Source: a virus
Virus record (IMG/VR): IMGVR_UViG_3300024264_002980
Location: 1 to 32,642 of that record
DNA length: 32,642 nt
Strand: one strand, 5' to 3'
Under the pieces are notes generated by a model, which saw nothing but the letters and a program-made list of their open reading frames with translations, was not told where the DNA came from and searched no databases. The position numbers were made by a program, and so were the translations under genes. Shown piece after piece: positions 1 to 32,642 of this stretch. Each line of letters starts with the position of its first letter. The first letter of the stretch is position 1.

Positions 1-484
1 TAATTATTTGAACCTCATCACCTGTAGATAAAGATATTTCTACATTAGAACCGTCACTTGCGTCTATGTCTGATCTTAGTACTCCATTGACCCATGCGTT
101 AACCTTACCTACAGTATAAGAAGGTAAGGTAGGAGAACTACTAGAATTAAAAACTACATTTCCTGTAGCGGTACTAGTGTAGTCTACTGAATAATAAGCA
201 GTAGGATACCCTGGTCCGGGTGCGCCTCTTGCTCCTACAGAATTTGCAGGAACCCACTGAGAGCTGGTACCATCAGAATAGTAAATATAAGTAGTTAGAC
301 TAGAAGGGTCAAACCATAAATCTCCAGAAGAAGGATTAGAAGGGGCATTAGTACTGGTGCTTGCAGAAGCCTGTACTGTAGATGTTATATCCCAGTAACC
401 CGCAGTAGCGTTATATACATAAGTAGTATCATTTACACTAAATGAGTCTCCATTTGCTGGAGAGTCTGGAAAGTTAACGGCCAT
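1..484 (-). CDS. Tail-fibre-like structural protein, C-terminus cut by window edge
   Basis: An open reading frame runs from an ATG at 484 off the left edge; about 161 codons are visible. The product begins MAVNFPDSPANGD and is rich in Ser, Thr, Gly and Asn. It holds two phrases common in tail fibres of marine phages: a YNATAGYWDI stretch (a placeholder pattern of data-like beta segments) and SGDLWFDPS followed by SDGTSSQWVP. A short Gly-Pro-rich collagen-like turn (GARGAPGPG) follows. The role, adhesion or neck/tail-fibre structure, is inferred from this composition and from the adjacent lysis gene; no catalytic motif is seen. The missing part is the C-terminus. Confidence 0.6.
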   Translation of the reverse strand, partial: MAVNFPDSPANGDSFSVNDTTYVYNATAGYWDITSTVQASASTSTNAPSNPSSGDLWFDPSSLTTYIYYSDGTSSQWVPANSVGARGAPGPGYPTAYYSVDYTSTATGNVVFNSSSSPTLPSYTVGKVNAWVNGVLRSDIDASDGSNVEISLSTGDEVQII

Positions 485-487
485 TAA

Positions 488-661
488 TTATTTTCTTCCT
501 TTAAAACCTTTCTTATTTTTATTAAAGTTTTTATTGTAAGGTTTTCTGTGTTTGTTAGACCTGACAGGTTCATTATCTGGGTTATCTGCGTGCATCCATT
601 TATAAATACCCCAGTCTCTAGCAAAGTCTTCTAATTGTTTTAAATTATGTTTTTTAGCCAC
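488..661 (-). CDS. Small basic protein of unknown function, GTG start
   Basis: A 57-residue frame starts with GTG at 661 and ends with TAA at 488, ending 3 bases before the tail-fibre start. The product starts MAKKHNLKQLEDFARDWGIY and ends in a strongly basic tail rich in Lys, Asn and Phe. The start overlaps the stop of the upstream gene by 8 bases, with an AGGAAG ribosome site just before it, which suggests translational coupling. There is no family I recognise. The compact packing and phage-like codon use support it as real. Confidence 0.55.
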   Translation of the reverse strand: MAKKHNLKQLEDFARDWGIYKWMHADNPDNEPVRSNKHRKPYNKNFNKNKKGFKGRK

Positions 662-872
662 TTCCTAATTCCCTATTAGCTTTAGGCTTATTTGAAGTAT
701 GCTGCTCTGCAGTAATTGATAGTAAAAATCTAGAAAATAAATCTTTAAGTTCTTCACTAGTAGGAACTTTTCCTGTATCGTATTCCATACTCATTTCAAT
801 GTCTGGGATTCTACCAGAAGCATCTTTTTCCCAATCATCATGATTAGAGTTTACTGTCATTCTTACATACAT
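654..872 (-). CDS. Hypothetical protein, 72 aa
   Basis: The ATG at 872 follows a GGAGA ribosome site that lies inside the last codons of the endolysin gene, so the two are translationally linked. The product (MYVRMTVNSNHDDWEKD...) is acidic in its first half with a predicted helix around residues 40-55. I recognise no domain. Its place between the endolysin and tail-fibre genes suggests a structural or lysis-time accessory, but this is position only. Confidence 0.6.
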   Translation of the reverse strand: MYVRMTVNSNHDDWEKDASGRIPDIEMSMEYDTGKVPTSEELKDLFSRFLLSITAEQHTSNKPKANRELGSG

Positions 873-873
873 T

Positions 874-1698
874 TTAATCTCCGAATAGTGCGTTAAGTGT
901 TTTTGGTCCAGCTATCCCATCAGGAGTAAGCCCTTTTCTTTTTTGAAAAGCACTTATAGCTGCTTTAGTTTTAGGTCCTGATATCCCATCTGCTTTTAAT
1001 CCTAAAGCTGTTTGAATATGTACTAAAGTGTGTGTTACTTTTTCTACTTTCTTTGTAGTAGTCTTTGTAGATACTTTTTTAACCCCAAATACTTCTAAGG
1101 CATGCTCATAGTGTTTTTTACGATCTTCTAATCCTATAGTACCACCATTAATAAGTTTTGTTACTTTTACGATATCTTTAGCATCTGCTGCATTATTAAT
1201 ATTTCTTGAATTCCAATACCAACAAGCACTTTCTAATGCGCCATCTTTAGTTTGTACATATTTTATAACTTGATCTACATCTTTATCTATAGATTCTCCA
1301 AAAGAGGTATAATTATTACAACCTGTTAACTGAATAATACCTCTACCTCTAAATTTCCAACCATCTCCAGTTTTTTCACTGCCGTTACCCATTCTATTAG
1401 AATATACTACATTAGCTATTGCTTCTGGTTTTCTAGCATAAGCTTTAGAAGATCTGTCTCTAAAGTATTTTGTAAATACAGCTTCTAAGGCAGAAGCACT
1501 ATAATTTAGATTCTCTTCTAATACTGTGAAGTTTCTACTTTCATGGGCACACTGAGCTATAAAAGCAGCAACTCTTTCAGGGGTGTCTATATTATATTTG
1601 GGTAAAATATCTACTATAGCTTTATACCAAGCAGGTACTTCTTTGTTGCCTTTGCCTATAAGCTCGTTCAACATTTCAACGGTAAAATTAAATTTCAT
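874..1698 (-). CDS. GH19 chitinase-like endolysin with peptidoglycan-binding domain
   Basis: A 274-residue lysis enzyme. Residues about 5-205 form a glycoside hydrolase family 19 domain: the AHES motif supplies the likely catalytic Glu53, a second acidic site is at Glu61/Glu62 (LEENLNYSA), and the WKFRGRGIIQLTG segment at 114-126 is the family's substrate-cleft signature. Residues about 225-272 form a PG_binding_1 domain with the repeated phrases ADGISGPKT and PDGIAGPKT. The order catalytic then binding domain is usual for phage muramidase-type lysins. There is no signal peptide, so release needs a holin or similar. The start has a good AGGAGAA site. It most likely cleaves the glycan of host peptidoglycan at the end of infection; a second wall hydrolase lies at 27938-28411. 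Confidence 0.88.
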   Translation of the reverse strand: MKFNFTVEMLNELIGKGNKEVPAWYKAIVDILPKYNIDTPERVAAFIAQCAHESRNFTVLEENLNYSASALEAVFTKYFRDRSSKAYARKPEAIANVVYSNRMGNGSEKTGDGWKFRGRGIIQLTGCNNYTSFGESIDKDVDQVIKYVQTKDGALESACWYWNSRNINNAADAKDIVKVTKLINGGTIGLEDRKKHYEHALEVFGVKKVSTKTTTKKVEKVTHTLVHIQTALGLKADGISGPKTKAAISAFQKRKGLTPDGIAGPKTLNALFGD

Positions 1699-1712
1699 AT
1701 TTGTTCTCCTAG

Positions 1713-2276
1713 CTATTTAGAGGCTGCTATTTGCCCAGTTAAACTATAACTTCTAGTTCTAACTTTTTTTATAGAAGATATTATTTCTTCATATTCTTTT
1801 TTAAGAGTTGTTTGATCTTCTAAAGAAGGATTAAGAATATTTACTCTAAGGTGCCTATATAATGATTTCCAGATATCTCCATGCGGTTTTCCCGCAGATT
1901 TACCTTTTAAATACTTAGACCAGTATTGAGCAGCATGAGCTACTTCATGTAAACAGTGTAGGGCAATTTTATCTTCCGTATTTTTTGTATATATACTGCC
2001 TATTACAGGACAGTCTTGAAAAGAAGCATACTCATATACTTTAGAAACTTTGCCTTTTTTTATGTTGGTTGTAGCACTCATAGCGATGCTGATGCCAGCA
2101 CCGCCTTTATTAGGATACCATCCTCCTCTTGAAGAGCATCTACGTTTAGACCAATCCAGTTTATAAAAAGCTAATTCAAATTCGTGAAGGTCTATCAACT
2201 TGCAGATCTCTTTAGAAGAGACATTAATATAATGTTTTGCAATATCTTCATACTGCTCGATATCTGAGTACTTCAT
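1713..2276 (-). CDS. SprT-like zinc metalloprotease
   Basis: A 187-residue protein with the HExxH motif at His110-Glu111...His114 (HEVAHAAQY) and a third likely ligand at His132 in the phrase KPHGDIWKSLYR. The spacing and the W after the third His match the SprT/SPRTN-like family, whose members bind zinc and, in some cases, cleave DNA-linked proteins. The N-terminal half is not assigned. A role in processing phage or DNA-crosslinked proteins is inference. Its ATG overlaps the stop of the downstream-numbered gene as TAATG, so both are cotranscribed. Confidence 0.72.
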   Translation of the reverse strand: MKYSDIEQYEDIAKHYINVSSKEICKLIDLHEFELAFYKLDWSKRRCSSRGGWYPNKGGAGISIAMSATTNIKKGKVSKVYEYASFQDCPVIGSIYTKNTEDKIALHCLHEVAHAAQYWSKYLKGKSAGKPHGDIWKSLYRHLRVNILNPSLEDQTTLKKEYEEIISSIKKVRTRSYSLTGQIAASK

Positions 2277-2473
2277 TACTCGTTACTTTCGAATTCTACA
2301 ATATTTCCATTGTCGTCTCTAGTAAGAGTAATATATCCTTTTTTATCTAGAAAGATTAAAGATTTATCTACGCCGTTATCTAGACCTTCGATAAATCCTT
2401 TTCTGTATGAGTACCAACAAGCAGTAACAATAAAAATTATATACAGAATATCTTTAAGCTCAAAAAGTGTCAA
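2276..2473 (-). CDS. Small single-span membrane protein, TTG start
   Basis: A 65-residue product with one hydrophobic segment at about residues 7-22 (LKDILYIIFIVTACWY), followed by a basic YRKG stop-transfer patch and an acidic cytoplasmic-type tail. The start codon is TTG, preceded by AAGGAG with seven bases of spacing. I do not recognise the family. A small membrane protein upstream of the SprT-like and endolysin genes could be a holin-type or inhibitor protein, but a single span gives no firm function. Confidence 0.6.
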   Translation of the reverse strand: MTLFELKDILYIIFIVTACWYSYRKGFIEGLDNGVDKSLIFLDKKGYITLTRDDNGNIVEFESNE

Positions 2474-2475
2474 AG

Positions 2476-2748
2476 TTATGCTCCTTGTCTAGCAAAAGAA
2501 CCACCAGATTTCCATCCTGCTTCTTGTGCTGTAACTCGGATAAAAGGTTTATTAGTTTCAGATTTATTAGGATTTGAGATAGTTACCATTACGCGTTTTC
2601 CTTGGCGTAATGCTTTCATTTGGTTAACAATTCGATCGCCAGAGTTCATATAATCATTACGCATTTCTTTGCGTAAAGACTTACTAACATTAGAATGAAC
2701 GCCCGCTGATACGTTGCCTTTAGACTTACCACCTTTTCTTTTAGCCAT
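2476..2748 (-). CDS. Basic hypothetical protein, 90 aa
   Basis: The product starts MAKRKGGKSKGNVSAG and is strongly basic in its first 30 residues, then carries a short beta-like stretch (RVMVTISNPN) and a C-terminal Gly/Ser-rich end. This suggests binding to nucleic acid or packaging as a minor structural protein, but no known domain is visible. It has an AAAGGAA ribosome site and follows a clear promoter at 2781-2808, so it probably leads an operon running down through the endolysin. Confidence 0.62.
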   Translation of the reverse strand: MAKRKGGKSKGNVSAGVHSNVSKSLRKEMRNDYMNSGDRIVNQMKALRQGKRVMVTISNPNKSETNKPFIRVTAQEAGWKSGGSFARQGA

Positions 2749-2780
2749 CTTTATGTTCCTTTTTTTAGATTACTATTAAT

Positions 2781-2808
2781 AATATATTATAAAAGGCTAA
2801 ACTGTCAA
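2781..2808 (-). promoter_or_regulatory. Sigma-70-like promoter upstream of the 2748 gene
   Basis: On the minus strand a perfect TTGACA -35 box (2808-2803) is followed after 16 bases by TATATT (2786-2781); TATTAT with 18-base spacing is an alternative -10. It lies in one of the few real intergenic gaps, 33 bases ahead of the start at 2748. This looks like a host-polymerase (early-type) promoter. Confidence 0.6.
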
Positions 2809-2852
2809 TTATTTTTTTAAATAATCTATAGACATATAGCTAACTAAAGTGT

Positions 2853-3260
2853 TTATTTTTCACATACTCTTTTTCTTAGATCGCTAGAACTAAATCTATG
2901 ATCTCTCTTATTAAAATATAGCTCAATACCTCTATTTCTACATTCATCTTTTCCTGTAAAATCTTTTTGTCTGTATTCTTCTCCTAATATTCTAACATCT
3001 ATGGGGTACATATTAAGTATATCTAAAAGATCAGATTCTACACTATATAATAAAACTTCATCTACATATTTTATAGCTGATAGCTGAGCTTGTCTCTCTA
3101 CTATACTTTGTATAGGAGAGTTTTTTTCTTTTCTGTCTAAACTAGGATCTAATTGAAGGCCTACTATTAAATAGTCACACTGAGATTTAGCTTCTCTCAA
3201 CATCATTATATGGCCTGCATGTAGCAAATCAAAAGTACTACAGGTAAATCCTACTCTCAT
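2853..3260 (-). CDS. Nucleotidyltransferase, glycerol-3-phosphate cytidylyltransferase / HldE-C-like
   Basis: A 135-residue single-domain enzyme of the nucleotidyltransferase alpha/beta fold. The HxGH signature is at His14-Ala-Gly-His17 (STFDLLHAGHIMML), and the second nucleotide-binding motif is near the C-terminus (HRFSSSDLRKR, equivalent to the usual R-[YF]-S-T/S-S-x-I). Members join CTP or ATP to a phospho-sugar or phospho-alcohol: TagD makes CDP-glycerol, the HldE C-terminal domain makes ADP-heptose. The sequence does not settle the substrate. It is one of three such domains in the window (see 18892-19701 and 22871-23269). Confidence 0.8.
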   Translation of the reverse strand: MRVGFTCSTFDLLHAGHIMMLREAKSQCDYLIVGLQLDPSLDRKEKNSPIQSIVERQAQLSAIKYVDEVLLYSVESDLLDILNMYPIDVRILGEEYRQKDFTGKDECRNRGIELYFNKRDHRFSSSDLRKRVCEK

Positions 3261-3264
3261 CGTA

Positions 3265-3744
3265 TTAAAACTTATTTAATATCTTAGCTAAGCTGCCTAC
3301 AAAGGGCAATAGCATTATGGCCATTAATAAATTCATTCCTGTGTGGGCTATAGCTATTCTAAGCGTATCACCTTTCGGCATCCCATCAGATACAAATAGT
3401 CCTGCTAGCCATATAGTACCAGTAGTACCAATATTAGCTCCCAGTACACAAGCTATAGCAGCAGGTAGAGGTAGAGCTCCTGCGGCTACTAAAGCTATAA
3501 TAGCAGTAGTAGACAGCGATGATGACTGCCATAAAAGAGTCATTATAATCCCTCCAAAGAACATATATATTGGACTACCTAAAAACCAACTTAAATGCTC
3601 CATATTACCCATAGATTTCATTCCCCCTGAGAATGTCTTAAGTCCAATATAAAAAATAACCAGACCAACAAGGGCTGTTATTACTGGGTTTCCTAGATCC
3701 ATTTTCTTCACCTTTTTCCATAATTTTTTTCCTTCTGTACCCAT
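3265..3744 (-). CDS. Half-size Na+/phosphate cotransporter-like membrane protein
   Basis: A 159-residue, very hydrophobic protein with about four membrane segments. It has both hallmarks of the NptA/SLC34-type Na/Pi cotransporter repeat: the QSSS motif at residues 73-76 and the GANIGTTGT phrase at 102-110. Family members normally have two inverted repeats of this type, often plus a PhoU-like domain, in more than 300 residues; here only one repeat is present. It could act as a homodimer, boosting phosphate uptake in a phosphate-poor ocean, or could be an inhibitor; both ideas are inference. The gene starts just after the stop of the nuclease gene. Confidence 0.75.
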   Translation of the reverse strand: MGTEGKKLWKKVKKMDLGNPVITALVGLVIFYIGLKTFSGGMKSMGNMEHLSWFLGSPIYMFFGGIIMTLLWQSSSLSTTAIIALVAAGALPLPAAIACVLGANIGTTGTIWLAGLFVSDGMPKGDTLRIAIAHTGMNLLMAIMLLPFVGSLAKILNKF

Positions 3745-3747
3745 AAG

Positions 3748-4173
3748 CTATGCCTCACACCAAGATATTTTTTTACCGCCATCATAACTTCTTGCTAGAC
3801 CTTCTTTTATGATAGAATCTGAATAAAGAACATCATCTAGATACACATTAGATAATATTCTTCCTCCATACTTGTCCCACTTTAAATCTTTAAACTCTAT
3901 TTTTTTAGCAGATCTAAATGCCTGATTAGCAAACTCTCTTCCTTTAAGCGCTAACTCTTTTTCTTGAGCACATTCAGCTTTTATTTCTGGAGTATCTATT
4001 CCTAATATTCTAACACTCATTTTTTGCAGGCTCTTAGGTAAAGACTCGTATATTATATAACAAGTATCTCCATCATAACATACTCTGTCTCTGTATTCTC
4101 TCATTTTTATTTCGGATACAGCCATAGTGCTTAGTAGACATAAAATAGGTGTAAGTACTAATTTATTTAACAT
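3748..4173 (-). CDS. Secreted thermonuclease-like (SNase) protein
   Basis: A 141-residue protein with an N-terminal hydrophobic segment (residues 3-19) that looks like a signal peptide, followed by a staphylococcal-nuclease-like OB fold. Visible active-site elements are DGDT at 34-37, R55-ILG-IDTPE63 (equivalent to Arg35, Asp40, Thr41 and Glu43 of the type enzyme) and GGR105 (equivalent to Arg87). These suggest an intact Ca-dependent DNase/RNase directed to the periplasm. A likely role is scavenging nucleotides or destroying competing incoming DNA; this is inference. RBS AGGAG. Confidence 0.8.
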   Translation of the reverse strand: MLNKLVLTPILCLLSTMAVSEIKMREYRDRVCYDGDTCYIIYESLPKSLQKMSVRILGIDTPEIKAECAQEKELALKGREFANQAFRSAKKIEFKDLKWDKYGGRILSNVYLDDVLYSDSIIKEGLARSYDGGKKISWCEA

Positions 4174-4774
4174 TTCTATGCTCCTGTAAAGTATCTTTAG
4201 TTTTTCTAAACCACCAAGTAGTGTTAGGATAAACTTTTATGTTATCTCCGCAAGTATCTTTTACTGCTTTGGCTACTTCTTCAAAATCGTAATCGTCTCC
4301 TGATATAATTCCTCCCATTTTTATTTTGGGATACCAATATTCAATATCTTCAACTACATCTTTATAGGCATGAGAAGCATCTATCATAAGAAAGGATATA
4401 CTTCTATCTTCATACTGCTTAGAGGCCTCTAATGAGGTGGCTTTTACTGGGTTTACATAATCTCTAACATCTGCAGCAATTAAATTGTCTTCAAATACTT
4501 TATAAAAGTTACCTCCATGTTGCTTTATAGCGTCAAAATGTGGCTCATCACTAAAGTCAGACAGCTCAAATATATCTACTGCGTGGAAATCTATTCTTTT
4601 TCCACTTTCTTTAATGAATGTGCCCATAGCTGCAGTAGACTGACCTAAAAAACTTCCTACCTCTACTAAAAGAGCCCCGTCCTCAGAGTTAGATACTATA
4701 TCAGCATAAAAAGGTATATACCTTGAGTACCCGAATATTTTATGACCTTTTATTTCTATATAATGACCTGACAT
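4163..4774 (-). CDS. Class I SAM-dependent methyltransferase (Methyltransf_24 type)
   Basis: A 203-residue protein with the SAM-binding glycine motif LLVEVGSFLGQST (residues about 35-47), the acidic end of strand 2 at HAVDIFE, and the strand-4/5 region FLMIDASHAYKDVVEDI followed by MGGIISGDDY. This is typical of the Methyltransf_24 group that modifies sugars or small molecules. The substrate is unknown. It sits beside a sugar-nucleotide dehydrogenase and overlaps the nuclease gene by 11 bases, which fits a role in sugar modification. RBS AAGGAAA. Confidence 0.75.
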   Translation of the reverse strand: MSGHYIEIKGHKIFGYSRYIPFYADIVSNSEDGALLVEVGSFLGQSTAAMGTFIKESGKRIDFHAVDIFELSDFSDEPHFDAIKQHGGNFYKVFEDNLIAADVRDYVNPVKATSLEASKQYEDRSISFLMIDASHAYKDVVEDIEYWYPKIKMGGIISGDDYDFEEVAKAVKDTCGDNIKVYPNTTWWFRKTKDTLQEHRNVK

Positions 4775-5541
4775 TAATTTTCCTTTATTTTATTATTATA
4801 GCTCACTGCAGCGTTTAGTATAGATAAATCTATTTGGTATCTATTCATAGTATGTAATAACGCAGAGGTATCTTTTGGAAAGCAGGCGCCTCCAAACCCT
4901 CTTCCGTCGTCTCCAGGAACCTTTGTATGACTATTACCTATTCTATTATCATCTACAAAAATGTTAATTAAATCGTCAAACGATATATGTAGTTTTTCAC
5001 AAACATCAAACATTTGATTAGCATAAGCTACTTTTAAAGCTAAAAATGAGTTTCTAAAATATTTAGCTAGTATAAGAGTGTCTATGTTATCATATATCTT
5101 AGTAACTAAATTAGGCATAGCTGTTGTAAAAATAGAAGCCCAATAAGCACTCTTATCTCCTGCAAAATACATAGTCTTTTGATTTTTAAAGTCATTCTCT
5201 GCGTTTTTAGCTGTTAAAAACTCAGGAGAAAAGGTTATAGATAGTAAAGAATATTTTTCTCGTAATTTTCTAAAACCATCTAAACTCATAGTAGACTTAA
5301 TAAGTATGGGTATATTATCGTAACACTCGCTTAACACTTCATCTAGATAACTTAAGTCGCAGCTACCATCGTCTTTTTGTGGTGTAGGTAAACATAGTAT
5401 GACCCCTTTAGCGTTATCAAAGTCAAAAACTTTATTATCATTTATTTTAGGATCAGAAATATGTATAGTATACTCATGACTAAGGGCCGACATAACTGCC
5501 GACCCTACAAATCCTATACCACTTATAACTAAAGAAGACAC
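4774..5541 (-). CDS. UDP-glucose/GDP-mannose dehydrogenase family protein lacking the C-terminal domain
   Basis: A 255-residue protein starting with GTG (TAGTG overlap with the upstream gene). The N-terminal NAD-binding Rossmann fold shows ISGIGFVGSAV (residues 6-16) and the LPTP motif at 51-54. The central dimer domain ends with the catalytic-cysteine motif GFGGACFPKD, Cys220 and Lys223. Family enzymes are usually about 430 residues and carry a third, nucleotide-sugar-binding domain, which is absent. It oxidises a UDP- or GDP-sugar to the uronate in full-length relatives; here the substrate grip may come from a partner, or the enzyme may act on another substrate. Confidence 0.8.
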   Translation of the reverse strand: MSSLVISGIGFVGSAVMSALSHEYTIHISDPKINDNKVFDFDNAKGVILCLPTPQKDDGSCDLSYLDEVLSECYDNIPILIKSTMSLDGFRKLREKYSLLSITFSPEFLTAKNAENDFKNQKTMYFAGDKSAYWASIFTTAMPNLVTKIYDNIDTLILAKYFRNSFLALKVAYANQMFDVCEKLHISFDDLINIFVDDNRIGNSHTKVPGDDGRGFGGACFPKDTSALLHTMNRYQIDLSILNAAVSYNNKIKEN

Positions 5542-5951
5542 TACAAATCGCCTTCTTGTCTATTTTCACTATACCAAACATTAAAATTACCGTCTGGGTA
5601 TCTACTTTTAAGCTTATTTACATTCTCAGCTATTACTTCATTAGGATCTAAGTCTAGTGCACGACAAGAATTAATCCAATACCAAGCAATATCGCCAAGT
5701 TCACGTTTGATGTGAAATCTGGTGTCATCATCCAAAGGCTTACCCTGGAATATACATTTTTTAACAATCTCACTGAACTCTCCTCCTTCACTAGCAATAC
5801 CTATGCTTCCTGTTAAGAGTAAGGAAATATTAACTCCCGTATCAGTTTCTAGTTGGCATAGACGCCCTGTAAGAGAGCTAACTTCATTACTTTCTGTTGA
5901 AGTTACTTTTTCTACGAAATTCTTATACTTATTTAAATCAACGTTTTTCAT
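5541..5951 (-). CDS. MazG-like nucleoside triphosphate pyrophosphohydrolase
   Basis: A 136-residue all-alpha protein with the metal-binding pattern of the MazG superfamily: E55xxE58 (SEGGEFSEI) and E84xxD87 (KRELGDIAWYW). MazG proteins hydrolyse NTPs/dNTPs to monophosphates. In marine T4-like phages they are common and have been proposed to change the host's nucleotide or alarmone pools. Single MazG domain, normal short length. Its stop overlaps the dehydrogenase start. It has only a weak ribosome site. Confidence 0.82.
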   Translation of the reverse strand: MKNVDLNKYKNFVEKVTSTESNEVSSLTGRLCQLETDTGVNISLLLTGSIGIASEGGEFSEIVKKCIFQGKPLDDDTRFHIKRELGDIAWYWINSCRALDLDPNEVIAENVNKLKSRYPDGNFNVWYSENRQEGDL

Positions 5952-6018
5952 TAGATACTTTCTAAGATTAAGTTAAAAGGAGTTTATTTTATAACGAGAG
6001 CTCCTGTTCGTTACTTAA

Positions 6019-6780
6019 TTAGAAGTTTAGTGTAAGAACAATACTAGGAGTTAGTTCTTCTGCGTCTAGATTATAGTTTAATTTAGGTTCAATATCTAAA
6101 CCTGAAACATCTACTAAATAAGAAGCTCCTAAGTTACGAGCTAATTCATCTTCATCACCATTTACATACATAGTAATACCAGATAAGTTACCATCTACTT
6201 CATAAGCTAATTTTTCTGTATCTTCTGAGTAGGTTAGTGCAGTACCGTAAGTACCCATATCTACTCTAGTTCCGATAACCCAATTTTCTGAGTCTAGATC
6301 ATAATCTACAGCACCGGTAATACCTAAGCCCCCAGTAGTTACTGTGGATGCTAATGCTACAGATTCAATGTCAGATACATCATTCTTATAGTCTTCAAAC
6401 TCTAGGGCTACAGAGGTAGTACCCATAGTAATTCTTAAGCTTTCATCCATGCTCATATTTGCAATAGTATGCTCACCTTCAGCACCGATCCAAATATCTC
6501 CTTGGTTTCCTAAAGACACACTTACTTCGCCAACGGTAGTTCCTAGATTCCACTCGTCTAAAGCAAAAGTAGCACCGTCTACAGACTCTATATTAAAGCC
6601 TCCAAAAGCTGAACCTTCTGAGGACATAGAAGCTCCTAAAGTAGTAGTTGACGCCCATTTGTCTGACGAATTTTCTTTTAATTCTACTTCTACACTACCT
6701 GTAATAGGATTAGCTAAAGCAGAAAAAGCCATACAGCTAATAGCTGTAGTAGTTAATAAAGTTTGTGATAAACGATTCAT
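6019..6780 (-). CDS. Outer-membrane beta-barrel (porin-like) protein with signal peptide
   Basis: A 253-residue protein with a clear Sec signal (hydrophobic residues 5-20, cleavage after ALA at 21-23). The mature part is a long series of short alternating polar/apolar beta strands with Gly, Thr, Asp and Ser turns, no cysteine, and it ends in a terminal Phe (VLTLNF), the usual C-terminal signature recognised by the BAM machinery. This predicts a small porin-like barrel inserted in the host outer membrane. Phage-encoded porins are known in lambdoid phages, where they replace host porins and block other phages; that role here is inference. RBS AAGGAAA. A small hairpin (6798-6814) lies just ahead of its start. 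Confidence 0.65.
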   Translation of the reverse strand: MNRLSQTLLTTTAISCMAFSALANPITGSVEVELKENSSDKWASTTTLGASMSSEGSAFGGFNIESVDGATFALDEWNLGTTVGEVSVSLGNQGDIWIGAEGEHTIANMSMDESLRITMGTTSVALEFEDYKNDVSDIESVALASTVTTGGLGITGAVDYDLDSENWVIGTRVDMGTYGTALTYSEDTEKLAYEVDGNLSGITMYVNGDEDELARNLGASYLVDVSGLDIEPKLNYNLDAEELTPSIVLTLNF

Positions 6781-6813
6781 AATAATTTTCCTTATATACA
6801 GGTTTGATTCCTG

Positions 6814-7335
6814 TTATTTCATATTTATTTTTAAATATTCTAGTATTTTCTTTGGAGAAGTTTCTCCATAAGGATCTTTGTAAGATCCTAATATGTTACG
6901 ACCTGGTTCTTCAAACCAAGCTTTTACTAACATATTGTCTATGAGGGCGGCATATCGCCAAGATCTCATTCCCATACCTAGATGACTCTTGTCTACTAAC
7001 ATACCTAATTCTTTAGTAAAAGAACTACTATAATCAGATATAAATTTTATACTATTAATGTCTAGATGAGAGTACCAATTACTCATTACAAAAGGGTCAT
7101 TTACAGATATACAATATATATTTGAAATACCTAATTTAATGAATTGTTCATACTCTTTATCAAAATCAGGTACTTGTTTAGAGGAGCAAGTAGGAGTAAA
7201 AGCTCCTGGCACGGAAAAAATAACCACTTTTTTATTTTCAAAAAGGCAGTTACTCGTTGTGTCTTCTATAGTCGTGCTTGAAACTTCTTTTAAAGAAACA
7301 GAAGGTACTAATATATCAATATAGTAAGATGTCAT
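6814..7335 (-). CDS. Peroxiredoxin, Prx5/AhpE-like
   Basis: A 173-residue thioredoxin-fold peroxidase. The peroxidatic motif is intact: VPGAFTPTC with Cys50, preceded by strand KKVVIFS. The later phrase GMRSWRYAALIDN is the conserved Arg region of Prx5 proteins, and VNDPFVMSNW (78-87) is a family helix start. These enzymes reduce H2O2 and organic peroxides, using glutaredoxin, thioredoxin or glutathione. Two glutaredoxin-like genes are at 17568-18057, a possible electron source. A degenerate relative is at 18050-18457. It has its own promoter candidate. Confidence 0.88.
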   Translation of the reverse strand: MTSYYIDILVPSVSLKEVSSTTIEDTTSNCLFENKKVVIFSVPGAFTPTCSSKQVPDFDKEYEQFIKLGISNIYCISVNDPFVMSNWYSHLDINSIKFISDYSSSFTKELGMLVDKSHLGMGMRSWRYAALIDNMLVKAWFEEPGRNILGSYKDPYGETSPKKILEYLKINMK

Positions 7336-7348
7336 TTTTGTATTCTTT

Positions 7349-7377
7349 ATAATATACTCTTCTTAGGCATTAGTCAA
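7349..7377 (-). promoter_or_regulatory. Promoter candidate for the peroxiredoxin gene
   Basis: Minus strand TTGACT (7377-7372), 17 bases, then TATTAT (7354-7349). The -35 box overlaps the stop codon of the gene upstream. The predicted start of transcription leaves only a very short leader before the ATG at 7335, which lowers confidence. Confidence 0.4.
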
Positions 7378-7714
7378 ATATATTTTTTTGTTCTTTAGTT
7401 TTTCTTAGTAGATATTCATGATATCTTTCTTGAAGAGGATAATCAGTACCACTATTAGTACCGATAAAGGCATCAGACTTAAGTAATTGCTGTTGTACTT
7501 TATTTTCTAAAAAATCAATGTATTCTGCAGCTTTCCACGCATAATGTTCTGTGCATCTAAATCTCCACTCTTCTCCTGCTTTATTTTTTAGTTTTTTTAC
7601 CCACTCACTTTGAACAGCGCGAGGAGTAATACCCCATCGTACATAGTTATCTCCTTTATCAATGACATCATGCTCGTTTTCTTCTTTTTCAAAACCGTGA
7701 GTATTTATTTTCAT
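7370..7714 (-). CDS. Hypothetical protein, 114 aa
   Basis: The product (MKINTHGFEKEENEHDV...) is highly charged, with a Trp/Arg-rich centre (KAGEEWRFRCTEHYAWKAAE) and a helical end. No motif I can name. The ATG overlaps the stop of the gene upstream (ATGA) and has a GAGG site eight bases before it, so it is translated together with the 7711-7959 gene. Confidence 0.62.
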   Translation of the reverse strand: MKINTHGFEKEENEHDVIDKGDNYVRWGITPRAVQSEWVKKLKNKAGEEWRFRCTEHYAWKAAEYIDFLENKVQQQLLKSDAFIGTNSGTDYPLQERYHEYLLRKTKEQKNIFD

Positions 7715-7959
7715 TTGTCATCCTCTGTTAGCTCAGATAAAGTTATATCAGGGGTTTTTTTAATAAGTATTCTAATATAGAACTCTTTGTCATTTGTATA
7801 AGTAACTCCGTTTACTATCAGATAATCATCAAGAGTTAAGAAACCAAAACCTTCGTGATCCCACATTAGAGCTTCTCTAAGAGAGATAGAATAATCCTTC
7901 ATCATAGTTAGAAGTCTCTTATTAAAGATTTCTAGATTCTTAATTCTAGTGTGGTACAA
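7711..7959 (-). CDS. Hypothetical protein, 82 aa, TTG start
   Basis: It begins with TTG at 7959 after a GGAG ribosome site embedded in the end of the RNase H-like gene. The product is a mixed alpha/beta protein (MYHTRIKNLEIFNKRLL..., ending LSELTEDDK). No family recognised. Overlaps at both ends mark it as the middle member of a three-gene operon. Confidence 0.58.
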   Translation of the reverse strand: MYHTRIKNLEIFNKRLLTMMKDYSISLREALMWDHEGFGFLTLDDYLIVNGVTYTNDKEFYIRILIKKTPDITLSELTEDDK

Positions 7960-8434
7960 TAACTACTCCTCTACCTTTGGCTACACTATCTGCACCGTAG
8001 CTCGCTGCAAAACCAAAAGGTTTTAATTTTGGTGTGATACCTGTCATGCCTAAAATATATCCAGCAGCTTCCGATGCAGCACAATTAGATCCAAACTTAG
8101 GATTTGTGTTTATATCTAAATGTATTTCTATATCAAACTCATCTATAAAAGGTGCTACTTGTATATATAATTCACAAACTTTTCTAGCTTCATAAATCAT
8201 TCTCATTTTAGGTCTGTCTTTTTTTAAATCATAATCTACTTCATAAGAGGTATTAGAGAATAATTTACAACCATTTTTACTATTTTTATGTACTATAAGT
8301 ACCGTAGCATATTTTGCTTTTTTTCTATTATTTTTAAAGTAAGTTACAGAATCGCAGCCTAGATATATTTTTGTATTAGAATCCAGCGTCACTAGTAATT
8401 CTACTAATTCTTCAATTTGTTGTTTTGTAAACAT
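7946..8434 (-). CDS. RNase H-like fold protein, YkuK/DUF458-like
   Basis: A 162-residue protein with the first strand IYLGCDSVTY (acidic residue D28), a second strand YATVLIVHKN, a strand IEIHLDINTN with another acid, and the C-terminal helix start GFAASYGADSVAKG. This order of acids and strands matches the RNase H-related YkuK (DUF458) family. By that family it would be a divalent-metal nuclease acting on RNA or RNA:DNA hybrids; the activity is inferred. It is the first gene after the terminator at 8504-8538. Confidence 0.65.
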   Translation of the reverse strand: MFTKQQIEELVELLVTLDSNTKIYLGCDSVTYFKNNRKKAKYATVLIVHKNSKNGCKLFSNTSYEVDYDLKKDRPKMRMIYEARKVCELYIQVAPFIDEFDIEIHLDINTNPKFGSNCAASEAAGYILGMTGITPKLKPFGFAASYGADSVAKGRGVVIVPH

Positions 8435-8503
8435 TTTATATACTCTATAGTATCATTATTTATGACTAATGTTAAATTTTATTTTATTAAGTTTAGATGT
8501 AAA

Positions 8504-8538
8504 ACAGCCCTCCTAGTATAAAAAACTAGGAGGGCTGT
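8504..8538 (-). terminator. Strong hairpin terminator after the tRNA-Leu region
   Basis: A perfect 13-bp inverted repeat, ACAGCCCTCCTAG (8504-8516) and CTAGGAGGGCTGT (8526-8538), with a 9-base AT-rich loop. On the minus strand it is followed by TTTTA. It closes the tRNA transcription unit before the RNase H-like gene. GAGGG in the loop of the next upstream hairpin (8565-8580) could pair with its CCCTC, so an alternative fold is possible. Confidence 0.75.
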
Positions 8539-8540
8539 GG

Positions 8541-8678
8541 TCGCTCTTTGGAATGTTTACTTATATAACCCCCTCAGATAATAAGTAAATACTCTACAAA
8601 GTACGACTTACAAGTACAACTATTTCTCAACCAATACAGAGTCCGGAGTATATTTGAGTGCGTAGTTGTCACGCTGGT
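8541..8678 (-). other. Structured non-coding segment between tRNA-Leu and its terminator
   Basis: No gene is supported here. It contains a 9-bp hairpin (TTTACTTAT 8556-8564 with ATAAGTAAA 8581-8589, 16-base loop), a GTAC-ended hairpin just upstream, and a 6-bp long-range pair CAACCA (8628-8633) with TGGTTG (8675-8680) enclosing a short GCGT/ACGC hairpin. It reads as a structured 3' trailer of the tRNA transcript or a small RNA ending at the 8504-8538 terminator. Confidence 0.45.
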
Positions 8679-8762
8679 TGGTACCCGCGGCCGGACTCGA
8701 ACCGGCACGCCTTACGGCCACAGATTTTAAGTCTGTTATGTCTACCATTCCATCACGCGGGC
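8679..8762 (-). tRNA. tRNA-Leu (anticodon UAA)
   Basis: On the minus strand GCCCGCG pairs with CGCGGGT as acceptor stem, the anticodon loop is CTTAAAA (anticodon TAA), a long variable arm (GGCCGTAAGGCGT) is present as expected for a class II tRNA, the T loop is GTTCGAG-like, and CCA is encoded. Reads UUA, a frequent codon in this AT-rich genome. Confidence 0.93.
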
Positions 8763-8987
8763 TTATCTCTTTATAACATAAGCTCCTTCTGAGCTGTTTA
8801 TAGCTAAAATCAACTCTTGCCACATTTCTGGAGTTATGTTAAGTATATCATCATAATCACCATCTTCATCCATTTGAGTAATGTATACTCCATCGTCATA
8901 ACTATTTATTATTAGATCTGGTAAACTTCCTGAGTCGTCTAATATAGTTATAATTACTTCATCATGATCAAATTCTACTGTATACAT
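8763..8987 (-). CDS. Acidic hypothetical protein, 74 aa, between tRNAs
   Basis: A very acidic product, rich in Asp, Glu and Ile (MYTVEFDHDEVIITILDDSG...). It has a good AAAGGAA ribosome site. Its stop is directly adjacent to the 5' end of tRNA-Leu. Strong negative charge suggests DNA mimicry or binding to a basic partner, but no family is recognised, so this is only a suggestion. Confidence 0.6.
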   Translation of the reverse strand: MYTVEFDHDEVIITILDDSGSLPDLIINSYDDGVYITQMDEDGDYDDILNITPEMWQELILAINSSEGAYVIKR

Positions 8988-9004
8988 ACTAATATTCCTT
9001 TGGG

Positions 9005-9076
9005 CATAGGTGCAAAGAATCGAACTCTGTCTTTCGGATTTGGAATCCGACGTGCAACCATTAACACTTCACCCAT
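9005..9076 (-). tRNA. tRNA-Trp (anticodon CCA)
   Basis: Acceptor ATGGGTG pairs with CACCTAT (one G-U), anticodon stem TCGGA/TCCGA with loop TTCCAAA (anticodon CCA), T arm CAGAG/CTTTG around TTCGATT, discriminator G. The 3' CCA is not encoded (GCCC follows), so it must be added by the host's CCA enzyme. Confidence 0.88.
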
Positions 9077-9079
9077 ATA

Positions 9080-9155
9080 TGGTGGGTCCGGTAGGATTCG
9101 AACCTACGATCTACCCGTTATGAGCGGGCAGCTTTAACCACTAAGCTACAGACCC
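9080..9155 (-). tRNA. tRNA with anticodon CAU (Met or lysidine-type Ile)
   Basis: Acceptor GGGTCTG/CGGACCC, D arm GTAGCTTAGTGGTTAAAGC, anticodon loop CTCATAA, T arm with GTTCGAAT, encoded ACCA. CAU can be elongator Met or, after lysidine modification of C34, Ile reading AUA. AUA is common in the genes here, which favours a tRNA-Ile2 reading, but sequence alone leaves it open. It lacks the three G-C pairs of initiator tRNA's anticodon stem in canonical form. Confidence 0.9.
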
Positions 9156-9160
9156 TAATT

Positions 9161-9235
9161 TGGCTCCGGCGGTAGGGATCGAACCTACGACCAATTGATT
9201 AACAGTCAACTGCTCTACCGCTGAGCTACGCCGGA
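9161..9235 (-). tRNA. tRNA-Asn (anticodon GUU)
   Basis: Acceptor TCCGGCG/CGCCGGA, D arm GTAGCTCAGCGGTAGAGC, anticodon stem TTGA/TCAA with loop CTGTTAA (anticodon GTT), T loop TTCGATC, GCCA at the 3' end. All arms pair well. Confidence 0.95.
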
Positions 9236-9247
9236 ATAGTATAACTA

Positions 9248-9406
9248 CTATCTTATTAGAAGATCTAAAACAACACTTAACTCATAAATTGCTTTATCTA
9301 ATACTAAGTGAGCAGTATTATCTTCGTTTTTTTTCTTTTCTTCACGTAGTAGATCTATTCTTACTTTAATATAATCTATGGGGTTAGGCTTAGTACCTCT
9401 TCTCAT
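9248..9406 (-). CDS. Small basic hypothetical protein, 52 aa
   Basis: I place the start at the ATG at 9406 because it follows AAGGATACACT, a good ribosome site, giving MRRGTKPNPIDYIKVRIDLL... with a long helical middle. A longer reading to 9502 would run through a strong 10-bp hairpin and structured RNA and is less likely. No known family. It lies between tRNA-Asn and the structured region. Confidence 0.6.
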   Translation of the reverse strand: MRRGTKPNPIDYIKVRIDLLREEKKKNEDNTAHLVLDKAIYELSVVLDLLIR

Positions 9407-9446
9407 AGTGTATCCTTTGTTACATATATATAACTCTATAGAATCG

Positions 9447-9620
9447 GTGGGGAGGCTTTCTGCAGTGCCTCCCCACGTATCTGCATTTGACGTATGCAGC
9501 AACCGACTGGGTTATGCGGTACCAGTGCTTATACCGGACTAGACTAGAGGGCCACTCTTCCATGTCTAGGACCTTTGTTGGGTACGTTTAGCGAAATCGC
9601 TAGGCTTTCCCCTTTGCCTA
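9447..9620 (-). ncRNA. Candidate structured RNA with H-type pseudoknot
   Basis: About 175 bases, richer in GC than the surroundings, between tRNA-Arg and a small gene. In minus-strand order it shows: hairpin TAGGC/GCCTA (9601-9605, 9616-9620); hairpin TAGCG/CGCTA (9589-9593, 9598-9602); a two-part hairpin CTAGAC/GTCTAG (9539-9544, 9564-9569) with inner AGAG/CTCT; an H-type pseudoknot from CGGTA:TACCG (9532-9536 with 9517-9521) and ACTGG:CCAGT (9522-9526 with 9506-9510); hairpin CTGCAT/ATGCAG (9481-9486, 9494-9499); and a 10-bp hairpin (9447-9456, 9467-9476) whose loop holds the palindrome CTGCAG. No long frame crosses all of it. Neighbouring elements share bases, so not all form at once. It may be a known phage RNA class (for example GOLLD-type) or a new one. 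Confidence 0.55.
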
Positions 9621-9623
9621 TCT

Positions 9624-9700
9624 TGGTGATCTCTTCAGGATTCGAACCTGAGACCTAGTGCTTAGAAGGCACTTGCTCTATCCAGCTGAGCTAAGAGACC
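9624..9700 (-). tRNA. tRNA-Arg (anticodon UCU)
   Basis: Acceptor GGTCTCT/AGAGATC (one G-U), D arm TAGCTCAGCTGGATAGAGC, anticodon stem AGTGC/GCACT with loop CTTCTAA (anticodon TCT), T arm CTCAGGTTCGAATCCTGA, encoded ACCA. Reads AGA, a common Arg codon in AT-rich phages. Its first base is also part of the stop codon of the adjacent small gene. Confidence 0.95.
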
Positions 9701-9852
9701 TATACTTTTATTCCTATACTTTTTAGCATTGTAGCCGCTAAGTTAGTATTGTTTATCTCTTCTATAGGTAGATTTGCATCTACCCACTCATTCATTTGTT
9801 TATGTAAATCTTCTACAGATTTTATATTAAATTTTATTTGTTTTTTCATCAT
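9700..9852 (-). CDS. Possible small protein, 50 aa, directly abutting tRNA-Arg
   Basis: A frame starting MMKKQIKFNIKSVEDL and ending ...MLKSIGIKV fills the space between the kinase-like gene and tRNA-Arg, and its TAG stop shares one base with the tRNA. Composition resembles neighbouring proteins (helical, Lys/Ile-rich). There is no good ribosome site, and either of two adjacent ATGs (9852, 9849) could be used. Function unknown. Confidence 0.45.
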   Translation of the reverse strand: MMKKQIKFNIKSVEDLHKQMNEWVDANLPIEEINNTNLAATMLKSIGIKV

Positions 9853-9895
9853 ATAATCATAATACTATTAAAATAAGTAATAAGCAAGAATAAAA

Positions 9896-10474
9896 CTACT
9901 TTTTATTGGTATAATAAAGATAGTCATCTATCCACTCTTCTATAGCAGGGGCATCAAACATTTGGGCATCTGAAAGAGGATCTGTAAATACTAATGTTCC
10001 ATCAGATCGACTCATTACATTGGCTTCATGAAGGTCTAATCTACAATCTCCTGCCTGCCCTTCATACTCTAAATCCTCTGAAGGTTGTAAAGATATTACA
10101 TCTGCTAAATCTACTATCTTATTAACAGCTTCTTCTAGCTCTTCACTAGCCCAACAAGGTTTATCTTCTCCTTTTACTGCCCAGTCGTATAGTTGTTCGT
10201 AATCTTTAAGTTGTTTATCATTTAAAGGATATAGTTTCTCTAGCTTTACAGTATAAAACTCATTATAGTTATCGACATATAAACTATGAAATTTAGGAAA
10301 ATGTGTATTTTTTAATGATTTTATTTCTCTTAGATAATATAAATAAGGGTCAAATATATCTGCTCCTATTTTAACTATTTCTTTATTACTATCAAAAGCA
10401 GCAGCATAACACCCGGAGCCTACATAGTTCATGTTTTTTAACGCATTTTTTAATATCTTATGTACGGTAGACAT
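9896..10474 (-). CDS. Protein kinase-fold phage protein
   Basis: A 192-residue protein with a minimal kinase-like set of motifs: a Gly-rich loop at GSGCYAAAF (19-27), likely Lys35 (IVKIG) for ATP, Glu50 in the next helix (LREIKSL), the catalytic loop D147LHEAN152 (CRLDLHEANVM) and a metal Asp165 in FTDP replacing DFG. All key residues are in place, so it could be active, on a protein or on a small molecule (aminoglycoside-kinase-like catalytic loop DLHxxN). It lies just after the terminator at 10502-10533 with ribosome site AAGGAAA. The substrate is unknown. Confidence 0.65.
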   Translation of the reverse strand: MSTVHKILKNALKNMNYVGSGCYAAAFDSNKEIVKIGADIFDPYLYYLREIKSLKNTHFPKFHSLYVDNYNEFYTVKLEKLYPLNDKQLKDYEQLYDWAVKGEDKPCWASEELEEAVNKIVDLADVISLQPSEDLEYEGQAGDCRLDLHEANVMSRSDGTLVFTDPLSDAQMFDAPAIEEWIDDYLYYTNKK

Positions 10475-10501
10475 TTATATTTTCCTTATAATTAAAAAAG
10501 T

Positions 10502-10533
10502 AAAAAGGCGCTCTTACTATAAGTTAGAACGCC
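10502..10533 (-). terminator. Intrinsic terminator ending the 10541-10668 RNA
   Basis: On the minus strand the arms GGCGTTCTAAC and GTAAGAGCGCC pair with one G-U and one A-A mismatch around a TTATA loop, followed by TTTTT and then more T. The plus strand also has T after the hairpin, so it might work in both directions. It stands between the structured element and the kinase-like gene start at 10474. Confidence 0.75.
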
Positions 10534-10540
10534 TTTTTAT

Positions 10541-10668
10541 CTGCTGCCGTTTCCGAAATAACGGACTTAGTTACACTAGCAGAATAGTGGTTAAACAATT
10601 TTTTTCGGATAGGATAGTTTAACATAACCCATAGTGATTTTTATGGTTTACTGGCATCACTTGACCAG
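10541..10668 (-). ncRNA. Candidate structured RNA with two kissing-loop pairings
   Basis: Four hairpins in a row. In minus-strand order: H1 CTGG/CCAG (10665-10668, 10651-10654), H2 CCATA/TATGG (10642-10646, 10629-10633), H3 GTTAAAC/GTTTAAC (10617-10623, 10590-10596), H4 AACGG/CCGTT inner (10560-10564, 10547-10551) within CTGCT/AGCAG outer (10578-10582, 10541-10545). The H1 loop has GTGAT (10656-10660) complementary to ATCAC in the H2 loop (10634-10638). The H3 loop has TCCGAAA (10603-10609) complementary over 7 bases to TTTCGGA in the H4 loop (10552-10558). A terminator follows at once. No frame covers it. It could be a free small RNA, or a leader controlling the kinase-like gene by attenuation. 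Confidence 0.6.
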
Positions 10669-10689
10669 CCCCTCATCTTAAACAAGTGT

Positions 10690-11406
10690 TTAAAGAAGAG
10701 AAACTAAATATCTTGTTTCAGAAGGAGAAGATACTTTAAATACTTTATCTTCTTTATTGTTTCTTTCTTCGATAGCTTTAGCTAACGTATGATCATTACC
10801 GCCCTCTTGAGTGTCATCGCCAAAAAATAATATAGGAATATTTTCAAAGTAATCTAATATTTGACTCTTATCCTTACCGTCTCTATATATGTCAAAACCA
10901 GTTCTTCCGGCAATCTGTGCTGTAATATTATATTTATCTTTAAAAGCATTATTAAACTTTATAGATAAGTTTAACCTTTCTTTAGTGTTTTTGTCAAACT
11001 CAGAATATAATACTCTTTGTAGAGGTGTAGCATTTCTTCCAACTATACTAAAGTTTAGCATACCAGGTCTTTTGTCAAAATGAAACCCTGTCTTGTGTTC
11101 AAAAGTACTTTTAGTTAGTTCACTGTTAAGCCAATCTAATACTTCGGTAGGAGCAATCCAGTCTTCTCTATATACTTCTTTTCCTTTTTGCCATACAGAG
11201 TTTCCTGAGCAATTAAAACTATATGAAATTATGTTCTCTAAAAACCACGTATCTAGTTGTTCTTCTGTTTTAACGTAGTCGCTTCCTGTAGCTAAATAAA
11301 TACTATAAGACATAGATAATCCTACAAGTTCTTGTAAAAAGAAAGGATCTATTTTTTCTCTAGGGTCTGTAAGAGTACCGTCTACATCAAATATTATAGC
11401 AGTCAT
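10690..11406 (-). CDS. Eukaryotic-type phosphomannomutase (HAD family)
   Basis: A 238-residue HAD phosphotransferase. Motif I is FDVDGTLTDPR with Asp7 nucleophile and Asp9; the cap-domain signature RPGMLN (113-118) with GRNA (123-126) and the phrase GFDIYRDGKDKSQIL match the PMM1/PMM2 family of eukaryotes; the final motif is FFGDDTQEGGNDH. PMM converts mannose-6-phosphate to mannose-1-phosphate for GDP-mannose. Length is normal for the family (about 245). The bacterial enzyme for this step is usually the unrelated ManB/AlgC type, so this is distinctive. It overlaps the upstream gene as ATGA. It supports a phage-directed sugar-nucleotide pathway with the other sugar genes here. Confidence 0.82.
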   Translation of the reverse strand: MTAIIFDVDGTLTDPREKIDPFFLQELVGLSMSYSIYLATGSDYVKTEEQLDTWFLENIISYSFNCSGNSVWQKGKEVYREDWIAPTEVLDWLNSELTKSTFEHKTGFHFDKRPGMLNFSIVGRNATPLQRVLYSEFDKNTKERLNLSIKFNNAFKDKYNITAQIAGRTGFDIYRDGKDKSQILDYFENIPILFFGDDTQEGGNDHTLAKAIEERNNKEDKVFKVSSPSETRYLVSLL

Positions 11407-11735
11407 TCGTTAACTATCCATAAATCTTCTAAATACTCAGAGATAAATTTAAAAGACTTTTTAGTATCTTTAAGAATTGCTTCAAACTCAGCATTATCTG
11501 ATTCTTGACAATAAAAATACTCACTTAAACAATCTGAATGATAGTTAACTTCCATTTTCCACTCTTCTAAAGAAGAAAAATCGCTAGGATATTCTTCGCA
11601 ATACTCTGAGTAGTTAGCTAAAAGTCTTGACATTAGAACAGACATAGTCTTATCTGTAGTCCAAGAATCGCTTGGATCTATTAAAATAGTGCAATCAGAA
11701 TATTCTGTGTTTAGATTGGTAATATTAGCTAGCAT
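11403..11735 (-). CDS. Acidic hypothetical protein, 110 aa
   Basis: A Ser/Glu/Tyr-rich acidic product (MLANITNLNTEYSDCTILID...) with several Cys and a likely helical C-terminal half. It has a GAGGAAA ribosome site, and its stop overlaps the PMM start. No family recognised; the link to PMM is only operon position. Confidence 0.6.
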   Translation of the reverse strand: MLANITNLNTEYSDCTILIDPSDSWTTDKTMSVLMSRLLANYSEYCEEYPSDFSSLEEWKMEVNYHSDCLSEYFYCQESDNAEFEAILKDTKKSFKFISEYLEDLWIVNE

Positions 11736-11745
11736 ATTTTCCTCT

Positions 11746-12042
11746 TCACATTAAGCTATCAATAAAAGATTCTATACTGTCTATAGCATCTTGCATAGTA
11801 TGTGCTGATACAATTTTCCATTCTCTATCTGTATCAAGCACAAAGCTATCATAGTCTAAATCTTCTAGAACTTGTACCATTAAACAATGCTTATGTTCTA
11901 ATTTATTTTTTTGTCTAGCAAAACCCATACAATCACACTGATAGTGTCCTTGTGTATTTTTACTAACTTTGTAAGTTTTAGGCTCTTCTAATATATTAAC
12001 AACTTCAAAATTGCTTTTATTTAGTTTTTTCACTGCGTACAT
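11746..12042 (-). CDS. SWIM-like zinc-binding protein
   Basis: I choose the ATG at 12042, which has GAGG six bases upstream, over the one at 12054. The product has a CxC...HxHC pattern (YQCDCMGFARQ then LEHKHC), the shape of a SWIM zinc finger, flanked by a beta hairpin (YKVSKNTQGHYQC). SWIM domains bind DNA or proteins. The remaining C-terminal half is an acidic helix region. A role in DNA binding or in recombination regulation is inference. Confidence 0.6.
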   Translation of the reverse strand: MYAVKKLNKSNFEVVNILEEPKTYKVSKNTQGHYQCDCMGFARQKNKLEHKHCLMVQVLEDLDYDSFVLDTDREWKIVSAHTMQDAIDSIESFIDSLM

Positions 12043-12104
12043 TAGGTACCTCATTAAATGCTATATTATATATTAACATTTAATAAGTATCTATGCAAAT
12101 ACTA

Positions 12105-12611
12105 TCAGTATTTTTTTGCTACACAGTAGAAGCTGTTATTTAAATCATGACCTTTTGTTACAAATGTATTAGTCCAGTTTTTACTTTTACTTTTAAAATA
12201 TTTATTAAACTGTGAAGAAGAAAACATGTGATAATGTTTTCTATTGTTCCAAGGATTCCAGTATTTCTGACTCTTATGAGGTAGATACAAAAATAAAATT
12301 CCTCCTATTTTTAGTTTAGAATTCCAATAGTCTAAAGCTCCTACCCAATCAGGCAAGTGCTCTAAGCAGTGAGAAGAAAATATATAATCTACTTCTAAAT
12401 CAGGTAAATTATAGGCGTCCCAAGGGTCGTCTATATCTATGTCTATATTTATAGACCCTGGATAAGACCATTCTTTTTTCATACACCCTATATCATAACC
12501 TACTTTGTCTAATCCTATAAGCTCTTTAGCAAAAGGGATAGCAAATCTAGCTGCATTTCCAGTAGCTTGAAAAGCAGGATACTGTTTATTTTCAAAATTT
12601 ATTATTTTCAT
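12105..12611 (-). CDS. Class I SAM-dependent methyltransferase (Methyltransf_11 type)
   Basis: A 168-residue protein with a SAM-fold order: VGYDIGCMKKEW (motif I, degenerate in the second Gly), INIDIDIDDPWD (motif II acid), VDYIFSSHCLEHLPDW (motif IV, with the common HxLEH phrase) and LKIGGILFLYLPH (strand 5). This pattern is typical of small-molecule or sugar methyltransferases in marine phages. Substrate unknown. ATG follows the upstream stop directly. Confidence 0.72.
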   Translation of the reverse strand: MKIINFENKQYPAFQATGNAARFAIPFAKELIGLDKVGYDIGCMKKEWSYPGSINIDIDIDDPWDAYNLPDLEVDYIFSSHCLEHLPDWVGALDYWNSKLKIGGILFLYLPHKSQKYWNPWNNRKHYHMFSSSQFNKYFKSKSKNWTNTFVTKGHDLNNSFYCVAKKY

Positions 12612-12959
12612 TTACACACTAATATCTACTGTTGATTCTCGACCGCTTAACTTTAAAGCATACTCTTCTCTTAGATAGGCTTTTTCTGCGTAACTCCTAT
12701 CGTTTAGTTTACTGTTATAATCTTTCCACATATATTGCAGCTCTTGAAACTTTTTCAATATAACAGCTGCTCGAGTAGAGGGTTCTACTACTCTTCTTTC
12801 TTCTGTATTTGGAGGTCTGATATTTTCTGCATTAGGAAAAGTATTAGGATTAAAAGGCATGTTTTTTGAATTACCTTGTACAGACTTATCACCTTCATTC
12901 ATAGGCATACTAGAGTTTCCTTGAAGCATTTGCTGTGAGTTAACAATATTAGTTTCCAA
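12612..12959 (-). CDS. Hypothetical protein, 115 aa, low-complexity N-terminus, TTG start
   Basis: The start is TTG at 12959 after AGGAGA. The first half is disordered and rich in Asn, Met, Gln and Pro, while the last 50 residues (RAAVILKKFQELQYMWKDYN...) form a likely helical domain. No family recognised. It may be a small structural or scaffolding protein, but that is a guess. Confidence 0.58.
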   Translation of the reverse strand: METNIVNSQQMLQGNSSMPMNEGDKSVQGNSKNMPFNPNTFPNAENIRPPNTEERRVVEPSTRAAVILKKFQELQYMWKDYNSKLNDRSYAEKAYLREEYALKLSGRESTVDISV

Positions 12960-12960
12960 T

Positions 12961-13287
12961 TTATCTGTCTCCTATTCTAACGTCTATTCTAGAAAAAAAG
13001 TTAGAATCATAAAAAGTATAAAAGTTGTTATAGTCTTCCTTAGAGTGGAATCTTAAAAATATATTATTATCATATCCTAAATGCCACTGACATATATCAT
13101 ATCTAAATTTACAGTTCTCTGAGCACCAATTTAATATTTTTTTAATATTAGGATGTTCTAAGTCTATAAATTTAAGTACTTGATACATTATAGGAGAAGA
13201 AGTTTTATCTTTATTAAAAGACTTAGTATACTTATTCTCTCTAGTGAACATTAATCTGTCTAAGTCTGAAAAGTGTTTTTTTATCAT
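12961..13287 (-). CDS. Hypothetical protein, 108 aa
   Basis: An aromatic-rich basic product (MIKKHFSDLDRLMFTREN...) with two Cys in a WCSENCKF phrase. No conserved family is visible. It follows a weak hairpin after the Hsp20 gene and runs into the next gene's ribosome site. Confidence 0.58.
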   Translation of the reverse strand: MIKKHFSDLDRLMFTRENKYTKSFNKDKTSSPIMYQVLKFIDLEHPNIKKILNWCSENCKFRYDICQWHLGYDNNIFLRFHSKEDYNNFYTFYDSNFFSRIDVRIGDR

Positions 13288-13312
13288 AGAATACTCATTA
13301 TAAGTTATAGAT

Positions 13313-13336
13313 AAGGGCCCCCTAATAGGGACCCTT
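13313..13336 (-). terminator. GC-rich hairpin after the Hsp20 gene
   Basis: On the minus strand AAGGGTCCC pairs with GGGGCCCTT (nine pairs, one G-U) around a 6-base loop. There is no clean T tract after it, so it may be a pause site or mRNA-stabilising hairpin rather than a full terminator. Confidence 0.4.
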
Positions 13337-13351
13337 ACTTGTTATTTATTT

Positions 13352-13786
13352 TTACGAAATATCAATTTTTTTTGGTTTTTTAGTGTCTGGAACTATTCTT
13401 TCTAGTACCACGCTAAGTAATCCATTACTCATACGAGCGTCTTTTACTTCTATATCGTCTGCAATAGTAAACTTACGGGTAAATCCTCTATTAGCTATAC
13501 CTCTGTACACCCACGAATCGGCGTTATTATCACTTTGATCAGGTTTATACGAAATAGATAGTACATTATCAGTGACTACCATATCAATATCTTCTTTCGA
13601 TACTCCCGCTAAGGCTATCTCAATAGTATATTGATTATTGACATTAGTTATATTATACGGAGGATACCCAGTACTTTGTGCCTGGTTGTCTAAATACTTA
13701 TTCATCTGATCGAAAAGACGATCAAATCCTACCGCATAGGGGGTAAATTTATTAATATCTAATAAAGAAGCATTTCTCATATTCAT
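13352..13786 (-). CDS. Hsp20 / alpha-crystallin small heat shock protein
   Basis: A 144-residue protein. Residues about 10-30 give the short helical N-terminus (FTPYAVGFDRLFDQM, as in IbpA), and residues about 42-135 the alpha-crystallin domain: YPPYNI, YTIEIALAGVSKEDIDM, LSISY, WVYRGIANRGFTRKF, and the closing NGLLSVVLER. It holds unfolding proteins in the cytoplasm; Hsp20 genes are common in marine T4-like phages, perhaps to assist capsid assembly. Ribosome site GGAGG is strong, suggesting high expression. Confidence 0.93.
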   Translation of the reverse strand: MNMRNASLLDINKFTPYAVGFDRLFDQMNKYLDNQAQSTGYPPYNITNVNNQYTIEIALAGVSKEDIDMVVTDNVLSISYKPDQSDNNADSWVYRGIANRGFTRKFTIADDIEVKDARMSNGLLSVVLERIVPDTKKPKKIDIS

Positions 13787-14004
13787 TTTAGACCTCCTTT
13801 AGCAAAACTTTGTGCTGACTCTCCTAAAGCTTGAACAAATAAGTCTACAGACTTAAATGCAGATTTAGTAAACTCTGTTTGGGCGTCTATAAATGAGTGT
13901 AAAGGTTTTGATAAAGACTCTTCCTTTACTAATGCATCTACATAGTATTTTTTTGTATTTTGAAGGGAATCAATTCCCCAATCTGTTATATACGAACTCA
14001 TCAT
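13783..14004 (-). CDS. Small helical protein, weakly phasin-like, 73 aa
   Basis: The start at 14004 (ATGATGAGT) is chosen because AAGGAGA lies just upstream; a longer reading would start at 14028 inside the ribosome site. The product is a long amphipathic helix (DWGIDSLQNTKKYYVDALV... FVQALGESAQSF) that resembles phasin-type helical proteins, which coat granules or membranes. The similarity is by eye only. It is coupled to Hsp20: the two genes overlap. Confidence 0.55.
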   Translation of the reverse strand: MMSSYITDWGIDSLQNTKKYYVDALVKEESLSKPLHSFIDAQTEFTKSAFKSVDLFVQALGESAQSFAKGGLK

Positions 14005-14028
14005 TAATTTTCTCCTTTTAATAAGCAA

Positions 14029-14178
14029 GATTATAATAGCAGTATTCTTGTTTATTACTGCTTGTTGCCCTATAGGGCTAGTAGTTTGTTTTAGGTCTCC
14101 GAAGACAACACTAAAAGAAACTATAATAAATATATCAAATAAATAAGTTTATGTAAATAAAAAAGTTAAATTAGTAAG
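14029..14178 (-). other. Intergenic region with two hairpins upstream of the 14004 gene
   Basis: About 150 bases with no gene. It contains AGCAGTA (14038-14044) paired with TACTGCT (14056-14062), and the palindrome GCCCTATAGGGC (14067-14078). TATTATAAT on the minus strand next to the first hairpin could be a -10 element, but no matching -35 is seen. It may hold the transcription start of the Hsp20 operon. Confidence 0.4.
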
Positions 14179-14448
14179 TTATTCGGGGTCAGTTTCTTTA
14201 GGCATTTTATACTCTGTAATACTCTCAGAAACCTTAGTAGTTACCAATTTATCTGCAGCTAATGTAGCTTTTTTTACTACATTCTGTGTGGGGGCAATAG
14301 TTTTTTGCTCTGCTGCAATATCTGCTGCTTCTTTTTCTGCTAACCACCTATCAGTTAAGCTTTTTTCTAAAGAGGCTCCAGCATCATTTGCTCTTAATAC
14401 TTTTTTAACTTCTTCTTTAGTAGTTAAGTTTTTAATTAAATTATACAT
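14179..14448 (-). CDS. Hypothetical helical protein, 89 aa
   Basis: I favour the ATG at 14448 because AAAAGG lies at a suitable distance; an ATG at 14457 sits directly on that site. The product is helical and Lys/Glu/Ala-rich (MYNLIKNLTTKEEVKKVLR...). No family recognised. It lies between the Hsp20 leader and the next small gene. Confidence 0.58.
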   Translation of the reverse strand: MYNLIKNLTTKEEVKKVLRANDAGASLEKSLTDRWLAEKEAADIAAEQKTIAPTQNVVKKATLAADKLVTTKVSESITEYKMPKETDPE

Positions 14449-14466
14449 ATTGTTCATCCTTTTGTA

Positions 14467-14736
14467 CTAATCTTCAGTAAAATTTCTTTCTCGTCTTATA
14501 AAGTGTCTACTAACGGTACCGTCATCAAACTGAAGATAACCTTGCGCCTGATCACTATACATTTCTAAAACTTCGTTACCATAATAATGGTCTTCTAGTG
14601 TTAAGTCAAGAAAAGATTGTTTAGATTTACTATCATTACGATACGCAGATAGATCTGCATTATGCTCAGTCGCAAATTCTTTAGCTTCTTGCTTAGTTAA
14701 TCCAGAATCACTGAATCTTATTATCATTTTCGGCAT
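14467..14736 (-). CDS. Hypothetical protein, 89 aa
   Basis: The ATG at 14736 (MPKMIIRFSDSGLTKQEAKE) follows GGGAGAG and is preferred to the one at 14754. The product looks like a compact alpha/beta domain: strand MIIRFS, helix TKQEAKEFATEH, strand SFLDLTLEDH, then QGYLQFDDGTVSRHF. I do not recognise it. It overlaps the upstream gene by 29 bases. Confidence 0.6.
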   Translation of the reverse strand: MPKMIIRFSDSGLTKQEAKEFATEHNADLSAYRNDSKSKQSFLDLTLEDHYYGNEVLEMYSDQAQGYLQFDDGTVSRHFIRRERNFTED

Positions 14737-15046
14737 GTAAAGACTCTCCCACAACTTCTATAGTATTTTCTAAGTCTTTAAAAGCTGCATCTAGTAGTCT
14801 ATTAGCAGGATGTTTATTATTATGCGCTCTAAATATCATAGCACAAGATATAAAACATAAAGCTTCTAAATCTTTTAATAACTGAGAATTTTGGTTAGGA
14901 GAATAGCCTAACTCCTCTAAAGTCATTAAGGTTTCATAAAATATGTCTTTACTTATTACCTTAGCATCTTCTATATCTATATCTTCGTCTATATAAGATT
15001 GCTTTATTTGTTTAGATCTCTGTAAAAAATCAATAACTTCCGCCAT
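14708..15046 (-). CDS. Hypothetical helical protein, 112 aa
   Basis: The product (MAEVIDFLQRSKQIKQSYID...) is acidic and helical, with a FISCAMIFRAHNN core segment. It overlaps the end of the DNA ligase gene by 17 bases and has a GGAGAG ribosome site within it, so it is translated with the ligase. Function unknown. Confidence 0.6.
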   Translation of the reverse strand: MAEVIDFLQRSKQIKQSYIDEDIDIEDAKVISKDIFYETLMTLEELGYSPNQNSQLLKDLEALCFISCAMIFRAHNNKHPANRLLDAAFKDLENTIEVVGESLHAENDNKIQ

Positions 15047-16769
15047 GAGTTAGCTCTCCTCTTAAGATGTATTTTTTATTCTGCCAATAGTTTATAATAG
15101 GAATATTATACTGTCTAGCTTTAGCTACTTTAGAAGTTTCTTCTCCAGAGCTAATTAAATAATCTATATCTTTAGTTACTCTATCTTTGAGCACTATATT
15201 AAGATCTTGTAAATGATCTGATAAATCTTGCTTTGTCATGTCTAGCTTACCTGATACAGCTACTGTTAAGTTATTAGTAGCCTCTTCTACAAAAGTAGAA
15301 GCCGTTAGAGAATAAGGTAAGCTCTTAACCCAAGACTCATTAACATCTAACCAAGCCAGTATGCTATCAACTGTTTTAGGCCCTATCCCGCTAATATCTT
15401 CATACTCTATTTCTCTTAATCTATCAAAGGAAGGTATTTTTTGAGTAATACGCTTAGCAGTATTTTTGCCCACTCCAGGTATGCCTAAAGCCCCTAATAC
15501 AGAGTAGTACTCTTTAGGTCTAGATAGCTCTTCTAATACTTTTTCACCGTTTTTACCCATATGTTCCCAAGGAACTTCTTCTTTAAATAAGTCATTAGGA
15601 TGAGTTAAATCTAATTTTTGAATCCATGCAGGGCCTAAGCCTTTAATGCCTAGCTGTTTAACAAAATACTCTACAGATTTGTTACCGTCTTTAGCAGAAG
15701 TAAAAAGTTTAGGACCTTCTCTATATAGTTTTAGCCCTAGTTTTTTTTCTGCATCTGCTACACAGAATCTAGCAAATTTAGATTTAGATAGCACCTTTAC
15801 GAATTGTGGAGTAATTTGTCTTTCAATAAGTATTTCATCTCCTAGTCCAAGCTCGTGTTGTTCTATGAAGTCAATATTATGAAGTATTACTCTAGATATA
15901 GTAGCATCGTCAATATTTACAGGATCTACTACTGCTACAGGAGTAACAACTCCTGTTCTACCAATACTCCAAAAAATATCTTGAATGGTAGTTACTGCTG
16001 TCATAGCCCCTCTAGTTTTTAAGGCTACAGCATATCTAGGATATTTAGAGGTTGTTCCTAATAATTTTTCTCTTTTATAGGAGTCTACTCGATAAACAAT
16101 ACCATCACTAGGATAAGAAGAACAATCCCAATTGAAAGTAGATACAAACCCAAAACTGTGGAGACTCTTAACTCTTATAGAATAATCTTCTTCTATGCCT
16201 GCAACGTCATGAACTATAAAACGTAAAGATCTATCTATAATCTCCTCAGCGTTTTTTATACCAAGAGAACCGCTTACAAAGTTTCTAAAGTTTTGTACGT
16301 TTTCTTTATCAGTTACTACTTCTCCTATAACAGTAATTATTTTGTTTTGTGCAGGAACAGTAAGAGGTATAGAAGCAATATAATCTACTAGATGAGTTAC
16401 ATTTTCACCAAACTCTCCATCACCTCTAGTAAGTGCATGAAGTAAGTTACCTTTTTCATCGTAAGTTACAGACAGGTTAGTTCCATCGATTTTTATAGTC
16501 TCAATTATAAACTCGGGATCTATTTCACCTTGTTCATATACTTTTTTTAAAGAGTATAAAGGGAAAGGGTGCTTAATTTTACCTTTAGAGTTTCCTACTC
16601 TTACTGTAGGACTAGACGAGTCTGCCCATCCTTGTCTAAGCTCTATAGAACTCAGTCTGTCATATAGCTGATCATATTCATAGTCAGATAATATAGGGGC
16701 GTTATCGTCATAATACAGTTTAGAATGATGCTTAACTGTATTTAGCAGAGAATTATAATCTTGTTTCAT
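15030..16769 (-). CDS. ligA: NAD-dependent DNA ligase, without zinc finger
   Basis: A 579-residue ligase that seals nicks using NAD. Domains in order: Ia (LYYDDNAPILSDYEYDQLYD, NAD-binding Tyr/Asp region); adenylation domain with Lys93 in the KIDG motif, RGDGEFGENVT and GEVV; the SDGIVYRVD motif; SKYPRYAVALK; OB fold (SIGRTGVVTPVA...); helix-hairpin-helix repeats (GIKGLGPAW, GIPGVGKNTAK, DISGIGPKT); and a BRCT-like C-terminus (VAVSGKLDMTKQDL). The four-Cys zinc finger that usually joins OB and HhH domains is missing; only one Cys is in that segment. Shorter than host LigA (about 670). It has its own promoter at 16793-16821. Likely acts on phage DNA replication and repair. Confidence 0.92.
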   Translation of the reverse strand: MKQDYNSLLNTVKHHSKLYYDDNAPILSDYEYDQLYDRLSSIELRQGWADSSSPTVRVGNSKGKIKHPFPLYSLKKVYEQGEIDPEFIIETIKIDGTNLSVTYDEKGNLLHALTRGDGEFGENVTHLVDYIASIPLTVPAQNKIITVIGEVVTDKENVQNFRNFVSGSLGIKNAEEIIDRSLRFIVHDVAGIEEDYSIRVKSLHSFGFVSTFNWDCSSYPSDGIVYRVDSYKREKLLGTTSKYPRYAVALKTRGAMTAVTTIQDIFWSIGRTGVVTPVAVVDPVNIDDATISRVILHNIDFIEQHELGLGDEILIERQITPQFVKVLSKSKFARFCVADAEKKLGLKLYREGPKLFTSAKDGNKSVEYFVKQLGIKGLGPAWIQKLDLTHPNDLFKEEVPWEHMGKNGEKVLEELSRPKEYYSVLGALGIPGVGKNTAKRITQKIPSFDRLREIEYEDISGIGPKTVDSILAWLDVNESWVKSLPYSLTASTFVEEATNNLTVAVSGKLDMTKQDLSDHLQDLNIVLKDRVTKDIDYLISSGEETSKVAKARQYNIPIINYWQNKKYILRGELTHGGSY

Positions 16770-16792
16770 AGTAACCTTTCTTGTATATACTT

Positions 16793-16821
16793 ACTATATC
16801 TTAATTATTAATAATTGTCAA
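16793..16821 (-). promoter_or_regulatory. Sigma-70-like promoter for the DNA ligase gene
   Basis: Minus strand TTGACA (16821-16816), 17 bases, TATAGT (16798-16793), about 23 bases upstream of the ligase ATG. The -35 box overlaps the end of the small membrane protein gene. Same design as the promoters at 2781 and 21753. Confidence 0.65.
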
Positions 16822-16958
16822 GGTAATTTATCTAGTTCTTGCCCTATAGAGGTTAAGACGTTAAAAGCCTCTCCACTAAAAGTTAGCATCTGCTGAGTAG
16901 CTATAATAGAAAAGGTAAGACATATAATATAGAAACCTGTTTTAACATATATACTCAT
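16818..16958 (-). CDS. Small membrane protein, 46 aa
   Basis: The product MSIYVKTGFYIICLTFSIIA... has one hydrophobic span at residues 8-20 followed by a polar helix. Its start overlaps the stop of the upstream gene as ATGA, a strong sign of translational coupling. Function unknown; it could be an anti-host or lysis-type membrane peptide, but nothing shows this directly. Confidence 0.6.
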   Translation of the reverse strand: MSIYVKTGFYIICLTFSIIATQQMLTFSGEAFNVLTSIGQELDKLP

Positions 16959-17164
16959 CCACTTATATATCCTTTTTTAGGTCTGTACCAGTTCTTTTGA
17001 TAAGAAATTCTTCCTAATAACTCTCTTATCTCTCTTAGTTCTAACTGTTTTTTTGAGTCGGAGTCGATCAATAAAGAAGCAGCCCTACGAGCTACTTTAG
17101 CTTCTAGAGCTTGTTCAATTATTTCTATGTCTCTTATATCTAGTTTAAATTCTTTATTGTACAT
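16955..17164 (-). CDS. Small helical protein, 69 aa
   Basis: A charged helical product (IRDIEIIEQALEAKVARRAA... LELREIRELLGRIS) with a basic, Trp/Tyr-containing end. Small helical proteins of this style are common next to membrane peptides in T4-like phages. Ribosome site AAGGATG. No defined function. Confidence 0.6.
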   Translation of the reverse strand: MYNKEFKLDIRDIEIIEQALEAKVARRAASLLIDSDSKKQLELREIRELLGRISYQKNWYRPKKGYISG

Positions 17165-17168
17165 AAAA

Positions 17169-17519
17169 TCATCCTTTTTTAACTTTTAAATGCTCCCTAA
17201 CATCAAAGTCATTATTATCTAAAAAGTTTTTAAATTCACTAGAATCTTCATATTCTAGTGAGTACCCTAAATAATCTTCCATTTTATTTTTATCTGATTT
17301 TGCTAATGGGTATTTCAATACTAGAGGAGAATCCTTAATAAGGGGTGTAGTAGTTTTTGAGGGCGCGCGATGTTCTGTGTAATCGTAAGTTTCTTGTGGG
17401 TGCTGAGAATCTGCCCAGTAATATATACCGCTTGTTACCTTTGATGTAAAGCTGAATATAGCTACCAAAGGAAGGATAACAAAAAATAATAGTATAAAAG
17501 CGCTAAATAAATTTTCCAT
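17169..17519 (-). CDS. Hypothetical protein with N-terminal membrane anchor, 116 aa
   Basis: Residues 5-24 are strongly hydrophobic (AFILLFFVILPLVAIFSF) and would anchor the protein; the rest is polar, Asp/Lys/Ser-rich and probably extends into periplasm or cytoplasm. No clear cleavage site or family motif. No good ribosome site upstream, so the start is less certain. Confidence 0.58.
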   Translation of the reverse strand: MENLFSAFILLFFVILPLVAIFSFTSKVTSGIYYWADSQHPQETYDYTEHRAPSKTTTPLIKDSPLVLKYPLAKSDKNKMEDYLGYSLEYEDSSEFKNFLDNNDFDVREHLKVKKG

Positions 17520-17567
17520 TATATAATAATAATTAAATATAAACTATTAAGCAACTAATAAGTTACA

Positions 17568-17795
17568 TTAATTAGTATTTAAATAGCTTTCTAATTCTCT
17601 ATAACCACCTATATGCTTGCCATTTATTTGTATTTGTGGTAATGTTTTTACATTAGGTAATATCTCTAATAATTGTTCTTTAGTGAAGTCTTTATCTAGT
17701 AACTTCTCAGTGAATTTTAGATTTTTTATATTTAATAAGTTTTTTGCCTTCACACAAAAGTTGCAGTTTGTTTTAGAGTATATAAGTATATTCAT
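17568..17795 (-). CDS. Glutaredoxin
   Basis: A 75-residue thioredoxin-fold protein with a dithiol active site C11-N-F-C14 (SKTNCNFCVKAK), the cis-Pro motif TLPQ with Pro53, and the GG-Y-EL end (HIGGYRELES). All glutaredoxin hallmarks are present and length is standard. It reduces disulfides with glutathione and can serve ribonucleotide reductase or a peroxiredoxin. It is directly next to a degenerate glutaredoxin-like gene and a degenerate peroxiredoxin. Ribosome site AAAGGAC. Confidence 0.92.
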   Translation of the reverse strand: MNILIYSKTNCNFCVKAKNLLNIKNLKFTEKLLDKDFTKEQLLEILPNVKTLPQIQINGKHIGGYRELESYLNTN

Positions 17796-17796
17796 A

Positions 17797-18057
17797 TTAT
17801 AGTCCTTTTGTTATAATATTCTTTGCTTCTTGTATTGAATTTACATATTGATTGTTTATATATATAATAGGATAACTAAAAAATTTTCTATTATACTTAC
17901 TCTCTAAAGAATCTATAGTTATATCATGTCTAATCTGGGGCCAAGAAGAGTCTTTTACTACATAGGTTTCTAAGTCACGTACCTTACTCTTACAGTATAT
18001 AATAAAATCATTAGAGGCTATACAGCTAGGTAAAGAATAAACTATAACTTTAGACAC
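17797..18057 (-). CDS. Degenerate glutaredoxin-like protein, GTG start
   Basis: An 86-residue protein that keeps the thioredoxin-fold plan: strand KVIVYSLPSC, cis-Pro in SYPIIYINNQYV (Pro63), final helix SIQEAKNII. The active site reads C12-I-A-S15, so only the first Cys of CxxC is kept. This could be a monothiol version or a binding-only protein. It starts with GTG after GGAGATGTAA inside the upstream gene and ends one base before the true glutaredoxin. Confidence 0.62.
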   Translation of the reverse strand: MSKVIVYSLPSCIASNDFIIYCKSKVRDLETYVVKDSSWPQIRHDITIDSLESKYNRKFFSYPIIYINNQYVNSIQEAKNIITKGL

Positions 18058-18457
18058 TTACATCTCCTAAATACTTTATTTCTGAATTACTTATTTCTAT
18101 CTTTTGACGTATAGGAGTTTCTTTTTCTAGTAAGTCTAAATAGTCAAAAAATTCTTTATTACCGTCAGGTAACATATCTATATTTTTAATATTTAAGTCA
18201 GTAGCCCATTGATTCATTACATAGGAGTCATTAGGGCAACAACAATAAGTATTATTATAATTCGATATTAAATCAGAATTATCATAATGAACTAATAATT
18301 TACTATCTATATATGCACCTTTTAAAAAAATAATTAAACTTTTTTTGTCTGTAAATATATCATAAGCAGTAGGTATTACCCATCCTCCTGCTCTTCTTAT
18401 ATAAAAAGGTATAAAAGGAATAGTTTTATTTTTTCCGGATAATAACCGTTTCTTCAT
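18050..18457 (-). CDS. Degenerate peroxiredoxin-like protein
   Basis: A 135-residue protein that aligns by eye with the peroxiredoxin at 6814-7335: KKSLIIFLKGAYIDSK (38-53) with KKVVIFSVPGAFTPTC, and TYCCCPNDSYVMNQW (70-84) with IYCISVNDPFVMSNW. The peroxidatic Cys and its Pro-Thr neighbours are replaced (Lys53 at the Cys place), and the C-terminal Arg region is absent, so it should have no peroxidase activity. A CCC triplet (72-74) is a new feature that could bind metal or form disulfides. It overlaps the degenerate glutaredoxin by 8 bases. A decoy, subunit or redox sensor role is inference. Confidence 0.6.
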   Translation of the reverse strand: MKKRLLSGKNKTIPFIPFYIRRAGGWVIPTAYDIFTDKKSLIIFLKGAYIDSKLLVHYDNSDLISNYNNTYCCCPNDSYVMNQWATDLNIKNIDMLPDGNKEFFDYLDLLEKETPIRQKIEISNSEIKYLGDVSV

Positions 18458-18920
18458 TTATATACCCTTTTCCTGAGAAAGATGAGTAGCTTTTAACTCT
18501 ATTAGAGTATTCTTCTAGTAAATCTATATTGAGATAAGGGGCTATTATAATACCTCCTGATCTAGCTTCTGATATTGCAGATACAAAACACTTTTCTTTT
18601 TCGTGCTCATCTATAATGATAGTATCAAATATATTACTTGGATATTCTTTTATACTATCTACATAGTTTTCTTTTGAATACTTAGTCTTTATATTATTAA
18701 TATTTTTAAAAGATAAAAAGTCTTTTGTTGCATTAAAAGATGCAAGATCATGTTCTACTACACACATAGAAGTACATCGTCTAGCTAGCCAAAAAGTAGA
18801 ACTATCTCTTCCCCAGCTGAATATTAATTTATCTGTCTTATCTAGGTGTTCTATTATTAAATTTTCTACCTCTGTAGGATAGGTAGATTGATTATATGTC
18901 GTCTCGTTTATTCTTTTCAT
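18426..18920 (-). CDS. Methyltransferase-like protein
   Basis: I choose the ATG at 18920 (MKRINETTYNQ); a longer reading to 19043 lies wholly within the gene upstream. The product, 164 residues, has a class I methyltransferase-like order: KLIFSWGRDSSTFWLARR (motif I, in the form seen in FxWGSGxSTxWLA proteins, with Gly lost), CVVEHDLASF (motif II acid), NIFDTIIIDEHE (motif IV) and GGIIIAPY. Loss of one Gly in motif I makes SAM binding uncertain. Overlap of 29 bases with the upstream gene. Confidence 0.6.
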   Translation of the reverse strand: MKRINETTYNQSTYPTEVENLIIEHLDKTDKLIFSWGRDSSTFWLARRCTSMCVVEHDLASFNATKDFLSFKNINNIKTKYSKENYVDSIKEYPSNIFDTIIIDEHEKEKCFVSAISEARSGGIIIAPYLNIDLLEEYSNRVKSYSSFSGKGYINEETVIIRKK

Positions 18921-19701
18921 TAAGTATCTGCCTTCGCTCAATGTCTGACTCAATACATTTAGTTCCGTATTGTACTTCAAGCACATGAGCGTTAAAACTA
19001 CCAATATTGGTAGTTTTATGCCAAGTATTAGTAGGTATAACAAAAGTAGTATGAGGGCTAAGAATCATTGTTTTCCAAGTAGCATCTGGATATTCTAGTT
19101 CTATTTGTAAATCTCCCTCTAGTACATACCAATGTTCTGAGCGGTGTAAATGTTTTTGATCAGATAAGCTATAATTAGGATAAATAACTAGCTCTTTTAT
19201 CTTTTGAGGCAGTGCCGGTTGTTTATCATCTAAAACTCTCCAGTATCCCCAATCTCTTTCTGTTTTTTGAGTTTTCCATTTGTCTAGAATCCAAGAAGAG
19301 CTATTTACTTTATTCTCTCCTCCTACTCCCCATTCAAATCTAACCCAAGGTACTCCTCCATAAGTTTTTTCTTCAGGAGTATTACCTATAGATCTATCTC
19401 CTCCATTAGCAAAAATTATTCTACTATCAGGAGACATTTTTAACGTTCTATATATAGCATCATTAGCAGTATCATCTAAGTCATTAAATTTAATAACTCT
19501 GTCAATACAGCTTATATTTTCAAGTATCTCAGCTCTTTCAGACCAGCTCATAAAGGGTCTACCTTTTTTTCTTGTTAGCCAATCATCACTATTTAGTCCG
19601 ACCACTAATTTTTGTCCTAACCTTTTAGCTTCTTTAAAGTAAGCTATATGGCCAGAATGAAGAGGGTCAAAACCTCCAGTAACCAGTACTATGCTAGACA
19701 T
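18892..19701 (-). CDS. Nucleotidyltransferase-cupin fusion
   Basis: A 269-residue two-domain protein. Residues 1-about 140 form an HldE-C/RfaE-II-like nucleotidyltransferase: GGFDPLHSGHIAYF (His15, His18), VVGLNSDDWLTRKKGRPF and later NSSSWILDKW as the second nucleotide motif. Residues about 160-260 form a cupin resembling the type II mannose-6-phosphate isomerase domain: HLHRSEHWYVLEGDL (metal His/Glu set), PTNTWHKTTN and VLEVQYG. Joining a sugar nucleotidyltransferase with a sugar isomerase-like cupin in one chain suggests consecutive steps on one sugar. Exact sugar not determined; mannose or heptose is likely. Confidence 0.75.
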   Translation of the reverse strand: MSSIVLVTGGFDPLHSGHIAYFKEAKRLGQKLVVGLNSDDWLTRKKGRPFMSWSERAEILENISCIDRVIKFNDLDDTANDAIYRTLKMSPDSRIIFANGGDRSIGNTPEEKTYGGVPWVRFEWGVGGENKVNSSSWILDKWKTQKTERDWGYWRVLDDKQPALPQKIKELVIYPNYSLSDQKHLHRSEHWYVLEGDLQIELEYPDATWKTMILSPHTTFVIPTNTWHKTTNIGSFNAHVLEVQYGTKCIESDIERRQILNEKNKRDDI

Positions 19702-19704
19702 ATT

Positions 19705-19974
19705 CTAACCTTTACAAATATCTAAAATGTTTCTAATTTGAGACTCTTTTTCATCCAACTGTTCTTGATTTTGCTTATGTAGAACAGTCGCAGCAGCTCT
19801 AACAGCTGTGGATTGTAATCCGTATTCTTCTTTTAAATGCTTTACTCTTTTATTAATTTCGTCTCTGGAGCTTTCTATTGCGCCTAAGAAAGATACAATA
19901 ATATCTAACTGTTCTGCTACATCTTCTGGGTTAATAGCTTTTATAGGTTTTTTGACATCTTTATCTTCTGACAT
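19705..19974 (-). CDS. DsbA-like dsDNA-binding late-transcription protein
   Basis: An 89-residue helical protein. The central part, INKRVKHLKEEYGLQS then VLHKQNQEQLDEKESQI, has the plan of T4 DsbA (a long helix with K-x-E-L-G and a LYHKQ-like phrase). T4 DsbA binds double-stranded DNA near late promoters. Similarity is by eye and modest, so treat the name as a good guess. Ribosome site AAGGAAT. Confidence 0.5.
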   Translation of the reverse strand: MSEDKDVKKPIKAINPEDVAEQLDIIVSFLGAIESSRDEINKRVKHLKEEYGLQSTAVRAAATVLHKQNQEQLDEKESQIRNILDICKG

Positions 19975-19983
19975 AGTTATTCC

Positions 19984-20379
19984 TTATTTTTTAGGTTTAT
20001 ATATTAGTTTTGCTAAATTAAATAGAAAAATTCCTATTTTTCTTCTAATTCTATGAGATAATTTATTATTCTTAGTATTTATACACGCTATTAACTCTCC
20101 TATAAACATTCTTACGTCTAATGACGTAACATTACTATCTATATACATAAATACGTGTTTACCTTTTATAATAGGTTTATATTTAGTACTTTTTATTCCT
20201 TTAAATATTTTAAATAAGTTATCGGGGGCATGTATTTTTAAATGTGTCCAGCTTTCCCCAGATAATTGCTCTATTTGAAACTTACCTAGTTTTTCTAAAT
20301 TTCTTACTAGATTTCTAGCAATTATTTCTCGTTCAATTTGACCAGGAACTTCTGGGTTCCTAAATAAATATTTAGTCAT
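19984..20379 (-). CDS. Basic hypothetical protein, 131 aa
   Basis: A Lys/Ile-rich basic protein (MTKYLFRNPEVPGQIEREII...) with strands HVFMYIDSNVTSLDV and a very basic end (RIRRKIGIF...YKPKK). The basic tail may contact nucleic acid. No family recognised. Ribosome site GAGGAG is strong. Confidence 0.58.
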   Translation of the reverse strand: MTKYLFRNPEVPGQIEREIIARNLVRNLEKLGKFQIEQLSGESWTHLKIHAPDNLFKIFKGIKSTKYKPIIKGKHVFMYIDSNVTSLDVRMFIGELIACINTKNNKLSHRIRRKIGIFLFNLAKLIYKPKK

Positions 20380-20390
20380 TAATAACTCCT

Positions 20391-20663
20391 CTAATAGTTA
20401 CTATCATGTATATACAGCTGAAGTAGAGTATAGTGTAATATCTTCATTAAATCTTTACGGGCATCTTCTGCAGTGCCCTTCTTACCATACCTATTAGAGT
20501 ATTTATCTATACTTCCCATACAGAAACCTGTTCCATGACCTCTATCAATAATTACTTCAGTAGATTGAAATTTATTATTAGAATAGTGTTGGTTATAAGT
20601 GGAATCAACATACTTTTTAAATTCTTTTATATATTGATCTTCATTAAATTTATAATCTATCAT
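20391..20663 (-). CDS. DUF3310-like small phage protein
   Basis: A 90-residue product whose end half reads GFCMGSIDKYSNRYGKKG, then AEDARKDLMKILHYTLLQL, matching the DUF3310 pattern (GF-x-x-G-N-x-x-KY-x-x-R-x-x-K then a helix with K-x-L-x-Y) found in many phages and linked to nucleotide metabolism genes. Function is unproven. Its ATG overlaps the stop of the UvdE gene (ATGA), so the two are cotranslated. Confidence 0.62.
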   Translation of the reverse strand: MIDYKFNEDQYIKEFKKYVDSTYNQHYSNNKFQSTEVIIDRGHGTGFCMGSIDKYSNRYGKKGTAEDARKDLMKILHYTLLQLYIHDSNY

Positions 20664-21727
20664 ATTGCTACTAAGGGCTCTCCTGCTAGCTCTTCTTCTT
20701 CTTTTATAAAATTGTAAAAACCTAGTACGGCTACTTCTTTATGTTTAGCTTCTATATCAAAGTCTGCATACTGTAACATAGGCACATGATTTGCCATAAG
20801 TTCTTCATCCCAGAATACTTCTGAGTGAGCATTAGGCTTCATCCAATAGGCAGAATTTTCTGGAGGGAAAGATTGAGACACGTGAAATAAAGGTCTAACC
20901 CCTTTCCAAGATACTACAGCCTCTGCAAAGTACTCATGGGTATAAGTAATATGTTCTACATCCCTAATCTTCCTATTAACAGTTTTGCCTTCTAGTACAA
21001 CTTTTTCCGACTCTCTCATTCTATGGCATGCATAGTGGTGGGTGTCTAAACAACAGCGAATAGGTACACGCTTAGATAGCTCTATAGTATGTCTTATATC
21101 ATAACCATTAGGTTTATCTTCATTTTCTACAGTAAGACACTGTTGGGCGTAGTCAGATAGGTAATGAAAATTAGTAGCAAAACGCTTTATGCCGTCTTCG
21201 TGCTTTCCTCCATATAGACCCTGAAGATGAATATTCATTACAAAGTCTTTAGCAGGTAATCCCATCAAACTACCATATAGAGCATGATACTCTAAATCTT
21301 TAATAGAGTTTTCTACTACCTCAGCTTTGTTAGACGCTAGAACAGTATACTGTCCAGGGTGCACACTGAGTCTTACCTCATGTTTTTTTGCTAGTCTACC
21401 ACACTCTTCTAGTATAGCACAAATGTCATCCCAAATTTCTTCATACCAAGGCTTAGTAAAATCTAAAGTGTAGCAAGGAAAAAGATCTGAAGATATTCTC
21501 CAAGCTCTTAGATTTTTAGGTTGTGTAGGGAAATGATTTTTTAGCACAGATAAAAGCTGATTACAATTATGTAAAGCTTTTTGTTGCACTCTTTCTTTTC
21601 CGCCCTCTTTTAGAGCATAAGTTTTAGTAGTAGTTCCAAAATTGTAAGATTTAGCTTTTGCTTTATCATGGAACTGACAGCATTGAGAAATACGCCAGTC
21701 TTCACTAGTTTTATTGAAATACTCCAT
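20660..21727 (-). CDS. UV damage endonuclease UvdE-like
   Basis: A 355-residue TIM-barrel endonuclease. Family motifs in order: RISSDLFP (78-84), SVHPGQYTVL (121-130), NIHLQGLYGGK (165-175), ENEDKPNG (201-208), LDTHHY (228-232) and a later HVSQ segment. These supply the His, Glu and Asp residues that hold the metal cluster. UvdE nicks DNA 5' to UV photoproducts and other lesions, a short repair route useful to a phage in sunlit water. Full-length. It is driven by the promoter at 21753-21781 and coupled to the DUF3310-like gene. Confidence 0.88.
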   Translation of the reverse strand: MEYFNKTSEDWRISQCCQFHDKAKAKSYNFGTTTKTYALKEGGKERVQQKALHNCNQLLSVLKNHFPTQPKNLRAWRISSDLFPCYTLDFTKPWYEEIWDDICAILEECGRLAKKHEVRLSVHPGQYTVLASNKAEVVENSIKDLEYHALYGSLMGLPAKDFVMNIHLQGLYGGKHEDGIKRFATNFHYLSDYAQQCLTVENEDKPNGYDIRHTIELSKRVPIRCCLDTHHYACHRMRESEKVVLEGKTVNRKIRDVEHITYTHEYFAEAVVSWKGVRPLFHVSQSFPPENSAYWMKPNAHSEVFWDEELMANHVPMLQYADFDIEAKHKEVAVLGFYNFIKEEEELAGEPLVAI

Positions 21728-21752
21728 TGTAGATCCTATATGGTTATACTAT

Positions 21753-21781
21753 ATAATACTTAATAAAAAAGTAAGTGTCAA
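21753..21781 (-). promoter_or_regulatory. Sigma-70-like promoter for the UvdE gene
   Basis: Minus strand TTGACA (21781-21776), 17 bases, TATTAT (21758-21753), about 26 bases before the ATG at 21727. One of the best consensus promoters in the window, in a true intergenic gap. Confidence 0.7.
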
Positions 21782-21791
21782 ACTAATTGTA

Positions 21792-22145
21792 TCATTGAGA
21801 ATCCCCAGGAGACACTCTATAATTATCTTCTACGCTGTCTGGAGTACTAACTTCTAATATAGTACCCTCTTTTAAACATTCTAATTGATGGGGGCTACAA
21901 GGTTCATTATGCCAAGTATCTCCCTGTTTAATTTTTGTACTTATCTTAGATGCATCAAAAGTATTAATCCAATGAACTATAAACTCACCATCTAATACAT
22001 ACCAAGTCTCTTCTTTATCTTTATGAAAATGCATAGAAAACTTAGCACCCTCATTAAACTTCATTAATTTGCCACAATATTTATCATTTGTTGCCCAAAT
22101 AAGTTCGTGACCCCATCCTTTTTTTACAAAACCTTCAAGTCTCAT
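21792..22145 (-). CDS. Cupin, mannose-6-phosphate isomerase-like
   Basis: A 117-residue single cupin barrel: GWGHELIWA, FSMHFHKDKEETWYVLDGEF (His, His, Glu metal set) and SPHQLECL as the second cupin motif with its His. This resembles the C-terminal domain of type II mannose-6-phosphate isomerases. It would bind a metal and a phospho-sugar. It overlaps the kinase gene by 11 bases and ends the four-gene operon 21792-23663. Confidence 0.72.
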   Translation of the reverse strand: MRLEGFVKKGWGHELIWATNDKYCGKLMKFNEGAKFSMHFHKDKEETWYVLDGEFIVHWINTFDASKISTKIKQGDTWHNEPCSPHQLECLKEGTILEVSTPDSVEDNYRVSPGDSQ

Positions 22146-22929
22146 TAAAAGCCCTTTCTATATCTAGTTGATTTATAACATATGTTCCAAAGTGTTCTAC
22201 TGAATAAGATGCAAGTTTATTTGCTAAGTCTATAGAGTCATGAATAGAGTTAAAACTATTTAATACTGCAAGAGAAGATAAAAATACGTCTCCAGCCCCT
22301 GTAACATCATGAACTTTTACAGGAGAAGGCCTAGAGAATACACCTTCGCATACCGAACCTTTAGATCCTAAAGTTACTATTTTAGTAGAAGATAGAGGTA
22401 AGTTATAACTACTATTATCCTCATATTCATTTATTTTTATAATAGAATATGGAAAACAACTTAAGTCTTCTTTTTTAGTGTCTACATACACCTTATGTTT
22501 AAATTTTTCGCATACTAGTTTGGCCGTATCAGGTGTTAATAGCCCTTTACAGTAGTCAGAAATTATGACTACATCATAATCATTAGAACTCATTACTTTT
22601 ATATTATAGTCTATTAACGAGGATACAGAGTCGCCTATGTCTTCTCGTAGTAATTGTTGATTAGATTTTATATCTATAAATCTTCTTTTAATAATTTTAG
22701 ATCTATTAGTTATTAAATCTATGTTACCTACATTAAAAGCTTGAACATTATTTTTAACATTAGCAGCCATACCTTCTACAGTATTTAACTCTTTAAACTG
22801 TATAACAGGTACAGGAGCCTCTGGAGATATTCTAGTTACAGAACCTAGCCTGTACTCATCCAGACATGACTCACCTATTATTAATACTCTTAATGATGTT
22901 AGTTGTTGAGTATCTATTGTCTCGTTCAT
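22135..22929 (-). CDS. PfkB-family sugar kinase, HldE N-terminal (heptokinase) type
   Basis: A 264-residue ribokinase-fold protein. Near the N-terminus it has VTRISPEAPVPVIQF (31-45), a phrase diagnostic of the heptose-7-phosphate kinase domain of HldE/RfaE, and GMAANVKNN (53-61). The C-terminal PfkB motif DVTGAGDVFL has the catalytic base Asp214. Compared with HldE (about 320 for this domain) a stretch after the AANV helix is missing, so it is shortened. It would phosphorylate D-glycero-D-manno-heptose-7-phosphate or a similar sugar. With the adjacent nucleotidyltransferase it makes up a split HldE. Confidence 0.8.
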   Translation of the reverse strand: MNETIDTQQLTSLRVLIIGESCLDEYRLGSVTRISPEAPVPVIQFKELNTVEGMAANVKNNVQAFNVGNIDLITNRSKIIKRRFIDIKSNQQLLREDIGDSVSSLIDYNIKVMSSNDYDVVIISDYCKGLLTPDTAKLVCEKFKHKVYVDTKKEDLSCFPYSIIKINEYEDNSSYNLPLSSTKIVTLGSKGSVCEGVFSRPSPVKVHDVTGAGDVFLSSLAVLNSFNSIHDSIDLANKLASYSVEHFGTYVINQLDIERAFNET

Positions 22930-23269
22930 AAAATATAACTTTCTTTACAAAATCTTCGCCTACAATATTTTTGTACTTATATTCTTCTCCAATGACTAAT
23001 AAGTCAGCATTATAAGTATCAAATATAGAACATAAATCATCGTCAGAATCAAAAGATATTACCGACGTTACAGGTTTTAAAGCTCCTATAATTTTAGATC
23101 TAATGCCTAAAGTGTTTATAGGTCTACAAAAACCTTTATTTCTTCTTACCCTATCATCACTGTCTAAACATACTATTAGTCTATCACCTAATGTAGAGGC
23201 ATAGTTAAACAAATCTATATGTCCAGGATGTAAGATATCATAACATCCGTTAGTGAAAACTGTTATCAA
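22871..23269 (-). CDS. Nucleotidyltransferase, HldE C-terminal type, TTG start
   Basis: A 132-residue enzyme with TNGCYDILHPGHIDLF (His14, His17), LIVCLDSDDRVRRNKG (typical of RfaE-II: SDxSVxRxKG), and RYSTTNIIKSI as the second nucleotide motif. It would adenylylate heptose-1-phosphate to ADP-heptose in the HldE pathway. The start is TTG at 23269. It overlaps the kinase gene by 59 bases, and the kinase plus this gene are the two halves of HldE in reversed order. Confidence 0.8.
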   Translation of the reverse strand: MITVFTNGCYDILHPGHIDLFNYASTLGDRLIVCLDSDDRVRRNKGFCRPINTLGIRSKIIGALKPVTSVISFDSDDDLCSIFDTYNADLLVIGEEYKYKNIVGEDFVKKVIFYERDNRYSTTNIIKSINNR

Positions 23270-23663
23270 TGCTAAGTCCGTAAGCTTTATAGTTTATTGT
23301 TAATTCAGTATTTTTATAAATAGTATCTTTACTTATGATTAAATCATTCTCTGAATCATAATTAAGATTACAAGAAGTAGCGTGGTTTAAGTAAAATCTA
23401 AAGTCAATTGAATTATACCCTCTAGCAGGGATCTTTAATCCTTCATAAGATGTTTTAAATTTTTTAGCATACTCAAGTAGTACACTTTCATCTATTTTTT
23501 TTAGAATAGAGCTGTCTAAGGTGTCCCATGATATAGAAGAAAATACAATTATATTTTTGGGTATGTCTTTTAGAGCAAAAACACCTACACCATGTATTGG
23601 TGAAGGTGCTAAGGTACAAAAAACACTATTAAATGCCTCTGATATTAAATACTCTTTAGGCAT
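23250..23663 (-). CDS. SET-domain protein
   Basis: A 137-residue protein with SET-domain signatures: SPIHGVGVFALKDIPKN (21-37), the YLNHATSCNLNY segment with Asn93-His94, and ELTINYKAYG (120-129) with Tyr125. SET domains transfer methyl groups to lysine of proteins. Stand-alone SET proteins occur in bacteria and some phages; the target is unknown. It overlaps the nucleotidyltransferase gene by 20 bases at the head of the operon. Confidence 0.75.
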   Translation of the reverse strand: MPKEYLISEAFNSVFCTLAPSPIHGVGVFALKDIPKNIIVFSSISWDTLDSSILKKIDESVLLEYAKKFKTSYEGLKIPARGYNSIDFRFYLNHATSCNLNYDSENDLIISKDTIYKNTELTINYKAYGLSIDNSFH

Positions 23664-23973
23664 CTAAAGAATTATCTGTTAAAGATATTTCTATTACGTC
23701 AGAATAGTCTATCTCTTCTTCTAATGCTAGTGTTATAGTTACACTATCTGAGTCTTCTTCTAGTTGCGTCTCTACAGGGTCAGAGGAGTATTTCATATAA
23801 TCATATATAGCATCTATATTGTGAGATGCTAAAACTATTTTATTCTGAACCCACTCTTCTACGTCCATATTTTCTTTTATCATACTTAGTAATTCTTGAT
23901 TTTGTGCTATCATTTTTCTTACTTTAGCTTTAATCATTCTGGCTTCTTGGCCTTCACTATCTTTAATAATCAT
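23656..23973 (-). CDS. Hypothetical helical protein, 105 aa
   Basis: A product (MIIKDSEGQEARMIKAKVRK...) with a helical first half containing EEWVQNKIVLASHNIDAIYD and an acidic, Ser/Thr-rich end. Small proteins with this EEWVQxKI-type phrase are widespread in marine T4-like phages, near structural genes, but the function is not known. ATGA overlap with the gene upstream. Confidence 0.6.
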   Translation of the reverse strand: MIIKDSEGQEARMIKAKVRKMIAQNQELLSMIKENMDVEEWVQNKIVLASHNIDAIYDYMKYSSDPVETQLEEDSDSVTITLALEEEIDYSDVIEISLTDNSLDA

Positions 23974-24329
23974 TTTCTAGGTCCACCTTTTTTAGGAGAC
24001 TTCTTAGAGCCTCCAGATCCTGCCCATAGCTCTTTTCTAGCCCAATAATTAGCAGAAAACTTGTCATCTTTAGTTAGTCTTCCTGATTTATCTCTTATTC
24101 CTGCGCTTCTTTGTAAATAATTTTTTCTTGCATCTTCAGAATAATTATGCCCATAATCTTTATGACCAAATCTAACTACTTTTATGTCTTCTCCTTTTTT
24201 AGCTAAAACAACTTGTTTATGCTTAGAGGATGAAGTATTTCTTTTAGGCTTGTTGAATCCAGGATAGGTTTCTCCTCTGTATTCTAACTTGCCGCTAGGT
24301 AACCGTCTAGCATTTTTAGCTTTTGCCAT
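23970..24329 (-). CDS. Basic phage protein with FGHKDYGHNYSEDAR motif
   Basis: A 119-residue basic protein. The central VVRFGHKDYGHNYSEDARKN and the later ANYWARKELW phrase are seen in a group of small basic phage proteins found near structural genes, with a Gly/Lys/Ser-rich tail. They are unassigned. Ribosome site AAGGAG. Its basic nature suggests a role in virion DNA packing or assembly, by inference. Confidence 0.6.
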   Translation of the reverse strand: MAKAKNARRLPSGKLEYRGETYPGFNKPKRNTSSSKHKQVVLAKKGEDIKVVRFGHKDYGHNYSEDARKNYLQRSAGIRDKSGRLTKDDKFSANYWARKELWAGSGGSKKSPKKGGPRK

Positions 24330-24378
24330 AATTATCTCCTTATTTTATCATATATTAACATATATACCAAAATAATAG

Positions 24379-24657
24379 TTACTTTTCTAGGTATTTTAAT
24401 CTGTTATCTATATCGTCTATTTTTTTGATAAGACCTTTTGGTAGCTTTTGCTTCCAAGCGTCTTTTGGTTGCTCTAACCAAGTCCATCCTAATCTATCTA
24501 TTAGTAGATCTAACATTTTATCTATCTTAGCATATGTCCAAAGACCTAATTTAGTAGTGCTAACATAAGCTACAAATATAGCCCCAAACAGACTACCTGC
24601 TAAAGCAGTATAAATCCATAGTCTATCTGAGGCCATCTGTTGTATAATTTCTAACAT
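24379..24657 (-). CDS. Membrane protein, 92 aa, possible holin-type
   Basis: One hydrophobic span at residues 14-33 (IYTALAGSLFGAIFVAYVST), a WTYAKIDKMLDLL amphipathic helix, and a basic coiled end (IDDIDNRLKYLEK). Size and plan match small phage membrane proteins such as holins or their regulators, but there is no family-level evidence. Next to another small membrane protein. Confidence 0.55.
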   Translation of the reverse strand: MLEIIQQMASDRLWIYTALAGSLFGAIFVAYVSTTKLGLWTYAKIDKMLDLLIDRLGWTWLEQPKDAWKQKLPKGLIKKIDDIDNRLKYLEK

Positions 24658-24663
24658 AGTATA

Positions 24664-24831
24664 CTATTCACTTTTCCAAATAGTCCACAGTCCCCATGCT
24701 ATAGCTGCATAAGCTACTAGATCTATAGGCATCATAATCATTACTACCCCAGTTCCAACTAAGGCTATTCCGTCCCATGAAGTTCTTTCTTTAAGTTTTG
24801 ATTTAGTCCACGATAATATTTTACTAATCAT
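24664..24831 (-). CDS. Small membrane protein, 55 aa, holin-like
   Basis: The product starts MISKILSWTKSKLKERTSWD, then has two short hydrophobic stretches (IALVGTGVVMIMMP and LVAYAAIAWGLWTIW) separated by a Asp, a hairpin that could cross the membrane twice. Similar short two-span proteins act as holins in some phages. Excellent ribosome site AAGGAGAG. It stops 7 bases before the next gene, so the two form a pair. Confidence 0.6.
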   Translation of the reverse strand: MISKILSWTKSKLKERTSWDGIALVGTGVVMIMMPIDLVAYAAIAWGLWTIWKSE

Positions 24832-24842
24832 ATAAACTCTCC

Positions 24843-25070
24843 TTATTTTTTTGACTTTCTCTTTTTACCGGAAGAGGTCACAGACCATTTAACTTTTTTA
24901 CGGCCTTTTTTCTTAGCTGCTTCTTGTTTAGTTATTCTAGAAGCAACTGCTTTAGGTCTGCAGGCGGGATATTTTCTTTTATCTTTTTTGCCTGATCTTC
25001 CACAAGGTTTGCCTGTTTTAACATCAACCCATTCTTCAGAAAACCATTTACCTAACCCGCCTTTAGCCAC
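24843..25070 (-). CDS. Small basic protein, 75 aa, GTG start
   Basis: The start is GTG at 25070. The product (MAKGGLGKWFSEEWVDVKTG...) has a Trp-containing first part, a Cys pair (KPCGRSGKKDKRKYPACRPKA) and a basic tail ending KKRKSKK. The CxG...C plan is shared with small phage/virus proteins of unknown function. Part of a string of basic micro-proteins (24843-25598). Confidence 0.6.
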   Translation of the reverse strand: MAKGGLGKWFSEEWVDVKTGKPCGRSGKKDKRKYPACRPKAVASRITKQEAAKKKGRKKVKWSVTSSGKKRKSKK

Positions 25071-25239
25071 GTTTTTTTCTCACTTTATTGGTAGGAGCAC
25101 CTTTCCATTTACCGCCTTTAGACTTATACCATTTAGCCGCCCATGCATTAGCATATGCAGAAGGGTAAACGTTAAATTTCTTTTTTGCCTGAGTCTTAGC
25201 TCTAGACCAAAGACTAGGATTGGTAGGTGTTGCAGCCAT
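25063..25239 (-). CDS. Small basic protein, 58 aa
   Basis: The product MAATPTNPSLWSRAKTQ... VYPSAYANAWAAKWYKSKGG is a compact, aromatic and basic protein. The PSLWSRAK...FNVYPSAYANAWAxKWY pattern recurs in many aquatic phages and large viruses; function unknown. The stop overlaps the GTG start of the next gene, again indicating coupling. Too short for usual length cut-offs. Confidence 0.6.
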   Translation of the reverse strand: MAATPTNPSLWSRAKTQAKKKFNVYPSAYANAWAAKWYKSKGGKWKGAPTNKVRKKRG

Positions 25240-25242
25240 TAG

Positions 25243-25395
25243 TTACTTCTTGCCTTTCATTTTTTTAAGTATAGCTTTTTGAAGTGCTGGGGGCAGCTTT
25301 TTTTGAGCAGCAGTAAGTCCTTTTTTTGGTGCAGCTTTTTTAGCTGGTTTTTTACCTACTGTATATTTAGGGGCTTTTGTTTTCATTTTAGGCAT
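25243..25395 (-). CDS. Lys/Ala/Pro-rich basic peptide, 50 aa
   Basis: The product MPKMKTKAPKYTVGKKPAKK... is extremely rich in Lys, Ala and Pro, like a histone-tail or DNA-condensing peptide, with a short helix LPPALQKAILKKM. Ribosome site GGAGAAAATAAT. Possible DNA-binding or virion-packaged peptide; inferred from composition only. Confidence 0.58.
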   Translation of the reverse strand: MPKMKTKAPKYTVGKKPAKKAAPKKGLTAAQKKLPPALQKAILKKMKGKK

Positions 25396-25420
25396 ATTAT
25401 TTTCTCCTTTATAAGTATAA

Positions 25421-25462
25421 TTACTTCTTTCTTCCTTTACCTTTTTTACCGTAATGTGGCAT
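25421..25462 (-). CDS. Candidate micro-ORF, 13 aa (MPHYGKKGKGRKK)
   Basis: A 13-codon frame with an excellent site GGAGAAAATAAT eight bases before its ATG, in the same strand and spacing as its neighbours. Similar MPxYGKK-style mini-peptides appear in other phages. It could be a real basic micro-peptide or a remnant of a larger gene. Confidence 0.4.
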   Translation of the reverse strand: MPHYGKKGKGRKK

Positions 25463-25463
25463 A

Positions 25464-25598
25464 TTATTTTCTCCTTTTTTTACCTTTATAACCGTTTGCA
25501 TAAGCGGCTCTAGCTTGCTTAGTTGCAGCTTTTTTAGTTTTGTAAACTTTTCCAGTGGTTCCCCACTTATAACCGCCTTTTACTTTTTTTACGGGCAT
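25464..25598 (-). CDS. Small basic protein, 44 aa
   Basis: The product MPVKKVKGGYKWGTTGKVYK... has a KxGGYxWGxxGKxYxT pattern typical of a class of 45-60 residue phage proteins, then a helix KAATKQARAAYANGYK. Function unknown. The GGAG in its last codons serves as ribosome site for the micro-ORF. Confidence 0.6.
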   Translation of the reverse strand: MPVKKVKGGYKWGTTGKVYKTKKAATKQARAAYANGYKGKKRRK

Positions 25599-25608
25599 AA
25601 AAATCTCC

Positions 25609-25770
25609 TTAAATAGAGTATGCTTCTCCTGGATTATCGGGCCAAAAGCTCTTCTCGTTAGCAGAACATTTACAACTTATACATACATCATTTTTACACT
25701 CAGAACAATCAGGAGAATAACAGTGGCATCTATGCCCGCAAGACTTACAATATCTTTCTTTACTTATCAT
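25609..25770 (-). CDS. Cys-rich zinc-ribbon-like small protein, 53 aa
   Basis: The product MISKERYCKSCGHRCHCYSPDC... has nine Cys, in CxxC, CxC and CxxC arrangements, with one His. This predicts two zinc sites and a compact zinc ribbon that could bind nucleic acid or protein. Its ATG overlaps the stop of the upstream gene as TAATG. Too short for most gene callers. Confidence 0.6.
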   Translation of the reverse strand: MISKERYCKSCGHRCHCYSPDCSECKNDVCISCKCSANEKSFWPDNPGEAYSI

Positions 25771-25958
25771 TACTCTTCTCCTGTATAAAAATAGCTATCG
25801 TATATACCATTAAATGCAGCATACATTTTGGGAGTTATTTGAGGATAATCCCTTTGAGCCTTTTTAATACTAACTATTAACGACCTCTCTCGGGGCAATA
25901 GACTCAAGGCTTCCAGCTCTAAAAGTTTTTTTAATGGGATACGACGTTTCTTCTGCAT
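25770..25958 (-). CDS. Small phage protein overlapping the phoH 3' end, 62 aa
   Basis: The product (MQKKRRIPLKKLLELEALSL...) overlaps phoH by 89 bases in another frame. Residues about 20-58 (LPRERSLIVSIKKAQRDYPQITPKM... FNGIYDSYF) look like a common small phage family with a LTxKQxxxLxxIYxxY end. The exact start is uncertain because of the overlap; an internal Met would give a very short protein. Confidence 0.5.
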   Translation of the reverse strand: MQKKRRIPLKKLLELEALSLLPRERSLIVSIKKAQRDYPQITPKMYAAFNGIYDSYFYTGEE

Positions 25959-26559
25959 ATAAATATCTCATAATTTCTTTGACTAAAGGGCTTCTTACAA
26001 CGTGATCACTAGTAAAAGTAAGAAAAGCTACTAACTCTGAGGGGCTTAGTTTTGAGGATGCCCAGTTTAATCCATTTTCTCTAGTAGGTAAATCTGATTG
26101 TAATAAGTCTCCTGTTACACAACACTTAATATTTCTGCCAAATCTAGTTAAAAACATACTCATCTGTTTTTGAGTAGTATTCTGAGCTTCATCAAGTATT
26201 ATAAAAGAGTTAGAAAAAGTTCTTCCTCTCATATAAGCTAAAGGAACTGCCTCTATAACATTATTAGCAACCATCCTTTTTATTTCTTTAGGATTATAGA
26301 TCTCTGATAATACTCCTAGTATAGGGTCCATAAAAGGATTTATTTTTTCTTCTAAAGTTCCAGGTAAAAAACCTATATCTTCTGTAGCTACAACCGGTCT
26401 TGTTATAATAATTTTTTCAATAAGACCTCTTTCTAAAAAATTTAAAGCTGAGTTACATGCTACATAAGTTTTCCCAGTACCCGCGGCGCCTGTTAAAAAT
26501 AGTAAGTCATATTTTTCTATCAGACGATAGTATTCTTGTTGTTTTAAAGAGTTCTTAAT
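25870..26559 (-). CDS. phoH: PhoH-like ATPase, probable ATT start codon
   Basis: A P-loop ATPase of the PhoH family. The Walker A motif GAAGTGKT lies about 24 residues from the start and the Walker B FIILDEAQN in the middle, followed by VTGDLLQSDLP. The frame has no ATG, GTG or TTG between its upstream stops (TAG TAA near 26629) and the Walker motif. I place the start at ATT, 26559, because AAGGAA lies seven bases upstream and the N-terminus then has the family's usual length; CTG at 26523 is an alternative. The true 229-residue protein is longer than the ATG-based reading. PhoH is common in marine phages; its exact function is unclear, with proposed roles in RNA metabolism or phosphate stress. 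Confidence 0.88.
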   Translation of the reverse strand: MKNSLKQQEYYRLIEKYDLLFLTGAAGTGKTYVACNSALNFLERGLIEKIIITRPVVATEDIGFLPGTLEEKINPFMDPILGVLSEIYNPKEIKRMVANNVIEAVPLAYMRGRTFSNSFIILDEAQNTTQKQMSMFLTRFGRNIKCCVTGDLLQSDLPTRENGLNWASSKLSPSELVAFLTFTSDHVVRSPLVKEIMRYLYAEETSYPIKKTFRAGSLESIAPREVVNS

Positions 26560-26560
26560 A

Positions 26561-27247
26561 TTAACTTCCTTTCTGTTGACTATAAAAAGATCTAACTCTA
26601 TATTTAAGCTCAGGTATAAAATTTACTACCTTACCTGTAAAACATTGAGATTCTTTTTCATCTACTCCAATAACTATTGAAAAATTATTTATAGCAGTGT
26701 TAAATAAATAATTATGTGCAACAGCATATGCAGTAGCTTGTATATAGTAGTTTTTTATTTGAGAGGTGTATTTTTTCTTTTTTGAGGTTTTAAAATCTAT
26801 TATAGATAGTACACCATTCCATAATCCAATGCCATCTACTCTTCCGGCAAATTTTAGTTTGGGATGCCATAGAGGTATTTCTTGAGCATAGGGAGTAAAG
26901 TTATTTCTATCACACTCTTTTATAATGTCTCTAGCAGGTTGTTTAATTTTTCTTGGCTCTTTAGAAAGGCCAGAAGATACAAACCAGTCGCTAAAAACTC
27001 TATCTTCTTGTAAGTAGTACTGCTCTATGTAGTCGTGTACTGCAGTCCCTCTATCAGTAGCTTCTTTAGATATTCTATTAGCTTCTTCTTCGCCTACTCT
27101 TTCTCTCCACTTATGTAAAAAAGAATTATTCGAAGTTGCTCCTAAAATAGTAGTTATACTAGGGTACTCACCATCAGGAGTTTTGTACACTCTTCCAGAC
27201 TCTCTATCTATATTATACGCTTCTAAACACTTTTCATAGTTAAACAA
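26561..27247 (-). CDS. PD-(D/E)XK nuclease, RecB/MGME1-like
   Basis: A 228-residue nuclease. N-terminal YPSITTILGAT is a usual start for this phage family. Core motifs: GTAVHDYIE (68-75) with His71, FAGRVDGIG with Asp138, IIDFKTSKK with Asp151 and Lys153, and YYIQATAYA with Gln170. These are the full RecB-like catalytic set. It cuts single- or double-stranded DNA ends, probably in recombination, replication or host DNA breakdown. It ends one base before the phoH start and overlaps the upstream gene by 8 bases. Confidence 0.85.
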   Translation of the reverse strand: MFNYEKCLEAYNIDRESGRVYKTPDGEYPSITTILGATSNNSFLHKWRERVGEEEANRISKEATDRGTAVHDYIEQYYLQEDRVFSDWFVSSGLSKEPRKIKQPARDIIKECDRNNFTPYAQEIPLWHPKLKFAGRVDGIGLWNGVLSIIDFKTSKKKKYTSQIKNYYIQATAYAVAHNYLFNTAINNFSIVIGVDEKESQCFTGKVVNFIPELKYRVRSFYSQQKGS

Positions 27248-27584
27248 TTTTAAAACTTTCTCGTAACGTATTAGGTTTTTCTCGTAAGAAGTTATCTTCT
27301 TTAAGTTCTGTCATCCATTGTTGCCATAGTTTTTGAGCTTTAGTAACATCTTCGTCTGATTTAGCCGGTAAATCGATGTCATTTATAGTGCTCAGAAATG
27401 CAGAAGCTAAAAACAAGTTAGCTGAACCTATTTCTCTAGATTCTAGTTCTTCTTCATCAGCTTTAATAGGTCTAGGCTCTACTAACTCTAAATTGCTTTC
27501 TTGAATATCCATGTTATCCTCGTTATAAACATCCATAGGAGGACTAGATAATAGATATTTTAATAACTCTTTTTCTTTAGTCAT
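27240..27584 (-). CDS. Acidic hypothetical protein, 114 aa
   Basis: A Glu/Asp-rich product (MTKEKELLKYLLSSPP...) with a short central helix (GSANLFLASAFLSTI) and a helical end (DVTKAQKLWQQWM). No family recognised. Overlaps both neighbours by 4-8 bases. It may be an accessory of the nuclease. Confidence 0.6.
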   Translation of the reverse strand: MTKEKELLKYLLSSPPMDVYNEDNMDIQESNLELVEPRPIKADEEELESREIGSANLFLASAFLSTINDIDLPAKSDEDVTKAQKLWQQWMTELKEDNFLREKPNTLRESFKIV

Positions 27585-27892
27585 GGTGCTTGATTAATTA
27601 TCCCTATAATAGTATAAATAAATCCTGAAATTGCTAATATGAAAGAACCTATGAACATTAGAGTTTTTAAACTTACTTTACTAGCTGACACAGTATCGTG
27701 AAGTTCTTGTATTCTTTTATTACTTTGTTCTATACTTGCATTTAGAGCCGATAAAGATTGACTAATGTGAATATAACGTTCTGCGCACACAGCTTCATGT
27801 GTTTCTAGATCACTTTTTGTTTTTTGCGACCTTTCGTGCAGCCAGTTTATATTCTTTTTAACATCATCGCTTAAACTACTTTCTTCTATCAT
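27581..27892 (-). CDS. Coiled-coil protein with C-terminal membrane anchor
   Basis: A 103-residue protein. Residues about 10-70 form a coiled coil (HERSQKTKSDLETHEAVC...NKRIQELHDTVSASKVS), then residues 77-97 form a hydrophobic span (TLMFIGSFILAISGFIYTIIG). The plan (coiled coil then one span, short end) resembles XhlA-type holin-associated proteins. It precedes the SleB-like hydrolase on the transcript's far side. A role in lysis is plausible but unproven. Confidence 0.6.
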   Translation of the reverse strand: MIEESSLSDDVKKNINWLHERSQKTKSDLETHEAVCAERYIHISQSLSALNASIEQSNKRIQELHDTVSASKVSLKTLMFIGSFILAISGFIYTIIGIINQAP

Positions 27893-27937
27893 TTTTTATT
27901 GTATCAAACGCTTATTATGTTAGTCAATCTTAAATTT

Positions 27938-28411
27938 TTATTTTTCCCACCTATAAAAATGGTGATCCTCTATAGTAACCGTTTTTGATAGATGGCTACT
28001 CCAATAAGGTTTGACTTTTTTACTATGATAGTGCGTTGAGTTGTGTGTTACGTCTGATATTTGCCCTAAAATTAACGCTTTAGCAAGTTTAAAAGAAAAT
28101 TCTTTTACCTCTTTATTTAACATAGTATCTTTTATTCCATCACAATACCAACTAAATTGGCATTTGTTAAGTATTATATTATTATTTTTGTCTTTTTTGG
28201 CTTGAGTTACGACCTTACATACTGAGTTTGGAAATCTACTATCTTTTACCCTGTTTATGGTTACGTTTCCTACAGCTATTTGACCTCTTACTGATTGATT
28301 GCGTGCTTCAAAATAAATATTCTTTGCTAAGCACTCTATTTCTTTACTCGTATCTGCCAGCACGGTCTTTGCACTAAGTAATAATAAAAAAATAGTTATT
28401 GATTTTATCAT
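27938..28411 (-). CDS. Secreted cell wall hydrolase, SleB-like
   Basis: A 157-residue protein. Residues 2-19 are a Sec signal peptide ending VLA-D. The rest is a SleB/Hydrolase_2 domain: CLAKNIYFEARNQ (likely catalytic Glu35), GQIAVGNVTINRVKDSRFPN, CQFSWYCDG (two Cys likely disulfide-linked in the periplasm) and THYHSKKVKPYW. It would cut peptidoglycan from the periplasmic side without needing a holin, and complements the GH19 enzyme at 874-1698. It ends just before a strong AT-rich gap and is preceded by the terminator at 28434-28464. Confidence 0.85.
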   Translation of the reverse strand: MIKSITIFLLLLSAKTVLADTSKEIECLAKNIYFEARNQSVRGQIAVGNVTINRVKDSRFPNSVCKVVTQAKKDKNNNIILNKCQFSWYCDGIKDTMLNKEVKEFSFKLAKALILGQISDVTHNSTHYHSKKVKPYWSSHLSKTVTIEDHHFYRWEK

Positions 28412-28433
28412 ACACTACTCCCCTTATGTTAAT

Positions 28434-28464
28434 AAAAAACAGCCGCAAGAGTAGCCTGCAGCTG
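28434..28464 (-). terminator. Intrinsic terminator before the SleB-like gene
   Basis: On the minus strand CAGCTGCA pairs with TGCGGCTG (eight pairs, one G-U) around a 9-base loop, followed by TTTTTT. It ends the two-gene unit 28477-29051. Confidence 0.75.
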
Positions 28465-28476
28465 ATTTTATTTGTA

Positions 28477-28812
28477 CTAAGTATTTTTTGTATTTTTAAA
28501 CCAGTAGGGCTCGGAGTGTCGATTTGTCCATGAGTATTCTACTTGTAGCTTCCTGAGCATTTCATTTAAGTCTTGACATTCATTAATAATTTTGATACAC
28601 TCGTTAGTAAATATGGTAAACATATTGTTGGAATAACTCCCTACTCCCCCGTAAGCCTCTTCGGGCTTAGTGTATAAATACTTTTTATAAAAGGTTGGAT
28701 TATTCATCTTTAACAAAAGTGGTTTAACTAACTTTACAACATCTTCTACAGAGGTAAAAGAGCTAGTTAATAGTGTTTTCAAAGAGTTAAAGTCTTGTTG
28801 ATACTTATTCAT
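28477..28812 (-). CDS. Hypothetical helical protein, 111 aa
   Basis: A helical product (MNKYQQDFNSLKTLLTSSFT...) with a Gly-rich linker (EAYGGVGSYSNN). No family recognised. Its start overlaps the stop of the gene upstream, so the two are translated together, and the unit ends at the 28434-28464 terminator. Confidence 0.6.
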   Translation of the reverse strand: MNKYQQDFNSLKTLLTSSFTSVEDVVKLVKPLLLKMNNPTFYKKYLYTKPEEAYGGVGSYSNNMFTIFTNECIKIINECQDLNEMLRKLQVEYSWTNRHSEPYWFKNTKNT

Positions 28813-29051
28813 TATATTATTAACCTACTTGGTTTTGAGTTTTTCCAGAATTCAGATTCTTTATAGTAACGTGTGTTTTCTAAAGAGTCTAAAAAGTTAT
28901 TTATTTCACGAGCTTTACGCTTCCAAAGTTTTTCTTTTAAAGGAGAACTTAATGCTTCGTCTCTTAAGAGGTTCATCTCAGAGAGTGCTTCATTAGGATT
29001 CCACTTTACTACGGATAGACAACGGCTCAATTCATTCTGATAGTCTTTCAT
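28812..29051 (-). CDS. Hypothetical protein, 79 aa, first gene of the leftward unit
   Basis: A charged helical product (MKDYQNELSRCLSVVKWN...) with no family match. It is the last minus-strand gene before the divergent junction, so a promoter must lie in the 51 bases to the right. No consensus promoter is obvious there. Confidence 0.6.
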   Translation of the reverse strand: MKDYQNELSRCLSVVKWNPNEALSEMNLLRDEALSSPLKEKLWKRKAREINNFLDSLENTRYYKESEFWKNSKPSRLII

Positions 29052-29102
29052 ATTATTTGCTTACCTGTTGTTATAAATTAATATTAGCATGAAAAATTAT
29101 AA

Positions 29103-29411
29103 ATGGCAAGAATAAAATTAAATCAAAATATGTCTACTCTTAAAAAGTGTCAGACTAATAGGAGAAATAAGTTGAAGAAGGTTACAGGATATTTTAACAA
29201 ATTTAATAAAACCTATGTGCAACGAGAACTGCTCACACTGCAAGATCTAGGAATTAATACAGAAAGTGTAAACAGTGCAGACCTCTCAAAAAATATTACA
29301 ACACCTATGTTTGTGGTAACTAAAAATAATGGAGTTATATCCAAACTTATAGGTAAATATTCTGCAGGTCACTTATCTTCTTGGATACAAAACTATATAA
29401 AGGTAAATTAA
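29103..29411 (+). CDS. Basic hypothetical protein, 102 aa
   Basis: The first plus-strand gene. The product (MARIKLNQNMSTLKKCQTNR...) is Lys/Asn-rich, basic in the first third, with no named motif. There is no clear ribosome site. It is directly coupled to the bS21 gene by a TAATG overlap, so it may also act on ribosomes, though that is inference. Confidence 0.6.
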   Translation: MARIKLNQNMSTLKKCQTNRRNKLKKVTGYFNKFNKTYVQRELLTLQDLGINTESVNSADLSKNITTPMFVVTKNNGVISKLIGKYSAGHLSSWIQNYIKVN

Positions 29412-29677
29412 TGAAAATAAGTATAAAAAAATATAATAATGATGTCTCTAAAGCATATAAAATTATGATGAGAAAACTAAATGCCGATGGGTTCTATATA
29501 GATGCTAAAAGACAAAGTTACTATGTTTCTAAATCTGAAAAACTTAGAGAAGCTAAAAAAGCAGGTAAAGCTAGGTACAGAAAAGCAGAAGCTAAAAGAC
29601 AAGCTCTTATGCAAAAGTTAGAAAGAAAAGCAGGCTACACAAAGAAGCAAAAAAATACACCAAACTCCAAATCTTAA
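29411..29677 (+). CDS. Ribosomal protein bS21 homologue
   Basis: I start at ATG 29411 (MKISIKKYNNDVSKAYKIMM) with AAAGG upstream; a longer reading to 29381 is within the previous gene. The 88-residue product has the bS21 plan: a short strand, a helix VSKAYKIMMRKLNADGF, a charged turn (RQSYYVSKSEKLREAKKAGK), and a long basic helix (KARYRKAEAKRQAL). In bS21 this protein sits in the small subunit near the 3' end of 16S rRNA and affects start selection. A phage copy could bias ribosomes toward phage mRNA. The extra 18 residues at the C-terminus are basic and not found in typical bS21 (about 70). Confidence 0.75.
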   Translation: MKISIKKYNNDVSKAYKIMMRKLNADGFYIDAKRQSYYVSKSEKLREAKKAGKARYRKAEAKRQALMQKLERKAGYTKKQKNTPNSKS

Positions 29678-29711
29678 ATTTAAATTTTTGTTGCTAACTA
29701 CTATTTTTAGT

Positions 29712-29731
29712 GTTAATATTAACTATATAAT
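29712..29731 (+). promoter_or_regulatory. Palindrome and -10-like box upstream of the 29749 gene
   Basis: A perfect 12-base palindrome GTTAATATTAAC (29712-29723) is followed by TATAAT (29726-29731). No good -35 box is seen. It could be a promoter with an operator-type palindrome for the tmRNA-containing unit. Confidence 0.4.
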
Positions 29732-29748
29732 AAAAAAGAGAGTAACGC

Positions 29749-29916
29749 ATGAATACTGAAAAAGATAAAATTATCAATGAAGCTGTAGAAAAACTCCATA
29801 ATAATCCTTTAAAGTTTGCACCTTATAGACGGCCTAGCCGGTTTAATAGGCTTAGAAATTATAATAGTAAGATTATTAATAAGGAAAAAGGAAGTACTAG
29901 TATAGTTTCTTTATAG
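29749..29916 (+). CDS. Small basic protein, 55 aa
   Basis: The product MNTEKDKIINEAVEKLHNNP... ends in a basic, Arg/Asn/Tyr-rich segment (RRPSRFNRLRNYNSK). It reads through without rare codons and is followed by the AGGAGG ribosome site of the next tiny gene. Function unknown. Confidence 0.55.
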   Translation: MNTEKDKIINEAVEKLHNNPLKFAPYRRPSRFNRLRNYNSKIINKEKGSTSIVSL

Positions 29917-29926
29917 GAGGATACAA

Positions 29927-30046
29927 ATGAATCCTAAAAACGGAGTAATACCGCATGCACTGTCTAAAGCATGGAAAAAGAAACTAAAACAACTATCTAA
30001 TAAGAAAATAAGACAAAAAATAAATAAGGAATTAAGAGGTCACTAA
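29927..30046 (+). CDS. Tiny basic protein, 39 aa, strong ribosome site
   Basis: The product MNPKNGVIPHALSKAWKKKL... is very basic. AGGAGG is six bases before the ATG, one of the strongest ribosome sites in the window, so it should be made in quantity. It lies just before the tmRNA acceptor piece. Its last codons may be part of a stem with 30070-30074 (GAGGT/ACCTC). Function unknown; a ribosome-binding peptide is a possible guess. Confidence 0.55.
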   Translation: MNPKNGVIPHALSKAWKKKLKQLSNKKIRQKINKELRGH

Positions 30047-30049
30047 CTT

Positions 30050-30410
30050 CGATACATCTATCGTTTTAAACCTCTTTTTTGTAATCGTTGATACAATTCA
30101 ACATACATACTGGACCTGGGGGCAGTACCCAGCAGCTCCACCATAAGGACATTTTAACTAACATCATAGTATTAGTAATAGACGTAAAATAGGGTTTACT
30201 AATACTATAGTATCATTTATGATAATGTCTTTATGATGGGGCTGATATAGGATCGACAGGTGTGTAGAGATGAGAGTAGATTACCGTGTTGGCCTACGAT
30301 ATTCAGCCAAAAACTACAAACGCAAACGATAACTTTGCACCATCTAATTACGCACTAGCTGCATGATTAAGGGGGCTGGTCACTTGCCTAGCAACAGAAA
30401 AAGTGACACT
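30050..30410 (+). ncRNA. ssrA: Permuted two-piece tmRNA (alphaproteobacterial type)
   Basis: The gene order is acceptor piece, spacer, coding piece. The acceptor piece ends CTGGG-GGCAGTA-CCCAG (T arm, 30116-30132), CAGCTCC and ACCA (to 30143). The coding piece starts GGGGCTG (30238-30244), which pairs with CAGCTCC; the third pair is G-U, the Ala identity element. D-loop-like GGATCGACAGG follows. TACATAC (30104-30110) pairs with GTGTGTA (30260-30266) as helix P2. A pseudoknot (GTAG/CTAC and TTGGC/GCCAA, 30276-30310) stands 11 bases before the resume codon at 30322. The coding piece ends near a 7-bp hairpin (30379-30385, 30401-30407). The spacer 30144-30237 has a perfect 13-bp hairpin (30166-30178, 30196-30208), and helices continuing the acceptor stem across both cut sites. 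It rescues stalled ribosomes with SmpB. The 5' end of the acceptor piece is approximate. Confidence 0.93.
30322..30366 (+). other. tmRNA tag reading frame: ANDNFAPSNYALAA
   Basis: GCA at 30322 is the resume codon; 14 codons follow to TGA (30364-30366), with a TTAA behind it. With the initial Ala charged on the tmRNA the tag becomes AANDNFAPSNYALAA. The ANDNFA start and the -LAA end are alphaproteobacterial in style (Caulobacter AANDNFAEEFAVAA) and suit ClpXP/SspB recognition. Confidence 0.9.
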
Positions 30411-30429
30411 CATTATTTTGAATAGCACT

Positions 30430-31026
30430 ATGAAAGTATACTCTGCCTCCAAAGCTATTATAGAATTTTCTATAGATTCTTCTAATACTATTGACCCTTC
30501 AGTGGTGTTTTTAGTAAAAGATGATAAATATGGAATATCTCTAGGTAAAAACAATACCATACTTTCAGCATGTGTTATTAACTGCGCAACTGGTTACAGA
30601 GAGAATACTGTTATAGGAAGTGGCAATTATATAGGCCCAAGTACTACTATTAATAGTGATACTTTGATAGGCAATAATAATACTATAACAGGTTGTTGTT
30701 ACTTAGGTTTTCATAGTGTTATTCAAAATAATGTTTATATAGAGTATAATGCTCATGTACAGAATTACTCTACAGTAGGTAGTCATTCTTTTATAGGAAC
30801 ATTTTCGCCCATAATAAAAGATGTAAAACCTTTCTCTAAAGTGTTTGGTAATCCTTCTAAAACAAGAGGAGTATATCGTTCTTCTATTTATAAAAATAAC
30901 TTTAATAATAATCAAAAAGATGAAATAGAAAAATTTGTAAGAGAAGGTATAGAACCTTTAGATCCTTATATTATAAGTATTATTGATGAATATAGAAATT
31001 TCTCAAGAAAAAAAGTAACAAAATGA
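30430..31026 (+). CDS. Left-handed beta-helix acyltransferase (hexapeptide repeat)
   Basis: I choose ATG 30430 (MKVYSASKAIIEF); an earlier GTG at 30403 lies inside the tmRNA's end hairpin. The 198-residue product has a run of hexapeptide repeats (VIGSGNYIGPSTTI, TLIGNNNTITGCC, FHSVIQNNVYIEY, AHVQNYSTVGSHSFIG) and then SKVFGNPSKTRGVY, the usual closing phrase (x-G-x-PAK) of the LbH acetyltransferases. These transfer acetyl or other acyl groups to amino-sugars. It begins a three-gene surface-sugar set, overlapping the next gene by 4 bases. Confidence 0.78.
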   Translation: MKVYSASKAIIEFSIDSSNTIDPSVVFLVKDDKYGISLGKNNTILSACVINCATGYRENTVIGSGNYIGPSTTINSDTLIGNNNTITGCCYLGFHSVIQNNVYIEYNAHVQNYSTVGSHSFIGTFSPIIKDVKPFSKVFGNPSKTRGVYRSSIYKNNFNNNQKDEIEKFVREGIEPLDPYIISIIDEYRNFSRKKVTK

Positions 31027-31796
31027 TAATAATATATAGAGCTTCAGAAGCTAATAAGTCTCCAGGAAGTATATCAGACGGCTCACAAGATAAAGCTAGA
31101 TGGAATGGAAAAAAGAAAGATGAAATCTTTAGAAAATGTTGGCTTTCTTTACAACAAGATTTAGAAGGCTGGGACGATAAGATTATAGTATTAGCAGATA
31201 CAGTTACTGAAGAAACTAAATCTTGGATGCGAGAAACCTGCTCTATACCTACTAAATTAGAAATAAAAGATATACCTAACAGAACTGAAGTACCTCCGTT
31301 TGGGGAGCATCCTTATCCTCAGTATCATCCTGTTACAATAAATACTTGTATTCCGTTAATGGAAAATTTAATAGAAATAGCAGAAGCAAATACTGAAGAG
31401 CTAATATATTTATGCGAAGACGATTACCTTCATACTAAAACTGCCATAAAAACTATGAAAAATGTTTTTAAAGCAGGGTATGAAGGTTTTTATTTGCCTT
31501 ATGATTATCCAGATAGGTATTTTGATAAAGACAGAACAGTAGAAGTACTAGTAGGACCTGACTGCCACTTAAAAACAGTTAGCAGTGCTACTTTAACTTT
31601 AGCCGCAAAAGGAAAAACATTCTTACCTTTTAAGTTTTCTATACTTCAAGCAGGTTTGTTTTCAGACGACTCTTGGACCTGGAAAGCTTTTAGACAGAAC
31701 GTAGCTGTTTGTCCTTTGCCTGGCACTGCTACGCACCTACAAGATAATTGTGTAACCCCCTTAGTAGATTGGAATGACGTATGGAATCAGTTGTAA
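31023..31796 (+). CDS. Glycosyltransferase-like protein
   Basis: A 257-residue protein with a GT-A-like plan: N-terminal nucleotide-binding part (MIIIYRASEANKS..., KIIVLADTVTEETKSWM), then an acid motif ELIYLCEDDYLH (EDDY in the place of DxD), a polar PYDYPDRYFD loop and LQAGLFSDDSWTWKAF. These features match phage/cyanophage GT-A type glycosyltransferases, but the family is not certain. It is between an acyltransferase and an epimerase, which supports sugar transfer to a phage or host surface molecule. Confidence 0.6.
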   Translation: MIIIYRASEANKSPGSISDGSQDKARWNGKKKDEIFRKCWLSLQQDLEGWDDKIIVLADTVTEETKSWMRETCSIPTKLEIKDIPNRTEVPPFGEHPYPQYHPVTINTCIPLMENLIEIAEANTEELIYLCEDDYLHTKTAIKTMKNVFKAGYEGFYLPYDYPDRYFDKDRTVEVLVGPDCHLKTVSSATLTLAAKGKTFLPFKFSILQAGLFSDDSWTWKAFRQNVAVCPLPGTATHLQDNCVTPLVDWNDVWNQL

Positions 31797-32642
31797 TTAC
31801 AGGATCTGCAGGCTTAATAGGTAGTCATCTATGTTATAAGTATTTAGAGTTAGGATACAGAGTAATAGGTATAGACTCTTTAATAGGTGGTTATATAACC
31901 AATATGCCTGATAATAAAAACTTTTTTTATTATGAACAAGACATACTAGATACTAAAGAGCTGTCTAATGTAATGGGTATTTACTCTCCTGTGCTTGTAA
32001 TACACTGTGCTGCTTTAGCACACGAAGGCTTAAGTGTTTTTTCTCCTAAAAAAATAGTTGAGAACATATATGCAGGAACAGCTTCTGTGTGTAGTGCTTC
32101 TGTAAGTAATAATGTACCTATGTTTATAAATACCACTTCTATGGCAAGATATGGCGAAGGAAATCCTCCTTTTCAAGAAGATCATACTCCTAATCCTGTA
32201 GATCCTTATGGCTTAGCTAAATTACACGCAGAGCAGCATTTAAATTTAATGAGTGACATTCATGGAATAAAAGTATTTCATATGGTTCCTCATAATGTGT
32301 GTGGCCCTCATCAGTGCTATAGTGATCCTTTTAGAAACGTTATGAGTATTTTTGCAAACTTAATATCTAAAGATAAACCTGTATATATTTATGGTGACGG
32401 AACACAAAAAAGATCTTTTTCTCATGTAAAAGATTGTGTAGAAGCTTTTGTAACAGTTTATAATAAAAGAGATAAAATAGAAAGCAAAGAAGTATTTAAT
32501 ATAGGTCCTAGCCATGGAACCGAAACTTCTATAGCAGCACTAGCAAATAAAGTAGCTAAATATTTTAACAAAACTGCAGAAATAAACTTTGTTCCTGAAA
32601 GACCTAGAGAAGTAAAAAATGCTTGGGTATCTACTGATAAGG
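31781..32642 (+). CDS. NAD-dependent sugar epimerase/dehydratase, cut by right edge
   Basis: An open frame starts at ATG 31781, overlapping the glycosyltransferase by 16 bases, and runs off the edge after 287 codons. It is a short-chain extended (SDR) epimerase: VVITGSAGLIGSHL (NAD-binding GxxGxxG), ID at the strand-2 end, CAALAHEG (the NAD-loop), the TTSMARYG segment, and the catalytic YGLAK (Tyr-x-x-x-Lys), then NVCGPHQ and YIYGDGTQKRSFSHV. Such enzymes convert nucleotide-sugars, for example UDP-glucose to UDP-galactose, or dehydrate them. Last residues are missing. Confidence 0.85.
   Translation, partial: MESVVITGSAGLIGSHLCYKYLELGYRVIGIDSLIGGYITNMPDNKNFFYYEQDILDTKELSNVMGIYSPVLVIHCAALAHEGLSVFSPKKIVENIYAGTASVCSASVSNNVPMFINTTSMARYGEGNPPFQEDHTPNPVDPYGLAKLHAEQHLNLMSDIHGIKVFHMVPHNVCGPHQCYSDPFRNVMSIFANLISKDKPVYIYGDGTQKRSFSHVKDCVEAFVTVYNKRDKIESKEVFNIGPSHGTETSIAALANKVAKYFNKTAEINFVPERPREVKNAWVSTDK

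Follow-up and report, generated by a model that had tools for sequence, protein, structure and literature searches.

The intervening spacer of a two-piece tmRNA is usually treated as waste. Phages carrying such RNAs are already in print: a 2022 study describes the two-piece tmRNA of phage Melnitz and reports tmRNA in 402 of 18,146 phage genomes, with 133 unique structures, 53 of which were called two-piece, 50 of these being marine or aquatic (PMC9004378). tmRNA has also been reported in Bradyrhizobium phages (PMC12656738), and none was found in a pelagiphage (PMC10504331). A model of the permuted tmRNA is given in PMC11915505, the excerpt of which names two permuted genes carrying an insert between the pieces, a tRNA-Ala in the first and a repeat in the second. 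The spacers of these genes also hold cargo, in each a single case and either an RNA gene or a repetitive element, and the excerpt mentions no protein-coding cargo. The same source mentions the tmRNA of phage DS6A, which lacks a coding region and inhibits E. coli tmRNA. The 23-aa frame predicted in the S. meliloti tmRNA, whose start codon is not needed for tag synthesis (PMC10117765), is a warning of spurious frames in tmRNA genes, though that frame is the tag frame. No report of a protein gene inside a tmRNA spacer was found, by title or start of abstract, among the matches listed.

The DNA analysed here, called the window, is the whole 32,642-nucleotide stretch of IMG/VR virus record IMGVR_UViG_3300024264_002980. 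Its permuted tmRNA gene is not new in kind because phage two-piece tmRNAs have been published (PMC9004378). The novelty that the initial annotation saw in such a gene is removed by the 53 structures of that study and, taken alone, the window gene is a further case of them. Melnitz (MZ577095.1) resembles the window in having a phage-borne, marine, permuted tmRNA of the alpha type with an intact tag, and its gene scores 113.4 bits with the Rfam model RF04321. It differs in the glutamine riboswitch (RF01739) behind its tmRNA, an element that was looked for behind the window tmRNA and not found, and in its spacer, which holds a 54-aa ORF led by a Shine-Dalgarno (SD) sequence whereas the window spacer holds a hairpin. 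The DS6A tmRNA is phage-borne as here but tag-less, while the tag frame in the window is intact (PMC11915505). The likeness to the alphaproteobacterial two-piece tmRNA (RF01849/RF04321) extends to all modelled parts, in a full-length match.

A complete permuted tmRNA gene

ARAGORN called a permuted tmRNA at 30050–30457 of the window with the tag ANDNFAPSNYALAA. The tmRNA_permuted model (RF04321) gave a full-length match at 30081–30366 on the + strand (118.7 bits, E = 7.5e-23, gathering cut-off 47). The alpha_tmRNA model (RF01849), whose use the initial annotation had proposed, matched at 30028–30410 over model positions 1–355 with 108.6 bits, above its gathering cut-off of 50. The phage-borne permuted two-piece tmRNA proposed at the outset is thus borne out by three matches which, within the reach of sequence models, confirm that a circularly permuted tmRNA gene is present in full at 30081–30366 (+) and that its 3' region, of the alpha type, extends to about 30410. 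The order of the pieces, acceptor end before coding piece with a spacer between them, is seen in the ARAGORN call, the RF04321 match and the sequence. The features are collected in Table 1.

The pairings named in the initial annotation were found on checking. The acceptor stem (CAGCTCC/GGGGCTG) forms 7/7 pairs and its third pair is G-U. P2 joins the two pieces, for example by 6/6 pairs in its outer part between 30081–30086 and 30279–30284 (GTAATC/GATTAC). Stems S1 and S2 of the pre-tag pseudoknot are both present and exactly 11 nt separate its end from the GCA at 30322. The tag frame has a hydrophobic, degradation-type end followed by its stop, and the 3' tail of the coding piece is conserved in the sister phages. 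In the spacer, both the 13-bp hairpin and the helix joining the mature ends that had been proposed are present; the helix is conserved in relatives but the hairpin is not.

Table 1. Features of the permuted tmRNA gene in the window
Feature	Position	Strand	Evidence
Acceptor piece (P2 5' strands, T arm, acceptor 3' strand, encoded CCA)	30081–30143	+	RF04321 start; compensatory changes in T stem and acceptor of relatives
T arm, stem CTGGG/CCCAG	30116–30132	+	Covaries; 100% of cells paired
Acceptor stem 3' strand, partner 30238–30244, third pair G-U	30133–30139	+	Covariation alignment
Encoded CCA end	30141–30143	+	Sequence; invariant in alignment of relatives
Intervening spacer, 94 nt, variable slot without ORF in window copy	30144–30237	+	Spacer parsing; sister comparison
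9-bp helix adjoining both mature ends, 5' strand (partner 30225–30233)	30144–30152	+	Fold; covariation in 9/9 pairs
13-bp spacer hairpin insert (30166–30178 with 30196–30208)	30166–30208	+	Fold; not conserved
Spacer helix 3' strand	30225–30233	+	Fold; covariation
Coding piece: acceptor 5' strand 30238–30244, D region, P2 3' strands, pseudoknot, tag frame	30238–30366	+	RF04321; sequence
Pre-tag pseudoknot: S1 30285–30288/30295–30298, S2 30289–30293/30306–30310	30285–30310	+	Pairing check
Tag frame ANDNFAPSNYALAA and TGA stop	30322–30366	+	ARAGORN; sequence
Coding-piece 3' tail, GTCACTT...AAGTGAC hairpin with GCAACAGAA; end approximate	30367–30410	+	RF01849; hairpin by eye

The tmRNA gene is followed by a gene for a hexapeptide-repeat protein, a gene for a 257-aa protein without a Pfam match and an epimerase gene. 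A promoter scan around the tmRNA gave 4 promoter-like sites where 3.4 were expected, no excess over shuffles, and a terminator scan of the same region gave 0 terminator-like sites. The gap separating the tmRNA from the small ORF upstream holds, at 30034–30080 (AAGAGGT ... ACCTCTTTTTTT, with an inner CGATA/TATCG hairpin), a stem that by eye resembles a terminator or processing stem, though it was not called in the terminator scan. Some other genes of the window may derive from a host. By eye, three of them resemble a phosphate transporter, a porin and a peroxiredoxin (3265–3744, 6019–6780 and 6814–7335), the porin-like gene having no Pfam match; a fourth is HSP20 by Pfam (13352–13786).

Conservation in related phages

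Relatives were collected through two other genes of the window, 29 virus loci by a search with the 257-aa neighbour and 14 by the exonuclease at 26561, and 35 records were tested. A permuted tmRNA scored over the Rfam cut-off in 29 of the 35. One of the remaining six has a partial match below the cut-off and five have no match; by arithmetic that assumes the spacing of the window, these five end before the expected place of the tmRNA. The homologous permuted genes keep the acceptor stem, P2 and the tag, the parts whose preservation in related phages the initial annotation had set as a test of its reading, and its reading passes that test.

RNAalifold predicted 36 pairs on an alignment of 23 distinct genes, 26 of them with compensatory change. 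Pairing was then counted over 28 pairs, 12 of the acceptor and T stem, defined from the window sequence, and 16 of P2 and the spacer helix, defined by the RNAalifold prediction; the 16 are favoured since they were predicted on the same alignment, the 12 are not. Across these 28 pairs and the 23 distinct sequences 97.2% of cells are paired, against 78.4% in shuffles, and 22 pairs change on both sides, with covariation in all four tested helices. None of 500 shuffles reached the observed pairing or covariation on any of five measures, and sliding the partner strand by 1–3 columns reduced pairing to 35–48%. The third acceptor pair is G-U in 23/23 aligned sequences which, with the encoded CCA, indicates alanine identity. 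Sister phages have other T stems whose strands still pair (TCGGG/CCCGA, TGCGG/CCGCA and CGCGG/CCGCG). For P2, compensatory change occurs in 7/7 tested pairs, taken from RNAalifold, with 93.7% of cells paired. In the helix after the CCA, each of the 9 aligned pairs shows change in both strands, and the clamp joining the two future ends therefore appears to be under selection. For the pseudoknot, support comes mainly from the window sequence together with one compensatory pair in S2 (in L126); on the same alignment only 3/5 S2 pairs are present in L129.

One relative with the same tmRNA (G012) has genes for portal, head protease, tail, DNA polymerase and ribonucleotide reductase. No SmpB gene was found in the window record or in any of the 35 relatives, an absence that carries little weight because the window record is a 32.6-kb fragment; no relative is known to be complete. 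In another related record (G029) about 20 tRNAs surround the permuted tmRNA (L166, 12158–12569, − strand), the spacer of which contains a T-loop-like string, GGGTTCGAACCC.

Proteases read the C-terminal end of the tag. In the relatives of the window the middle of the tag varies and the end is LAA or IAA, with one ALVA (L166). The LAA and IAA ends fit ordinary degradation, and on these tag ends the suggestion that the tag might steer products away from proteolysis was rejected. The alphaproteobacterial type of the tmRNA and its intact tag are supported by the RF01849 match and by the relatives. The further step of reading the likely host class from the tag had to be dropped: the tag does not fix the host class because Melnitz, with an alpha-type tmRNA and the tag ANDNYVPVDYALAA, infects OM43, which is not an alphaproteobacterium (PMC9004378). 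Caution is thus advisable in using ssrA tags as host markers.

The spacer as a variable slot

Spacer length ranges from 5 to 499 nt with a median of 69 in 130 distinct viral genes among the matches listed, as read by a parser that misses some genes found by Rfam or ARAGORN (for example L129). The window spacer (L001) has 94 nt and the 13-bp hairpin; no ATG frame of at least 20 codons starts in it, and no SD-led ORF fills it. What follows on the slot and on nested genes rests on the relatives.

The four closest sister genes (L122, L123, L124 and L125) are 97–100% identical to the window gene downstream of the D region and only 20–99% identical in the spacer, and their sharp differences from it lie between the T arm and the D arm. 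The near-identical sister L124 has a spacer of 30 nt against 94 in the window, 64 nt being missing. L123, which is 93.5% identical over 27048–32642, has an SD-led ORF of 34 codons in its spacer. Among the loci then collected, the window spacer was matched only by the window itself and by one contig (L122/L154). The idea that the hairpin is a conserved design element was rejected, given its absence from L124 and the few spacer matches; these alignments show it to be an insert that copies of this variable slot may have or lack. The spacer of this phage group, as far as its sequences tell, behaves as an exchangeable slot, and the pattern looks like replacement of cassettes by recombination in the conserved flanks. 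The spacer would be free to vary because it is thrown away in maturation.

Several other phages have permuted tmRNA genes with features of their own. In MD18 (L288, 738–1205) and DSS3_MAL1 (L289, 895–1358) the permuted tmRNA is closely preceded by GOLLD RNA (RF02032), and the 98-nt spacers of both contain, by eye, the T-arm-like GGTTCGAAACC. Sinorhizobium phage Phosso (PV764938.1, L290) has an unannotated permuted tmRNA of 603 nt at 1039–1641. Its 410-nt spacer is possibly a structured RNA. It contains a GTG frame of 57 codons and an ATG frame of 51 codons that ends at +13, but neither has an SD sequence and they were not counted.

Nested open reading frames

A nested ORF was taken as an SD-led ATG frame of at least 25 codons that fills at least 60% of a spacer of at least 90 nt. 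Among the matches listed, such an ORF fills 15 of the 43 long viral spacers, a set that includes homologous pairs and relatives chosen by homology; the other 28 have none by the same definition. In 60 dinucleotide shuffles keeping the same flanks the mean was 0.38 and the maximum 2. When an SD sequence was not demanded the count rose to 25/43, against a shuffle mean of 4.6. The loci of the first pattern alone, which favours alpha-type T arms, gave 11/34 among the matches listed. The start codon lies mostly 15–22 nt behind the CCA, and the frames end mostly at +13 of the acceptor 5' end, otherwise mostly between −17 and +42. All 15 genes with a nested ORF, and one more gene with a spacer ORF (L021), match RF04321 at full length and over the cut-off (16/16).

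In contrast to the viral spacers with ORFs, no spacer-filling ORF was found in 21 bacterial genes (spacers of 8–151 nt, median 33, four of at least 90 nt), a small control chosen by pattern. In the class survey, 349 of 385 genomes were over the tmRNA cut-off. The three longest genes among its best-scoring rows (span over 285 nt) have no spacer ORF, and long spacers are perhaps under-listed in these rows.

Five recurrent families, F1–F5, were seen among the nested ORFs of viral spacers. F1 (HWISW...PFQWG...NPYK.YR) occurs at 52 viral loci. At 46 of these a fully paired tmRNA T stem and a CCA precede the matched start, the CCA by 18 nt, and the acceptor partner strand was located by script in 43, one of which (L273) looks misplaced. 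The T arms at the 46 loci are of 14 kinds, the acceptors of 4, and the tags were read in 17 versions. One further locus (L245) is cut at the contig end. The remaining five F1 copies (L242, L243, L249, L266 and L278) lie outside any tmRNA; L249 has kept the leader of the tmRNA spacer, while L242 and L243 differ in their SD leader and are extended at the C-terminus. Because F1 also occurs outside tmRNA, its distribution suggests that the predicted protein has a job of its own, with the tmRNA its usual home and not its reason. F2 (D.VTYL.L.F) was found at 12 loci, 12/12 inside a tmRNA and behind a CCA with a fully paired T stem. Like F1 it recurs in different tmRNA backgrounds. F3 and F4 were each seen in two genes. 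F5 (AKIPKYLSGT) has 13 loci, all inside a tmRNA with the ATG 19 nt after the CCA, and also the isolate Melnitz-1 (MZ577095.1, L287), in which locus 1535–1676 is the 54-aa ORF, unannotated and reaching 42 nt into the coding piece. The same ORF family is nested in an uncultured contig (L093), where a glutamine riboswitch (RF01739, 778–828) stands directly behind the permuted tmRNA.

Using codons chosen to end before the clamp helix, dN/dS is 0.146 for F1 (19 distinct sequences, 34 codons; 5, 9 and 22 variable sites by codon position) and 0.137 for F2 (7 sequences, 27 codons), against pN/pS of 0.61–1.39 in the other frames. These values of about 0.14 argue that both are under purifying selection in the coding frame. 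The contrast is weaker for F5 (dN/dS 0.283, 8 sequences, 36 codons; other frames 0.51 and 0.81), which has an in-frame indel of 8 codons. The spacer ORF of L021, a singleton in a confirmed tmRNA gene, matches Pfam DUF6356 (E = 4.2e-11). It was the only one of 10 nested peptides over the Pfam cut-off, none of the 10 had a PHROG match, and a search for F1 and F2 in annotated phages gave no match. These comparisons show the nested ORFs to be conserved, putatively protein-coding frames between the CCA and the acceptor strand, and we infer that they are translated, from the uncut precursor.

Alternative explanations

The presence of sugar and metabolic genes might indicate that the record is host chromosome or plasmid. 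This is scarcely credible for an IMG/VR virus record in which endolysin, phage exonuclease and head-protein families are found and whose relative G012 has portal, head protease and tail genes. A host ssrA captured by chance and now a passive passenger or decaying copy would account for the alpha-type sequence, and phages are known to pick up ssrA fragments (PMC9004378). It is nevertheless very unlikely: 29 of 35 related records retain the tmRNA gene, 22 of the 28 tested pairs change on both sides, the tags are intact, and the tmRNA lies upstream of the gene at 31023 in the loci found with that gene. The phage tmRNA could instead be a decoy that competes with or inhibits trans-translation in the host, as reported for the tag-less DS6A tmRNA, which inhibits E. 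coli tmRNA (PMC11915505); with no phage SmpB found in the window record or the 35 relatives it would share that of the host. A decoy would not need the tag frame, resume codon and pseudoknot that are intact in the window, nor the intact tag frames of the relatives, and this reading is regarded as improbable.

The spacer ORFs of the relatives could also be chance open frames or by-products of conserved RNA. The conserved flank supplies stops (TGA at −1 and TAG at +13) so that frames end neatly by default, and the last codons are fixed by the clamp helix and acceptor strand. However, shuffles that keep these flanks give 0.38 such ORFs where 15 are observed, and the low dN/dS is confined to the coding frame and to codons before the helix. 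The in-frame indel in F5, the DUF6356 match and the five F1 loci outside tmRNA likewise speak for real genes, and an origin by chance is highly unlikely. Weighing the comparisons above, the gene is very probably a phage-owned two-piece tmRNA with an exchangeable spacer slot, in which nested SD-led genes are present in the copies of some relatives.

Discussion

By established tmRNA biology, RNase P and 3' nucleases would cut the precursor of this phage-owned tmRNA and AlaRS would charge it with alanine. By sequence and covariation its parts are those of a permuted tmRNA: a tRNA-like domain with G3-U, P2 holding the pieces together, the pseudoknot, the resume codon and an intact degradation-type tag. 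Together with SmpB of the host, it would rescue ribosomes that stall during infection and add the tag to their products. The conserved helix clamps the spacer beside both mature ends, and the spacer would be cut out and discarded, whether the slot holds a hairpin (window), little (sister) or a small protein gene (other relatives).

A bolder proposal, possible but doubtful at present, is that permuted tmRNA genes of phages are gene-within-gene devices through which the amount of rescue RNA comes to depend on how translation stands in the cell. Given that the nested start lies mostly 15–22 nt behind the CCA, a ribosome initiating there would sit over both the clamp helix and the acceptor end. 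Since the start and its SD sequence adjoin the clamp helix, translation may compete with maturation, and on one transcript the two would exclude each other. With the stop inside the acceptor or D region, at +13 or +42, the RNase P cut would turn the nested message into a non-stop message, for the tmRNA itself to clear. The window lineage would swap such cassettes, its own copy having the hairpin instead.

If phages do use the spacer as a slot for small protein genes, annotation has overlooked a set of small phage proteins, one of them in a cultured phage, whose genes lie within an RNA gene. One transcript would then be both a messenger and the precursor of a stable RNA, with a conflict between ribosome and RNase P, and the spacer slot would offer one reason for phages keeping the permuted form.
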